A stretch of 64,000 nt of DNA, from assembly GCF_004799035.1 (NCBI RefSeq), contig NZ_MWIO01000013.1, positions 1 through 64,000 on the forward strand, given 5' to 3'. Positions 1 to 64,000 of the stretch are shown here, piece after piece. Under the pieces are notes generated by a model that had not been told where the DNA came from, searched no databases, and worked only from the letters and a program-made list of their open reading frames with translations. Both the position numbers and the translations under genes were made by a program. Within the stretch, counting starts at the first letter, position 1. Each line of letters begins with the position of its first letter. The DNA comes from Rhodanobacter lindaniclasticus. GTDB taxonomy: Bacteria > Pseudomonadota > Gammaproteobacteria > Xanthomonadales > Rhodanobacteraceae.

Positions 1-30
1 TAGGCACTCTCAGCTGGGTGTAACCGCCAT

Positions 31-759
31 CTACAACACCGCCGCCGTGCCCAGCAACCAGCACAGCAGCGGCGCCAGCAGCAGCTTCCAGCCCAGCCCC
101 CAGGCAGCCGCGCCGAGCTGGCGCTGGCCGGGGTGGAACTTGAACTGCAGGCCGACCGAGAACAGCGCCAGCGGCGTCAAGGTGGCACCGATCGGCGCGA
201 ACACCCCGTCGAGCCACCCCGGCCAGCCGCCGAGACGGCCCACCACGATGCCCAGCAACAGGGCGAGGAACGGGGGAAACGAAAACACGCGGCGCAGCAT
301 CGGACGCAGCTGCGGCGTACGACCCGCGTACAGCGACGCCACCACGATGCCCGCCGACGCCAGCACCGGAAACGCGCCGAGCTGGTCGGCGACCACCGCC
401 AGCGACAAGCCGGCCTTGCCGTGCAGCGCCTGCACCATCGGATAGCCCATGTAGGCGGTGTTGCCCAGCCCGCACACCAGGATCAGCGACCCGGTGCGCT
501 GCCGCGACCAGCCCAGCCGCGGGCCGAGCAGGCCGAACAGCAGCCACGCGCCGCCGAAGGTGAGCCACATCGCAGCCACCACGAACCACAGGTCGGCGTT
601 GAACTTCAGCTTCGGAATCAGCTCCAGCACCAGCGCCGCCAGCGCCACGTTCAGCACCCACCAGTTGATGCCCTGCACGATGCCCGCCGGCGGCCGCGCG
701 AAACGCGCCACCACGACGCCGAGCAGCAGGCAGACGAACAGCAGCAGCAAGGCACTCAT
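31..759 (-). CDS. AEC-type (auxin efflux carrier) membrane transporter, C-terminus short
   Basis: The 242-residue protein is almost wholly hydrophobic, with about eight likely membrane helices. It resembles the AEC/malonate-type permease family, inner-membrane carriers for small organic acids; the motif GNTAYMGYPMVQAL near the middle is typical of that family. The ATG at 759 is used; an upstream in-frame ATG at 792 would add 11 residues, and neither has a good Shine-Dalgarno. Family members usually run to about 300 residues, so roughly 60 residues (the last two helices) appear to be missing. The frame stops at 31-33, but a neighbouring frame stays open to the window edge and reads VVDGGYTQLRVP, which looks like the expected continuation. 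A frameshift (real or sequencing error) is therefore likely. Substrate unknown. Confidence 0.7.
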   Translation of the reverse strand: MSALLLLFVCLLLGVVVARFARPPAGIVQGINWWVLNVALAALVLELIPKLKFNADLWFVVAAMWLTFGGAWLLFGLLGPRLGWSRQRTGSLILVCGLGNTAYMGYPMVQALHGKAGLSLAVVADQLGAFPVLASAGIVVASLYAGRTPQLRPMLRRVFSFPPFLALLLGIVVGRLGGWPGWLDGVFAPIGATLTPLALFSVGLQFKFHPGQRQLGAAAWGLGWKLLLAPLLCWLLGTAAVL

Positions 760-836
760 GGGATGCGCACGGACTCGGACAAAGAGCGTCATTAGACGCG
801 AAAAGCGCCGCCGACCGAAAGGCGCGACGGCTGGGC

Positions 837-842
837 GATAAT
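837..842 (+). promoter_or_regulatory. possible -10 hexamer (GATAAT) of the kinase gene
   Basis: GATAAT lies 7 bp before the ATG at 850, so a transcript started from it would begin at or next to the start codon and be essentially leaderless. No convincing -35 was seen 16-18 bp upstream. Confidence 0.3.
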
Positions 843-849
843 CGTGCGG

Positions 850-2004
850 ATGCCAAAGCCGACCTCCCCTGCAGACACCGATCATCTCGTGCATGGCCTG
901 GCCGGCAGCGACATCGCGCCCGACTGGCCCCCTCTGGTTGTGCCTGAGCTGCGCTCGCTGCTGCACCGCTTTCCGCAAGCTGGCGCCTTGCAGCGTGTCG
1001 TCTGGCACAGCCCGCGCCCACTGTCGGCGGCGTGCCTGGTCGACACCGACGCCGGCACGCTGTTCGTCAAGCGCCATCACCGGCAGGTGCGCTCGGCCGC
1101 TGCGCTGGCAGAGGAACACCGTTACATCGCGCACCTGCGCCGACACGAACTGCCCCTGGCCGCGGTGCTTTGCGACGGCGAAGGCCACTCCGCCATCGCG
1201 ATCGGCGACTGGGTCTACGAAGTGCATCGGCGCGCGGCGGGCATCGACCTGTACCGCGAGCTGGTCTCGTGGCAGCCATTGCCGGACCCCAGCCACGCAC
1301 GCTGCGCCGGCCGCATGCTGGCGCGGCTGCATGACGCCGGCGCCGACTATGCCGCGCCCCAACGCAGCACGCATATCCTGGTCGCGCGCAGCGAACTGAT
1401 CGCCGCTGCCGATCCGGTCGCGGCACTGGCAGCGCAGTTGCCGCAGCGGCCGGGCCTCGCCGATTACCTGCACGGGCGGCCTTGGCAGCGCGAATTCGCC
1501 GACCTGCTCTTGCCATGGCACGAGCGCCTGCAGCCGACGCTGGCGCAGCAGCCGCGGCTGTGGACGCACGGCGACTGGCACGCCTCCAACCTGTGCTGGA
1601 GCGGTCGTGGCGACGATGCCGACATCACCGCCGTGCTCGATTTCGGCCTGGCCGCCGCGAACTGCGCGTTGTTCGACCTCGCCACCGCGATCGAACGCAA
1701 TGCGATCGCGTGGCTGGCGCTGGATACCGGTGCGGCGGCGATCCATCTGCCGATCGCCCGCGCACTGATCGAGGGCTATCGCGAGATCCGCCCCCTTGCC
1801 CGCGACGAACTGCAACTGCTGGCCGACCTGCTGCCGCTGGTGCACGTGGATTTCGCCCTGTCCGAAGTGGAGTACTTCCACGCCATCACGCATGCACCCG
1901 CGCATGCCGACGTCGCCTGGGGCACCTTCCTGCGTGGGCACGCGGCGTGGTTCGCCACGGCGCCGGGACAGGCGCTGCTGCACGGCATCCGCGCGTTGGC
2001 GTGA
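850..2004 (+). CDS. APH/choline-kinase family phosphotransferase (possible thiamine kinase)
   Basis: The 384-residue protein has the aminoglycoside phosphotransferase (APH) fold signature: the catalytic loop HGDWHASNL at about residues 240-248 and the metal-binding LDFG near 264, in a region rich in helical C-lobe sequence. Such enzymes phosphorylate small hydroxyl substrates such as thiamine, choline, aminosugars or aminoglycosides. A GTG at 844 could also start it; ATG 850 is preferred because a possible -10 lies just upstream. It ends 50 bp before a TPP riboswitch that controls a receptor and permease of the thiamine type, so a salvage kinase acting on imported thiamine is a reasonable guess. 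The substrate is not shown by the sequence. Confidence 0.65.
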   Translation: MPKPTSPADTDHLVHGLAGSDIAPDWPPLVVPELRSLLHRFPQAGALQRVVWHSPRPLSAACLVDTDAGTLFVKRHHRQVRSAAALAEEHRYIAHLRRHELPLAAVLCDGEGHSAIAIGDWVYEVHRRAAGIDLYRELVSWQPLPDPSHARCAGRMLARLHDAGADYAAPQRSTHILVARSELIAAADPVAALAAQLPQRPGLADYLHGRPWQREFADLLLPWHERLQPTLAQQPRLWTHGDWHASNLCWSGRGDDADITAVLDFGLAAANCALFDLATAIERNAIAWLALDTGAAAIHLPIARALIEGYREIRPLARDELQLLADLLPLVHVDFALSEVEYFHAITHAPAHADVAWGTFLRGHAAWFATAPGQALLHGIRALA

Positions 2005-2053
2005 GGTCCGCCGGTTCGCATGGACCCCGTTCCATGCTTCAATAGCGGTCTTG

Positions 2054-2132
2054 AAGCGGGGGTGCCCGGCAAAATGCCGGGCTGAGAGAGTCCCTTGGAA
2101 CCTGATCCGGTTTGTACCGGCGTAGGGAGCTT
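2054..2132 (+). promoter_or_regulatory. TPP (THI-box) riboswitch aptamer
   Basis: The conserved THI-box segments are present in order: GGGGGTGCCC (2058-2067), a variable stem, GGGCTGAGAG (2080-2089), CCCTTGGAACCTGATC (2092-2107) and CGTAGGGA (2121-2128). The P1 helix AAGC/GCTT (2054-2057 with 2129-2132) closes it. It lies 70 bp upstream of the TonB-dependent receptor start. TPP riboswitches lower expression when thiamine pyrophosphate is plentiful. A small hairpin at 2145-2158 follows the aptamer, but no clear terminator with a T-run was seen, so translational control is possible. Confidence 0.93.
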
Positions 2133-2202
2133 GCAGAGTCGAATCGTTCTCGCGAACGTGCCGGCTCGCCGTCGCTTCGTCCATCACCCGAAGACGACGA
2201 CG

Positions 2203-4380
2203 ATGACCCGCACTCCGCTCACGCTTGCCCTGCTTGCCGCCCTTGCCGCCACCAGCGCAGCCGCCACCGGCAGCGCCACCGCGCAACCCGAAACCCCGCA
2301 GGCCGTCGACCTGGCCACCGTGCATGTGCGCGGCCACGCACCGGAGCATCCGCGTGACAGCGGCATCGACAGCTACGGCCGCGCCTCCCTGCACGACACG
2401 CCGGCCTCGATCACCGTGGTGGCGCGCCAGCAGCTCGACGACCGGCAGATCCGCACGCTCAGCGAGCTGGCCCGCGAGGATGCCGCGCTGGGCGACAACT
2501 ACGCGCCGGTCGGCTACTACCAGGACATCGCGATTCGCGGCTACGTGCTGGACCCGGCCACCGGCTTTCGCAGCAACGGCCTGACCATCGCCGGCGAGCA
2601 GAAGGTGCCGCTGGAAGACGTGCAGCAGGTGCAGATCCTGAAAGGCCTGGCCGGGCTGGAAGCGGGCGTGATGGAGCCCGGCGGCGTGGTCAATTACGTC
2701 AGCAAGCGACCGGCCGACGTGCGCAGCATCACCCTGGGCACCGATTCGCACGGCTCGCGCCACGTCGCGGTCGACCTCGGCGGCTGGCTCACGCCGCAGT
2801 TCGGCGTGCGCATCAACGCGGCCCACGAGGACATCCATTCGTTCGTGCACCACGCCGACGGCCGGCGCAGCATGCTTGCGCTGGCGGCGGAGTGGAAGAT
2901 CAGCGAGCGCACCACGCTGGAGCTGGACGGCAACTACCAGACCAGCGGCCAGCGTTCGGTGTCGGGCTACCAGTTGCTCGGCGGCACCACGCTGCCGGCG
3001 CACCCGGACGCCACGCGCATGCTCGGCTATCAGCCGTGGCAGCAGCCGGTGGGCATCCAGTCGTCCAACAGCAGCGTGCGCGTCGAACATGCCTTCAATG
3101 ACGACTGGCGCGTGCGCGTCGCCGGCGGCCACAGCCGCAGCGTGATCGACGACAACGTGGCGTTCGCCTACGGCTGCTTCTATGCCAGCGAATGTGCCGA
3201 CGGCAGCGTGCCCGGCTGGTTCTTCGCGCCGAACGGCGACTACGACATCTACGATTTCCGCAGCCCCGACGACACCCGCGTCAGCGACGAGGCCCGCGCC
3301 GTGCTTGAAGGCCGTTTCGCCACCGGCGCGCTGAGCCACGAACTGAGCCTCGGCGCCAGCGCGTTCCGCCGCACCATCGACCGCCGCGCCTATGTCTACG
3401 ACTACGTCGGCACCGGCAACATCGACCAGCTCGACCCGCCGGTCTTCGCCCCCTCGCCCAACCAGCCCGGTCCCTCGGAGCGTCGGCTCACCAGTTGGCA
3501 GCACTCGCTGTTCGCGCTGGATCGCATGCACCTGGGCGAGCACTGGCAGCTGATCGCCGGCGCCCGCCTCGCACGCCTGCACGAGCGCAGCTACGACGAC
3601 GGCGGCGCACCCGAGCGCACCACCCGCCTGCGCAAGGCATTGCCGCAGGCCGCCGTGCTGTGGCAGCCGAACGCACCGACCACCGTTTACCTGAGCTACA
3701 GCGAAGGCCTGTCGTTGGGCACCGAGGCGCCGTACTGGACCAGCAACGGCGGCACTACGCTGGGGCCGCGCCTGTCGCGCCAGCTCGAAGCCGGCGTGAA
3801 GCTGCAGGCCAGCGACGCGCTGGCGCTGAGCGGCGCGCTCTACCGCATCCACCAGCCCTACCAGTTCGCCCGGCCGGACGGCACGCCCGAAGGATTCACT
3901 TTCGTGCAGCAGGGCGATGAAGTGCATACCGGCGTCGAGCTGGGTGCGAACGGCCGGATCGGCGACAACCTGCGCGTGATCGCCAGCGCCAGCGTCATCC
4001 AGGCCCGCGCCGAAGGCAGTGGCACGCCTTCGTATGAGGGCCACCAGCTGATCAACGTGCCGCGCCTGCGCACGGCCGTGTTCCTCGACTACCGCCTGCC
4101 GTTCGCGCCGGCCCTGAGCCTGCTCGGCGGCTGGCGCCACGCCTCGGCCAACGTCGCCACGCCCGAAGGCACCGTGCGCGTGCCGGCCTACGACGTGTTC
4201 GATGCCGGCCTGCGCTACACCACGCCATGGCGCGGCCACGCGCTGACCTGGCGGCTGTCGGTGGACAATGTGTTCAACCACTTCTACTGGCGCGACACCG
4301 GTTCGGTCGGCGGCGATCGCTACCTGTTCCCGGGCGCGCCGCGGCTGGCGCGGCTCTCCGTCAGCTACGACTTCCAGTGA
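2203..4380 (+). CDS. TonB-dependent outer-membrane receptor, TPP-regulated (thiamine-type)
   Basis: This 725-residue outer-membrane protein begins with a signal peptide (MTRTPLTLALLAALAATSAA), followed by a plug domain (about residues 55-175, with DTPASITVVARQQL and EPGGVVNYVSKRP) and a long beta-barrel ending in the outer-membrane signature YDFQ. The ATG at 2203 is chosen because the signal peptide starts there and upstream codons belong to the riboswitch leader. The barrel architecture is that of siderophore receptors, but the TPP riboswitch immediately upstream and the overlapping PnuT-like permease indicate uptake of thiamine or a precursor across the outer membrane, energised by TonB-ExbBD. 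Substrate is inferred from regulation and context. Confidence 0.85.
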   Translation: MTRTPLTLALLAALAATSAAATGSATAQPETPQAVDLATVHVRGHAPEHPRDSGIDSYGRASLHDTPASITVVARQQLDDRQIRTLSELAREDAALGDNYAPVGYYQDIAIRGYVLDPATGFRSNGLTIAGEQKVPLEDVQQVQILKGLAGLEAGVMEPGGVVNYVSKRPADVRSITLGTDSHGSRHVAVDLGGWLTPQFGVRINAAHEDIHSFVHHADGRRSMLALAAEWKISERTTLELDGNYQTSGQRSVSGYQLLGGTTLPAHPDATRMLGYQPWQQPVGIQSSNSSVRVEHAFNDDWRVRVAGGHSRSVIDDNVAFAYGCFYASECADGSVPGWFFAPNGDYDIYDFRSPDDTRVSDEARAVLEGRFATGALSHELSLGASAFRRTIDRRAYVYDYVGTGNIDQLDPPVFAPSPNQPGPSERRLTSWQHSLFALDRMHLGEHWQLIAGARLARLHERSYDDGGAPERTTRLRKALPQAAVLWQPNAPTTVYLSYSEGLSLGTEAPYWTSNGGTTLGPRLSRQLEAGVKLQASDALALSGALYRIHQPYQFARPDGTPEGFTFVQQGDEVHTGVELGANGRIGDNLRVIASASVIQARAEGSGTPSYEGHQLINVPRLRTAVFLDYRLPFAPALSLLGGWRHASANVATPEGTVRVPAYDVFDAGLRYTTPWRGHALTWRLSVDNVFNHFYWRDTGSVGGDRYLFPGAPRLARLSVSYDFQ

Positions 4381-4943
4381 TCTGGATCGAACTCGCCGGT
4401 GCGCTGGTCAGCGCCTGGGCCGTCTGGCTCACCGCCAGGCGACGGCCGTGGTGCTGGCCGGTCGGGCTGCTCTCGGTGCTGGTCTACGGCTGGATCTTCA
4501 TCGACGCCAGGCTGTATTCCGACGCCCTGCTTCAGCTCGCCTTCGCCGGCCTGATCGTTTACGGCTGGCGACGCTGGCTGCAGAACCTGGGGGACGATGG
4601 CCGCGTGCAACTTGCACCGCTGCCGGTGACGCAGGCGATCGGCCACGTGGCGATCGGTGCAATCGCCGCCTTGCTGCTCGGCTACGTGATGCATCGCTGG
4701 ACCGACGCCGCACTGCCCTGGCTGGACGCGGCACTCACCGCCTTCAGCCTGGTCGCGCAGTGGTGGCAGGGCCGCCGCCACATCGCGGCGTGGTGGCTGT
4801 GGATCGCGGTCGACGTGATCTATGTCGGCGAGTACATCTACAAGCACCTGCTGATCACCTCGGTGCTCTACGCCGGCTTCGTGGTGCTGGCGGCGATCGG
4901 CTTGCGCGCGTGGCGGCAGGTCGGGCGCGCCGCTGCGGCCTGA
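4377..4943 (+). CDS. pnuT: PnuC/PnuT-family permease, probable thiamine transporter
   Basis: A 188-residue inner-membrane protein with about seven hydrophobic segments. It carries the PnuC-family region WWLWIAVDVIYVGEYIYK near the C-terminus, where related NMN/vitamin facilitators have conserved Trp residues contacting the substrate. The GTG start at 4377 overlaps the receptor stop by 4 bp (GTGA), indicating translational coupling in one TPP-riboswitch operon. PnuT members of this family are established thiamine transporters found under TPP control; PnuC proper carries nicotinamide riboside. Trapping of the vitamin would then need a kinase, and the APH-type kinase just upstream is a candidate. 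Confidence 0.85.
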   Translation: MIWIELAGALVSAWAVWLTARRRPWCWPVGLLSVLVYGWIFIDARLYSDALLQLAFAGLIVYGWRRWLQNLGDDGRVQLAPLPVTQAIGHVAIGAIAALLLGYVMHRWTDAALPWLDAALTAFSLVAQWWQGRRHIAAWWLWIAVDVIYVGEYIYKHLLITSVLYAGFVVLAAIGLRAWRQVGRAAAA

Positions 4944-5005
4944 TTTCACGGCACGCTGCGCCCGTCGGGGCACAATGGGCGAATCCGCAACCAGGACGAA
5001 ACACC

Positions 5006-5710
5006 ATGCCCGATCTGTCCCGTTTCCCGATCACCGCGCGCTGGCCAGCGCGGTACCCCGAACGCATCCAGCTGTATTCGCTCAACACGCCCAACGGCGT
5101 GAAGGCGTCGATCATGCTGGAGGAAACCGGGTTGCCGTACGAGCCGCACCTGGTCGACATCACCAACGACGAAAGCCACACGCCGGAGTTCCTGTCGCTC
5201 AACCCCAACGGCAAGATTCCCGCGATCATCGACCCCGACGGCCCCGGCGGCGAGCCGCTGGCGCTGTTCGAGTCCGGCGCCATTCTGCTGTATCTGGCCG
5301 ACAAGACCGGCCGCTTCATTCCCGCCGAACCCGCGCGGCACTGGGAGTGCATCCAGTGGGTGTTTTTCCAGATGGCTTCGATCGGCCCGATGTTCGGCCA
5401 GGTCGGCTATTTCAACAAATTCGCCGGCAGGGAGATCGCCGACAAGCGTCCGCTGGAGCGCTACGTCAACGAATCGAAACGGCTGCTCGCCGTGCTCGAA
5501 GACCGCCTCGCAGGCCGCGACTGGATCATGGGCGACGACTACACCATCGCCGACGTCGCCACGCTGGGCTGGGTGAACAACCTGATCACCTTCTACGAGG
5601 CGCGCGAGCTGGTCGACTACGACCGCCTCGTGCACGTGCCCACCTGGCTGGAGCGCGGCATGGCGCGGCCGGCGGTGGCGCGCGGCCTGCAGATCCCGCG
5701 GCGCGGCTGA
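5006..5710 (+). CDS. glutathione S-transferase-like disulfide-bond oxidoreductase (YghU/YfcG type)
   Basis: This 234-residue cytosolic protein has an N-terminal thioredoxin-like domain (residues about 18-100, with LYSLNTPNGVKASIMLEE, the cis-proline region GKIPAI and the ESGAI motif) and an all-helical C-terminal GST domain (about 115-220, with the N-capping motif YTIADVA). The opening PITARWPARYPERIQL resembles YghU/YfcG, nu-class enzymes that use glutathione to reduce disulfides or peroxides. The ATG at 5006 has AGGA 10-13 bp upstream. CACAAT at about 4971 may be a -10 element. It does not overlap pnuT and probably has its own promoter. Confidence 0.82.
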   Translation: MPDLSRFPITARWPARYPERIQLYSLNTPNGVKASIMLEETGLPYEPHLVDITNDESHTPEFLSLNPNGKIPAIIDPDGPGGEPLALFESGAILLYLADKTGRFIPAEPARHWECIQWVFFQMASIGPMFGQVGYFNKFAGREIADKRPLERYVNESKRLLAVLEDRLAGRDWIMGDDYTIADVATLGWVNNLITFYEARELVDYDRLVHVPTWLERGMARPAVARGLQIPRRG

Positions 5711-5803
5711 ACCGGGCGCCTGTCGGCTGGACGAAGGCGCGCGCCCGGGGCAAGCTTCCAGTCACGCGGCATCCAGCCGCGTTGCCGCACAGTGGCCATC
5801 ACC

Positions 5804-6427
5804 ATGAACGACTCGATCGCCTCATCGTTGCTGCCCGGCCTGGCGCTGGCGTTGTGGCTGCTGGCCCCGGCGGCCGGCGCCCAGGACATCTACAAGTGCC
5901 CGCAGGCCGGCGGCGGCGTGGCCTATACCGATCGCCCCTGCACCGACGGCAAGGGCCAGCTGCTGCACCAGGCGGACGACAGCGAGGTGATCGACCGCTA
6001 CCTGCGCCTGGGCCAGGACGACCTTGCCAGGAAATATGCCCACGCCCGCCATCTCGACGCGCTGTACGAGGAGCGCGTGGCCGCCTATCGGCAGGCACAG
6101 GAGGACGCGGCGCAACGCCGCTACGACGAGGCACTCGCCGCGCAGCAGCGCGAGGACGCCGCACACCAGCAGGCGCAGCTCGACCAGGATGCCGAGCGCG
6201 GCCAGTTGCAGGCCGAGAACGAGGCCTTGCGCCAACAGAACGACCAGTACCGCGAAGCGCTCTCGCAACCCGTGGACGACTACGCGCCGCTGTACTGGGG
6301 CGCGCCGGCACCGCCGTACCGGGATCATCCGCGCCACGACGGCGATCGCGGCCATCGCTGGACACCGCCCAGGCCGCCGACCTACCAGCCGTGCACGCAG
6401 CTTGCGGGTGGCCGGGTGCAGTGCTGA
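5804..6427 (+). CDS. DUF4124-containing secreted protein
   Basis: A 207-residue protein with a signal peptide (about residues 1-27, ending in AGAQ) followed by a short DUF4124 module (DIYKCPQAGGGVAYTDRPC), a small domain with paired Cys common in periplasmic proteins of Xanthomonadales. The middle is charged and predicted coiled-coil (Gln/Glu/Ala-rich, residues about 70-150), and the tail is Pro/His/Arg-rich. The ATG at 5804 is preferred over a GTG at 5792. Function is unknown; the module may bind or sense something in the periplasm. It stands alone and ends 32 bp from the convergent M48 protease gene. Confidence 0.7.
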   Translation: MNDSIASSLLPGLALALWLLAPAAGAQDIYKCPQAGGGVAYTDRPCTDGKGQLLHQADDSEVIDRYLRLGQDDLARKYAHARHLDALYEERVAAYRQAQEDAAQRRYDEALAAQQREDAAHQQAQLDQDAERGQLQAENEALRQQNDQYREALSQPVDDYAPLYWGAPAPPYRDHPRHDGDRGHRWTPPRPPTYQPCTQLAGGRVQC

Positions 6428-6459
6428 ACCCTCGCGACTGAGCCGCGCAGGCGCTCGAT

Positions 6460-7794
6460 TCAGCGTGCCGCTTGCGGTATGTCGGCGCCCTGGCGGCGAA
6501 CCAGGGGGTCATCCAGGTGCTCGGCCTTCCACACCATCGCGCGGTGGATGCGCTGCCAGCCGCTGGGGTGATCGAAGAACAGGAACTCCTCGACCGGGCC
6601 GGGATGCATCTTGCGGTATTCGGACAACTGCACCGCCGCCTGGGCGAAGCCGTCCGGCTGGCGCGCCGCGTTCAGCCCGAACGCGTCGGCCTCGGCCTCC
6701 ATGCTGCGGGTGATGGTGTTGTTCACCGGCGTCATGAAGAACATGAAGATCGCGAACAGCGCCGCGAGCAGCGGCAAGCCCGCCACGTCGCCCACGTCGC
6801 GCAACTGCCAGCGTTCGCCCCAGCGCCGCTGCGCCCAGCCGAAGCCCCAGCGCACGAAGGCAAAGCCGAGCACGATGATGATGCCGAAGAACACGATGCC
6901 CTTGTAGATGTGATTGAGCACGTAGTGGCCCATCTCGTGCCCCAGCACGGCCTTGACCTCTTCGGGCGTGCTGCGCTTGAGCAGGTTGTCGTTGAGGCTG
7001 ATGCGGGTGGTGCCGAACATGCCGCTGACGTTGGCGCTGATGCGCTTGCTTTGCCGCGAGGCGTCGAACCAGTACACGTCCGAGGCGGGGATGCCGTTGG
7101 CGCGCGCCATCGACAGCACCTGCTCCTTCAGCGGGCTCTCCGGCAGCGACTTGTAGGTGTTGAACAGCGGCGAGATGTACACCGGTGCGATGGTGGCCAT
7201 GAACATCACGAACACGATGGCCACGCCGGCGCCCCACACCCACCAGGTGCGCGTGGCCCGGCGGATCACCGCGTAGATCAGCACCAGCGCCAGCGTGCCG
7301 AAGATCAGGCCCACCGCCAGCCCCTTGGCCTGCTCGCCGAGCCAGCCGCCGAGGCTCAGATTCGACAATCCGTATTGGTGCTCACGGAAATAGCCTTCGT
7401 ACAGCGCCCACGGCAGGGTCAGCACGGTCGTCAGCACGATGTATTGCACCGCGTAGATCGCCGTCTGCAGCCAGCGCCAGCGGGTGAGTCGCTCGGCGAA
7501 GTTGCGCATGCGCGCGGAGAGCCGCGTACCGAGCAGCAGCCACGCCACGCCCAGCGCGACCAGCAGGTCCCAACCGGTCAGCCAGTAACCGCCCTCGAAG
7601 TAGGCATCGGAACTGGCCCGCTGCGCCGGCGTCAGCTCGTCCATGTAGGCCTGCGTGGCGGCGTCCACGTCGAACGCCGCGACAGCGGAAACCGCCCGCG
7701 CCGGGGCCGGTGCGGTGGACGACGGCACCGTCTGCGCGTGGATCGCGCCGACGACGAACCAGGCAAGCAACAGCACGCCGAGCAGCTTCTTCAT
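6460..7794 (-). CDS. M48 family membrane metalloprotease (Ste24/CAAX prenyl protease 1-like)
   Basis: A 444-residue integral membrane protease with several hydrophobic segments, the zinc-binding HExxH motif in VLGHEMGHYVLNH (about residues 296-308), and a downstream EAEADAFGL motif supplying the third zinc ligand. This is the Ste24-like architecture rather than the shorter HtpX. An N-terminal signal or anchor (MKKLLGVLLLAWFVVGAIHA) precedes a short linker. The ATG at 7794 has a purine-rich GGGG stretch at proper spacing. In bacteria such enzymes degrade misfolded membrane or envelope proteins; no prenylated substrate is expected. Downstream of it is the convergent DUF4124 gene. Confidence 0.88.
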   Translation of the reverse strand: MKKLLGVLLLAWFVVGAIHAQTVPSSTAPAPARAVSAVAAFDVDAATQAYMDELTPAQRASSDAYFEGGYWLTGWDLLVALGVAWLLLGTRLSARMRNFAERLTRWRWLQTAIYAVQYIVLTTVLTLPWALYEGYFREHQYGLSNLSLGGWLGEQAKGLAVGLIFGTLALVLIYAVIRRATRTWWVWGAGVAIVFVMFMATIAPVYISPLFNTYKSLPESPLKEQVLSMARANGIPASDVYWFDASRQSKRISANVSGMFGTTRISLNDNLLKRSTPEEVKAVLGHEMGHYVLNHIYKGIVFFGIIIVLGFAFVRWGFGWAQRRWGERWQLRDVGDVAGLPLLAALFAIFMFFMTPVNNTITRSMEAEADAFGLNAARQPDGFAQAAVQLSEYRKMHPGPVEEFLFFDHPSGWQRIHRAMVWKAEHLDDPLVRRQGADIPQAAR

Positions 7795-7919
7795 GATGCC
7801 CCCATCCCCATGTGGAGCCCGCACGCTAACCCAAGCGGCGTGCCGTCGCCACCCCCTGCCGGAAAGAAAAGAAAAGCGGGCAGCGTGACGCTGCCCGCCT
7901 TCGAGGCCGCTGTCGCGGA

Positions 7920-8936
7920 TCAGCGGCTGAGCTGCTCCACGGTGGCGCCATCCAGTTCGCCGGTGGCAGGTATCTGCCGCGACATCTGGAACTTCTTCAG
8001 CTCCGCGCGCGTATGCGGACCAAGCTTGCCGTCGGGCTGGCCCACATCGAAGCCCAGCCGGTTGAGCTTCTCCTGCGCCTGGTACAGCGACATGCCGTTG
8101 CCCGTCGGCGCCGCGGCCTGGGCGCTGCCCTGCACCGCCATGTTGCCGCCGGTACCGAGACCGCCAGCGACGTGCTGAGCCTTGTAGTTGCGCACCGCCC
8201 TGACCACGTTGTTGTAGGAGTCGACGAACGCGGCAACGATCACCTTGCCTTCGGCCGTGTTCGCGTAGCCGCCACCGATGCCGCCGGCCGCGCCGCCGAA
8301 CACGCCGCCCAGCCCGCCGAAGTCCCAGTTCTTGGCGCTGCCCTCGGCGATCGCCAGCTGCACGCCGGAACGGTTGTCATCAAGGGTGAGCAGGGTGCTC
8401 GCCTCCTTCGAATGCATGCTGCCGCCCACCAGCGCACCGACCGGCCCGAGCAGGCCGCCGACCAGCGCTCCGGCGCCGCCGGCATCGTTGTTGGAGAAGG
8501 TGATCGACGGCGTCAACGAATAATCGGCCGAGACCAGCTGGCCCTTGCCGAAGTTGGAGCTGCCGCGCAGCTCGCCGGATTGCGCCAGCGCCCGCTCGCC
8601 CATCATGTTGTTCATGGCCCGGCCGCGATCGACCACCACGAAGCAGTTCGACTGCTGGATGATGAGCTTCAGCACCGGCGTGGTCGGCCCGAGCTTGTAC
8701 TGGTTCGCCAGGATGTTGTACCAGGGCGAGGCCGTGTCCTCAGTCACCGCGATGGTGCCCAGCGGTGCATCGCAGTGGGCAAGTTCCTTGTTGGCATCGT
8801 GGCTGTTGGCGCCACCGGCCGAACCGCTGGCGGCCGTCTTGGCCGAGCGCGAGCCGATCTGCATGGTGGAACAGCCGGACACGGCAAAAATCGCTGCCGC
8901 AACGGCAAGCGGCAGCAAGGCTGCTTTCATCTTCAT
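7920..8936 (-). CDS. CsgG-like / peptidoglycan-binding lipoprotein
   Basis: A 338-residue predicted lipoprotein: signal with lipobox AVSGC (Cys about 21). Residues about 55-235 resemble the CsgG-like secretion/assembly fold (ILANQYKLG, QQSNCFVVVDRGRA), interrupted by glycine-rich segments that could insert in membrane (GGAGALVGGLLGPVGALVGG and GGLGGVFGGAAGGIGGGYAN). The C-terminus (about 280-338) is a PG_binding_1 domain (YQAQEKLNRLGFDVGQPDGK). The start at 8936 has AGAGGGG upstream. The combination suggests an outer-membrane-anchored protein gripping the cell wall. No curli genes lie nearby, so a role in curli export is not implied. Confidence 0.72.
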   Translation of the reverse strand: MKMKAALLPLAVAAAIFAVSGCSTMQIGSRSAKTAASGSAGGANSHDANKELAHCDAPLGTIAVTEDTASPWYNILANQYKLGPTTPVLKLIIQQSNCFVVVDRGRAMNNMMGERALAQSGELRGSSNFGKGQLVSADYSLTPSITFSNNDAGGAGALVGGLLGPVGALVGGSMHSKEASTLLTLDDNRSGVQLAIAEGSAKNWDFGGLGGVFGGAAGGIGGGYANTAEGKVIVAAFVDSYNNVVRAVRNYKAQHVAGGLGTGGNMAVQGSAQAAAPTGNGMSLYQAQEKLNRLGFDVGQPDGKLGPHTRAELKKFQMSRQIPATGELDGATVEQLSR

Positions 8937-9318
8937 TGATTGAACCCCTCTGGCGATGGCGCGGGCAAGCCGCCCATCCATTACCGACACCCGCGTCCCT
9001 GCGTAACTGGTTTTCAGAGGCGGGGGTGTCGATGACCTCGACATTGCCCTGGACCGTCGACTTTCCTGATCGACGGCACAGGACTCCCTGTGACCGTGTG
9101 GTCGCTCGAAACGCCGGGCGCTTTCGATCCTCTTGAAAGCGATGCCGGCGAGAGCGCGACGAGGCTAACCGATGTGGCAGACCGCGCTCAAGGACGCAAC
9201 AAGGCAGCGATCACGCTTTGGGCCACGCAGCGGCGTGCGCCGTGCGGATGCGCGGCGAACGCCTGCCTGTCGTCACGCCGGTCGCCTACAATGGGGGCAC
9301 GACCCGCCGGATCGATCC
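8937..9318. other. divergent intergenic region
   Basis: About 380 bp between the divergent lipoprotein and DUF502 genes. TACAAT at 9287-9292 is a plausible -10 for the DUF502 gene, giving a leader of about 20 nt; its -35 is weak. Nothing else coding or structured was recognised. Confidence 0.5.
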
Positions 9319-9981
9319 ATGCCCCCGCTCCGCCTCAAACGCTATCTGCTGACCGGCCTGCTGACCTTCATCCCGCTGTGGGTGACTTGGCTGGTATTCA
9401 ATTTCGTGCTGGGCGTGCTGGCCGGGATCGGCGCGCCGATGGTGGAGGCCCTGCTCGGCACGCTGGCGCTGGTGGCCCCGCATGCCGCCGAGTCGCTGAA
9501 GATGGAGTGGCTGACCTACATCGCCGCCCTGCTGATCACGCTGGGCTCGCTGTACCTGCTCGGCTTCGTGGCGAACCGGGTGATCGGCCAGCGCTTCCTC
9601 AACGCCTTCGACAACCTGCTCGCGCGCATCCCGCTGGTGCAGACCATCTACGGCGGCACCAAGAAGCTGATGGCGGTGCTGCAGAACAAGCCCAGCGGCA
9701 TGCAGCGGGTGGTGCTGGTGGACTTCCCCCGCCCCGGCCTCAAGGTGGTGGGTTTCGTGACCCGGGTGATGATCGAGGAAGGCAGCGGCCGGGAGATCGC
9801 CGCGGTGTACATCCCGACCACGCCCAACCCCACCGGCGGCTACCTGGAGCTGGTGCCGGTGGACGAACTCGTCCCCACCGACTGGACCATGGACCAGGCC
9901 ATGGCTTTCATCATTTCCGGCGGTGCGGTGGCGCCGGACAGTCTGCCGGCCGCGCCACCCCCACCTGCTCTTGCCCCCTGA
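9319..9981 (+). CDS. DUF502 family inner-membrane protein
   Basis: This 220-residue protein opens with two transmembrane segments (residues about 9-40 and 65-95; LTGLLTFIPLWVTWLVF is a family hallmark) and continues with a soluble domain containing IPLVQTIYGGTKKLMAVL and VVLVDFPRPGLKVVGFVT, characteristic of DUF502 (COG2928). Its biochemical role is unknown; homologues are conserved single-copy membrane proteins in many proteobacteria. The start at 9319 is chosen because the first helix begins there. The stop codon lies inside the conserved upstream block of the next gene (see 9975-10022). The Pro/Ala-rich tail is likely disordered. Confidence 0.82.
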   Translation: MPPLRLKRYLLTGLLTFIPLWVTWLVFNFVLGVLAGIGAPMVEALLGTLALVAPHAAESLKMEWLTYIAALLITLGSLYLLGFVANRVIGQRFLNAFDNLLARIPLVQTIYGGTKKLMAVLQNKPSGMQRVVLVDFPRPGLKVVGFVTRVMIEEGSGREIAAVYIPTTPNPTGGYLELVPVDELVPTDWTMDQAMAFIISGGAVAPDSLPAAPPPPALAP

Positions 9982-10022
9982 CCTTTGACACTGTCTGCCC
10001 CCTGTCGATTGGCCTAGCGTGA
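9975..10022 (+). promoter_or_regulatory. upstream block, copy 1 of the tandem M13 peptidase genes
   Basis: The block opens with CCCTGACCTTTGACACTGT and ends with TTGGCCTAGCGTG, and is nearly repeated at 12322-12368 ahead of the second M13 gene. It contains a perfect -35 TTGACA (9985-9990), but no good TATAAT at normal spacing; TAGCGT lies 24 bp further. It sits about 90 bp before the M13 start and overlaps the end of the DUF502 gene. Probably a promoter or activator site duplicated with the gene. Confidence 0.5.
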
Positions 10023-10111
10023 ACGGCTGGGTCCGTGCGCCGGGGGAGCCTTCAAGCGCGCGGCCATGCCCGCAACCTCAACCGCCCAGTTCCACCCATC
10101 GAGGGATATCC

Positions 10112-12238
10112 ATGACCAAGCAGTACCTGAAGCCCCTGGCCCTTGCGGTCAGCCTGGCCCTGACCGTGAGCGCCTGCGGCAAGCAGGACGCGACGCCGGC
10201 CGATACGCCGGCGCCGACCGCCAGCACCGCACCAGCCGCCGCCGGCAGCACCGCGGCCGTCGACAGCAAGAGCATCTTCGACGTCAGCGAGCTGGGCGCA
10301 CCGGCCGAGGCGTGCACGGACTTCAACCAGTTCGTCAATGCCAAGTGGGTCGCGGCCAACCCGATTCCGAACGACCGCACCCGCTGGGGCGCGTTCGACA
10401 AGCTGGCCGAGGACAGCCTCAATACCCAGCACACCATCGTCGAGAACGCCGCCAAGGGCGCCGACCAGGCGGCCGCCGGCTCGATCGAGCAGAAGATCGG
10501 CAACCTGTACAAGTCCGGCATGGACGAGGCCGCCATCGACAAGGCCGGCTTCGATCCGATCAAGCCCAAGCTGGCCGAGATCGACCAGCTGAAAAACGGC
10601 AGCGACGTGGCGGCCTTCCTCGACAAGAGCTTCGCCCAGGGCGACATGCTGGTGTTCCAGTTCGGCGCCGGCGCCGACTTCAAGCACGCCGAAACGCAGA
10701 TCGGCTACACCTTCCAGGACGGCCTGGGCCTGCCGACCAAGGATTACTACACCGATCCGAAGCACGCCGACCTGCGCAAGGCCTACCTCGACTACATCGC
10801 CAAGACGCTGGAGCTGACCGGCGTGTCCGCCGCCGACGCCAAGAAGCAGGCCGATGAAGTGATGGCGTTCGAGACCAGGCTGGCCGCCGCCTCGCTGGCG
10901 CCGGTCGAACTGCGCACCCCGGAAAACCAGTACCACTTCGTGAGCGTGGCCGAAGCGGACAAGATCACCCCGCACTTCAGCTGGGAGAACTTCTTCAAGG
11001 CCCAGGGCGTGACCATCGACAAGGGCTTCTCGCTGTCGCAGCCGAAGTTCTTCGCCGAGTTCGACAAGCTGCTGGCCGGCGCGCCGGCCAGCCAGTGGCA
11101 GGCCTACCTGCGCTTCCACACCATCGACGGTGCGTCCGACGCGCTGAGCAAGCCGTTCCGCGACAACAAGTTCGCCTTCTACGGCAAGACCCTCTCCGGC
11201 CAGCCGGAACAGAAGCCGCGCTGGAAGCAGGTGCTGAACGCGGTCAACGGTTCGATGGGCATGGCGCTGGGCGAGCTGTACGTCAAGCAGGAGTTCACTC
11301 CCGAAGCCAAGCAGCGCGCCGAGGAGCTGGTCACCAACGTGCGCAACGCGCTGAAGGCACGCATCCAGAATCTCGACTGGATGAGCGACGAGACCAAGGC
11401 CAAGGCGATCGCCAAGTGGGATACCTTCCTGCCCAAGATCGGCTATCCGGACAAGTTCCGCAGCTGGGACGGCCTGACCATCGTGCCGGACAACTACTAC
11501 GCCAACCTGGAAGCGGCGCAGAAGTTCAACTACGACTACGACCTCGCCAAGATCGGCAAGCCGACCGACCGCAAGGAATGGGGCATGACCCCGCAGACGG
11601 TCAACGCGTACTACAACCCGACCGACAACACGATCAACTTCCCGGCCGCGATCCTGCAGCCGCCGTTCTTCGACGCCAAGGCGGACGACGCGATCAACTA
11701 CGGCGGCATCGGTGCGGTGATCGGCCACGAGGCCAGCCACGGCTTCGACGACGAGGGCAGCCAGTTCGACGGTGCCGGCAACAACCTCAACTGGTGGAGC
11801 AAGGCCGACCGCGCCAAGTTCGACGCGCGCACGGCCAAGCTGGTGCAGCAGTTCAACGACTACACGCCGATCAAGGACAAGCCGGACGCACACGTCAACG
11901 GCAAGCTGACCCTGGGCGAGAACATCGCCGACCTGGGCGGCCTCAACGTCGCCTACGACGCCCTGCAGGTCGCGCTGAAGCAGCACCCGGCCGAAGCCAG
12001 CCAGACGATCGACGGCTATACCCCGGACCAGCGCTTCTTCCTCAACTGGGCGCGCGTGTGGCGCGGCAACATCCGCGAGCAGCAGGCGCTGCTGCGGCTG
12101 AACACCGACCCGCACGCACCGGCCTCGCTGCGTGCGATCGGCGCACCGTCCAACATGCCGGCGTTCGCCACGGCGTTCCAGTGCAAGCCGGGCGACGCGA
12201 TGGTGCGTCCGGCCGACAAGCAAGTGAAGATCTGGTAA
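10112..12238 (+). CDS. M13 (neprilysin-like) metallopeptidase lipoprotein, copy 1
   Basis: A 708-residue zinc endopeptidase of family M13 (PepO/neprilysin). A lipoprotein signal ends in TVSACG, followed by an Ala/Pro/Thr-rich linker and an N-terminal M13 domain (about 60-430). The catalytic domain carries NAYYNP (498-503), the zinc motif HEASH (539-543) and GENIADLGG with Glu603 as third ligand and Asp607. The protein ends in the family-typical KVKIW. The ATG at 10112 has GAGG about 10 bp upstream. It likely cleaves peptides in the periplasm or at the cell surface. It is paralogous, at equal length, to the next gene and is followed by a strong terminator. Confidence 0.93.
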   Translation: MTKQYLKPLALAVSLALTVSACGKQDATPADTPAPTASTAPAAAGSTAAVDSKSIFDVSELGAPAEACTDFNQFVNAKWVAANPIPNDRTRWGAFDKLAEDSLNTQHTIVENAAKGADQAAAGSIEQKIGNLYKSGMDEAAIDKAGFDPIKPKLAEIDQLKNGSDVAAFLDKSFAQGDMLVFQFGAGADFKHAETQIGYTFQDGLGLPTKDYYTDPKHADLRKAYLDYIAKTLELTGVSAADAKKQADEVMAFETRLAAASLAPVELRTPENQYHFVSVAEADKITPHFSWENFFKAQGVTIDKGFSLSQPKFFAEFDKLLAGAPASQWQAYLRFHTIDGASDALSKPFRDNKFAFYGKTLSGQPEQKPRWKQVLNAVNGSMGMALGELYVKQEFTPEAKQRAEELVTNVRNALKARIQNLDWMSDETKAKAIAKWDTFLPKIGYPDKFRSWDGLTIVPDNYYANLEAAQKFNYDYDLAKIGKPTDRKEWGMTPQTVNAYYNPTDNTINFPAAILQPPFFDAKADDAINYGGIGAVIGHEASHGFDDEGSQFDGAGNNLNWWSKADRAKFDARTAKLVQQFNDYTPIKDKPDAHVNGKLTLGENIADLGGLNVAYDALQVALKQHPAEASQTIDGYTPDQRFFLNWARVWRGNIREQQALLRLNTDPHAPASLRAIGAPSNMPAFATAFQCKPGDAMVRPADKQVKIW

Positions 12239-12268
12239 CCGCGCTCGCCGCAACCGTTCGCCAACCCG

Positions 12269-12299
12269 GGCCCCGCATGCGAATGCGGGGCCTTTTTTT
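12269..12299 (+). terminator. Rho-independent terminator after M13 copy 1
   Basis: A perfect 10-bp stem GGCCCCGCAT / ATGCGGGGCC (12269-12278 with 12283-12292), loop GCGA, followed by seven T. The two M13 genes are therefore transcribed separately. Confidence 0.92.
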
Positions 12300-12321
12300 C
12301 ATGCCGGCGCCGGCCCTCTGC

Positions 12322-12368
12322 CCCTGACCTTTGACACTGTTTGACCCATGACGTTTGGCCTAGCGTGG
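12322..12368 (+). promoter_or_regulatory. upstream block, copy 2 of the tandem M13 peptidase genes
   Basis: Matches the block at 9975-10022 closely: identical through CCCTGACCTTTGACACTGT and again at TTGGCCTAGCGTG, with differences in between. TTGACA is at 12331-12336. It lies about 95 bp before the second M13 start, the same distance as copy 1, so gene and control region were duplicated together. Confidence 0.5.
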
Positions 12369-12463
12369 ATCGGCATGGCCACGGCCCTGCCGGCCGTCGA
12401 ACACCGGCCATTCCGGACACCCAAGCAACGCCTGCGGGCGAACCACCCATGGAGGCAATCCGC

Positions 12464-14590
12464 ATGACCAAGACCCTTCTGAAACCGCTCGCGTTGGCCG
12501 TCAGCGCTGCGCTGGCGCTTGCCGCGTGCGGCAAGCAGGAACCCGCCAGCACGTCCGCGGCCCCGGCCGGTACGGCCAGCGCGGCCCCCGCCTCCAGCAG
12601 TGCCGCCACGGCGGCAGCACCCAACGTGTTCGACGTCAGCGAGTTGGGCCAGGCCGCCGAGGCCTGCACCGACTTCAACCAGTTCGTCAACGCCAAGTGG
12701 GTCGCCGCCAACCCGATCCCGGCCGACCAGACCGTGTGGGGCTCGTTCAACCTGCTGCGCGAGAAGAGCCTGTCCGACCAGCACGCCCTGGTCGACGCGG
12801 CCGACAAGAATGCCGACAGCGCCGCGGCCGGTTCGATCGAGCAGAAGATCGGCTGGCTGTACCGCTCCAGCATGAACATGGACGCGCGCAACAAGGCCGG
12901 CTTCGAGCCGCTCAAGCCGTATCTGGCGAAAATCGATGCGCTGAAGTCGAACAAGGACATCCCGGCCTGGCTCAACCAGTCCTTCGCCAAGGGCGACAAC
13001 GCGGTGTTCCGCTTCGGCGCGCGCGCGGATTACAAGAACGCCAAGATGCAGATCGCCTACGCGGTGCAGGGCGGCCTGGGCCTGCCCACGCCGGATTACT
13101 ACACCGACGCCAAGTACAAGGACGTGCGCGCCGAGTACGTGAAATACCTGGCCAAGCTGTTCGAACTCACCGGCACGCCGGCCAGGGACGCGGCCACCCA
13201 GGCCGACCTGGCCATGAAGTTCGAGACCGAGCTGGCCAAACACTCCATCCCGCGGGTGGAGATGCGCAAGCCGGAGAACCAGTACCACTTCGTCACCGTG
13301 GCCGAAGCGAACAAGGTCACCCCGCACTTCGACTGGAACAACTTCTTCAAGGCCCAGGGCGTGACCATCGACAAGGGCTTCTCGCTGTCGCAGCCGAAGT
13401 TCTTCGCCGAGATGGACAAGCTGCTGGCCAGCGCGCCGCTGGCGCAGTGGAAGGCCTACCTGACCGCACACACGATCTCCGGCGCGGCCGACGTGCTGTC
13501 CGAGCCGTTCGTCGACGCGCGCTTCGATTTCTACGACAAGACCCTGCGCGGCCAGCCCGAGCAGAAACCGCAGTGGAAGCGCTCGCTGAGCGCGGTCGAC
13601 GACGCCATGGGCCAGGCACTGGGCCAGCTCTACGTGGCCAAGTATTTCCCGCCGGAAGCCAAGCAGCGCGCCGAGGAGCTGGTCACCAACGTGCGCAACG
13701 CGCTCAAGGCGCGCATCGAGAACCTCGACTGGATGAGCGCCGAGACCAAGACCAAAGCGATCGCCAAGTGGGAGACCTTCCTGCCCAAGATCGGCTACCC
13801 CGACAAGTGGCGCAGCTGGGACGGCCTGAAGATCACCGCGGACAACTACTTCGCCAACATGGAGGCGGCGCAGAAGTTCGACTACGACTACAACATCGCC
13901 AAGATCGGCCAGCCGACCGACCGCCACGAATGGTTCATGACGCCGCAGACGGTCAACGCGTACTACAACCCGACCGACAACACGATCAACTTCCCGGCCG
14001 CGATCCTGCAGCCGCCGTTCTTCTATGCCAAGGGCGACGACGCGATCAACTACGGCGGCATCGGCGCGGTGATCGGCCACGAAGCCAGCCACGGCTTCGA
14101 CGACCAGGGCAGCCAGTTCGACGGCGGCGGCAACCTGGACAACTGGTGGACGGACGCCGACAAGAAGCAGTTCGACGAACGCGCGCAGAAGCTGGTCGAC
14201 CAGTTCGACAACTACGCGCCGCTGCCCGACCACCCGGACCTGCACGTCAACGGCAAGCTGACCCTGGGCGAGAACATCGCCGACCTGGGCGGCCTCAACA
14301 TCGCCTACGACGCGCTGCAGACCGCGCTGAAGAATCATCCGGCCGAAGCCACGCAGAAGATCGACGGCTACACCGAGGATCAGCGCTTCTTCCTCAACTG
14401 GGCGCGCGTGTGGCGCGGCAACATCCGCGACAAGGCGCAGATGGTCTACCTCAACGCCGATCCGCATTCGCCGATGAAGTTCCGCGCGATCGGCGCACCG
14501 TCCAACATGCCGGCGTTCGCCCAGGCGTTCCAGTGCAAGGCGGGCGATGCCATGGTTCGTCCGGCCGACAAGCAGGTGAAGATCTGGTAA
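12464..14590 (+). CDS. M13 (neprilysin-like) metallopeptidase lipoprotein, copy 2
   Basis: Also 708 residues and alignable end to end with the preceding gene: lipobox ALAACG, linker, M13 N-terminal domain, NAYYNP, HEASH (539-543), GENIADLGG and terminal KVKIW. GGAGG at 12451-12455 sits ideally for ATG 12464. All catalytic and zinc residues are retained in both copies, while the N-terminal domains differ more (for instance KSNKDIPAWLNQ versus KNGSDVAAFLDK), suggesting different substrate gating rather than decay. It sits downstream of a terminator and its own copy of the upstream block, so it is independently expressed. Confidence 0.93.
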   Translation: MTKTLLKPLALAVSAALALAACGKQEPASTSAAPAGTASAAPASSSAATAAAPNVFDVSELGQAAEACTDFNQFVNAKWVAANPIPADQTVWGSFNLLREKSLSDQHALVDAADKNADSAAAGSIEQKIGWLYRSSMNMDARNKAGFEPLKPYLAKIDALKSNKDIPAWLNQSFAKGDNAVFRFGARADYKNAKMQIAYAVQGGLGLPTPDYYTDAKYKDVRAEYVKYLAKLFELTGTPARDAATQADLAMKFETELAKHSIPRVEMRKPENQYHFVTVAEANKVTPHFDWNNFFKAQGVTIDKGFSLSQPKFFAEMDKLLASAPLAQWKAYLTAHTISGAADVLSEPFVDARFDFYDKTLRGQPEQKPQWKRSLSAVDDAMGQALGQLYVAKYFPPEAKQRAEELVTNVRNALKARIENLDWMSAETKTKAIAKWETFLPKIGYPDKWRSWDGLKITADNYFANMEAAQKFDYDYNIAKIGQPTDRHEWFMTPQTVNAYYNPTDNTINFPAAILQPPFFYAKGDDAINYGGIGAVIGHEASHGFDDQGSQFDGGGNLDNWWTDADKKQFDERAQKLVDQFDNYAPLPDHPDLHVNGKLTLGENIADLGGLNIAYDALQTALKNHPAEATQKIDGYTEDQRFFLNWARVWRGNIRDKAQMVYLNADPHSPMKFRAIGAPSNMPAFAQAFQCKAGDAMVRPADKQVKIW

Positions 14591-14653
14591 CCGCCGCTGC
14601 GATGGCAGGCGCAACGCCTCGCCGTCGCGACTGAGGCACCGGCAAGCTGAAAC

Positions 14654-14685
14654 AGGAGGCCCCGCAGGTTGCTGCGGGGCCTCCT
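14654..14685. terminator. strong hairpin after M13 copy 2
   Basis: A perfect 14-bp stem AGGAGGCCCCGCAG / CTGCGGGGCCTCCT with loop GTTG. No T-run follows on the plus strand, so it may act as a weak terminator or as an mRNA 3' end stabiliser. Confidence 0.7.
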
Positions 14686-14736
14686 GCCATGCGGTGTCCG
14701 TTGCCCGCGTGCGGGGTATGGCCGCCTCGTGTAGTT

Positions 14737-14755
14737 ATTGCAAATCATTCTCATT
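14737..14755 (+). promoter_or_regulatory. Fur box upstream of the Fiu-type receptor
   Basis: ATTGCAAATCATTCTCATT is close to the Fur consensus found ahead of catecholate receptors in gamma-proteobacteria. TTGACA (14754-14759) abuts it and may be the -35, so Fur-Fe2+ binding would block RNA polymerase. It is about 115 bp before the receptor start. Confidence 0.85.
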
Positions 14756-14871
14756 GACAATATCGTGTGCGCCTTTACGGCTGACGCCGTCACTGCATTC
14801 GATCGACGGCGATGGCTGTCGCGCGGGCGGGACGAGGACCGGCCAGATCCCGCATGACGCACAGGACCCGC

Positions 14872-17208
14872 ATGAGCCCGATCAAGAGCAGGAAACACCT
14901 CGTCCGCCCCACCTTCCCCGCCATGGCGCCCGGACTGCTGACCACCGCCCTGCTCGGCAGCCTGACACTCGTGCCGGCGCATGCCGCCACATCCGCAAAC
15001 ACGTCCTCCGCCGATGCCGCCCTGATCGCGCAGGCGCGCAACCTGCCGCACGTGCAGGTACACGGCAGCGCCGGCGTCGACTACCGCATCGACGAGCTGT
15101 CCTCGCACAAGTTCACCCAGCCGCTGCTGGACACTACCCAGACCATCGACATCATCGGCCGCGACCTGATCCAGCAGCAAGGCGCCACCACGCTTTCCGA
15201 GGCGCTGCGCAACAGCCCCGGCGTGGGCACCTTCTACGCCGGCGAAAACGGCGCCACCAGCACCGGCGACACGATGTACATGCGCGGCTTCGACAGCTCC
15301 GGCAGCATCTTCGTCGACGGTGTGCGTGACCTGGGCTCGGTCTCGCGCGACGTGTTCAACATCGAGCAGATCGAGGTCTCCAAGGGCCCGGACGGCACCG
15401 AGTACGGCCGCACCGCGCCGACCGGCGCGATCAACATGGTCAGCAAGCGTCCGCAGCCGGACAGCGCCATCTCCGGCTCACTGGGTTACGGCAGCGCCAG
15501 CCAGCGGCGCGCCACCGCGGACTGGAACCAGGCGATCGGCGAAGACGCCGCCTTCCGCCTCAACGTGATGGGCCAGGACAGCGGCGTGCCGGGTCGCGAC
15601 CGGGTGCGGAACAATCGCTGGGGCGTGGCGCCCTCGCTGGGCTTCGGACTGGGCACTGCCACCCGGGTCTATCTCGACTACCTGCACGTGAAGCACGACA
15701 ACGTGCCCGATGGCGGCGTCTCCACCATCGGCCTGCCCGGCTATGCCAGTCCCGATCCGACGCGGCCGTTCCTGTCCGACGCCGCGCCGGTCGACCCGCA
15801 CAACTTCTACGGCACGCGGCAGGACCACGACGACGTGCAGGCCGACATGTTCACCGCGATCATCGAGCACGATTTCTCCGACGACCTCGCCGTGCACGAC
15901 ACCTTGCGCTGGGGCCGCACGCGCCAGGATTACCTGCTCACCTCGTTCACGGCCACCGCGGCGAACTTGTCGACGCCGGACCCGGATGATCCCTCGACCT
16001 GGACGCTGGCGCGCAGCAACCCGACCTTCAAGCACCAGACCAACCGCATCCTCACCAATCAGACCAACCTCACCGCCAGCTTCAGCACCGGCGCGGTCCG
16101 CCACGACCTCAGCGCCGGCATCGAACTGAGCCGCGAAGAAGCCGCGACCCAGGGCATCGCCCCGCTCCCCGGCAGCACCTGGCCCCCGGCGAACCTGTAC
16201 CGGCCGGACTCCGACCAGGGCGGCCTGGCCTACGCCCGCAACGGCGCCCACGGCCACGGCAAGACCGACACCGTCGCGGCCTACCTGTTCGACACGCTCA
16301 AGTTCGGCGAGCGCTGGCAACTCAACGCCGGCGCGCGGCTGGACCACTACCGCACCCGCTTCGTCAGCACCGACGTCTGCGGCGGCCGGCGCGGCCCGGC
16401 CTGCGGCAGCCACCCGGTCGGCACGGTGCTGCCCAGCGTGGATGCGCGCCTCTCCGGCGACCTGCCCAACTACAAGCTCGGCGTGCTGTTCAAGCCCGTC
16501 GCCGCAGGCAGCATCTACGCCAACTTCGCCATCTCGCAGGAGCCGCCCGGCGGCAACACGCTCACCCTCAGCAACGCGTCGAACAGTGCCGACAACCCCG
16601 ACCTCGCCCCCCAGCGCGCGCGCGCCGTCGAGCTGGGCACGAAGTGGAGCGTGCTGGGCGACAAGCTGCTGCTGACCGGCGCGCTGTACCGCACCACGGT
16701 CAGCAACGACCTGGTGCAGGACCCGACCGACGGCCTGTACTACCAGGTCGGCAGGAAGCGCGTGCAAGGCGTGGAGATCGGCGCGGTCGGCAGGATCACC
16801 GAGCGCTGGGCGGTGAGCGCCGGCTATACCCGCATGGACGCGAAAGTCATCCACGGCAGCGCGGTGACCAGCGACGGCTCCGCCGACCTGCCGTACACGC
16901 CGACCAGCGCGTTCACCACGTGGGCCACATATCGGCTGCCGTTCAACCTCACCCTCGGCGGCGGCGCGCGTCACGCCGGCGGGATGAAGCGCGGCAGCGA
17001 CGGCGCGATCGGCACGCCGGCCTTCACCCGTGGTTACTGGGTGTTCGACGCGATGGCCAGCCTCGAGGTGAACGCGCACGTCGACCTGCAGCTCAATGTC
17101 AACAATGTCTTCGACGAACACTACGTCGCGGCGATCAACAAGAGCGGCTACCGCTACACGCCGGCCATGCCACGCTCGGCCATGCTTACCGCGCAGTTGC
17201 GCTTCTGA
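14872..17208 (+). CDS. fiu: TonB-dependent catecholate siderophore receptor (Fiu/PiuA type)
   Basis: The 778-residue receptor has a long signal peptide (to about residue 39, PAHA), a plug domain (about 75-200; TQTIDIIGRDLIQQQGATTL, SPGVGTFYAGENG, APTGAINMVSKRP) and a 22-strand-type barrel ending in AQLRF. The sequence style is that of Fiu/PiuA, which import iron bound to monomeric catechols. ATG 14872 has AGGA upstream; ATG 14854 is an alternative. A Fur box lies upstream and piuC follows 37 bp downstream, the usual partner, which supports the assignment more than the barrel sequence itself. Confidence 0.88.
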   Translation: MSPIKSRKHLVRPTFPAMAPGLLTTALLGSLTLVPAHAATSANTSSADAALIAQARNLPHVQVHGSAGVDYRIDELSSHKFTQPLLDTTQTIDIIGRDLIQQQGATTLSEALRNSPGVGTFYAGENGATSTGDTMYMRGFDSSGSIFVDGVRDLGSVSRDVFNIEQIEVSKGPDGTEYGRTAPTGAINMVSKRPQPDSAISGSLGYGSASQRRATADWNQAIGEDAAFRLNVMGQDSGVPGRDRVRNNRWGVAPSLGFGLGTATRVYLDYLHVKHDNVPDGGVSTIGLPGYASPDPTRPFLSDAAPVDPHNFYGTRQDHDDVQADMFTAIIEHDFSDDLAVHDTLRWGRTRQDYLLTSFTATAANLSTPDPDDPSTWTLARSNPTFKHQTNRILTNQTNLTASFSTGAVRHDLSAGIELSREEAATQGIAPLPGSTWPPANLYRPDSDQGGLAYARNGAHGHGKTDTVAAYLFDTLKFGERWQLNAGARLDHYRTRFVSTDVCGGRRGPACGSHPVGTVLPSVDARLSGDLPNYKLGVLFKPVAAGSIYANFAISQEPPGGNTLTLSNASNSADNPDLAPQRARAVELGTKWSVLGDKLLLTGALYRTTVSNDLVQDPTDGLYYQVGRKRVQGVEIGAVGRITERWAVSAGYTRMDAKVIHGSAVTSDGSADLPYTPTSAFTTWATYRLPFNLTLGGGARHAGGMKRGSDGAIGTPAFTRGYWVFDAMASLEVNAHVDLQLNVNNVFDEHYVAAINKSGYRYTPAMPRSAMLTAQLRF

Positions 17209-17245
17209 CCTGCCGACCCACGCCACCACTTCCCGCGGGTGACCC

Positions 17246-17926
17246 ATGCTGCTGCACATTCCCGGCGTACTGAGCGCAGAACAAATCAGGCGAATGCGCG
17301 AGTCGCTCGACGCGGCGCCGTGGGTCGACGGCCGCGAAACGGTGGGTGCGCAGGGCGCGCGGGTCAAGCGCAACCAGCAACTGCCTGACGCCTCGCCGCT
17401 GCGCCGGCAACTGGGCGAAACGGTGCTGGCGGCGCTGGCCGCGCAACCGCTGTTCCACGCCGCCACGCTGCCGCTGCGCATCCTGCCGCCACGCTTCAAC
17501 CGCTATGCGGACGGCGGCCAGTACGGTTTCCACGTCGACGGCGCGGTGATGGCCCTGCCCGATGGCGCCGGGCAACTGCGCAGCGACGTCTCGTGCACGC
17601 TGTTCCTCGGCGAACCGGACGAGTACGAAGGCGGCGAACTGATCGTCAGCGACACCTACGGCGAGCACGAAGTGAAACTGCCGGCCGGCGACCTGATCGT
17701 CTACCCGTCCAGCAGTCTGCACCGGGTGGCGCCGGTGACCCGCGGCATGCGGGTGGCCTCCTTCTTCTGGGTGCAAAGCCTGGTACGCGACGACAGCCGG
17801 CGCCGGCTGCTGTTCGAGCTGGACACGTCGATCCAGGCGCTGACCCGCACCGGCGCCGACCACGCCGCCGTACTGCAATTGACTGGCGTCTACCACAATC
17901 TGCTGCGGCAATGGTCGGCGACCTGA
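17246..17926 (+). CDS. piuC: Fe(II)/2-oxoglutarate-dependent dioxygenase PiuC (PKHD-type hydroxylase)
   Basis: A 226-residue cytosolic enzyme of the PKHD hydroxylase family (YbiX/PiuC). The iron-binding facial triad is visible: His96 and Asp98 in GFHVDG, and His159 in SSSLHRV, with Arg169 positioned to bind 2-oxoglutarate. Full length for the family (about 225). It follows the Fiu-type receptor with a short gap, as in many gamma-proteobacteria, and is presumably co-transcribed under Fur control. The precise substrate of PiuC is not firmly established; a role in processing imported siderophore is commonly proposed. Confidence 0.9.
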
Positions 17927-17996
17927 TCGCCGCGACGGTTCCCTCGACGCGGCGCACGGCGGATAATCGTCGACCCCCGACGCTGATGGCTGCACC

Positions 17997-20837
17997 ATGT
18001 TCGTACCCGGTCAACGCTGGATCTCCTCCGCCGAACCCGAGCTTGGCCTCGGCACCGTGTTGCGCGTCGAAGGACGCGGCGTGCAGGTGCTGTTCGCCAA
18101 AGCCGGCGTGCTGCGCCCCTACGCGATCGATTCGGCGCCGCTGATCCGCGCCGAGTTCCGCGCCGGCCAGCGCGTGGCGGGCAAGGGCATCGCGTTCCTG
18201 GTCGAACGGGTCGAGGCGAGGAACGACCTGCTGGTCTACCGCGGCGAAGGGCGCGAACTGGAGGAGGGCCAGCTCGACGACGAGCAGAGCGTGAGCCAGG
18301 CCGACGACCGCCTGATCGGCGGGCGCACCGACAGCGTGGCGCAGTTCGAGCTGCGCCTGGAAGGTCTCAAGCGGCGTGCCGAGGCACGCCGCTCGCCGAT
18401 GTGGGGCCTGGGCGCGGCACGTATCGGACTGGTACCGCACCAGTTGCGCGTGGCCGGCATCGCCTCGGCACGCCGCCCGCCGCGCGTGCTGCTGGCCGAC
18501 GAAGTGGGTCTGGGCAAGACCATCGAGGCGGGCATGATCGTGGCACGCCAGCTAGCCACCGGCCGCGCCTCGCGCGTGCTGCTGCTGTTGCCGGATACCC
18601 TGGTCTACCAGTGGTTCGTGGAGATGCTGCGCCGCTTCAACCTCAGCTTCGCGATCTACGACGAGGAACGCTGCGAGGCACTGGAACAGTCCGGCGACGC
18701 CGGCAATCCGTTCGAGGACGAGCAACTGGTGATCGCCGACTTCGGCTTCCTGGAAAGCTCGCCGAAGTACGCGCAGCAGTTGCTGGACGCACCGTGGGAC
18801 CTGCTGGTGGTGGACGAAGCCCATCACCTGGCCTGGTCACCGGAAGCGGCCAGCCCACGCTACACGATGGTGGAAAAACTGGCCGCAGCGATTCCCGGCG
18901 TGATCCTGCTCACCGCCACGCCCGAGCAGCTCGGCCGCAGCGGCCATTTCGCCCGCCTGCGCCTGCTCGACCCGCAGCGCTACCACGATCTGGACGGCTA
19001 TCTGGCGGAGGCCGATTCCTACCGGGCGCTGTCGAAAATCGCCGACCGCCTGCTCGATGGCCAGCCGCTCGATGCCGACCAGCACGCCGCCCTGACCGAG
19101 GCCTTCCACGGCGACGCAGCGCTCACCGCGCTGCTGGCCGATTCCACCAAGCCGGCCAACGCGCGTGAGCTGCTGGCTGCGCTGATCGACCGCCACGGCA
19201 CCGGCCGCGTGATGTTCCGCAACAACCGCGTCGGCGTCGGCGGCTTTCCGAAACGCCAGCCGGAGTGGCATCTGCTCGACGCCGACGCGGTCGACGACAG
19301 CACGCGGCAGGCGCTGCTGGCCGAGTTCCACGCCGACATCCAGCAGCCGCCGGCGCTGATCGAGGTCGACTACGCCGCCGATCCGCGCATCGACACCCTG
19401 ATCGCCCTGCTCGAAAAACACCCGCAGGACAAGTTCCTGCTGATCTGCCGCAGCCAGGCCAAGGTGCTGGCGCTGGAAGAAGCGCTGCGCACGAAGAGCG
19501 GCGTCGGCGTGGCGCGTTTCCACGAAGGCCTCAGCATCGTGCAGCGCGATCGCAACGCTGCCTATTTCGCGCAGCCCGACGGCGCGCGCCTGCTGCTGTG
19601 CTCGGAGATCGGTTCGGAAGGACGCAACTTCCAGTTCGCGCACCGGCTGATTTTGTGGGACCTGCCGCTGGACCCGGACCTGCTCGAACAGCGCATCGGC
19701 CGGCTCGACCGCATCGGCCAGAAGCACGACATCGCCATCCACGTCCTGGCCGTGGCCGACAGCGCCCAGCACGCGCTGGCGCGCTGGTACGACGAAGGCG
19801 TCGACGCCTTCCGCGCAAGTCCGGCCGACGGCCGCGAACTGCTGCGCTGCTACGGCGAACCGCTGGCACGACTGGCCGACGAACACGCCCGCGGCGACGA
19901 CAACCGCGATCAGGAACTCGACGCCCTGCTCGCCGAAACCCGTGCCAGCCACGAGCAAATGGCGGCACTCATCCGCGGCGGCCGCGATCACCTGCTGGAA
20001 CTGGCCTCCAGCCGCGATCCGCACGCCGACGAACTGCAGCAGGCCTTCCGCCGCGACGACCACGACCCCAGCCGCGACGCCTTCGTGCAGCGCCTGCTGG
20101 AGGCGTTCGGCATCCATGCCGAGGAACTCGGTGCGCAGGTACTGCTGCTCGACCCGCAATACCTCTCCACCGACGCCCTGCCCGGCTTCGCCGAGGGTCC
20201 GCAATCAGTCACTTTCTCGCGCGAGGTGGCGCTGTCGCGCGAAGAGCTGCCGTTGCTGCGGCTGGACCACCCGCTGGTGGCCGGTGCGCTGGACCTGGCG
20301 CTGTCCGGCGAGCAGGGCAATGCCGCCTTCATGGTCGACGACGTGCTGGCCCCGCGCACCGCGCTGCTGCAGGCGGTGTACGTGCTCGAATGCGTGGCCG
20401 ACCGCCGGTTGGATGCCGAGCGCTTCCTGCCGCCGTCGCCGCTGGTGGTCACCGTGGACACCCGGCTGGTCGAGCGCGCCGACTTCACGCCCAGCGAGAC
20501 GGCGTTGCGCAAGGCCAGCGACCGGCACATCGAGGTGGCGCGCTACCGCAAGTTTCTCGGCAAGCTGGTGCCACCTATGCTCGAGCGCACCGAAACGCTT
20601 GCCGGCACGCGCGCCCAGGCGCACATCGACGCGGCCGTGGCCGCCGCCACCGCATCGCTGGACAGCGAGCTGTCGCGGCTATTGGCCCTGCGCGCGGTGA
20701 ACCCGTCGATCAGCGACGCCGAGATCGCCGCCGTCACCGACGAACGCCACGCCCTGCTCGACGCACTCCCGCAGGCACGCCTGCGGCTCGATGCCGTGCG
20801 TTTCGTCGTCAGCGCCGACTTCCTCGCCCTGCGCTGA
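17997..20837 (+). CDS. rapA: RNA polymerase-associated SWI2/SNF2 ATPase RapA
   Basis: The 946-residue protein (E. coli RapA 968) has N-terminal Tudor-like sequence (FVPGQRWISSAEPELGLGTV), a SNF2 ATPase with Walker A DEVGLGKT (168-175) and DEAH box (273-276), a helicase C domain with SEIGSEGRNFQFAHRL and QRIGRLDRIGQ, and the long RapA C-terminal region. RapA rides on core RNA polymerase and uses ATP to recycle stalled or post-termination complexes. GATAAT at 17962-17967 may be its -10. It is a single-gene unit, unrelated in function to the flanking genes, and convergent with the rhomboid gene. Confidence 0.93.
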   Translation: MFVPGQRWISSAEPELGLGTVLRVEGRGVQVLFAKAGVLRPYAIDSAPLIRAEFRAGQRVAGKGIAFLVERVEARNDLLVYRGEGRELEEGQLDDEQSVSQADDRLIGGRTDSVAQFELRLEGLKRRAEARRSPMWGLGAARIGLVPHQLRVAGIASARRPPRVLLADEVGLGKTIEAGMIVARQLATGRASRVLLLLPDTLVYQWFVEMLRRFNLSFAIYDEERCEALEQSGDAGNPFEDEQLVIADFGFLESSPKYAQQLLDAPWDLLVVDEAHHLAWSPEAASPRYTMVEKLAAAIPGVILLTATPEQLGRSGHFARLRLLDPQRYHDLDGYLAEADSYRALSKIADRLLDGQPLDADQHAALTEAFHGDAALTALLADSTKPANARELLAALIDRHGTGRVMFRNNRVGVGGFPKRQPEWHLLDADAVDDSTRQALLAEFHADIQQPPALIEVDYAADPRIDTLIALLEKHPQDKFLLICRSQAKVLALEEALRTKSGVGVARFHEGLSIVQRDRNAAYFAQPDGARLLLCSEIGSEGRNFQFAHRLILWDLPLDPDLLEQRIGRLDRIGQKHDIAIHVLAVADSAQHALARWYDEGVDAFRASPADGRELLRCYGEPLARLADEHARGDDNRDQELDALLAETRASHEQMAALIRGGRDHLLELASSRDPHADELQQAFRRDDHDPSRDAFVQRLLEAFGIHAEELGAQVLLLDPQYLSTDALPGFAEGPQSVTFSREVALSREELPLLRLDHPLVAGALDLALSGEQGNAAFMVDDVLAPRTALLQAVYVLECVADRRLDAERFLPPSPLVVTVDTRLVERADFTPSETALRKASDRHIEVARYRKFLGKLVPPMLERTETLAGTRAQAHIDAAVAAATASLDSELSRLLALRAVNPSISDAEIAAVTDERHALLDALPQARLRLDAVRFVVSADFLALR

Positions 20838-20892
20838 CCCGTCCGCGGCACAGGGCGGACGGTGCCCGCCCTGCGAATTCCGAATCCCGGCT

Positions 20893-21546
20893 CTACCGCA
20901 TCAGCCGCCGCTTCGGCTTGATCGGCAGCCGGCCGCGCCAGTACTGGATCAGCACGATGCCGCCGACCATGCCGCCGAGGTGGGCGAAGTGGGCCACGCC
21001 GGCCTGGGTTCCGGTCACGCCCAGCACCAGTTCCACCGCTGCGTAGCCGATCACGAAGATCCATGCGGGAATCGGCACCGGCAGGAAGATCAGCATCATC
21101 TTCTCGTGCGGGTACAGCATGCCGAAGGCCAGCAGCAGACCGAAGATCGCACCCGAGGCGCCCAGTGTGGGGAAGAACTTCTCCGGCGAGAAGTAGTGCA
21201 GCACCAGCAGCTGGGCGATCGCCGCCACGATGGCGCAGACGAAGTAGTAGACGATGAAATTGCGCGCGCCGAAGGTGCGCTCGATGGTGCCGCCGAACAT
21301 GAACAGCGCGAACATGTTGAACGCGATGTGGGGCAGGCCACCGTGCATGAAGGCGTAGGTCACCAGTTGCCACGGACGGAAGCCGATCGAGGCCAGGCCC
21401 TGTGCGGTCTGGTACACCTGATCGGGCCCCCACGGCCACAGCGCGAAATACTGCAGGAAGACTTCGCCGAAGAACTGTTGCAGCAGGTAGACGACGACGT
21501 TGGCGATCAGCAGGTTGCGCGTGACCGGCGGCAGATCCAGAGGCAT
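20893..21546 (-). CDS. rhomboid family intramembrane serine protease
   Basis: A 217-residue six- or seven-helix membrane protein. Catalytic serine lies in GASGAIFG (Ser131) and the partner histidine in AHFAHLGG (His189); the oxyanion His/Asn helix HGGLPHIAFNMF is also intact, so an active protease is expected. Size matches the basic six-helix form. Bacterial rhomboids cleave membrane-anchored substrates in the bilayer; the target here cannot be guessed. The plus-strand RapA gene ends 55 bp away, and the C40 peptidase gene lies upstream on the same strand behind a terminator. Confidence 0.92.
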   Translation of the reverse strand: MPLDLPPVTRNLLIANVVVYLLQQFFGEVFLQYFALWPWGPDQVYQTAQGLASIGFRPWQLVTYAFMHGGLPHIAFNMFALFMFGGTIERTFGARNFIVYYFVCAIVAAIAQLLVLHYFSPEKFFPTLGASGAIFGLLLAFGMLYPHEKMMLIFLPVPIPAWIFVIGYAAVELVLGVTGTQAGVAHFAHLGGMVGGIVLIQYWRGRLPIKPKRRLMR

Positions 21547-21652
21547 CAGGCAGTTCCGGGGAAGGGGCTCAACCCCAAGCGTAACGGCGCGCGCGCCCGG
21601 CCGCCATGCAGGCGATGTCGCGCGGCTCCGATCAGCTCATGGTGCCGACCAC

Positions 21653-21675
21653 AAAAAAGCCGCCTTGCGGCGGCT
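21653..21675 (-). terminator. Rho-independent terminator of the C40 peptidase gene
   Basis: Reading the minus strand: stem AGCCGCC / GGCGGCT with loop GCAA, then a run of T, 24 bp beyond the peptidase stop codon. Confidence 0.9.
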
Positions 21676-21698
21676 GCGGAACGCACCCTTGCAGGTAC

Positions 21699-22409
21699 TC
21701 AACCCTTGCTGGCGGCCAGCGCCATCGCCTCCGGCCGCTTGGCGCCGGCGAAACGCTTGGCCCAATAGCCATCGTCCAGGCTGGAGATCTCCACCGACTT
21801 GCCGGCGCTCGGCGAATGGATGAAGCGTCCGCCGGAAATGTAGATGCCCACGTGCGAGATGCGGTGCCGGCCGTGGGTGCGGAAGAACACCAGGTCGCCG
21901 GGCTTGATGTCGGCGCGCTTGATCTTGACCCCGGCCAGGAACTGGCTGGCGGAGGTGTTCGGCAACTGCAAGCCGATGGCATGGGAGAACACGTAGCGCA
22001 CGAAGCCGCTGCAATCGAAACCCGTGGCCGGATTGCGGCCGCCGCGCACGTAGCGGATGTCGCGCAGGCCCATCGCCGCGGCCAGCAGCGCCTTGCGCAG
22101 ATCGGTGATGTTCTGGGTGGCGACTCGGGCTTCCGGGGTCTGCGCCGCCGCAACGGTGGCCGCCGGCCTGGCTGCATCCACCGGTGCGTTCACCACCGCG
22201 GGAAGCAGGTCACTGCCGTGGCTCGGCAGCACCGACTCGCTCAGGCGGGTCGCCGGGCTGAAGGCAGGCAGCGGCTGGAGCAGCGGCGCGGCCACCCGGG
22301 CCGCAGCGGGCGCGCTGAAGGCGGCATCGAATTGGGTGGCGTGAAGGACTCCGGAAAACAGCAGCGCAGGCACAAGCGCAGCAAACACAATCAATCGCTG
22401 GGTGGGCAT
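21699..22409 (-). CDS. NlpC/P60 (C40) family cell-wall peptidase
   Basis: A 236-residue secreted protein: signal peptide (about 1-23, ending LHA), a Pro/Ala-rich linker to about residue 100, then an NlpC/P60 domain with catalytic Cys133 (FDCSGFVRYVF), His186 (SHVGIY) and His198 (FIHSPS). Such enzymes cut D-Glu-diaminopimelate bonds in peptidoglycan stem peptides. ATG 22409 is used since the signal starts there. The 180 bp upstream (22410-22591) contain no gene I recognise. It is a single-gene unit with its own terminator. Confidence 0.9.
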   Translation of the reverse strand: MPTQRLIVFAALVPALLFSGVLHATQFDAAFSAPAAARVAAPLLQPLPAFSPATRLSESVLPSHGSDLLPAVVNAPVDAARPAATVAAAQTPEARVATQNITDLRKALLAAAMGLRDIRYVRGGRNPATGFDCSGFVRYVFSHAIGLQLPNTSASQFLAGVKIKRADIKPGDLVFFRTHGRHRISHVGIYISGGRFIHSPSAGKSVEISSLDDGYWAKRFAGAKRPEAMALAASKG

Positions 22410-22591
22410 GCTGGAAAATCCCGGGTATTCACGGAGTTGGCCGTCGTCGGAACGCGATGACGGCATAACAGGGCTGTGAAAATACCAAGCCACCACCCTT
22501 CGGATGTTGGATTGAGGTTAAGTGAACCCTGCCGTTTCGGGATTTCGGGATGTTGCGCACATTCCCATCAAGCCACTGATTTCAATGGAAT

Positions 22592-23329
22592 TCACGAGCT
22601 TCCCGGCGATTCGGGCCAATAGTACGAGTCCGGGTACGGCCGCTTGCCGAAGATCGCCGTGCCGATACGCAACTCGGTCGCCCCCTCGGCGATGGCGAGC
22701 GGAAAATCGCCACTCATGCCCATGGAAAGCCTTGTCAAATCATACCCTTGTGCAACCGCCTGGTCACGCAACTCACGCAGCAGACGGAAGCAGCCACGGA
22801 CCTCGACCGGTTCGCTCGAGTGGATCGCGAGAGTCATCAGGCCACGCACGCGCAGACTGTCGTAACGACGCAAGCTGTTCAGGAAGCCGGCCAGTTGTTC
22901 AGGTGGCAGACCGTATTTGCTGGGCTCGGGGGAGGTCTTGACCTGCACCAGCACGTCGAGCGCGCGGCCTTCGTGCTGCAGGCGCCGGTCCAGTGCCTCG
23001 GCCAGTTCCAACCGGTCCAGCGACTGCACCTCGCTGACCAGCCGGGCCACGTCCTTCGCCTTGTTGGTCTGCAGGTGGCCGATCATCACCCAGTCGATGC
23101 CGCAGTCCGCCAGCAGCGGCGCCTTGTCGCGGATCTCCTGCACCTTGTTCTCGCCGAGCCGCCTCATGCCCAGCGCCACCCCGGCCCGGATCAACTCCGG
23201 GCCGAAGGTCTTGCTGACCGGCAGGATGTCGACCTCGGACGGATCGCGCCCAACCTCCCGGCACGCCGCATCGACGCGCTGGCGGAGCCGCGCCCAGTTA
23301 TCGGCCAGCCAGGAAGTGTCCGTGTCCAT
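22592..23329 (-). CDS. yggS: YggS family pyridoxal-phosphate homeostasis protein
   Basis: The 245-residue fold-type III PLP protein lacks enzyme partners but maintains PLP balance. The PLP-binding lysine is Lys40 in ILPVSK; LGENKVQE, DWVMIGHLQTNK, VQVKTS, GLMTL and LSMGMSGDFPLAI are all family signatures. Length is typical (about 230-245). In many proteobacteria it sits beside pilT or proC; here it lies 15 bp downstream of the M20 peptidase gene on the same strand, so the two may be co-transcribed. Confidence 0.95.
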   Translation of the reverse strand: MDTDTSWLADNWARLRQRVDAACREVGRDPSEVDILPVSKTFGPELIRAGVALGMRRLGENKVQEIRDKAPLLADCGIDWVMIGHLQTNKAKDVARLVSEVQSLDRLELAEALDRRLQHEGRALDVLVQVKTSPEPSKYGLPPEQLAGFLNSLRRYDSLRVRGLMTLAIHSSEPVEVRGCFRLLRELRDQAVAQGYDLTRLSMGMSGDFPLAIAEGATELRIGTAIFGKRPYPDSYYWPESPGSS

Positions 23330-23344
23330 GCGCCGCGATCGCGC

Positions 23345-24769
<1,425 letters not shown>

Positions 24770-24988
24770 GAGGCAACTCCAACGTGGCGAACAATCGCGC
24801 ATTGTAGCAGCGCCCCGTCGCGGCACCGACGGCGCCGGCGGCGAACGCCTACGACGACGGGCGCGCAAGGCGCACGCCAGGCAACCCCGGGGTCCGGCAG
24901 CGCGGCCGTGCGGCGACGCTCATGGTGGGGGCGCGGCGTCGACCGCCGCTATCCGCCCGCAAGCCGACCATTTCACGGAGGAAAAACC

Positions 24989-25327
24989 ATGTTCCACAAG
25001 CTCGCCGCCATCGCCCTCATGCTCGGACTCGCCGCCCCGGGGCTGCTGTTCGCCGCCACGCCGGTCAACATCAACAAGGCCGACGCCAAGGCCATCGCCA
25101 AGTCGCTCGACGGGATCGGCGCGACGCGAGCCGAAGCCATCGTGGCCTGGCGCGAGGCGCACGGCCCGTTCAAGAAGGCCGACGACCTGAAGCACGTCAA
25201 GGGCATCGGCAAGGCCACGATCGAACGCAACCGCGGCGCGATCCTGTTTGCCGACGACGGCACCGCCGACAGCGACACCGCCACCGCACCCAAGCCGCGA
25301 CGCAGCAAGGCGGCCGCCAGCGAGTAA
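24989..25327 (+). CDS. ComEA-like secreted helix-hairpin-helix protein
   Basis: A 112-residue protein with a signal peptide (about 1-22, LLFA) and two helix-hairpin-helix motifs (VNINKADAKAIAKSLDGIG and GPFKKADDLKHVKGIGKATIE), the ComEA DNA-binding arrangement. The C-terminus is Asp/Thr/Lys-rich. ACGGAGGA is well placed before ATG 24989. Such small periplasmic HhH proteins bind incoming DNA in competence; in Xanthomonadales they are common even outside competence operons. The flanking genes give no further support for DNA uptake. Confidence 0.85.
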   Translation: MFHKLAAIALMLGLAAPGLLFAATPVNINKADAKAIAKSLDGIGATRAEAIVAWREAHGPFKKADDLKHVKGIGKATIERNRGAILFADDGTADSDTATAPKPRRSKAAASE

Positions 25328-25412
25328 TCCCGGCACCGACCGGCGCAAGCGGTGCACACCCCCGCACCGCTTGCGCTACACTCGCGCGCCGCTTCCGCCG
25401 CTCCGCGCCAAC

Positions 25413-25892
25413 ATGATCCTCCCGCGTTACCACATCGCCGCCTCCGCCATCGCCGGTGCCGGCAAGGGTCTGTTCCTCGACGAGGCAGTGACCGCGGGCA
25501 GCATCCTCACCGCGCCCGACGGCATCGAGCAGACCTACCGACAGGCCGACATCGAGGCATCCGAGTCGTTGCGCGCCTTGTGGCATGCCAGCGCACGCTG
25601 GTTCGAGGATCGCTACACGCTGTCGCCCGAATGGCCCGACGAGTGCTATATCAATCACAGCTTCACGCCCAACGGGTTGTGGCACCTGGGTTTCGTGTTC
25701 GCCCTGGCCGACCTGCCCGCCGGCAGCGAGATCACCGTGGATTACCGCCACCTGCTGCCCCCGGGGCAGGTCGAGGACTTTGTCGATTCGGCCACCGGTG
25801 AGACAATCGCGGGGTTGTCCTGGCGAGAGAGCCTCGCCAGCAGTACCCGTGCCCTGGCCGAGCTGCTGGCATCCCCTCGAACCGGGTCGTGA
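25413..25892 (+). CDS. SET-domain protein (putative lysine methyltransferase)
   Basis: A 159-residue protein resembling eukaryotic-type SET domains: an N-terminal strand with GKGLFLDEAVTAGSIL, the NHS motif NHSFTPN (81-87, normally NHSCxPN) and GSEITVDY (104-111), both forming the SAM and active-site knot. The pre-SET Cys clusters of histone enzymes are absent. Bacterial SET proteins of this kind may methylate chromosomal or ribosomal proteins, but the target is unknown. It is 6 bp upstream of the GNAT gene, so the two acyl/methyl-modifying enzymes probably form an operon. Confidence 0.8.
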   Translation: MILPRYHIAASAIAGAGKGLFLDEAVTAGSILTAPDGIEQTYRQADIEASESLRALWHASARWFEDRYTLSPEWPDECYINHSFTPNGLWHLGFVFALADLPAGSEITVDYRHLLPPGQVEDFVDSATGETIAGLSWRESLASSTRALAELLASPRTGS

Positions 25893-25898
25893 TGGCTG

Positions 25899-26444
25899 AT
25901 GGTGATGGTTGAGATTCCTGTCCTCGAGACGCCGCGGTTGTGCCTGACCGCATTGAGCGAACGACACTTCGACGATTACGCCGCGATGCTGGCCGACCCG
26001 GACAGCACCCGCTGGGTCGGCGACGGCCAGCCGCTGGATCGCACCAACGCGTGGCGCTCGCTGGCCATGCTGCTGGGCCATTGGCAGTTGCGCGGTTTCG
26101 GCATGTGGGCGCTGGAGCTGAAGGAGACCGGCGAGTTCGTCGGTCGCGCCGGCCTGATGTATCCGGAGGGCTGGCCTGACCTGGAGCTGGGCTGGATGCT
26201 CAAGCCGACCCACCGCCACCGCGGCTATGCCACCGAGGCAGGCAACGCGACGCTGGATTTCGCCTGGACCCAACTGCGCGTGCCGCGCGTGATCAGCCTG
26301 GTGCGCATCGGCAACGAGGCCTCCGACCGCCTGGCCGAGCGGCTCGGCGGCGAACACATCGAGAACATCGACTTCTACGGCAACAACAGCCACGTGTTCG
26401 CCTACTACCCGCCGCACCGCGAACGCCGGCGCGCCTACGCCTGA
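25899..26444 (+). CDS. GNAT family N-acetyltransferase (RimJ/RimL-like)
   Basis: The 181-residue protein begins IPVLETPRLCLTALSERHFDDY, typical of Acetyltransf_3 (RimJ/RimL) proteins, and has the acetyl-CoA loop in LKPTHRHRGYATEAGNATLDFA. These enzymes acetylate protein N-termini, antibiotics or small amines; the substrate cannot be told. ATG 25899 or 25905 could start it. It follows the SET-domain gene by 6 bp. Confidence 0.85.
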   Translation: MVMVEIPVLETPRLCLTALSERHFDDYAAMLADPDSTRWVGDGQPLDRTNAWRSLAMLLGHWQLRGFGMWALELKETGEFVGRAGLMYPEGWPDLELGWMLKPTHRHRGYATEAGNATLDFAWTQLRVPRVISLVRIGNEASDRLAERLGGEHIENIDFYGNNSHVFAYYPPHRERRRAYA

Positions 26445-26451
26445 ACCGGCG

Positions 26452-28071
26452 TCAGTAGACGTCGCGTCGATAGCGCCCCTGTTCGCGCAACTGCGCGACC
26501 CGCGCGGCACCCAGCACCTCGCACAGCACCGCATCGACGCCGGGCGCCAGTCCGTCGAGGCTGCCGCAGACATAGATCGCTGCACCTTCGTCGACCCAGT
26601 GCCGCAGCTCGTCACCGGCTTCGCGCAGGCGTTGCTGCACGTGGATGCGCTCGCCCTGGTCGCGCGACCAGGCAAAATCGGCGCGCGCGATGGCGCCTTC
26701 GGCGATCCAGCGTTCGATATCCTCGCGATGAAGGAAATCGTGTGCGCGGTGGCGCTCGCCGAACAGCAGCCAGTTGCGCGTGCGACCGGCGGCGATGCGT
26801 TGCTTGAGCAAGGCGCGCAAGGCGGCCAGGCCAGTACCGTTGCCGATCAGCACCAGCGGGCGTGCATCGCCAGGCACATGGAAGTTGACGTTGCTGCGCA
26901 CGCGCAGCGCAATCTCCGCGCCGATCGGTGCGTGCTCGGTGAGCCAACCCGAGCCCAACCCGGGATAGCCACCACGCGCGCGCATCCGGCGCACGATCAA
27001 CTGCAGCGTGCCGTCCTGCGGCAGCGAGGCGATCGAGTACGCGCGATGCGGCAGCAACTGCAACATCGCGGCGACGCCCTCCTCGTCCAAGTCTTCGATC
27101 TCGTCTGGCTCGGGCAGGCGACAGCGCGCCAGCAAGGTCGCCAACGGCAGCCGCTCCCGGTACCCGAACGGCACCACGACGCGGCCATCCAGCCCGCGCG
27201 CCGCCAGCCATGTAGCCACCGCTTCGGCGGCATGGCGGGGACCGATCTCGGCCAGGTCGCCAGCCTGCCAATCCGCGTGACCCTCCAGCGGCTTGAGTGC
27301 CAGATGGAAACAGGGCTCGCCCACGCTGCCCGGGTTGAGCAAGCGGCGCTCGACCAGTTGCCAGCGCCGGTACTTCGGCGGCTGCCAATCCGGCAGATCG
27401 GGCGCGCCGCCGAGCACGGCCAGGTGATGCTGCCAGCGGCGCTGACTGGCGTCGTCCTCGCTGTCCACCTCCACCGGATCGAACAACGCGTGTGCGCCGC
27501 TGGCCTGCAGCCAGCGATGGAGCTGGCGGCCGAAGCCGCAAAAGTCCTCGTAGTCGCTGTCGCCCAGAGCCAGCAGGCCGTAATGCAGACCGGTCAGTGA
27601 CGCGGGCTGCCGCATCAGTTGCCGGGTGAAGGCCAGCGCCATGTCAGGCGGCTCGCCATCGCCGGTAGTGCTGACCACGAACAGCACGCGACCCGCCTCG
27701 CGCAGATCGTCCAGCGCCACCTCGTCGATACCGATCACGCGAGTGGGCAGACCGGCCAGCTGCAGGCTCTGCGAAGTCTGACGGGCCAGTTGTTCGGCGA
27801 AACCGGTCTGGCTGGCGTACACCACGCGCAGCGCCGCATTTGCGGACCGCGCCTGGGCAGCGGGGACGTCGCCAGCTTCAAGCGTGGCCCGCTGCCCGGT
27901 CGCCACGTCCTTCACGGCAACCGGCTGGCTTGGCGCAGCGCCGAGCCGGAAGCGCGACAGACCAAACAGATCCCGCGCCAAACTGATCCAGTGCCACTGA
28001 TGCAGCTGGCACATCCAGGATGCGCGACGCGGCAGATCCGTGTTTTCAGCAAGAGAGGCTGGTTGACCCAT
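26452..28071 (-). CDS. flavodoxin/NADPH-reductase fusion (sulfite reductase alpha-like)
   Basis: A 539-residue flavoprotein of the cytochrome P450 reductase/CysJ type: flavodoxin domain (about 80-215; VVYASQTGFAEQLA, STTGDGEPPD, LALGDSDYEDFCGFG), FAD domain (RAYSIASL), and NADPH domain (LVLIGNGTGLAALRALL, YVCGSL). The 80 residues before flavodoxin (QLHQWHWISLARDLFG) look like the tail of a PepSY membrane domain that precedes flavodoxin in related iron-uptake reductases, here too short to span the membrane repeatedly. ATG 28071 is chosen for a GGA ahead of it; GTG 28110 and ATG 28014 are alternatives. A possible Fur box about 110-130 bp upstream fits a siderophore or metal reductase. No cysI-like partner is adjacent. 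Confidence 0.75.
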   Translation of the reverse strand: MGQPASLAENTDLPRRASWMCQLHQWHWISLARDLFGLSRFRLGAAPSQPVAVKDVATGQRATLEAGDVPAAQARSANAALRVVYASQTGFAEQLARQTSQSLQLAGLPTRVIGIDEVALDDLREAGRVLFVVSTTGDGEPPDMALAFTRQLMRQPASLTGLHYGLLALGDSDYEDFCGFGRQLHRWLQASGAHALFDPVEVDSEDDASQRRWQHHLAVLGGAPDLPDWQPPKYRRWQLVERRLLNPGSVGEPCFHLALKPLEGHADWQAGDLAEIGPRHAAEAVATWLAARGLDGRVVVPFGYRERLPLATLLARCRLPEPDEIEDLDEEGVAAMLQLLPHRAYSIASLPQDGTLQLIVRRMRARGGYPGLGSGWLTEHAPIGAEIALRVRSNVNFHVPGDARPLVLIGNGTGLAALRALLKQRIAAGRTRNWLLFGERHRAHDFLHREDIERWIAEGAIARADFAWSRDQGERIHVQQRLREAGDELRHWVDEGAAIYVCGSLDGLAPGVDAVLCEVLGAARVAQLREQGRYRRDVY

Positions 28072-28177
28072 GGCGATCCGTGTTCGGCGCACCGGACCTT
28101 CCCGCGGCACCTCGCGAGGGCGCGAAAGACGGAACCGGCGCGGCGCCGGACGAAAGATCCGGCCGAGCCATTAAATC

Positions 28178-28199
28178 GCAAACAAGAATCACTCGCAAT
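28178..28199 (-). promoter_or_regulatory. possible Fur box upstream of the flavoprotein reductase
   Basis: On the minus strand the site reads ATTGCGAGTGATTCTTGTT and continues TGC. It resembles the Fur consensus with a few mismatches and lies in a 280-bp gene-free stretch (28111-28393) upstream of the reductase. Nothing else was recognised in that stretch. Confidence 0.4.
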
Positions 28200-28393
28200 A
28201 GCGCGCGGCAAATGACCACGGGATTTTGGCGGGAACTCGTCTGCCGAACGGCCGCCGAGAAAGAACCGCCTCACGAGCACAGTACTGCGCGAGCGGCGGC
28301 ATTCGCCCCGGCATCCGGCGACGTGCAGGCGGCTCCCGGTTTCCTTGCAGCGGCCCCCCCGATCGGCGGAGCCAGCTCGGGCAACGCCGGGGG

Positions 28394-29407
28394 TCAGCTC
28401 AACCCGATCTGCTTCATCGCCTTGCTCTTGATCCCGGCGAAGAAGCCCTTCTTCGCATGCGTTCCCTTGTCGCTGCTGAGCCCTTCCAGTTGCAGGCGGG
28501 AGCCCATGATGTTCTTGTTGGCGATCTTCAGCAGCGGGTCCATCTGCTTCTTCTTCATCAGCTCGACCTTGTCCATCCAGCCCGGCAGGCCGATGTCGGC
28601 GACGAACATGTTGGCGACCGCCGAGGTGTCGGCGCAGGTGAGCAGATAACAGCCGAGGATCGGACACTCGTTGAACACGGTGAGATCCAGCGTGTTGGGC
28701 GCCGCCAGCCGCTTGTTGCCGGCGCGCATATCCTTGATGTCCAGACCCAGCGAAAACAGCAGCAGACCCAGGCTGGCCAGCGTGTTGGCCACGCCGATCG
28801 CGGCGGTGGTGGCCGTACCGAAGTCGGCGAACAGGCCGCCGATCTTCGCTCCCGTCGCCACCGTCTGCTGGCCCAGCTTCACCGAATGCTGGGCCAGGTC
28901 GCGCTTGATGATCGCCTGGATCGCCTCGGCCGCCGCACTCGGGTCGCCCATGCGGAAACCGTTCTTGTACTCGTCGCTCTTGTAGAGGTTGTAGCCATCC
29001 TGCGCCACTGCCTTGCCCGCCTTGGCCAGCTTCACCGTGCTGGTGACCACGCCGAGGTAAGGCGTTACCTCCGACACCAGTTCGTGCAGCACCTCGCCGC
29101 CGATCGCCTCGATCACGTCGTGGATGTTCTCCACGTCGGCGCACTCGACCATGAAGTTCTCGAACGCTTCCTTCATGCCCGGCACGCTGGCGACCTTGGT
29201 CGCCGTGCTGCCGCCCTTGGCCAGCTTGCTGACGTCGGATTTCAGCGACTTGCCGGAGGACAGCAGCGACTTCCCCGTCGACAGCGTGCTGGCACTGCCG
29301 AACTTGAGCCTGGTGCCTCCGAACATGTTGACGACGAGCTGCCGGCGTGCCTTGGCAAGCTCGCCCATGGCGATGAATTCGGCGCGGCTCAAAGGTGTGG
29401 AAGGCAT
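28394..29407 (-). CDS. T6SS-linked protein of unknown family, possible membrane-active effector
   Basis: I do not recognise this 337-residue protein. It has no signal peptide. Residues 30-70 are Ser/Lys-rich, 110-150 amphipathic helix, and 189-222 a long Gly/Ala/Leu stretch (GGLFADFGTATTAAIGVANT followed by LASLGLLLFSLG) that could insert into membrane; a second, shorter hydrophobic run containing two Cys lies at 248-258. The C-terminus is Lys-rich. It is last in the T6SS strand run, 166 bp after the caspase-like gene, where P. aeruginosa HSI-I has vgrG-linked genes. Composition is high GC like the rest of the window, unlike its neighbour. Pore-forming effector, adaptor or immunity protein are all possible. 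Confidence 0.6.
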   Translation of the reverse strand: MPSTPLSRAEFIAMGELAKARRQLVVNMFGGTRLKFGSASTLSTGKSLLSSGKSLKSDVSKLAKGGSTATKVASVPGMKEAFENFMVECADVENIHDVIEAIGGEVLHELVSEVTPYLGVVTSTVKLAKAGKAVAQDGYNLYKSDEYKNGFRMGDPSAAAEAIQAIIKRDLAQHSVKLGQQTVATGAKIGGLFADFGTATTAAIGVANTLASLGLLLFSLGLDIKDMRAGNKRLAAPNTLDLTVFNECPILGCYLLTCADTSAVANMFVADIGLPGWMDKVELMKKKQMDPLLKIANKNIMGSRLQLEGLSSDKGTHAKKGFFAGIKSKAMKQIGLS

Positions 29408-29573
29408 GATCGCTGTCCCCTCAAGTGATGTCTCATGACTCGTGGCGCCCCGTGCTTCTCCGTGCTCATCGAACAGGCGGAGATGCCACCGGCATTAGAA
29501 AAGCGTGAACCCGACCCCGCCCTTGCTTATTCAGCAAGGCGAACCTGATCCCGTTACTGACCACAGAACCAAA

Positions 29574-30566
29574 CTAGATCAACCCTCCACGATAAAGCTC
29601 CGCATTCACCGCCACGCCACCCGTGGCCCCATACCGATTCGTGATGACTAGTTGAGACCCGCTGAAGTCGTAAATGAGCTTTCCATAATTGGACGTCTGA
29701 TTTCTGTCGGGAAACAGATTCATCATCCATTGCGCGCGTACCGGTGAATATGGAATATAACGAAGCGCAAAACGTTCCACCTCGTTGGTGGGAGCGGCAT
29801 TGGGATTGTTTGCAAACTTCATCATTACGTTGTTTCCAAAGTCCGCGTTGCTCATTTTCAGTCTCTGGAGCAGCGCCGCCTTTTCAATCTCAATCTGCTG
29901 CTTTTGCGGGCTGTTCTGCAACGCTGCCACCTCCTGCTTCTTGTCGACGTACAGCACTTGATCCTCGTTTTCGCATGTGTGCTTGAGGTCGCCATCGTTG
30001 GAAACCGCCCCGGTCCAAGCCACCATCCGAATGTTTCTTGCGCCACACAATTCGCGGAAGAACTTGTAAGCAAAACTGCTGGCCAACTCGCCGGAGGGAA
30101 TCATGCCTTCATGGTTCAGACGGACGTTCCTGCAACGCGCGCCGTAGCACATCACGAGGCTGATTCTGTATTTCTCGTCTCGTATTGGCATGAGAAGCTT
30201 GGCCAGGCGCCCGAGTTGCTTGAACGTACAGACAGAACCCCCGCTTGTGGAAAATCCTTCATCGGTGTCATCCGGCTTGCCGTGCAACACGAAAACGACC
30301 GTCCGCGACTTCTCGATATGCTTGCGGATGTCCTTGACGTCATCCTTGGACAAGGTGCCAGCCGCGTCCCTTGCAATGAGTTCCTGGCATGGGTAGAAGA
30401 CCATCCTTGCTCGCCCTTTTGTAACCTCTCGCTTGGCATAGACCTGCGCCGTGCCCGCGGCAGCCGCACCTGCGCCAAACTTGGAAGGATCTCGCCCCCC
30501 TTTCACCTTGCCAGTCGCCACTCGTGGACTGCTGTCTTCGAAATTGAGAATCGTGTAGTAATTCAT
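29574..30566 (-). CDS. putative clan CD (caspase-like) cysteine peptidase, T6SS-linked
   Basis: A 330-residue protein without signal peptide. The centre reads as a caspase-like fold: strand then His95-Gly in TVVFVLHGKPDD, a loop and helix (CTFKQLGRLAKLL), then strand and Cys140 in YRISLVMCYGARC, a further helix (ASSFAYKFFREL) and strand RMVAWTGAVSND. The His-to-Cys spacing of 45 is close to that of clan CD peptidases (caspases, clostripain, toxin autoprocessing domains). The assignment rests on pattern only. GAGGG precedes ATG 30566. Its GC is markedly lower (about 43% in a 60-nt sample near 29700) than the flanking T6SS genes, suggesting recent acquisition. It sits 120 bp downstream of clpV, where vgrG lies in HSI-I. 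Confidence 0.55.
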   Translation of the reverse strand: MNYYTILNFEDSSPRVATGKVKGGRDPSKFGAGAAAAGTAQVYAKREVTKGRARMVFYPCQELIARDAAGTLSKDDVKDIRKHIEKSRTVVFVLHGKPDDTDEGFSTSGGSVCTFKQLGRLAKLLMPIRDEKYRISLVMCYGARCRNVRLNHEGMIPSGELASSFAYKFFRELCGARNIRMVAWTGAVSNDGDLKHTCENEDQVLYVDKKQEVAALQNSPQKQQIEIEKAALLQRLKMSNADFGNNVMMKFANNPNAAPTNEVERFALRYIPYSPVRAQWMMNLFPDRNQTSNYGKLIYDFSGSQLVITNRYGATGGVAVNAELYRGGLI

Positions 30567-30686
30567 GCTGGCTGAATCCCTCTAAACATTGGCTGCCTTC
30601 CGCAAGTCGAGGGGTGGGGCGCAGGCCGGTCTCATGCAGATGTTCGATCAGTGCAAGCGAGATGATTTCTGGCCAGTCGGGCGCTT

Positions 30687-33434
30687 TTACCCAAACCCGT
30701 AAGAGAACTCCCCATCCGTCACGCCGACCTGCACTTTCGCCACCTCCTCGCCCGCAATCATCCTGGTGAGGAACGCGCGAGAGATATCCGGCAACATGGA
30801 GTTGGTCAGGATCGCGTCGATCATGCGGCCACCCGACTCGGTCTCGGTGCAACGCTCCACCACCAGCTTCACCACGTCCTCGCTGTATTCGAACGGGATC
30901 TTGTAGCGGGCCTCGACGCGCTTCTTGATGCGGTTGATCTGAAGCTTGACGATCTTGCCCAGCATCTCCGGGCTGAGCGGGTAGTACGGGATCGTCACCA
31001 GGCGACCGAGCAGCGCGGGCGGGAAGATCTTCAGCAGCGGCTCGCGCAGCGCCTTGGCCATGCCCTCGTGATCGGGCATCAGCTCCGGGTCCTTGCACAG
31101 GCCGGCGATCATGTCGGTGCCGGCATTGGTGGTGAGCAGAATCAGGGTGTTCTTGAAGTCGATCTGGCGGCCTTCGCCATCCTCCATCACGCCCTTGTCG
31201 AACACCTGGAAGAAGATCTCGTGGACGTCCGGATGGGCTTTCTCCACCTCGTCCAGCAGTACTACCGAATACGGCTTGCGGCGCACCGCTTCGGTGAGCA
31301 CGCCGCCCTCGCCGTAGCCGACGTAACCCGGAGGCGCACCCTTGAGCGTGGAGACGGTGTGCGCCTCCTGGAACTCGCTCATGTTGATGGTGATGATGTT
31401 CTGCTCGCCGCCGTACAGCGCCTCGGCCAGTGCCAGCGCAGTTTCCGTCTTGCCGACGCCGGAGGTGCCGGCCAGCATGAACACGCCGATCGGCTTGTTC
31501 GGATCGACCAGGCCGGCGCGCGAGGTCTGGATGCGCTTGGCGATCATCTCCATCGCGTGATCCTGTCCGATGACGCGAGCGCCCATCAGCTTGGCCAGGT
31601 TCATCACGGTCTCGACTTCGCTCTTGACCATGCGACCGACCGGGATGCCGGTCCAGTCCGACACCACCGAACCCACCGCCTGCTGATCGACCGAGGCCAG
31701 GATCAGCGGATGCTCACCCTGCAGCTCGGCCAGCTGGCCCTGCAGCTCCTGCAGCTCCTTCAGCGCGGCGGCACGATCGTCGCCCGCGAGGGCAGCTTCA
31801 CCCGTTGCCGGAGCTTCCTTGGCTTCGGCAACCTGATTGGCCGATTCTTCCAGGGCGCTGCCGGTGCCTTCGACCGGTGCGCTGGATCCACGCAGCTTCG
31901 CGCGGATATCCAGGATCTTGTCGACCAGATCCTTCTCCTTGATCCAGTTTGCTTCCAGCGTTTCCAGCCGCGCCTTCTGCGTGACCAGCTTCTCGTTGGC
32001 GGCTTCTTCGCGGGCGGTGACATTCACGCCGACGTTCTTCTCGCGGGCGATGATGCCCAGCTCGGTCTCCAGCGCCTGGATGCGCTTGCGGGTGTCGTCC
32101 ACTTCGGCCGGCACCGCGTGCTGGCTGATCGCCACGCGCGCGCAGGCGGTATCGAGCAGGCTGACCGACTTGTCCGGCAGCTGCCGCGCGGGAATGTAGC
32201 GGTGCGAGAGCTTCACCGCCGCCTCCAGCGCCTCGTCGAGGATCTGCACCTTGTGGTGCTTCTCCATCACGCTGGCGACGCCGCGCATCATCAGGATCGC
32301 CTTCTCCTCGCTGGGCTCGTCGATCTGCACGGTCTGGAAGCGGCGGGTCAGCGCCGGGTCCTTCTCGATGTGCTTCTTGTATTCGGCCCAGGTGGTGGCG
32401 CCGATCGTGCGCAGGTTGCCGCGCGCCAGCGCCGGCTTGAGCAGATTCGCCGCGTCGCCGGTGCCGGCCGCGCCGCCGGCGCCGACCAGGGTGTGTGCCT
32501 CGTCGATGAACAGGATGATCGGCTTGGTCGAGGACTGCACCTCCTCGATCACCTGCTTCAGGCGGTTCTCGAACTCGCCCTTCATGCTGGCGCCGGCCTG
32601 CAGCAGGCCCACGTCGAGCACGCGCAACTGCACGTCCTTCAGCGGTGGCGGCACGTCGCCGATGGCGATGCGCATGGCGAAACCCTCGATCACCGCCGTC
32701 TTGCCCACACCGGCCTCGCCGACCAGCATCGGGTTGTTCTGGCGGCGGCGCATGAGGATGTCGACCAGCTGGCGGATCTCGTCGTCACGACCGACGATCG
32801 GGTCCATCTTGCCGTCGCGCGCCTGTGCGGTGAGGTCGATGGTGAATTGCGCCAGTGCCTCCTGCTTGCCCATCTGTGCGGGCGACATCGCGCCGCTGGC
32901 CTCGCCGGGCGCGCTGCCGCCGCCCATCCTGAAGCCGTCGTTGGCGCTCTGCCCGTCCTCGGGCGAGCCGCCGACCACCTCGGCGAACTTCTCCACCAAT
33001 GCTTCGGGCTTGATCTTGTCGAACTCGGCGGAAATGTTGACCAGCGCGTTGCGCAGGTTGCGCGTGCGCAGGCAACCGACGATCAGGTAACCGGTGCGCA
33101 CCTGTGCCTCGCCGAACATCAGCGTGGCGAACACCCAGCCGCGCTCGACCGCCTCTTCGACGTTGCTGGACAGATCGGAAATGGACGAGGAGCCGCGCGG
33201 CAGCCGGTCCAGCGCATCGGTGATGTCGCGCGCCAGGTTCGACGGGTTGAGGTTGAACTGCTTGACGATGCGGTGCAGGTCCGAATCCTGCAGCTGCAGG
33301 ATCTGGTGGATCCAGTGCACCAGCTCCACGTACGGATTGCCGCGCAGTTTGCAGAACACGGTGGCGCTTTCGATGCACCGGAAAGCGAGCTTGTTGAGTT
33401 TCCCGAACAGCGCGCCGCGACTGATCTCGGCCAT
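30687..33434 (-). CDS. clpV: T6SS sheath-disassembly ATPase ClpV (TssH)
   Basis: A 915-residue AAA+ disaggregase of the ClpB family. The N-domain (about 1-160) lacks the ClpB consensus and binds the TssB/TssC sheath. Two AAA modules follow: Walker A GEAGVGKT (239-246) with DEAHTLVGAGG, and Walker A GTSGVGKT (656-663), with a coiled-coil middle domain between (about 410-570). An Ala/Glu-rich insertion lies about residues 530-560. ClpV recycles contracted sheaths with ATP. It ends the recognisable apparatus genes in the run tssB-C-hcp-tagJ-E-F-G-H, the HSI-I order. Confidence 0.96.
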   Translation of the reverse strand: MAEISRGALFGKLNKLAFRCIESATVFCKLRGNPYVELVHWIHQILQLQDSDLHRIVKQFNLNPSNLARDITDALDRLPRGSSSISDLSSNVEEAVERGWVFATLMFGEAQVRTGYLIVGCLRTRNLRNALVNISAEFDKIKPEALVEKFAEVVGGSPEDGQSANDGFRMGGGSAPGEASGAMSPAQMGKQEALAQFTIDLTAQARDGKMDPIVGRDDEIRQLVDILMRRRQNNPMLVGEAGVGKTAVIEGFAMRIAIGDVPPPLKDVQLRVLDVGLLQAGASMKGEFENRLKQVIEEVQSSTKPIILFIDEAHTLVGAGGAAGTGDAANLLKPALARGNLRTIGATTWAEYKKHIEKDPALTRRFQTVQIDEPSEEKAILMMRGVASVMEKHHKVQILDEALEAAVKLSHRYIPARQLPDKSVSLLDTACARVAISQHAVPAEVDDTRKRIQALETELGIIAREKNVGVNVTAREEAANEKLVTQKARLETLEANWIKEKDLVDKILDIRAKLRGSSAPVEGTGSALEESANQVAEAKEAPATGEAALAGDDRAAALKELQELQGQLAELQGEHPLILASVDQQAVGSVVSDWTGIPVGRMVKSEVETVMNLAKLMGARVIGQDHAMEMIAKRIQTSRAGLVDPNKPIGVFMLAGTSGVGKTETALALAEALYGGEQNIITINMSEFQEAHTVSTLKGAPPGYVGYGEGGVLTEAVRRKPYSVVLLDEVEKAHPDVHEIFFQVFDKGVMEDGEGRQIDFKNTLILLTTNAGTDMIAGLCKDPELMPDHEGMAKALREPLLKIFPPALLGRLVTIPYYPLSPEMLGKIVKLQINRIKKRVEARYKIPFEYSEDVVKLVVERCTETESGGRMIDAILTNSMLPDISRAFLTRMIAGEEVAKVQVGVTDGEFSYGFG

Positions 33435-33503
33435 GTCATTGATCCTCTGTGTTGATTGCCAATCCCATCATGTCTGCTGCCACGTCGATCCGGCCGCCGG
33501 CGG

Positions 33504-34526
33504 CTATCCCACCGGCTGCAGCACGACCTCATCGACGTCAGCGGCGTGCCGGGGCGACCCCAGCCACGTCGTCAGCCCCATCCTTCCGTCGCGCCCCAGG
33601 CGCGTCACCGGCACGTCAGCCCTTTTCAGGACCAGCTGCACGTCCCAGGCTTTTTCCTCGCCGAGATAGGTCTTCACGGCGGCGACCAGCTGCCGGAGCG
33701 CGTCGCCGCCCGGCAGGAAATTGTTGAACTGGGCGCGGCTGAGCGGCCCCAGGCGCAGGCGGAAACGCTGCTGGCTGCCGCGCACGTACTGCCCGGTGAC
33801 CGTGGTCAGGCCCAATGCAGCCACGTCACTCGAGCTGCCCAGGCGCAGCAGCGAATCGGACGGCAGCCGCATCCACTCAGCAATGAACTCGACGATATCC
33901 ACCGGCACGCGGAAAAATCGCTCCAGCATGCCCTGCAGACCCTCGGCGTTGCGTGCCTGTTGCAACAGGCGCCCCGCGAAGAACCGCTTGAACTGGTCCG
34001 GCAGCGCGTCGCGATCGTCCAGATCCGGCGTGGCCAGGCCTACCAGGGCGCCCATGTACAACCGGAAACGGTCCTCCTCGGGACGATCCATCTGCACCGT
34101 GGGCTGGGCATCGGCCCAGCTGCGGTAGAACAGGCTCATCATGCGGTGGTGGAAGATGTCGGCGAATGCACGGAACGTGCTGTCGCGGGAATTCATCTCG
34201 CGGTCCATCGCATATTCGGTCAGGTGCAGCGGCAGTGGCCCGTTGGGGCCGAACAAGCCGAAGAACAAGCCGTGCATGCGCGCCGGCCTGCCGCCACCGC
34301 CGGGCTGGTAGCTGTCCACGGTTCTCGGCGCGAACGCCAGCGACGGCGTCTGGCCGAGCCTCACGAAGTCGTCGCTGGCCTTGGTCGACTGGCCCAGCCG
34401 CGGACGCTCCGGGAACGCGCACTCCAACCGCCGGATCGCTTCGAAGAACTCGAAGGACTCGGGGTGGTCGCGCAGCGCATTCTCCAGCGCTACAGCGTCT
34501 GCCGTGTTCCCAACCGGGCGGGCCAT
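33504..34526 (-). CDS. tssG: T6SS baseplate protein TssG
   Basis: The 340-residue protein matches TssG (ImpH/VasB, DUF1305): PESFEFFEAIRRLE near the N-terminus, GLFGPNGPLPLHLTEY (about 88-103), and TTVTGQYVRGSQQRFRLRLG near the C-terminus. TssG with TssE, TssF and TssK builds the baseplate wedge that seeds tail assembly. Its start lies inside the end of tssF (37-bp overlap), so translation is coupled, consistent with the TssF2-TssG stoichiometry needing tight co-expression. ATG 34526 gives the complete family N-terminus. Confidence 0.95.
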   Translation of the reverse strand: MARPVGNTADAVALENALRDHPESFEFFEAIRRLECAFPERPRLGQSTKASDDFVRLGQTPSLAFAPRTVDSYQPGGGGRPARMHGLFFGLFGPNGPLPLHLTEYAMDREMNSRDSTFRAFADIFHHRMMSLFYRSWADAQPTVQMDRPEEDRFRLYMGALVGLATPDLDDRDALPDQFKRFFAGRLLQQARNAEGLQGMLERFFRVPVDIVEFIAEWMRLPSDSLLRLGSSSDVAALGLTTVTGQYVRGSQQRFRLRLGPLSRAQFNNFLPGGDALRQLVAAVKTYLGEEKAWDVQLVLKRADVPVTRLGRDGRMGLTTWLGSPRHAADVDEVVLQPVG

Positions 34527-36373
34527 CGGGCGACCTCGTTGCGTTCCAGCGTGCGCAGAACGGTTTCAGTGAAGGAGTTGATCGATACGTATCGGGCAAA
34601 GAACTGCTGCATCACGGCGCCCAGCAGGAACGCGCCGGTGCCTTCGAAGGCACCGTCGTCGCAGGTGAGGGTGATCTCCAGGCCACGGCCAAAAGTGATC
34701 GGGCCCGGCAACGGGATACGCCGCACGATGGATTGCGAGCTGACCGCCTTGAGTCCCTCGATCTGGCGCCGCGCACCGGAATCGAATTCGTCGCAGTAGA
34801 GGGTCAGCATCTCGCGCAGCGCTGCGGCGCCTTCGCCTGCGTTGTTCTCCAGCAGGGAGACATAGTTGAGTTGCAGGTGACTGAGCAGGCGCCATGCGGT
34901 CTCGCCGGTAGCCACCGAGGCGCGTGGCTTGGTCGGACCGGCGACGCAGCGGATCGACTCCACCGGCGCGCCGGTCTCCAGGGTGAAATCGGTATGCGAT
35001 TTGCCGACCGGCATCTGCAGCGGCAGATCGCGGTTGGTGCACATCAGCTGCATGCCGATCTGGCGCAGCTCGGTCGAGTACGGCGCCTCGCTGGAGTCGA
35101 CCAGCGAGATGTACATCTCGTTGCCGATGTAACTGGAACGCGCACCCTGGCGCTTCTGCCTGGAGGAAAGCAGCCGCGGTTCGCGCCGGATCGTGTAGTA
35201 GGCCGAGTGCCGGGCGTGCCAGCTGCGCTCATCGCAGCCGTAGAACGGCAGGAAGCGCTGTTCCGGCTCCTGCCGGTCGCCGAAACCCTCGACGTTGCCG
35301 ATGCTGTGGATCTCGAAATCCATCGGCCGGGTGCGATCGGCAAGGATGTGGTACTCGCTGGTGCCCTGCTTGAGGTGGATGCGATCGGCCCGCCGCGGGA
35401 ACAGGTTGATCGCCGGGGTGCAGAACAGCCGGAAATTGCTCACGTCGACGGCGTTGTGCAGGCTGGCCACGCTGCGATCAAACAGCACCACGATCTCGAA
35501 CTCGCTGCCCTTGGCGCGGGCCAGCAGCGGCTGCAGGCCGGTGAACTCGGCGAACAGGAAGCGCTCCGGGCAGGCGAAGTATTCCTGCAGCAACCGGTAG
35601 CCGCTGAACGAACGACCGGAATACGGAATGAGCGCTTCGTCGTCATCGAAGCCGCGCCGCTGGATGCGGTTGGCGTCGTGGCTCTCGCTGATCGTTCCGG
35701 ATGCGCCTTGCGCCCGCACCTGGTAGCCGACCGCGTTGCCCAGCAGTTGCTCGTACAGGCGCTTGGGCAGCTCGTCGGTGCCGGCAACGAATACCGGCAA
35801 CCGATCCAACGCCAGCATGTTGGCCTGGGCACCGGCGGTGACACGAAACTTCAGACGCAGTCCGGCACGCACGGTCTTGCCCGCCGGCAGTACCACCCCG
35901 GCGGCGGCAATCGCGGCGGGCGTCTCGAAGTACTTCGCCTCGGTCAGCTCCAGCGGCCACAGGGTGACCTCGTGGGCGGTGCGGTATTCGCAGGCGGTGC
36001 GGTCATCCTTGCCGATCAAGCTGCGCAAGGCCGTGTGCCGGGCCACCTTGTGGCCAGCCAGCAGCCCGCTCTCCTTCAGATCCGGGTACATCTGCACCAC
36101 GGTCATCGACGGTACCGGTGCCAGGTAATGCGGGTAGATCATCTCCAGCAGGTGCTGGGTGAACACCGGATACTGCGCGTCGAGCTTGAGCTGCACGCGC
36201 GCGGCCAGGAAGGCAAAGCCTTCCAGCAGGCGTTCCACGTAAGGATCGGCGCACTCGAAGCCTTCCAGGCCGAGTCGACCGGCGATCTTGGGATATTCGC
36301 GGGCGAACTCGCCGCCCATTTCGCGAACGTGTTGCAGCTCCCGGTTGTAGTAGCGCAGCAGTCTGGGGTCCAT
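34490..36373 (-). CDS. tssF: T6SS baseplate protein TssF
   Basis: This 627-residue protein is a clear TssF (ImpG/VasA, DUF879): it opens with DPRLLRYYNRELQHVREMGG and has EYPKIAGRLGL, PYVERLLEGFAFL and PHYLAPVPSM, all conserved. TssF forms the core of the baseplate wedge with TssG and binds TssK. It starts 6 bp after tssE and overlaps tssG by 37 bp, indicating a tightly translated unit. Confidence 0.96.
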   Translation of the reverse strand: MDPRLLRYYNRELQHVREMGGEFAREYPKIAGRLGLEGFECADPYVERLLEGFAFLAARVQLKLDAQYPVFTQHLLEMIYPHYLAPVPSMTVVQMYPDLKESGLLAGHKVARHTALRSLIGKDDRTACEYRTAHEVTLWPLELTEAKYFETPAAIAAAGVVLPAGKTVRAGLRLKFRVTAGAQANMLALDRLPVFVAGTDELPKRLYEQLLGNAVGYQVRAQGASGTISESHDANRIQRRGFDDDEALIPYSGRSFSGYRLLQEYFACPERFLFAEFTGLQPLLARAKGSEFEIVVLFDRSVASLHNAVDVSNFRLFCTPAINLFPRRADRIHLKQGTSEYHILADRTRPMDFEIHSIGNVEGFGDRQEPEQRFLPFYGCDERSWHARHSAYYTIRREPRLLSSRQKRQGARSSYIGNEMYISLVDSSEAPYSTELRQIGMQLMCTNRDLPLQMPVGKSHTDFTLETGAPVESIRCVAGPTKPRASVATGETAWRLLSHLQLNYVSLLENNAGEGAAALREMLTLYCDEFDSGARRQIEGLKAVSSQSIVRRIPLPGPITFGRGLEITLTCDDGAFEGTGAFLLGAVMQQFFARYVSINSFTETVLRTLERNEVARWPARLGTRQTL

Positions 36374-36379
36374 GGGTGA

Positions 36380-36883
36380 TCAGCCGAAGCCCTCCGACAC
36401 CTTGAAGTTGCCCGTCTCGAGGTCGACCTCGGTCTTCAGGTACAGATTCAACGGGATCGGCTGCGCCCACATTTCCGATTCGATGTTGAAGATCAGCGCC
36501 TGGCGATCCATGCGCTTGCCGAGCGCGTTGACGCTGACGCGCAAGGTATTGGCGGTCAGCCGCGGCTCGTAGGCAACGATGGCGTCGCGCACACGACGCT
36601 GCAGCGCTTCCGCGTTGATGCCGGACAGCGCCACACCGGTGAGATCCGGAATGCCGAAGTTCAGCACCGAGCGGGAAACCTCGGAATACTCCTCGAGCTC
36701 GACGCTCGCCTCCAGGCTCACGCAATTCAACAGCCAGGAAATGTCGCGGGTGACGCATTCGCGCAACCGCGATACGGAGAGCACGCGCTTCTCGCGGCTT
36801 TCCTCCAGCTTGCCCGGCTCATCGTCGGTCAGGCGATCTAGCAGCGAAGGCTGAAGTCGTTCCTGGGTGGTGAGTTCAGCCAT
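36380..36883 (-). CDS. tssE: T6SS baseplate protein TssE (gp25-like)
   Basis: A 167-residue homologue of phage T4 gp25. The gp25 lysozyme-like core covers about residues 45-150, with VLNFGIPDL and the conserved AIVAYEPRL. TssE links the baseplate to the first sheath ring. Slightly longer than average because of an N-terminal extension rich in Leu/Glu/Arg. It lies between tagJ and tssF with short gaps of 19 and 6 bp. Confidence 0.94.
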   Translation of the reverse strand: MAELTTQERLQPSLLDRLTDDEPGKLEESREKRVLSVSRLRECVTRDISWLLNCVSLEASVELEEYSEVSRSVLNFGIPDLTGVALSGINAEALQRRVRDAIVAYEPRLTANTLRVSVNALGKRMDRQALIFNIESEMWAQPIPLNLYLKTEVDLETGNFKVSEGFG

Positions 36884-36902
36884 GGAAGGTCAGTGCTCCC
36901 GC

Positions 36903-37691
36903 TCAGGCGACATCGAACGTGATCAGTCGCACGTCGAGCAGCGGATAGTCGGCCACGTCGGTGGCCAGCATGCGCTGGCCCAGGCCGATCTGGTCGCTGT
37001 CCTGCTCCGCCCAGTCGGTCTTGCGCGCGAGCACGATGTCGTGGTCGTCGGACCGTTCGCTGCCGGCATAGCGCCCGGGAATGAAGCCGATCGCCTGCCC
37101 GCCGTTGGTCCAGGTCACCTGGGTCGGCACCCAGATCTTGTCGCGCAGATCGCTGGGGGCCTCGAACTTGAGTTCACGCAGCCGCGAGAACGGTACCCAG
37201 GAGTAGCCGCCGTTGACGATGATCTCCAGGCACGGCCCGATGCGGGGGTCGGCATCGGCGATCCACTCGAACGCGGTGCCGTCGATGTTGCCCGCCACTG
37301 CCGGAGCCTGTTCCAGTGCCTGCTCGCGCAGCGCCGCGGCCTGCTCGTGCTTGCCTTCAGCACCGAGCTTGAGCGACTGCAGCAGCAGCGCCAACCACTG
37401 CTCCGGTTCGCCGATGATCACCGGCATGCGTTTGCCGGCGAAGACGTCGGCGCGCACCAGTTCGCCCTTCAGCGCCTCCGAATAGGCGCCGACCATCATG
37501 GCGTTGAGCGGGTCGAGTTCGCCGCAGACGTTGAGCTGGTTCTGCGCCCGTTCCCATTGTCCGAGCAGCGCCAGCAACTGGAATAAAAAAACCCGGCGTT
37601 TGGCGTCTGCCGGGTTGTTGCGTACTTCCGCCGTGAGCAGTTGCAGCGCCTCGTCCGGCCGGCCTTCTTTGAGCTTGCTTTCGGGTGTCAT
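36903..37691 (-). CDS. tagJ: T6SS accessory protein TagJ (ImpE)
   Basis: The 262-residue protein is ImpE/TagJ: N-terminal tetratricopeptide-like helices (KEGRPDEALQLLTAEVRNNP; RRVFLFQLLALLGQWERAQ), then a C-terminal domain with EWIADADPRIGPCLE and LRELKFEAPSDLRD typical of the family. TagJ binds the TssB N-terminal helix and helps ClpV engage the sheath in HSI-I-type systems. Its presence marks this as the HSI-I/TagJ-containing (i3-like) class. A structured 206-bp spacer separates it from hcp. Confidence 0.93.
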   Translation of the reverse strand: MTPESKLKEGRPDEALQLLTAEVRNNPADAKRRVFLFQLLALLGQWERAQNQLNVCGELDPLNAMMVGAYSEALKGELVRADVFAGKRMPVIIGEPEQWLALLLQSLKLGAEGKHEQAAALREQALEQAPAVAGNIDGTAFEWIADADPRIGPCLEIIVNGGYSWVPFSRLRELKFEAPSDLRDKIWVPTQVTWTNGGQAIGFIPGRYAGSERSDDHDIVLARKTDWAEQDSDQIGLGQRMLATDVADYPLLDVRLITFDVA

Positions 37692-37711
37692 GTCGTCTCT
37701 CGATGCCGGCG

Positions 37712-37808
37712 ACCCCGTCGGCAACGGGGTGGCGGGCGCGGGAAGGTCGCCGTCGCCCCAACCGGCGATCCCGGGTGCAGGCGGACAAATGCCGCCCACC
37801 GCACCCGG
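37712..37808 (-). other. structured hcp 3' region (two hairpins)
   Basis: Between hcp and tagJ two inverted repeats occur: CCGGGTGC / GCACCCGG (37771-37778 with 37801-37808) enclosing a second stem GGCGG / CCGCC, and ACCCCGT / ACGGGGT (37712-37718 with 37724-37730). Neither has a T-run. They could stabilise hcp mRNA or attenuate read-through, giving high Hcp relative to downstream genes. Confidence 0.5.
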
Positions 37809-37897
37809 AACGCCATGGCGCAACAGGCCGTCGCATCCATCCCCTGGACCTGGATCGCCGGATTGCAGCGTCCGGCGAAACCTGGTCAGGCGCCGAC

Positions 37898-38392
37898 TCA
37901 GCTCGCCGCGACTTCCTCGACGCTGTACCCCACCGTGCCGGCCGAAGCCACCACGCCCTTGTCGTTCTGGGCGAAATACTCGACATCGAACTTGGCGAAG
38001 CTGATCGAGATGTTCTCCGTCAGCATGTCCTCGCCACCCGAGCCACCGGTGGAATAACTGGTGATCATCGCGCTGGTCAGCTTGATGGTGAAGTAGTCCT
38101 CCTGCTTGCCGCCTGCCTTGGATATGAACAGGGTCGCGGTGTCGACGTGCGCGCCGGTGACCAGCGCCTTGATGAAGGACGTGGTGCTCTTGTCGATGTA
38201 CTTGGTGAAGCTGATGTCCTGCACGTTGGCCTTGCCGGCGCCGCCGCCGGTGCCATGGCCGAAGGAACCGCTCTGCGACATCCCCCAGGACCAGGCCAGC
38301 AGCTGGATCTGGTCTTTGTGCTTGGCATGCTTGGACTCGCCGGTGAAGGTGACGTCGCCGCCCTCCAGCTTCAGGTGCATGTCTAGTGCCAT
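37898..38392 (-). CDS. hcp: T6SS tube protein Hcp
   Basis: A 164-residue Hcp: the family's LKLEGGDVTFTGESKHAKHK, QLLAWSWGMSQSG, FTKYIDKSTTSFIKAL and ISFAKFDVEY are all present. Hcp forms stacked hexameric rings of the inner tube and carries small effectors in its lumen. The gene lies between tssC and tagJ as in HSI-I. This Hcp1-type protein is a structural tube protein, with no fused effector domain. It likely has the highest output of the operon; the flanking spacers are larger than elsewhere in the cluster. Confidence 0.96.
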   Translation of the reverse strand: MALDMHLKLEGGDVTFTGESKHAKHKDQIQLLAWSWGMSQSGSFGHGTGGGAGKANVQDISFTKYIDKSTTSFIKALVTGAHVDTATLFISKAGGKQEDYFTIKLTSAMITSYSTGGSGGEDMLTENISISFAKFDVEYFAQNDKGVVASAGTVGYSVEEVAAS

Positions 38393-38515
38393 GAGAATTC
38401 TCCTTGTCTGTTGAGATCAGGTGAACCGGACAGTTCTCGCTCGGAGGAAGCTGCTCGGCGATTGACTGGTACTGCCAGTTGAAACCGTGGAACGAACCTG
38501 CGGGAAACTTCCGGG

Positions 38516-40009
38516 TCAGCCCTTGGCCGCCGAAGGAAGACGGGACACCAGCCTCAAGGAAACAGTCAGGCCCTCCAACTGATAATGCGGCTTGAGGAAA
38601 AACTTCGACGTGTAATACCCGGGCGCGCCTTCCACCTCTTCCACCACCACTTCCGCGGCCGACAAGGGTTTGCGGGCCTTGGTTTCTTCGCTGGAGTTGG
38701 CCGGGTCGCCATCGACGTACTGGTTGATCCAGGACCCCAGCCAGCGCTCCATCGCCGTGCGATCCTTGAAGGAGCCGATCTTGTCGCGCACGATGCACTT
38801 CAGGTAATGCGCGAAGCGGCAGCAGGCGAACATGTACGGCAAGCGCGCGCCCAGCGCCGCGTTGGCGGTGGCGTCCGGATCGTCGTACTCCTCCGGCTTG
38901 CTCAGCGACTGGGCACTGATGAACGCGGCCATGTCCGAGTTCTTGCGATGCACCAGCGGCATCATGCCCATCTTGTCCAGCTCGGCCGAGCGGCGATCGG
39001 TGATCGCGATCTCGGTCGGGCACTTCATGTCCACGCCGCCATCGTCGGTCGGGAAGGTGTGCGCGGGCAGGCCTTCCACTGCGCCGCCGGACTCGATGCC
39101 GCGGATGCGCGAGCACCAGCCATATTCCTTGAACGAGCGGTTGATGTTCACCGCCATCGCGTAAGCCGCGTTCTGCCACGTGTACTTGGACGAATCGGCG
39201 CCGGCGGTGTCCTCCTCGAAGTTGAACTCTTCCACCGGGTCGGTCTTGGCGCCGTACGGCAGGCGGGCCAGCGTACGCGGCATGGTCAGGCCGATGTACT
39301 TGGCGTCATCCGATTCGCGCAGCGAACGCCACGCGGCATAGTCCGGCGTGGAGAACACCTTGGCCAGGTCGCGCGGGTTGGCCAGCTCGTTCCAGCTGTC
39401 CATGCCCATCAGGGTGGATGCGGCGGCCGAGATGAACGGCGCGTGCGCCGCCGCGGCGACCTGCGCGATGCCCGAGAGCAGTTCGACATCCGGCGGGCTG
39501 TGGTCGAAGTAGTAGTCGCCGACCAGGCAGCCGTAGGGTTCGCCGCCGAGCTGGCCGTACTCTTCCTCATACAGTTTCTTGAAGATGGGGCTCTGGTCCC
39601 AGGCCGTGCCCTTGTAGCGCTTCAGGGTCTTGCCCAACTCCTTCTTGGAGATGTTCATCACGCGGATCTTCAGCAGCTGATCCGTCTCGGTGTTGTTGAC
39701 CAGGTGATGCAGGCCGCGCCACGCGCTTTCCAGCTTCTGGAAATCGGCGTGGTGCATGATCAGGTTGATCTGCTCGCTGAGCTTGCGATCGATCTCGGCG
39801 ATGTAGGCGTTGATGGTCTGGGCTACGTCATCGGAAACGATGTCGGCCTTGTTCAACACCTGCTCGGCCAGCGTGCGCACGGCCGATTCGACCTCTTCCT
39901 TGGCGCGATCGCTCTTGGGCTTGAATTCCTTGTTCAGCAGCGCAGCGAAATCGCCGGCGTCGAGAGTCTGTACGGCGCCTTCCTGGTCGGCTAGTTTTTC
40001 GGTGGCCAT
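38516..40009 (-). CDS. tssC: T6SS sheath large subunit TssC
   Basis: The 497-residue sheath protein has the hallmark SAWRGLHHLVNNTETDQLLKI, KLYEEEYGQLGGEPYGCLVG, HAPFISAA, LARLPYGAKTDPVEEFNFEE and a C-terminal SLRLVSRLPSA. With TssB it polymerises into the contractile sheath around the Hcp tube. The N-terminal 60 residues are acidic and helical. It begins 6 bp after tssB and is translationally close to it. Confidence 0.97.
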   Translation of the reverse strand: MATEKLADQEGAVQTLDAGDFAALLNKEFKPKSDRAKEEVESAVRTLAEQVLNKADIVSDDVAQTINAYIAEIDRKLSEQINLIMHHADFQKLESAWRGLHHLVNNTETDQLLKIRVMNISKKELGKTLKRYKGTAWDQSPIFKKLYEEEYGQLGGEPYGCLVGDYYFDHSPPDVELLSGIAQVAAAAHAPFISAAASTLMGMDSWNELANPRDLAKVFSTPDYAAWRSLRESDDAKYIGLTMPRTLARLPYGAKTDPVEEFNFEEDTAGADSSKYTWQNAAYAMAVNINRSFKEYGWCSRIRGIESGGAVEGLPAHTFPTDDGGVDMKCPTEIAITDRRSAELDKMGMMPLVHRKNSDMAAFISAQSLSKPEEYDDPDATANAALGARLPYMFACCRFAHYLKCIVRDKIGSFKDRTAMERWLGSWINQYVDGDPANSSEETKARKPLSAAEVVVEEVEGAPGYYTSKFFLKPHYQLEGLTVSLRLVSRLPSAAKG

Positions 40010-40015
40010 GCGTGC

Positions 40016-40537
40016 TTACTCCCCGTCTTTGTTGGTGTCGTCGGCGGGCTTGGGCGCCGAGACCAGCGACTGCAGCAGCGCCGGATCCTTGAGCGCCTGG
40101 GCAATCAGGTTTTCGGCGCCCGCCTTGCCGTCCATGTAGGTATCCAGGTTGGCGAGCTGGGTGCGCGCCTCGAGCAGTTTCGCGACCGCACCGACCTTGC
40201 GGGCCACCGCCGCCGGCGAAAAGTCGTCCATGCTCTCGAAGGTGATGTCCACGGCCAGGTTGCCTTCGCCGGTGAGCGTGTTCGGCACCGCGAAGGTCAC
40301 CCGCGGCTTCATCGAGTTCAGGCGGCTGTCGAAATTGTCGACGTCGATTTCCAGCGCCTTGCGATCCTCGATCGGCGGCAACTCGCCCGCATTGGCGCCG
40401 GACAGATCCGACATCACGCCCATCACGAACGGGACCTGTACCTTCTTCTGGGCGCCATAGACCTCGACGTCGTACTCGATCTGCACGCGGGGCGCACGGT
40501 TGCGCGCGATGAACTTCTGACTACTCTGCTTGGCCAT
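40016..40537 (-). CDS. tssB: T6SS sheath small subunit TssB
   Basis: A 173-residue TssB (VipA/ImpB): QKFIARNRAPRVQIEYDVEV, VPFVMGVMSDLSG, PRVTFAVPNTL and DDFSPAAVARKVGAVAKLLEAR are diagnostic. Its C-terminal helices expose the ClpV and TagJ contact sites. ATG 40537 has GGGAG at the right distance. It is the first gene of the minus-strand T6SS run; upstream genes (tssA, tssK, tssJ, tssL, tssM, vgrG) are not within 800 bp and are not found anywhere in this window. Confidence 0.96.
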   Translation of the reverse strand: MAKQSSQKFIARNRAPRVQIEYDVEVYGAQKKVQVPFVMGVMSDLSGANAGELPPIEDRKALEIDVDNFDSRLNSMKPRVTFAVPNTLTGEGNLAVDITFESMDDFSPAAVARKVGAVAKLLEARTQLANLDTYMDGKAGAENLIAQALKDPALLQSLVSAPKPADDTNKDGE

Positions 40538-41255
40538 GCGATTCTCCCGGTGGGCATGCGTGGGTTTTCGAAATGCAGCTTCCATCCGTTTCGGCGCGGC
40601 CCGGACCTGCCAGGCGGCGGCGAAACGAAAAGTCATTCGGGGTAGGGGCTGAAGCGCAGCGGTCGCGACGACGGATGGTCGTGACGCAGGTGCTGGCGGC
40701 GTGTGCCCGGTGCTCGGGGTGGATCAGGGGGGAGCGTGGAAAGGCAGCGCGCCAGCACAAACCGTGTCGACGCGCGGGAGCGTGGCCCGATTCCGGTGGC
40801 GAGTGTATGCGCAAGCGTACGTTCCCCTTCGTTCCGCGCGGCAAGTCGGCTTGGCGACGCGATGTTCCCCGGTGGCATACGCAACGCCCCGGACCCCGCC
40901 CGACTCCAGTGATGCACCACACCCCGCCACAGCGCGTCGAACCGATGTTCACCCCACCTCGACGCGGAATTCCGGAGTGGCTGAGTGCCCGATCTCCTCA
41001 GATCACCTCACGGCCCGCCGGGACCCGAGTCGCCAGCAGCCGGAGTACGATCGACCGTCTGAACAATCTACATCCGTGAATGGATTGCTGCAAGCTGAAT
41101 CGACCGGGATCGGCCCATCTCCGGAGAGCAACGAAGCTTCGCGGATTCACGCCGGCAGATGCGGTGACGGCATCGGGTGGAGCCGCGTCCACCGAGGCGG
41201 CAATCCGCTCGCGAAGGCCATCGGAGTCGGGAGCGCAGCATGGTGCCGCCCGACG
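40538..41255. other. gene-free stretch upstream of the T6SS run
   Basis: About 720 bp between tssB and the tRNA-Val terminator. I find no credible gene in it on either strand and no clear -24/-12 (sigma-54) site, though T6SS runs are often sigma-54 or stress regulated. It presumably holds the T6SS promoter. Confidence 0.5.
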
Positions 41256-41283
41256 AAAAAGGGGAACCCCTCAGGATTCCCCT
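41256..41283 (-). terminator. Rho-independent terminator downstream of tRNA-Val
   Basis: On the minus strand, AGGGGAA / TTCCCCT with an internal GG/CC pair, followed by a T-run, 32 bp beyond the tRNA 3' end. Confidence 0.85.
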
Positions 41284-41315
41284 CTCGGCTCCACTCGATC
41301 GGTGGATCATGGAAT

Positions 41316-41390
41316 TGGTGGGCGGTACAAGGATCGAACTTGTGACCCCTACCATGTCAAGGTAGTGCTCTACCGCTGAGCTAACCGCCC
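41316..41390 (-). tRNA. tRNA-Val (anticodon GAC), CCA encoded
   Basis: 75 nt including CCA. Acceptor stem GGGCGGT / ACCGCCC, D arm GCTC AGCGGTA GAGC, anticodon stem CTACC / GGTAG with loop TTGACAT (anticodon GAC), T arm ACAAG TTCGATC CTTGT. It reads GUC and GUU codons. It lies between uvrB and the T6SS region. Confidence 0.97.
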
Positions 41391-41463
41391 GTCGCCGCGG
41401 CCAGGCCGTGCGAGCCGCGCAGTATACGGGAGCCGGCGGCGGTCGACAATATCCCGCCCCGGC

Positions 41464-43485
<2,022 letters not shown>

Positions 43486-43637
43486 CGGTTGCAGATGTGG
43501 GCGGGACGACACATTTTAAATCCATGCTGCTGACAAGCCGCGTCAGCAGAGTCCGACGCTGCGGGCGGCATCGGGCTGCTGGCTGGCCCGGGCCATCGCC
43601 CTAGCATGCAGGTTCCGGCACAGCGCAAGGATGCGAG

Positions 43638-44186
43638 ATGACGACGACGGCACGGAAAGCCAGCCGCGGCTTCAGCCTGATCGAACAAGTCATGGTACTG
43701 GCCATCGCCGGCATCCTGACCGGCATCGCGTTGCCACCGCTGCACCATCTGCTGAGCCGCAATCGGCTGCAGGCGGCGCAAAACGACTTCATGGCCGCCT
43801 TGCAGCACACACGCAGCACCGCGGCGATCACCGGCAAGCGCACGCTGTTCTGCCCCAGCGCGGACGGCAACCGATGCAGCGACGACAACCGCTGGGAACA
43901 TGGCTGGCTGCTCGGGCAGGACATCGACGGCGATCACCAGCCCGATGGCCAGCCTGCCCGCACCGGCGCGGCCTACGGCGCGGGTCTGCGCATCACCAGC
44001 AGCAACGGTCGCCACGAGGTGCGTTTCCAGCCCGACGGCAGTGCCGGCGGCAGCAACCTGACCTTGCTGTTCTGCGAGCCGGGGCGCGACAGCCAGGCGC
44101 TCAGCGTGGTGGTGTCCAATGCCGGTCGGGTGCGCGGCGCGCTGGCGACGACCGCGCAGGCGGCGCGCTGCCAGCAAGGCCACTGA
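43638..44186 (+). CDS. GspH/FimT family type IV pseudopilin
   Basis: The 182-residue protein has the class III leader RGFSLIE, cut by prepilin peptidase after Gly11, with Glu5 of the mature protein and the long hydrophobic N-helix (QVMVLAIAGILTGIALPPL). The rest resembles GspH/FimT minor pseudopilins, with Cys-containing loops (FCPSADGNRC). Such proteins prime or cap type IV pili or type II secretion pseudopili. AAGGA precedes ATG 43638. No pilus gene is adjacent, so it may be an orphan fimT. Confidence 0.88.
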   Translation: MTTTARKASRGFSLIEQVMVLAIAGILTGIALPPLHHLLSRNRLQAAQNDFMAALQHTRSTAAITGKRTLFCPSADGNRCSDDNRWEHGWLLGQDIDGDHQPDGQPARTGAAYGAGLRITSSNGRHEVRFQPDGSAGGSNLTLLFCEPGRDSQALSVVVSNAGRVRGALATTAQAARCQQGH

Positions 44187-44195
44187 CGGGCGGGA

Positions 44196-44510
44196 TCAGC
44201 GGTCGTCGCGCGTCCAGATCGCGCCGTCTTCCTCGATCACCGGAAAGCTGGCGATCGGGACATACGCCGGCGGCTTGGTCACCGCGCCGGTGCGCAGGTC
44301 GAAGCGCGCGCCGTGGCGTGGGCATTCCACCTCGAAACCGAACACTTCGCCGCCGGCCAGCTCGCCGCCGTCGTGGGTGCAGGTGTCCTCGACCGCATAC
44401 AGCGCGCCGTCGATGTTGTACACGGCGATCGACGTATCGCCATCCCACACCACCTTGTATTCGCCGGGCAGGAACTCGCTGCGCGTGCCGACCCTGGTCC
44501 ATCCGTTCAT
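44196..44510 (-). CDS. Rieske [2Fe-2S] ferredoxin-type protein
   Basis: A 104-residue protein with both Rieske boxes: Cys44-x-His46 (CTHDGG) and Cys63-x2-His66 (CPRHGA). Size and lack of a disulfide pair place it with the small dioxygenase-type ferredoxins and NirD-like proteins rather than the bc1 Rieske. It overlaps the preceding GNAT gene by 4 bp (ATGA) and is the last gene of a run below the SUF operon; in several bacteria a small Rieske protein follows sufS, suggesting a link to Fe-S metabolism. Confidence 0.87.
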   Translation of the reverse strand: MNGWTRVGTRSEFLPGEYKVVWDGDTSIAVYNIDGALYAVEDTCTHDGGELAGGEVFGFEVECPRHGARFDLRTGAVTKPPAYVPIASFPVIEEDGAIWTRDDR

Positions 44511-45058
44511 GCAAGCACCTCCGCGAACTCCTTGAGCAGTACTTCGAAACACAGATCGGCGCGACGCGGAATGCCGAAGCGCTCGTTGCCATACGGGAAC
44601 GGCTGCCGTTCGCCGGTGCGCCGGTAGCCGCGCCGGCCGTACCAGGCGATCAGCTCCTCGCGTTGCACGATCACCGTCATGCGCATGGCGCCGCAATGCC
44701 ACTGTTCGCGCGCGATGCGCTCGGCCTCGGCCAGCACCTGCTTGCCCAGGCCGTGGCCCTGCTCCATCGGAGCGACGGCGAACATGCCGAAATAGCCGGC
44801 CGTGCCCTGCCGCTCGACGTGGCAACTCGCCACCAGCGCACCGTCGCGGAACGCCAGCAGCACGCAGCTGTCCGGCCGCGCGATCAATGCACCGACGTCG
44901 GCCGCGTCGGTGCGCTGGCCATCGAGCAGGTGGGATTCGGTAGTCCAGCCACGCAGGCCAGATTCACCGCGATAAGCCGATTCGACCAGCGCGACGATGG
45001 CGGGGACGTCCGCGGCAGCGGCGGTGCGGAATGCGATGGAGGCGCGTGGCTCGGTCAT
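44507..45058 (-). CDS. GNAT family N-acetyltransferase
   Basis: The 183-residue protein has the acetyl-CoA-binding A motif in MFAVAPMEQGHGLGKQVLAEA and a C-terminal WYGRRGYRRTGE segment typical of GNAT motif B. The substrate is unknown. ATG 45058 gives the usual N-terminus (SIAFRTAAAADVPAIVALVE). It overlaps the Rieske gene at its 3' end. Confidence 0.86.
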   Translation of the reverse strand: MTEPRASIAFRTAAAADVPAIVALVESAYRGESGLRGWTTESHLLDGQRTDAADVGALIARPDSCVLLAFRDGALVASCHVERQGTAGYFGMFAVAPMEQGHGLGKQVLAEAERIAREQWHCGAMRMTVIVQREELIAWYGRRGYRRTGERQPFPYGNERFGIPRRADLCFEVLLKEFAEVLA

Positions 45059-45125
45059 CCATGCATGGTAGTGCGCGGCGTGCCGGCCAGCCATGATCTG
45101 CAGCAAGCGCGCACGCCGGATCGCC

Positions 45126-46061
45126 TCATGCCGACGCGGTGGCCAGCCGACGGGTCTCGTAGACCTTGAGGTGCGCCTGAACGAGTTCCAGCATCGTGGC
45201 CGGCAACTGCGCCTGCCGCGCACGCGCAAGCATGTCGCCCACCACGTGGTCGGCCTCGATCGGATGGCCCTGGCGCAAGTCGCGCAGCATGGAGGCTTCG
45301 AGGCTCGAACCCGGGTCGGTCAGCAAGCCGCGCGCGCGCTCCAGCACGCGCTCGCCCGGCGCGTAGCCGCTGGCCGCCGCGGTCGCGCGGCACTCCTCCA
45401 GCAACGCGAGCGCGGCGGTCGCACCGTGGGGCGCCGACGCGATCTCGCCGATCGAACCGCGCATCAGGCAGGTGATGCCAGCCAGCGTGGCGAGGAAGAG
45501 CCACTTGTCCCACATTTCCTGCACGATCGTGTCGCTGGGTCGCGCGTCGAAGCCTGCCTCGGACAGCTGGGCAGTGATCTGCCGCATCCGCTCGGAGCGG
45601 GCGCCGTCGCGTTCGCCGAAGGTGATGCTGTGCATGCGGTTGAGGTGCCGCACGACGCCGTCGTCGTCCAGCGTGGAGGAAATCACGCACTGGCCGCCCA
45701 GCACGTGCTGCGCGCCGAACTTCTCGTCCAGCCGCTCCAGTTGCCGCATGCCGTTGAGCACCGGCAGGATCGTGGTGTCAGCGCCCACGGCCGGTGCGAT
45801 GTCCTCCAGCGCCTGGTCCAGCGCATAGGCCTTGCAGCTGAGCACGATCAAGTCGAACGGTTCGGCCAGTTCGCTCGCCAACAGCGTCGGCGGCGCGGAA
45901 ATGTCCGCGTCGCCGGTGGCGCTGCGGATCACCAGCCCGTGTTCGGCCAGTTGCCGTGCGCGCCTGGCCCGCACCAGGAAGGTCACGTCCCGCCCATGCT
46001 GCAGCAGGCGTCCGCCGAAATAGCCGCCGGTGGCCCCGGCTCCCACGATCAGGATGCGCAT
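45126..46061 (-). CDS. panE: ketopantoate reductase family protein (PanE/ApbA)
   Basis: A 311-residue NADPH-dependent dehydrogenase: Rossmann GAGATGG (7-13), LNGM (102-105), catalytic Lys186 in EMWDKWLFL and the C-terminal helical domain with conserved SSLEASMLRDLRQGHPIE. PanE reduces 2-dehydropantoate to pantoate for coenzyme A; paralogues act on other 2-keto acids, so identity is fairly but not fully certain. It starts 1 bp downstream of the acyltransferase stop codon, so the two share a transcript. Confidence 0.82.
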   Translation of the reverse strand: MRILIVGAGATGGYFGGRLLQHGRDVTFLVRARRARQLAEHGLVIRSATGDADISAPPTLLASELAEPFDLIVLSCKAYALDQALEDIAPAVGADTTILPVLNGMRQLERLDEKFGAQHVLGGQCVISSTLDDDGVVRHLNRMHSITFGERDGARSERMRQITAQLSEAGFDARPSDTIVQEMWDKWLFLATLAGITCLMRGSIGEIASAPHGATAALALLEECRATAAASGYAPGERVLERARGLLTDPGSSLEASMLRDLRQGHPIEADHVVGDMLARARQAQLPATMLELVQAHLKVYETRRLATASA

Positions 46062-46062
46062 G

Positions 46063-46977
46063 TCATTCTCCAGTCGGGTCGCCAGCAGGCGCCAGTTGCA
46101 TGCGGGCGGCCTGGGCGTCCTTCTCGTGCCACAACTCGTTCATCCATGCCTTGACCCGGCCGCGGAACGCCGCGTCCTCGTCGTAGCTGCCGATGAGCTC
46201 GTGACCGATCGGACGCTCGCGCACGTGCACGCGAACCTCGCGCACGCGGCCGGCGATCAGGTCAGCGATGGTGCACGGGCCATGCGGATAGACGATGGTG
46301 ACGTCGAGGATCGCATGCAGCGCCTCGCCCATCGCGTCGAGCACGAAGGCCACGCCGCCGGCTTTCGGCCGCAGCAGGTAGCGGAACGGCGAATGCTGCG
46401 CATCGTGCTTGGCCGGCGTGAAGCGCGTGCCTTCGGCGAAGTTCATCACCGACACCGGCATGTGGCGGAACTTCTCGCAGGCGCGGCGGGTTGCCTCGCG
46501 ATCCTTGCCCTGCAGTTCGGGATGGCGCAGCAGGGTCTGCGGCGAATAGCGCTTCATGAAGGGGAAATCCAGCGCCCACCACGCCAGGCCGAGCAGGGGC
46601 ACCCAGATCAATTCCTGCTTGAGGAAAAAGCGCAGGAACGGGATGCGTCGGTTGAACACCTTCTGCAGCACCGGGATGTCCACCCAGCTCTGGTGGTTGC
46701 ACAGCACCAGGTAATTGCCGTCGCGGCGCAGCCCCTCCAGCCCCTGCACCTGCCAGCGCACGCGGGCGAACACGCCGAACAGGACGTTGTTGACGCCGAT
46801 CCAGCTTTCCGCGATCGCCACCAGCGCGCGCGAGCACGCCTGCCGGATCGCATGCACCGGCAGCAGCAGCTTGAACAGGGTGAACGCGAAGATGAAGACC
46901 ACGTGCAGCAGGATGTTGAGCGCGAGCGCAAGCAGCGCCAGCGGCACGCGGATGAACGATGGCAGCGAGGCAAGCAT
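46063..46977 (-). CDS. PlsC-family acyltransferase (YihG-like)
   Basis: A 304-residue membrane-bound lysophosphatidic acid acyltransferase: N-terminal transmembrane segments (residues about 10-40), then the HX4D catalytic motif NHQSWVD (His95, Asp100) and FAEGTRF (EGTR 182-185). YihG-type PlsC paralogues add acyl chains to phospholipids, altering membrane composition and motility. It is transcribed between sufS and panE, with 72 bp to sufS. Confidence 0.87.
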   Translation of the reverse strand: MLASLPSFIRVPLALLALALNILLHVVFIFAFTLFKLLLPVHAIRQACSRALVAIAESWIGVNNVLFGVFARVRWQVQGLEGLRRDGNYLVLCNHQSWVDIPVLQKVFNRRIPFLRFFLKQELIWVPLLGLAWWALDFPFMKRYSPQTLLRHPELQGKDREATRRACEKFRHMPVSVMNFAEGTRFTPAKHDAQHSPFRYLLRPKAGGVAFVLDAMGEALHAILDVTIVYPHGPCTIADLIAGRVREVRVHVRERPIGHELIGSYDEDAAFRGRVKAWMNELWHEKDAQAARMQLAPAGDPTGE

Positions 46978-47049
46978 GGGGATGATCGATGGGGGGTTCC
47001 ACCGCGCATGATGCCCGACCGTGGCGGCGGCAGGAAAGCCGCCGCCGGT

Positions 47050-48294
47050 TCAGCGCAGCAGGCGGCGCACCTTGAGCAGGGCGGCGACGAAGCTGTCGAT
47101 CTCCTCGCGCGTGTTGTAGAACGCCAGTGACGCGCGCAACGTGGCGGGAACGCCGAAGAACTGCATCAGCGGATGGGCGCAGTGGTGGCCGGAGCGCACG
47201 GCGACGCCTTCGAGGTCGAGCAGAGTCGCCAGATCGGTGGCCTGCGCGCCTTCCAGCAGGAACGAGATCACCGGTTCCTTCTCGGCCGCCTCGCCGATGA
47301 TGCGCAGGCCGGGAATCTCGCGCAGGCGTTCGGTGGCGTAATGCAGCAGCTGCTGTTCCCACGCCTCGATCGCGGTGAAGCCGACCGACTCGTAGTAGTC
47401 GATCGCTGCCGCCAGGCCGACGAAGCCGGCGATGTTCGGCGTGCCGGCCTCGAACTTGTGCGGTGGCGCGGCGAAGGTGGTGCCGGAGAACTTCACCTCG
47501 CGGATCATCTCGCCGCCGCCGAAGAACGGCGGCATCGCCTCCAGGTGTTCGCGCTTCGCCCACAGTGCGCCGGTGCCGGTGGGGCCGAGCATCTTGTGCC
47601 CGGTCAGCGCGTAGAAATCGCAGCCCAGCGCCTGCACGTCGACGCGCCTGTGCGGCACCGCCTGCGAGCCGTCGACCAGCAGCGGGATGCCGCGCTTGCG
47701 ACATTCGCGCGCGATCTCGCGCACCGGGTTCACCGTGCCCAGCACGTTGGAAACGTGAGTGACGCAGGCCAGCTTCACCTCCGGCGTCAGCAGCTCGACG
47801 TACTTCTCCACGATCAGTTCGCCACGCTCGTCGATCGGCGCGGCCTTCACCGTGGCGCCGCTGCGCGCGGCCACCAGCTGCCACGGCACGATGTTGGCGT
47901 GGTGCTCCATCACCGTGGTCAGGATGCTGTCGCCCGCCTTCAGTTGCGGCAGCACATGGCTGTAGGCGACCAGGTTGGTCGCCTGGGTGGTGCCGGAGGT
48001 GAGGACGACCTCGTCACGCGAGCCGGCATGGATGAACCGAGCCAGCTTGTCGCGCGCGCCTTCGTACGCCGCCGTGGCCTCCTCGCCCAGCTGATGCACC
48101 GCGCGCGACACGTTGGCGTTGTGCTCGCGATAGTGGGTATCCACCGCTGCGATCACCGACTCCGGCTTCTGGCTGGTGTTGGCGCTGTCGAAGTACACCA
48201 GCGGCTTGCCATGCACCGTGCGCGACAGCAACGGGAAGTCCGCACGGATGCGCTGGACGTCGAAGGCGGCGGACGGGCTGGCTTGTGCGTTCAT
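47050..48294 (-). CDS. sufS: cysteine desulfurase SufS
   Basis: A 414-residue class II (SufS-type) PLP enzyme. PLP-binding Lys234 lies in TGHKMLGPTG and catalytic Cys372 in RSGHHCAHPL, in the SufS-specific short loop. It removes sulfur from cysteine as a persulfide, normally passing it to SufE or SufU. Neither gene is present in this cluster, so the acceptor must be elsewhere or SufBCD is fed by another route. ATG 48294 is the family start. It follows sufD by 56 bp. Confidence 0.95.
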   Translation of the reverse strand: MNAQASPSAAFDVQRIRADFPLLSRTVHGKPLVYFDSANTSQKPESVIAAVDTHYREHNANVSRAVHQLGEEATAAYEGARDKLARFIHAGSRDEVVLTSGTTQATNLVAYSHVLPQLKAGDSILTTVMEHHANIVPWQLVAARSGATVKAAPIDERGELIVEKYVELLTPEVKLACVTHVSNVLGTVNPVREIARECRKRGIPLLVDGSQAVPHRRVDVQALGCDFYALTGHKMLGPTGTGALWAKREHLEAMPPFFGGGEMIREVKFSGTTFAAPPHKFEAGTPNIAGFVGLAAAIDYYESVGFTAIEAWEQQLLHYATERLREIPGLRIIGEAAEKEPVISFLLEGAQATDLATLLDLEGVAVRSGHHCAHPLMQFFGVPATLRASLAFYNTREEIDSFVAALLKVRRLLR

Positions 48295-48350
48295 TCGGAG
48301 AATCCGGTGGGAGCTCCCTCCCCTGCTCGCGGGGGGAGGAGACAAAGGTG

Positions 48351-49645
48351 TCAGGTCGGCAACTGCGCGACCAGCAAACCGGACAAGTGCTCGCGCAGCG
48401 CGGCGTTTGGCAGGTCGTCCAGCACCGCGCGGCAGAATGCGGCAGTCAGCAGCGCGCGCGCCTCGGCCAGCGGGATGCCGCGCGAACGCAGGTAGAACAG
48501 CGAGCGTTCGTCGAGCTGGCCGACCGTGGCTCCGTGCGCGGCCTGCACTTCGTCGGCGTAGATCTCGAGCTCGGGCTTGGTGTCGATCTCGGCGCTCGGC
48601 GACAGCAGCAGGTTCTTGTTGCTGAGGTTGGCATCGCTGCCGTCGGCACCGGGCGCCACCACGATGGCGCCGCGGAACACGCCGCGCGCACGGTCGTTGG
48701 CGACGCCGCGCCAGTGCGAGGTGGATGTGGTGTTCAACGCCTGGTGGCGAATCGCCAGCTGGGTGTCGATGTGCTGACGCCCGTGCGGCATGAACACCCC
48801 GCGGGTATGCAACTGCGCGTCGTCGCCGATCAGCTCGGCGCGCAGGTCATGGCGCACCAGCGCGCCGCCGAGCTCCAGCACATGCAGGGTGGCCTGCGCG
48901 CGCGCGTGCAGGTGCAGGCTGCTGCGTCGAATCAGGTTGGTACCGATCGCGGCATCCTGCAGCACCACGTGATGCAGTTGCGCGCCGTCGCGCAACTCGA
49001 TGTCGCTGACCAGGGTGGCCAACTGGGCGGCGTCGCCACGGCTGGCATAGTGTTCGACCAGGGACAGCTCGGCGCCCTCGCCCAGCTCGATCACGTTGCG
49101 CGCATGCCAGGCCAGCTCCGCCTCCGCGCCAGCAAACACCAGTTGGACCGGCTGCTCGATTCTTGCGTGGGCGGCTACCCGCAGCACCACCCCATCACTG
49201 GCAATGGCGGCATTGACCTGCGCGAATGCGTCGCCAGCGTCGCGGTAATGCCGCGACAACGCGAAGCGCAGCGGCTCGGCGTCGCCCTGCAAGGCCAGCG
49301 ACAACGGCTGCAGCGAAAGCCCGTCCGGCAATGCATCCAGCGTCGACAGGTCGGCACGGAACGCGCCATTGACGAAGACCAGCCGCACGCCAGCCACGCC
49401 GGGCAGCGCCAGTGCGGACGCATCCACCGCGCGTGTTTGTGCGTCGGCGTCGCCATTGGCAAAACTGCGCTGGCCGAGGCCGCGCAGCGCGGTGTATTTC
49501 CACGCCTCCACCTTGGTATCCGGCAGACCGGCGGCGGCAAACGCCGCGCGATTTTCCTGCCGCGCCGTGTCCAGCCAGGCGATGCCGCTGGGCGGCAGCG
49601 GAGCGTCCAGCAACGAGGCGACCAACGGCAGCGGTGCCGGCTGGT

Positions 49646-49649
<4 letters not shown>
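48351..49649 (-). CDS. sufD: Fe-S assembly scaffold protein SufD
   Basis: A 432-residue SufD with the right-handed beta-helix scaffold: RIEQPVQLVF, DIELRDGAQLHHVVLQD, SHWRGVANDRARGVFRGAIVV and NLLLSPSAEIDTKPELEIYADEVQAAHG, the last carrying the conserved cluster-binding histidine region. With SufB and the SufC ATPase it builds and transfers Fe-S clusters. Start overlaps the sufC stop by 4 bp. Confidence 0.95.
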
Positions 49650-50425
<776 letters not shown>

Positions 50426-50446
50426 GGTTTCGACTCGACACAAATT

Positions 50447-50513
50447 GTAGGAGCGCACCCTGTGCGCGATTGGGTTGCCGGGGAGTTCGATCGCGCACAA
50501 GGTGCGCTCCTAC
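50447..50513. repeat. REP-type inverted repeat in the sufB-sufC spacer
   Basis: Arms of 24 bp (50447-50470 and 50490-50513) open with GTAGGAGCGCACC and are reverse complements but for one base. They fill the spacer between sufB and sufC. Such intergenic palindromes are typical REP/BIME elements dispersed by RAYT transposases; in an operon they can protect the upstream mRNA and cause differential expression. Confidence 0.88.
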
Positions 50514-50516
50514 CCG

Positions 50517-51988
<1,472 letters not shown>

Positions 51989-51992
<4 letters not shown>

Positions 51993-52447
51993 TCGGTGAT
52001 GGCCTCGCCGGTTTTCACGGTGACGGCGATTTTTCGTTTCGCGGGCGGCGGCTTGAGCATGTCCTCCAGGCTGACCGCACGCAGGGCCTGGTCCAGCACG
52101 CTGTTGATTCGCTGCCAGCTGCCACGCACGCCGCACTGCGCTTCGCGCTCGCACTGGCCTTCGCCGATACCGCACTCGGTCATGCCGATCGGACCTTCCA
52201 GCGCCTCGACGATTTCCGCCAGCGATATCTCGGTGGCCGGGCGGGCCAGCCGGTAGCCACCGTTGACGCCGCGAAAGGATTCGACCAGCTCGGCATGGCC
52301 CAGCGCCTTGAGCAGCTTGCTGACCGTGGGCAGTTCGAGCCGCGTCTCGTCGGCGATCTGCGCGGTACTCAGCACGTCCGCCGGGTGCGCGGCGATGCAG
52401 GTCATCACCACGGTGGCGTAATCGGTGAGGCGGCTGACGCGAAGCAT
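51989..52447 (-). CDS. Rrf2 family [Fe-S] regulator of the SUF operon (SufR/IscR-like)
   Basis: The 152-residue Rrf2 protein has an N-terminal winged helix (about 1-75, [17 protein letters not shown]) and three Cys at 92, 99 and 105 ([14 protein letters not shown]), the cluster-binding set. Holo protein usually represses the operon when Fe-S clusters are sufficient, and the apo form derepresses. It overlaps sufB by 4 bp (ATGA) and a palindrome overlaps its promoter -10, supporting autoregulation. ATG 52447 is the family start. Confidence 0.9.
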
Positions 52448-52478
52448 GGCGAGCGGATTCGGCCGGGCTTGAATCGGG

Positions 52479-52513
52479 ACCAAAATGGTACTGATTAAGC
52501 CTGCGTTGGTCAA
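52479..52513 (-). promoter_or_regulatory. promoter and palindromic operator of the SUF operon
   Basis: On the minus strand: -35 TTGACC (52513-52508), a 17-bp spacer, -10 TACCAT (52490-52485). The -10 lies within an 11-bp perfect palindrome ACCATTTTGGT (52479-52489), a likely repressor site for the Rrf2 regulator. Confidence 0.6.
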
Positions 52514-52572
52514 TGTGACCGCGCACCCGGGCTGTCTCGCCATGCCCCGGAGGCCTCGCTAAGCTGGCGGCC

Positions 52573-53580
52573 ATGACTTCGCACGATCGCGCCGCCGCCC
52601 GCCTCGCCTGGGCCCGCCAAACCCTGAACGACCCCACGCTGACGCTGGACAGCGCCTCCGCCGATGCCAGCTTTCGCAGCTACTGGCGTACCGGGCACGG
52701 CGGGCAAAGCTGGATCGTGATGGATTCGCCGCCCGAGCGCGAAGACCCGCGCCCGTGGCTGGCCATCGGCGAGCGCCTGGCTGCCGCCGGGTTGCACGTG
52801 CCGAAGGTGCAGGCGCGCGACCTCGACCAGGGCTTCCTGCTGATCGAGGACCTGGGCTCGCGGCTGTACCTCGATGTGCTGGACGACACCAGCGCCGTCC
52901 GGCTCTATGGCGACGCGATGGACGCCCTGCTGGCGATGCAGACGCGGGTGGCCGCCGATGACCTGCCGCCGTTCGACCACCAGGTGCTGGTCAGCGGACT
53001 GGAGGTGATGCCCGAATGGTTCCTGCAGCGCCACCTCGGCCACACGCCGGACTGCGGGGAATGGGACGTGCTGGAAGCGGCGTTCGACCTGATCGTGCGC
53101 AACGCGCTGGCACAGCCGCGCTGTTTCGTGCACCGCGACTTCCACAGCCGCAACCTGCTGCTGACCGAGGCGAACAACCCGGGCATCGTCGATTTCCAGG
53201 GCGCGCTGCACGGCCCGGTCACCTATGACCTCGCCTCGCTGCTGCGCGATGCCTACATCGCGTGGCCGGTTGCGCGCGTGGAGGCCTGGGTGGAGTCGTA
53301 CCGCCAGCGGCTGCTGCGCGCGGGCGTGATCGACGCGGCAGTGGACGCCACGCGTTTCCTGCGCTGGTTCGACCTCACCGGCTTGCATCGCCACGTGCGC
53401 GTGCTGGGCCAGTTCTATCGGCTGTGGTATCGCGACGGCAAACCCGGCTATCTCAAGGACGTGCCGCAGGTGTACCGCTACGTGATCGAGGTGGCGCGCC
53501 GCTATCCCGAGCTGGCCGATTTTGCCGACCTGCTGGAGCGCCACGCGCAGGGCCGCGACCTGACCCGGGTGGCCGCATGA
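52573..53580 (+). CDS. amgK: N-acetylmuramate/N-acetylglucosamine kinase AmgK
   Basis: A 335-residue APH-fold kinase: [10 protein letters not shown] (187-196) and metal-binding Asp207 in GIVDFQGAL. The position directly before murU identifies it as AmgK, which makes MurNAc (or GlcNAc) alpha-1-phosphate in the peptidoglycan recycling route that bypasses de novo MurA. ATG 52573 gives the family start. It is divergent from the SUF operon; the stop overlaps the murU start (ATGA). Confidence 0.92.
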
Positions 53581-54326
53581 GGCACGCACTGATCTTCGCC
53601 GCCGGTCGCGGCGAGCGCATGCGCCCGCTGACCGACCGCACGCCCAAGCCGCTGCTTTGCGTGGGTGGCAAGCCGCTGATCGTCTGGCACCTGGAGCGCC
53701 TCGCCGCGGCCGACGTGCATTACGTGGTGATCAACACCTCGCACCTGGCCGAGCAGTTTCCGGCGACACTGGGCGACGGCTCGCGCTGGGGCCTGCGCAT
53801 CCGCTACGCCTACGAAGGCCCGACGCCGCTGGAAACCGGCGGCGGCATGTTGAACGCGCTGCCGCTGCTCGGCACCGAGCCGTTCCTCGCCATCAGCGGC
53901 GACGTCTGGTGCGACGCCGATTTCGCCACGTTGCCCGTCCAGCCGGCGGGGCTGGCGCACCTGCTGCTGGTCGACAACCCGCCGCACCACCCCGAAGGCG
54001 ATTTCGCGCTGGACGGGCAAGGCCTGGTGCAGGCGAGCGGCGAGCCGCGGCTCACCTTCAGCGGCATCGGCGTGTTCCGCCGGGAGCTGCTGGACGGCTG
54101 GCGGGAACTTGCCGGCACGGTCGCCGACGAAGGCGCTGCGCCCACCTTCAAGCTGCGCCAGTTGCTGATGGGCGCGATGGATCGGCAAGCCGTCAGTGGC
54201 ACCCGTCACCACGGCGTGTGGACGGACGTGGGTACGCCCGGGCGCCTCGCACAGCTCGACGCCGAACGCGGCGGTGCAGCGATGCCACATCGCGATCAGC
54301 GCGACGCGGGTTTCGCCGAGAACTGA
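53577..54326 (+). CDS. murU: N-acetylmuramate alpha-1-phosphate uridylyltransferase MurU
   Basis: The 249-residue nucleotidyltransferase has the AAGRGERMRPLTDRTPKPLL signature (8-27), GGGMLNAL, and VWTDVGTPGRLAQLD at the end. MurU turns MurNAc-alpha-1-phosphate into UDP-MurNAc, so with AmgK it completes a MurA-independent salvage path known to confer intrinsic fosfomycin tolerance in pseudomonads. Its start overlaps amgK by 4 bp. Its last 31 bp overlap the 3' end of the convergent motB. Confidence 0.93.
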   Translation: MRHALIFAAGRGERMRPLTDRTPKPLLCVGGKPLIVWHLERLAAADVHYVVINTSHLAEQFPATLGDGSRWGLRIRYAYEGPTPLETGGGMLNALPLLGTEPFLAISGDVWCDADFATLPVQPAGLAHLLLVDNPPHHPEGDFALDGQGLVQASGEPRLTFSGIGVFRRELLDGWRELAGTVADEGAAPTFKLRQLLMGAMDRQAVSGTRHHGVWTDVGTPGRLAQLDAERGGAAMPHRDQRDAGFAEN

Positions 54327-55363
54327 GTCGCGCCCGCCCCCATCGCCGCCGCGCTGTCGGGGTGGACGATCGCCGGCGGCACCGGCAGGCGCTTCGGCGC
54401 GGGCGTCGTGGCGACGAGCGGAGCGGCCGGTGCCGCCGGGGTTGGCGCCGGTATCGCCGATGGCTGCGTCGCGCCGCCATCGGCCACTTCCATCGAACGC
54501 GCCGCCTTAGCGGCCTGATCGGTCATCACGATGATGCTGATGCGGCGGTTGACCGGATCGGCGGGGTTCTGCTTGTCGAACGGCACCGATGCGGCCAGGC
54601 CAACCACGCGCGAGATCTTGTCCGCCTCCAGCCCGCCGGCGATCAGCGCGCGGCGTGCGGCGTTGCCGCGATCGGCGGACAGTTCCCAGTTGCCGTAGTC
54701 GTGCTGGCTGTTGTACGGCGCATCGTCGGTATGGCCGGAGATGCTGATCTGGTTTGGCACGTCGTCGATCGAGCGGCCCAGTTCGTGCAGGATCTGCACC
54801 GTGTATGGCTTGAGCCGCGCGCTGCCGGTGTCGAACATCGGCCGGTTGAGCTTGTCGACGATCTGGATGCGCAGGCCTTCGGAGGTAATGTCCAGCAGCA
54901 GCTGATCCTTGAACGGCGCCAGCGCCTGGCTGCTCTGGATCGAGGCACTCAGCTGCTTCATCAGTTCCTCCAGGCGCGCCTTGTCGGTCTGGCGCGCCAG
55001 CTTGATCGCGTCCTCGACGTTGTGCTCGACCTGCGGCGCGCCGCGCTTTTCCGCACCCGGGCCGCGCGGCAGGTCCATCGTCCCGCCCAGCTTGATCATG
55101 CTGTCGCTGGCGCCGCCCGGGCCGGCCCGGCCCGGTGGCGCGATCGTGGCGGTGCCCGGAGTCATACTCGGGTTCTTGAAGTACTCCGAGATCGCCGCCT
55201 TCTGTTCGCGGGTGCCCACGCCGATCAGCCACATCACCAGGAAGAACGCCATCATCGCGGTGACGAAATCGGCGTACGCGACTTTCCACGCACCGCCATG
55301 ATGGCCGTGCTTCCGGCGCTGCACGCGACGGATGATGATCGGCTGGTCGAACTCCTCGCTCAC
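54296..55363 (-). CDS. motB: flagellar motor stator protein MotB
   Basis: The 355-residue protein has a single membrane span with the proton-binding Asp32 (YADFVTAMMAFFLVMWLIG), a plug region, and an OmpA-like peptidoglycan-binding domain (about 190-310; ISISGHTDDAPY). MotB anchors the stator to the wall. The start is GTG 55363, overlapping motA by 4 bp. The C-terminus is an Ala/Pro/Thr-rich tail. No other flagellar genes are in the window. Confidence 0.95.
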   Translation of the reverse strand: MSEEFDQPIIIRRVQRRKHGHHGGAWKVAYADFVTAMMAFFLVMWLIGVGTREQKAAISEYFKNPSMTPGTATIAPPGRAGPGGASDSMIKLGGTMDLPRGPGAEKRGAPQVEHNVEDAIKLARQTDKARLEELMKQLSASIQSSQALAPFKDQLLLDITSEGLRIQIVDKLNRPMFDTGSARLKPYTVQILHELGRSIDDVPNQISISGHTDDAPYNSQHDYGNWELSADRGNAARRALIAGGLEADKISRVVGLAASVPFDKQNPADPVNRRISIIVMTDQAAKAARSMEVADGGATQPSAIPAPTPAAPAAPLVATTPAPKRLPVPPAIVHPDSAAAMGAGATQFSAKPASR

Positions 55364-56229
55364 GCGCCGGCTCCGGCGCGCGCGCCCTTGAGGTGGCCCT
55401 CCAGCTCCATGAAGCTGGGCCGCGCCTGCCCGGCCAGCGACTTGCGCGCGAACTCCACCGACACCATCGGGTTGTAGCCGCGCAGGTTCGCCATCAGCGC
55501 CACTTTCACGCACTCGAAGGCCTTGCCGTCCTCCTGCGCGCGGTTTTCCATCGCCGAGGCCAGCGGCCCGGCGAAGCCGTAGCACAGCAGGATGCCGAGA
55601 AAGGTGCCGACCAGCGCGCCGGCAATGTGTTCGCCGATGCGCGAGGTATCTCCGCTGAGCTGCGACATCGTGGTGACGATGCCGAGCACCGCCGCCACGA
55701 TGCCGAAGCCGGGCAACGCGTCGGCGGATTTCATCAGGGCCATCGCCGGCGCCTCGGCTTCCTGGTGATGGACCTCCAGCTCCACCTCCAGCAGTTGTTC
55801 CAACTCGTGCGGGTTCATGCTGCCGCCCACGATCAGGCGCAGGCAGTCGGTGATGAACTCGATCAGGTGGTGCTCGGCGAGCAGGCGCGGATAGGCCGAG
55901 AACACGCTGCTGGAAGCCGGCTCCTCGATGTGCGATTCGAGGCTGAGCAGCCCGTTCTTGCGCATCAGGCTGAAGACGTCGTACAGCAGCGAAAGCAGGT
56001 CGAGATAATCCTGGCGGCGGTATTTCGGGCCTTTCAGCAGGCCCGCGATGTCGCGGAAGGTGGCCTTGACGATCTTGGTCGGATTGGCGGTCAGGAAGGA
56101 CCCCGCGGCACCGCCGCCGATGATCAGCAGCTCATAAGGTTGCCACAGCGCCAGCAGCTGTCCGTGAGACAGCAGATAGCCGCCCACGACGCTGACGAGC
56201 ACAACCAGGGTTCCGACCAGGACAAGCAT
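55360..56229 (-). CDS. motA: flagellar motor stator protein MotA
   Basis: The 289-residue protein has four membrane segments and the cytoplasmic loop (about 65-165) with charged residues for rotor contact; GIVAAVLGIVTTMSQL and VGTFLGILLCYGFAGP are the channel helices. With MotB it forms the proton-driven stator. It begins the motA-motB pair; a hairpin terminator lies upstream, closing the secDF transcript. Confidence 0.95.
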   Translation of the reverse strand: MLVLVGTLVVLVSVVGGYLLSHGQLLALWQPYELLIIGGGAAGSFLTANPTKIVKATFRDIAGLLKGPKYRRQDYLDLLSLLYDVFSLMRKNGLLSLESHIEEPASSSVFSAYPRLLAEHHLIEFITDCLRLIVGGSMNPHELEQLLEVELEVHHQEAEAPAMALMKSADALPGFGIVAAVLGIVTTMSQLSGDTSRIGEHIAGALVGTFLGILLCYGFAGPLASAMENRAQEDGKAFECVKVALMANLRGYNPMVSVEFARKSLAGQARPSFMELEGHLKGARAGAGA

Positions 56230-56337
56230 GCAGGTTCCAGCGCGCGGTTCGACAACGAGTTATCGGCCAGCCGCAGGAAAGATGTAGCCCGGATTTGCCG
56301 CATGGCCGCATGCTCCGCCAACGGCAGGAGTGCCGGA

Positions 56338-56374
56338 CAAGCGAAAGGCCCGGCATGGCCGGGCCTTTCGCTTG
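56338..56374 (-). terminator. hairpin terminator of the secDF transcript
   Basis: A perfect 17-bp stem (56338-56354 with 56358-56374) with core AAAGGCCCGGC, and a 3-nt loop ATG, 22 bp beyond the secF stop. There is no long T-run after the stem on either side. Confidence 0.8.
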
Positions 56375-56395
56375 ACTCGTGCCACGCGCGATTGC

Positions 56396-57358
56396 TCAGG
56401 GACGGCGCGCCAGCTCCGGGTTGTCGCGGGTGACCGGCATCAGGTCCTTCTTCGACACGCCCAGCCACAGCAGGATCGGGCTGGCCACGAAGATCGAGGA
56501 CAGCGTGCCGACCACGATGCCGATCAGCATGGTGATGGCGAAGCCGTGCACGGCCGGGCCGCCCAGCAGCCACATCGCGCCCATGGTGATGCCGGTGAAC
56601 AGCGAGGTGATGATGGTTCGCGACAGGGTGTTGTTGATCGATCGGTTGAGGATCTCCTCCGGCTCGGCCTTGCGCGCGAGGCGGAACAGCTCGCGGATGC
56701 GGTCGAACACCACCACCTTGTCGTTGATCGAGTAGCCGATCACGGCCAGCACCGAGGCCAGCACGGTCATGTCGAACTCGCGCTGCACCAGCGCGATGAC
56801 GCCCAGGGTGACCAGCGTGTCATGGATCTCGGTGGCCACGGCGGCGATCGCGAAGCGGCGCTCGAAGCGGATCCACAGGTAGGCCATGATGCCCAGGATG
56901 ACCAGCAAGGCTGCCCAGGTGCCGTCCGATTTCAGCTCCGCGCCGACCTGCGCGCTGACGAAGTCGCGGCTCTTCAGCTTGGCGTCCGGACGCGCCGCGT
57001 GGAGCTTCGCCATCACGTCGGCGGAAACGCGATCGAGGTTGACCGTGCCGTTGGCCTGGATTGCCTCCGGGTCATCCTTGGCCTGGAACCGGATCGACAC
57101 CTCGCGGGTGCCGCCCAGGCTCTGCACCACGGCGCCTTCGAAGCCGCCCTTGGCCAGCGCGCCGCGCACGTCGGCGATCTCCACCGGCTGCTCGTAGTTG
57201 ACCAGCATCGACACGCCGCCGGTGAAATCCAGCCCGTAGTTGAGCCCGCGGGTGGCGATCAGCGCGATCGAGCCGATCATCAGCAGGATCGCCAGGCCGA
57301 CCGTGTACTTGCGCATCCCCAGGAAGTGGATGTTGCTGTCGTGATTGAAGATTTCCAT
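56396..57358 (-). CDS. secF: protein translocase subunit SecF
   Basis: The 320-residue RND-type protein has six membrane helices, a periplasmic P1-like head after helix one, LDFTGGVSMLVNYE near the N-terminus and SINDKVVVFDRIRE, the conserved proton-pathway helix. SecDF uses the proton gradient to pull exported proteins out of SecYEG. It follows secD after a 117-bp spacer holding repeated hairpins. Confidence 0.96.
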   Translation of the reverse strand: MEIFNHDSNIHFLGMRKYTVGLAILLMIGSIALIATRGLNYGLDFTGGVSMLVNYEQPVEIADVRGALAKGGFEGAVVQSLGGTREVSIRFQAKDDPEAIQANGTVNLDRVSADVMAKLHAARPDAKLKSRDFVSAQVGAELKSDGTWAALLVILGIMAYLWIRFERRFAIAAVATEIHDTLVTLGVIALVQREFDMTVLASVLAVIGYSINDKVVVFDRIRELFRLARKAEPEEILNRSINNTLSRTIITSLFTGITMGAMWLLGGPAVHGFAITMLIGIVVGTLSSIFVASPILLWLGVSKKDLMPVTRDNPELARRP

Positions 57359-57380
57359 CGCAATTCTCTGTGTGGACGTT

Positions 57381-57463
57381 CCGTTCCGGTCAGGCGGCCC
57401 TCATGGCCGCACGATCAATTCAGGGAAATCCCGTTCCGGCGAAAGCGGCCGTCCAGGGCCGCA
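57381..57463. repeat. imperfect tandem repeat with two hairpins in the secD-secF spacer
   Basis: CCGTTCCGG followed by a GCGGCC...GGCCGC stem occurs twice with a 50-bp period (57381-57411 and 57431-57463). The spacer thus carries two similar hairpins, absent from most secDF spacers. Confidence 0.65.
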
Positions 57464-57475
57464 TGGTTCGGCCCC

Positions 57476-59359
57476 CTAGACCGACAGCGTCTTGAGCTTG
57501 CGGTGGCCGTGAATCGCCGCGGTGAAGGCATGGGTCAGCGTCACCGAGGTGAACAGCGAGGTCAGGATGCCGATCATCAGCGTGATGCCGAAGCCCTTGA
57601 TCGCACCGGTACCCATCGTGGTCAGCGCCAGTGCCGCGATCAGGTGGGTGACGTTGGCGTCCAGAATGGTCGACCAGGCCTTCTCGTAGCCGGCGTAGAT
57701 CGCCGCGTGCGGGGTGGAGCCGTTGCGCAGTTCCTCGCGCACGCGTTCGCAGATCAGCACGTTGGCGTCGATCGCCATGCCCAGGGTGAGCACGATGCCG
57801 GCGATGCCGGGCATGGTCAGGGTTACCCCGATCAGCGACATCACCGCCACCAGGATCACCAGGTTGAAGAACAGCGCGATGTCCGCGACCAGGCCGAACA
57901 GCTTGTAATAGATCGCCGCGGCCAGCAGCACCAGGGCCAGGCCCAGCATCACCGACTTGAAGCCCTTGTCGATGTTGTCCGCGCCCATGCTGGAGCCGAT
58001 CACGCCTTCCTCGATGATGTCCACCGGTGCGGCGAACGCACCGCCCTTGAGCAGCAGGGCGAGGTCGGAGGCTTCCTTCGGGCTGCCCAGACCGGTGGTC
58101 TGGAACTGCCGGCTGAACGGGCTGGCGATGTTGGCGTCATTGATCACCGACTCGGTGACCTTGGGGACGCGCACTTCCTTGCCGTCGACCATCTTGGTTT
58201 CGGTCACGCGCTCGACGTAGACCACCGCCATCGGCTTGCCGACATTGGCGTTGGTGAAATCGCTCATCTTGCGCGCGCCGGCGGCGTTGAGCGTGACGTC
58301 CACCTTGGGCGTGCCGCTCTGCTGGTCGATGCCGGAGGAGGCGTCGACCAGCTCCTTGCCGGTCACGATCACCTTCTTGCTGACCAGCACCGGCAGGCCG
58401 GTACCGCGCATGTGATAGAGGTTGGCGTCCGGCGGAATGTTGCCGGTCTTCTCCGCCTCGCGCGCCTGCGGATCGCCGGGATGACCGATGCCGGGGCGGT
58501 ATTCCAGGGTGGCCACGGTGCCGATCAGCTTCTTCGCCTCGGCCGGGTCCTGCACGCCGGCGAGGTCGACCACGATGTGGTTCTCGCCCTGCTGCTGGAT
58601 CAACGGCTCGGACACGCCCAGCGCGTTGATGCGGTTGCGCAGCGTCTGCAGGTTCTGGGTGATCGCGCCGCGGCCGATGTCGCGCAGCTTGTCGGGTTTG
58701 ATCACCGCGTTGAGCACGAAACGGTCGCCCGTGCTGGGGCCGTTGGACACCAGCAGGTCGGTGTACTCGTTGGCGATCGCGTCGGCGGCCTTGGCGCGGT
58801 CATCCTCCGAGCGCAGCACCACGGCGACGCCCTTGCCGCGCACCGAGTTGCGCGCCACCGACTCATAGCGGATCTTCTTGTCGCGCAGCAGGCTGCGGAT
58901 GTCGTCCGCGTAGCTGCTTTCCTGCTTGTCGATGACGTCGTTCTGGTCGACCTGCATCAGGAAGTGCACGCCACCCTGCAGGTCCAGGCCCAGCGGCATG
59001 GAACGGGCACCGATCATGCCCAGCCATTCCGGCACGGTGGACTGCAGCTTGAACGCCACCGTGTACTGGTCGCCGAGCAGCGCCTTGATCGCGTCCGAGC
59101 CGCTCTTCTGCACGTCGGTGTCGGCGAAGGTGGCCAGCAGGTTGTCGCCTTCCACCACGACCTTGCCGAAGGCGATGCGCTTCTGGGTCAGCGTGTCGAT
59201 GACCTTCTGGCGCACGGCCTGGTCGATCGCCGGCGCGCCGCGGTTGGCGCTTACTTGCACCGCCGGCACCGGCACAAAGGCGTTCGGCAGCGCGTAGATC
59301 ACGCCAAACACCATCACCAGCGCGACCAGCGCGTATTTCCAGCGTGGAAAATCAGTCAT
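57476..59359 (-). CDS. secD: protein translocase subunit SecD
   Basis: The 627-residue protein has the large periplasmic P1 domain (LGLDLQGGVHFLMQVD near residue 120 and the tail domain to about 440) and six C-terminal helices with VTLTMPGIAGIVLTLGMAID and ANVLICERVREELR. It pairs with SecF and YajC. It lies 110 bp downstream of yajC. Confidence 0.97.
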   Translation of the reverse strand: MTDFPRWKYALVALVMVFGVIYALPNAFVPVPAVQVSANRGAPAIDQAVRQKVIDTLTQKRIAFGKVVVEGDNLLATFADTDVQKSGSDAIKALLGDQYTVAFKLQSTVPEWLGMIGARSMPLGLDLQGGVHFLMQVDQNDVIDKQESSYADDIRSLLRDKKIRYESVARNSVRGKGVAVVLRSEDDRAKAADAIANEYTDLLVSNGPSTGDRFVLNAVIKPDKLRDIGRGAITQNLQTLRNRINALGVSEPLIQQQGENHIVVDLAGVQDPAEAKKLIGTVATLEYRPGIGHPGDPQAREAEKTGNIPPDANLYHMRGTGLPVLVSKKVIVTGKELVDASSGIDQQSGTPKVDVTLNAAGARKMSDFTNANVGKPMAVVYVERVTETKMVDGKEVRVPKVTESVINDANIASPFSRQFQTTGLGSPKEASDLALLLKGGAFAAPVDIIEEGVIGSSMGADNIDKGFKSVMLGLALVLLAAAIYYKLFGLVADIALFFNLVILVAVMSLIGVTLTMPGIAGIVLTLGMAIDANVLICERVREELRNGSTPHAAIYAGYEKAWSTILDANVTHLIAALALTTMGTGAIKGFGITLMIGILTSLFTSVTLTHAFTAAIHGHRKLKTLSV

Positions 59360-59469
59360 GCCCTGAACCCGTCAAGGCCGCGGCAACAGGCCGCGGCGTT
59401 CACCACCATCGAGGAAAGTGGAGGCGCCCGCTGCCATCGCCGGCAGACCAGGCCGCGCCCCCGCCGCCG

Positions 59470-59796
59470 TCATGCGGACTTAAGCGAGCCCTTGGGCAGC
59501 ACCTGCTGCACGGCGCCCTTCTGCAGCTTCACCTTCACGTTCGGCGCGATCTCGACCGTGACGAAGGTGTCGCCCACCTCTTCCACGCGCCCGGCCAGAC
59601 CACCGTTGGTGACCACTTCGTCGCCCTTGGCCAGGGCGGCGATCAGGGCGCGATGCTCCTTCTGCCGCTTCATCTGCGGCCGGATCATCATGAAATACAT
59701 CAGGCCGAACAGGACCACCATCATGATGATCATGGACATGCCACCGCCTTGCGGCGGGGCGGCCTGGGCAATCACGGGGGAAAGCGGAAAACTCAT
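59470..59796 (-). CDS. yajC: Sec translocon accessory protein YajC
   Basis: A 108-residue protein with one membrane span (SMIIMMVVLFGLMYFMMIRP) and a short cytosolic domain (EHRALIAALAKGDEVVTNGG, VKLQKGAVQQVLPKG). ATG 59796 is chosen over a TTG at 59811. It precedes secD in the order queA-tgt-yajC-secD-secF found in many gamma-proteobacteria. Confidence 0.96.
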   Translation of the reverse strand: MSFPLSPVIAQAAPPQGGGMSMIIMMVVLFGLMYFMMIRPQMKRQKEHRALIAALAKGDEVVTNGGLAGRVEEVGDTFVTVEIAPNVKVKLQKGAVQQVLPKGSLKSA

Positions 59797-59862
59797 CTTC
59801 GCGTCTCGCAAGTTATGGCGCCATCAGCGATTTCCGCTGAACGCCCGATAAAAGATTCTCGA

Positions 59863-61181
<1,319 letters not shown>

Positions 61182-61198
61182 ACAATGCAGCATGTCGC

Positions 61199-62260
61199 TC
61201 AGGCCCCGTGCGGCAGGATCAGCATGGCATCGCCGTAGGAGAAGAACCGGTAGCGCTGTTCGACTGCGTGGCGATACGCGTCCAGCATGAACTCGCGTCC
61301 GGCCAGCGCCGACACCAGCATCAGCAGGGTCGACTGCGGCAGGTGGAAGTTGGTGAGCAGGCCGTCGATGCTGCTGAAACGGTAGCCCGGGAAGATGAAG
61401 ATCTGCGTCTCGCCGGCAAACGGATGCACCAGGCCGTCCTTGCTGGCGCTTTCCAGCGCGCGCACCACCGTGGTGCCGACCGCGATCACTCGCCCGCCGT
61501 TCGCACGGGTGCGCCGGATCTGCTCGACCAGGTGCGCACCGACATTGAGCCATTCGGTATGCATGTGGTGGTCTTCGAGATTGACCGCGCGCACGGGCTG
61601 GAACGTGCCCGCGCCGACATGCAGGGTGACGTAGCCGAACTCGACGCCGCGTTCGCGCAGCTGGTCCAGGATCGCCTCGTCGAAATGCAGGCCGGCGGTC
61701 GGTGCGGCCACCGCGCCGGGCTCGCGCGCGAACACGGTCTGGTAGCGCTCCATGTCGCTGGCGTCCGCGTGGCGCTCGATGTATGGCGGCAGCGGCATCT
61801 CGCCCAGCTTCAGCAGCAGTTTTTCCAGCGGCTCCGGCGCCTCGAAACGCAGCCGGAAGAAACCCTCGTCGCGACCCAGCACCACCGCATGGCTGCCATC
61901 GGCCAGTTCGATCCGGCCGCCCTCCTTCGGCTTCTTGCTGACGCCGAGCTGCACGGTGGCCTCGTGCGCGCCGGTGACCCGCTCGATCAGGATCTCCACC
62001 GCACCGCCGCTCTCCTTGCGCCCGTACAGCCGCGCCGGCAGCACGCGGGTGTCGTTGAACACCAGCAGGTCGCCCGGGCGCAGGAAGTCGGGCAGCTCGC
62101 GAAACATGCGGTCCTGCCGCGACCGCGCGGCCACGTCGAGCAGCAGCATGCGGCTGGCCGAACGCTCCGGCAACGGCGCCTGCGCGATCAGCTCGTGCGG
62201 CAGGTCAAAATCGAAATCGGACTTCTTCAAGGGTACGGCCGGCATCGGAAAACGGGACAT
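61199..62260 (-). CDS. queA: S-adenosylmethionine:tRNA ribosyltransferase-isomerase QueA
   Basis: The 353-residue enzyme has [12 protein letters not shown] at the start, [25 protein letters not shown] and [16 protein letters not shown], all conserved. QueA turns preQ1-tRNA into epoxyqueuosine using the ribosyl of SAM. With tgt downstream it provides the queuosine pathway. ATG 62260 starts it; M6 (62245) is an alternative. Confidence 0.96.
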
Positions 62261-62299
62261 TATCCCGCAGCATGGACGCCCCCGTCGCCTGTCGCCGCC

Positions 62300-62905
62300 T
62301 TACAACCAGCCTTTTTGCCGCGCCAGCCGATACGCCTCGATGCGGTTGCCGACGCCGAGTTTGCCGATTGCCTCGGACAGATAATTGCGCACGGTACCGT
62401 GCGACAGGTTGAGTCTCGCGGCGATGTCGCCGGCGGACTGGCCCTCGCCGGCGAGGCGCAGCACCTGGCGTTCGCGATCGTTCAGCGGGTCGGCTTCGGA
62501 CCAGGCTTCCAGCGCCAGCTGCGGGTCGATCGCGCGGCCGCCGCGATGCACGGTGCGCAGCGCCTCGGCCAGGTTCTCGGCGGGAGCATCCTTCAACAGG
62601 TAACCGGACACGCCGGCATCCAGCGCGCGGCGCAGGAAGCCGGGACGCGCAAACGTGGTGACGATGATGACCTTCACCGGCAGCTCGTCGTGACGCTGGA
62701 TGCGTTGCGCCAGTTCCAGCCCGGTGAGGCCGGGCATTTCGATGTCGGTGACCAGCACATCGGGCTTCAGGCGCTGCACCTCGCGCCACGCCGCCTCGCC
62801 GTCCGGTGCCGAACCGAGCACCTCCATGTCCGACTCCATGCCCAGCAACGCCGACAGTGCGCCACGCACCATCGCCTGGTCCTCGGCCAGCAGCACGCGG
62901 ATCAT
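62300..62905 (-). CDS. NarL/LuxR-family response regulator (DesR-like)
   Basis: A 201-residue regulator: receiver domain with acidic pocket Glu8/Asp9, phosphoacceptor Asp54 (VTDIEMPG) and Lys105, then a LuxR-type helix-turn-helix (about 135-200; LNDRERQVLRLAGEGQSAGDIA). Similar DesR proteins control fatty-acid desaturase or ABC exporter genes. It lies 63 bp downstream of its kinase partner. Confidence 0.92.
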   Translation of the reverse strand: MIRVLLAEDQAMVRGALSALLGMESDMEVLGSAPDGEAAWREVQRLKPDVLVTDIEMPGLTGLELAQRIQRHDELPVKVIIVTTFARPGFLRRALDAGVSGYLLKDAPAENLAEALRTVHRGGRAIDPQLALEAWSEADPLNDRERQVLRLAGEGQSAGDIAARLNLSHGTVRNYLSEAIGKLGVGNRIEAYRLARQKGWL

Positions 62906-62968
62906 GCGGCACCTCGCGGCGATTGCTTCAGCGACATTGCAACGGCTCCATCGTGATGACTTCGATCG

Positions 62969-64000
62969 TCAGGCGGCCGAATGCCCGCCCTGCGCCGCGG
63001 CCGCCACGCCGTCGATGCCCTGGGGTGAGGTGGCGACCAATCGCAACACCGGCAGCGGCGCCACCACCAGCAGCGTCGTGCCGCCGCGCAAGGGCGAACT
63101 GATCTCCAGCGTGCCGCCCAGCGAGCGCACGCGTTCGCGCATGCCGCGCAGACCGTTGCCGTCGCCGCCGATGCCGCCGCGGCCGTTGTCATGGATGCGC
63201 ATGCGCACGCTGGCGGGTTCGCGCACAAAATCGACTTTCGCGCAGCTGGCTGCGGCGTGGCGCGCGACATTGGTTGCCGCCTCGCGCAGGACCAGCGAGA
63301 GGCCACGTTCGGTATCTTCCGGCAGGTCGCTCGGCGGCGGCTCGTACTCCATGCACACGCCGGAAGACTCCAGCAGCAGCCGCGCCGAGGCCAGTTCAGC
63401 GGCCAGGTCGGTGGCATGGATGCCGCTGACCGCGCTGCGCACTTCGGCGAGGGCGTGGCGCGCCACTTTCTCCGCCTCCTCCACTTCGCGCCTGGCCGCC
63501 GCATGATCGCGGTCGAACAACTTGCGCGACAGCTCCAGCTTCAGCGTGATCAGCGAAAGGGTATGGCCGAGCAGATCATGCAGGTCGCGGCCGATGCGTT
63601 CGCGCTCGGCGGTGGCGGCCAGCCGACGCACTTCTTCGTGCGAGAGCCGCAGCTGCGCGTCCTTCTCCTCGCTGGCATGCTCGGCCTTGATGATGATGCC
63701 GATGATGAACGAGGTCAGCGGGATGGAGAACACGGCCTGCCACGGGTAGCCGAGCAGCGAGGTCTCGGCCAGCAACACCACATTGAGTCCGGCCAGCCAG
63801 CCGAGATAGGTGCGGAAACGACCCGCGCTGGTGCAGAGCATCACGCAGCCATAGATGAAATAGGTCAGCCCGCTGGGGTACCAGGGCAACAACGACATGC
63901 TCAGCAGCACCAACGCCAGCGCGCCGGCGCGGACCTGCGCCCGCGGCCCCGTGATGCACCGGTAATACAGCATCAGGAACAGCGGATAGCTCACCAGCGT
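62969..64000 (-). CDS. HisKA_3 sensor kinase (DesK-like), 5' end beyond the window
   Basis: At least 343 residues; the frame stays open at the window edge, so the true start is probably outside. Several membrane helices (to about residue 105 from the edge) are followed by ERERIGRDLHDLLGHTLSLI with the phosphorylated His, and an ATPase domain with REAATNVARHA (N box) and GNGLRGMRERV (G box). It matches DesK, which responds to membrane fluidity or envelope change. Co-transcribed with the DesR-like regulator. Confidence 0.9.
   Translation of the reverse strand, partial: TLVSYPLFLMLYYRCITGPRAQVRAGALALVLLSMSLLPWYPSGLTYFIYGCVMLCTSAGRFRTYLGWLAGLNVVLLAETSLLGYPWQAVFSIPLTSFIIGIIIKAEHASEEKDAQLRLSHEEVRRLAATAERERIGRDLHDLLGHTLSLITLKLELSRKLFDRDHAAARREVEEAEKVARHALAEVRSAVSGIHATDLAAELASARLLLESSGVCMEYEPPPSDLPEDTERGLSLVLREAATNVARHAAASCAKVDFVREPASVRMRIHDNGRGGIGGDGNGLRGMRERVRSLGGTLEISSPLRGGTTLLVVAPLPVLRLVATSPQGIDGVAAAAQGGHSAA

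Follow-up and report, generated by a model that had tools for sequence, protein, structure and literature searches.

A candidate cysteine protease in a hypervariable cargo slot next to clpV of a Rhodanobacter type VI secretion system

Gene content of the T6SS locus

The DNA analysed here, referred to as the window, is a stretch of 64,000 nucleotides from Rhodanobacter lindaniclasticus (contig NZ_MWIO01000013.1, positions 1 to 64,000). It carries a block of type VI secretion system (T6SS) genes on the minus strand (Table 1). The gene order tssB-C-hcp-tagJ-E-F-G-clpV, which had been read from the letters in a first-pass annotation, is backed by a Pfam match for each gene: VipA, VipB, Hcp, ImpE (TagJ), gp25, TssF and TssG, with AAA_2/AAA_lid_9 for clpV. 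The T6SS block is followed by a gap of 120 bp, the gene of protein P0001, a gap of 166 bp, the gene DOWN and a gene for a flavodoxin-type oxidoreductase.

The ORF of P0001 opens with ATG and closes with TAG, and coincides with the 330-residue minus-strand frame annotated at first pass. Its GC content is 0.539, compared with 0.618–0.674 in the eight T6SS genes alongside, so the remark that this gene is clearly lower in GC than its neighbours holds; GC3 is 0.66, compared with 0.83–0.90 in the same eight genes. A comparison across the 64 kb in 993-bp windows with a step of 10, leaving out those that overlap P0001, found none that reaches this low GC. The translation contains His95-Gly and Cys140, 45 residues apart, as had been described.

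Table 1. Features of the T6SS locus around P0001 (positions in the window).
Feature	Coordinates	Strand	Remarks
Flavodoxin-type oxidoreductase	26452-28110		Next gene after DOWN
DOWN	28394..29407	-	337 aa; conserved, no family match of note; slot border in some members of the genus
P0001 cargo gene	29574..30566	-	330 aa, 36.7 kDa, pI 9.4; prediction: cysteine protease of C80/caspase-like type, with His95 and Cys140 as candidate dyad
Codon of Cys140	30147..30149	-	Candidate nucleophile, motif LVMCYGARC; end of predicted strand 134-140 (low-confidence model)
Codon of His95 (then Gly96)	30282..30284	-	Candidate catalytic His; end of predicted strand 89-95 (low-confidence model)
clpV	30687..33434	-	AAA+ ATPase that recycles the sheath; borders the cargo slot on its left; Pfam
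tssG, tssF, tssE, tagJ, hcp, tssC, tssB	33504..40636	-	T6SS block; Pfam

Location of vgrG

P0001 had been placed at the vgrG position of the cluster, which is misleading, as P0001 does not replace vgrG. The vgrG gene of this genome is found on another contig (C37), together with genes for a TPR-methyltransferase protein, DUF6931, FHA, tssK, tssM and tagF; in Rhodanobacter sp. 67-28 (G028), vgrG is likewise on a contig separate from the clpV slot. TssG was matched in 40 other genomes, and the regions downstream of clpV were read in 21 of them, the remaining 19 being at most 56% alike in TssG. In 14 of these 21 stretches, vgrG is found further downstream than the cargo slot, following the TPR-methyltransferase gene in 13 and directly following the cargo in one (G054); in the other seven it lies outside the fetched stretch, in G020 just beyond it. 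Stretches of sufficient length show the order clpV, cargo, (DOWN), TPR-methyltransferase, vgrG, DUF6931, FHA, tssK. Pfam finds neither of the hub domains of VgrG (GPD, gp5-like) in P0001.

The second half of the T6SS cluster, from the TPR-methyltransferase gene to tagF, occupies locus L080 (G000:C37:8000-27500). The protein encoded between the cargo slot and vgrG (L080:14779-16641 and its homologues in relatives) combines TPR with a SAM-methyltransferase; the start of its gene may, as judged by eye only, be PAAR-like in another frame.

The cargo slot downstream of clpV

A hypervariable cargo slot lies between clpV and either DOWN or the TPR-methyltransferase gene, and P0001 is one of its many alternative occupants. 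A simple ORF picker, set to about 140 aa or more and leaving out anything smaller, yielded 43 slot ORFs from 20 relatives (Rhodanobacter sp. 67-28 excluded; for G053, the first four only). Together with P0001, these ORFs form 29 clusters (blastp E ≤ 1e-5) across 21 genomes including that of the window. Three singleton clusters (L054_7746, L055_6145 and L054_5884) are doubtful by eye, two of them being remnants of DOWN and one a likely frame artefact. The GC content is below that of the same genome's clpV in 42 of the 43 ORFs.

A Pfam scan of 20 of the 43 ORFs gave matches at E ≤ 0.1 for 12 and no match for eight. Five of the scanned proteins pass the curated cut-off, as endonuclease NS_2, Aspzincin M35 (twice), RIP and cytidine-deaminase-like proteins; seven others have weak matches to M6, Tle1-like, M35, CHAP, C97, Fic and NS_2 families. 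Unrelated enzymes alternate in this slot of Rhodanobacter T6SS loci, and its occupants can be taken directly as candidate effectors of a soil genus.

By its location in a T6SS-adjacent place that holds other effectors, P0001 has one of the marks of an effector. The toxin-type alternatives in the slot make a stronger case for P0001 as injected cargo than does its own sequence, and it is highly probable that P0001 is a T6SS cargo effector. The earlier idea of a protease moved with the tube is favoured by a slot containing toxin-type enzymes, and P0001 itself would presumably be secreted in this way. Kinship of P0001 with other slot proteins was rejected: the best phmmer match, L065_5679, has an E-value of 0.0065 and is absent among the matches listed in a profile search of slot proteins.

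The commonest cargo is a PI-PLC-like protein, encoded in nine genomes (L047, L053, L055–L060 and L064), which form the largest cluster. One member resembles PI-PLC over 45 residues (PDB 2plc, E 6.1e-5) and also calcineurin B over another stretch (E 0.0025); Pfam gave no match for the two members that were scanned. The slot of L062 (G001) contains an RIP match above the cut-off together with a Fic match below it. In L057 and L058 (G017 and G006), the slot holds a three-gene set encoding a CHAP-like protein, a protein with a HEARH-type motif (by eye) and the PI-PLC-like protein.

Distribution of P0001 and its homologues

Among 120 relatives searched, P0001 is encoded in two, one of them being the genome of the window, compared with 41 of 120 for TssG. 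The other copy belongs to Rhodanobacter sp. 67-28 and is 99% identical. Between these two carriers, the dS of P0001 is 0.066, as against 0.20–0.40 for tssG, clpV, DOWN, tssF and tssC, and its dN is 0.005; judging by these values, the gene looks constrained, and looks to have been acquired or exchanged more recently than its neighbours. A search of 398 genomes of the phylum returned only the window's own genome, as did a search of 250 genomes of the order with a four-row profile, apart from a weak partial match in G097 (E 0.019, profile positions 200–284) that lacks the catalytic part and was left uncounted. Among viral contigs, 4 and 37 pattern matches were obtained, none of which was confirmed; the plasmid and phage collections gave no P0001 match.

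The first-pass annotation had also considered a protease acting on the apparatus. A position directly after clpV would suit a protease with a housekeeping or regulatory role in processing the T6SS itself. However, such a protein would hardly be expected in so few of the TssG-bearing relatives; its low GC and low dS mark the gene as a newcomer, and one distant homologue is encoded far from the sheath gene (see below). This explanation is very improbable.

A scan of the genome collection with a 130-aa core returned two loci, in Rhodanobacter sp. 67-28 and in a Gemmatimonadaceae MAG (G508), the latter encoding a full-length homologue (L067:6433-7425). A profile search of the class of this MAG added a second full-length homologue in G548 (L074:8323-9264). 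Both of these homologues from another phylum share 26–30% identity with P0001 along their full length. Of the 295 genomes in this class, the profile search matched four. Two of the matches are the homologues just described; those in G617 (E 0.001) and G636 (E 0.003) were dropped, since by eye the frames concerned resemble the reverse strand of a different gene and a protein of glycosyltransferase-like type.

The homologues in G508 and G548 are solitary genes with no recognised T6SS gene alongside; the G548 gene is about 2 Mb from TssC, and the G508 gene is on a different contig from TssC. A search for the VgrG hub family gave two matches in G548 and none in G508. Such solitary settings, and the result for G508, would suit a passenger gene that came into the slot by chance and is unrelated to T6SS delivery. 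This explanation is, however, at odds with the recognisable toxin-type enzymes in the slots of relatives, and both carriers outside the genus match the sheath family TssC/VipB, which is found in 41 of 295 genomes of the class; the chance of TssC in two of two carriers is about 0.02, a figure resting on two observations. A chance passenger is thus quite improbable, and delivery of P0001 as T6SS cargo is preferred.

Candidate catalytic residues and predicted fold

A four-row alignment was made of P0001, the Rhodanobacter sp. 67-28 copy and the homologues of G508 and G548. It has 59 invariant columns, which include His95-Gly96 and Cys140 within the motif LVMCYGARC; the two residues whose poor conservation would have spoken against the first-pass proposal are the same in all four rows and across two phyla. 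Two of the four His and three of the six Cys residues of P0001 are invariant, and further invariant positions are Asn151-His152, Thr101-Asp102, an N-terminal LNFED, Cys145 and Cys60. His95 and Cys140 are a candidate catalytic dyad, a choice that is not unique given the invariant His152, Cys145 and Cys60.

A pattern of a hydrophobic run ending in HG, followed after 35–60 residues by a hydrophobic run ending in C, was found in five of 886 ORF segments of at least 200 aa (coding and non-coding frames of all loci examined). Two of these five segments belong to the homologues, which leaves three among 884 unrelated segments. The pattern occurred in 23 of 20,000 composition shuffles, and its appearance together with the conservation is unlikely to be due to chance. 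The spacing between His and Cys is 45, 50 and 49 in P0001 and the two distant homologues; it is 45 in the H655/C700 dyad of TcdA and 40 in the H144/C184 dyad of OspB (PMC9239218).

At the limits applied, searches with P0001 itself returned no family from Pfam, NCBIfam or PADLOC, and none of the PDB sequences was a convincing match. The sole peptidase family among the Pfam matches is C80 (PF11713), found in the Gemmatimonadaceae homologue over the HG...C stretch (profile positions 57–146 of 154) with E 0.12 for the whole homologue and 0.026 for the core. This match is below the threshold (15.3 bits, cut-off 23.8), concerns one of the four members and surfaced after several tries. When the C80 profile was run on whole genomes of the class of this MAG, 29 of 374 gave chance matches of about 11–18 bits at E ≤ 1 and none exceeded the cut-off; G508, home of the matching homologue, gave no C80 match at E ≤ 1 in that scan. 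One homologue has a weak NCBIfam match to the metalloprotease effector family GtgA/GogA (E 0.087). Comparison with peptidase profiles, which had been suggested as a check, thus gave a sub-threshold C80 match in one homologue but none in P0001.

Two AlphaFold models obtained from three-row alignments have pLDDT values of 48.6 and 47.5. Both show four strands with a helix between each and the next, the second strand ending at His and the third at Cys, so the predicted location of His and Cys at the ends of adjacent strands reappears at the ends of successive strands, with a confidence as low as about 48. A His followed by a Cys at strand ends is the arrangement of clan CD. The modelled alpha/beta layout would suit this clan and would also suit many Rossmann-like folds. 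Fold searches with these poor models retrieved generic, unrelated Rossmann-like structures and singled out no family; the proposed fold check gives a layout compatible with the first-pass reading but yields no specific caspase-type match.

In P0001, the matches to generic Rossmann-like folds only, the invariance of Asp102 besides Cys60, Cys145 and His152, and a C80 signal close to noise would also be expected of some other alpha/beta enzyme carried as T6SS cargo, such as a nucleophile hydrolase or a deamidase working through other invariant Cys and His residues. Against this stand the restriction of the peptidase matches to C80, with an alignment that spans the HG...C stretch, and the clan CD order of the two residues; an enzyme of another kind is accordingly rather unlikely. 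The caspase-like reading keeps the HG and C conserved across phyla and the C80 hint in its favour while lacking a fold match, and it is moderately probable that P0001 is a cysteine protease of the clan CD type. Its nearest relatives are probably the C80 toxin proteases, P0001 being a stand-alone protein. It is not filed here as a C80 member, having no significant match to the profile.

Immunity and the probable target

The gaps that flank P0001 leave no room for an immunity gene. The only minus-strand ORF of at least 20 aa confined to them is 32 aa long, longer ones overlapping genes, and an adjacent cognate immunity gene, a mark of antibacterial effectors, was not found in either gap. T6SS cysteine proteases such as Cpe1 attack bacteria and are encoded next to an immunity gene (PMC12136450), and P0001 could likewise be an antibacterial T6SS protease, with protection coming from the adjacent 337-aa DOWN or from a difference in the target. 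DOWN does directly follow P0001. Yet it was found in 12 of 120 relatives including the window's genome (two copies being partial), and in the ten genomes with a full-length copy it adjoins seven different cargo clusters; the nine other full-length copies are 78–97% identical. Because DOWN stays constant while the adjoining cargo changes, it is not a cognate immunity protein. Immunity proteins of the Cpe1 type have 79–239 aa (PMC12136450), and the gaps contain no such ORF. An antibacterial role for P0001 is therefore improbable. DOWN gave no match of note in Pfam, NCBIfam or PDB; it could be an effector or accessory protein in its own right.

TagJ, FHA and TagF are all present in this T6SS. These are the marks of group 3 of the Xanthomonadales systems, which includes the T6SS of X. 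citri (PMC6653060), and the likeness to group 3 is judged here by the presence of the three proteins. The X. citri system protects against amoebae and, according to the same 2019 review, was then the only one experimentally characterised (PMC6653060). T6SS effectors that lack an immunity gene have been classed as anti-eukaryotic on that ground, among them MIX effectors of V. campbellii with a C80-like domain (PMC6267618). Since an immunity gene is absent and the system shares TagJ, FHA and TagF with the X. citri group, the target of P0001 would more probably be eukaryotic, most likely an amoeba or a fungus.

Inositol hexakisphosphate (InsP6) of the eukaryotic cell activates C80 proteases and OspB (PMC2900308, PMC9239218). 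If P0001 depended on such a host-only cofactor, its producer would need no protection. With pI values of 9.2–9.4, P0001 and the two distant homologues are basic proteins, which would allow InsP6 binding. C80 proteases use a Trp of the beta-hairpin in their InsP6 response (PMC2900308); the four-row alignment has no invariant Trp. A missing immunity gene combined with a host-only cofactor would give a simple, testable rule for separating anti-eukaryotic from antibacterial cargo.

Proposed action and comparison with known systems

In the mechanism proposed, P0001 would be loaded in or on the Hcp/VgrG tube, whose components are encoded in the window and on contig C37, and injected into a neighbouring amoeba or fungus. 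There it would be switched on by a cofactor available only in the host, possibly inositol hexakisphosphate, the activator of C80 proteases and OspB, and the active enzyme would cut host proteins through Cys140. The conjunction of a cargo effector, a clan CD cysteine protease and a eukaryotic target falls somewhat short of an even chance. If it is true, a small, domain-free caspase-like protease is added to the T6SS arsenal. A wider proposal is speculative and rather unlikely: P0001 would be the founding member of a family, found both in Rhodanobacter and among relatives of the Gemmatimonadaceae, of stand-alone caspase-like proteases activated in eukaryotes (gated by InsP6 or similarly), which travel as free T6SS cargo with neither delivery domain nor immunity gene and belong to an anti-predator arsenal swapped in the slot between clpV and vgrG.

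The first-pass annotation regarded such cargo as a little-described type. C80-like T6SS cargo has, however, already been predicted (PMC6267618); predicted C80-type T6SS effectors and the stand-alone, injected, C80-like OspB of a type III system are already in print. In titles and abstract openings on T6SS, caspase-like and C80-type effectors, mostly from non-subscription literature, the P0001 protein is not named.

C80 domains (PF11713), which are cysteine protease domains found in MARTX and in large clostridial toxins, have a His-then-Cys dyad with a spacing similar to that of P0001 (PMC2900308, PMC9239218). In C80, the two residues are about 6 Å apart (PMC2900308). C80 domains are, however, autoprocessing domains of giant toxins, whereas P0001 is a small stand-alone protein with a sub-cut-off score in one homologue and no invariant Trp. 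OspB and VPA1380 are stand-alone, C80-like effectors of type III systems; the OspB type is described as small (288 aa), injected and basic, with a His-Cys dyad and no autoprocessing seen (PMC9239218). P0001 differs in its type VI setting, and the likeness is one of description rather than of sequence comparison. Closer in delivery are the MIX V effectors of V. campbellii, which have a C-terminal RtxA/TcdB-like protease domain, use the T6SS, lack an immunity gene and are predicted to be anti-eukaryotic (PMC6267618), as is proposed for P0001. They are MIX-domain proteins, in contrast to P0001, in which no delivery domain was recognised and whose gene occupies the slot between clpV and vgrG. By its sequence and neighbourhood, P0001 fully fits neither the OspB nor the MIX-C80 definition, having no significant profile match, no MIX domain and type VI genes around it.

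Cpe1, EvpQ and TsaP are T6SS-associated cysteine proteases, as P0001 is read to be. They are papain-like enzymes with a Cys-His-Asp triad and usually an adjacent immunity gene, and Cpe1 targets bacteria (PMC12136450). The Tox-Caspase domains of polymorphic toxins have been proposed as caspase-like toxins, with the T6SS among the routes listed for them (PMC3482391); these occur at the C-terminus or in the interior of larger modular proteins, while P0001 stands alone.
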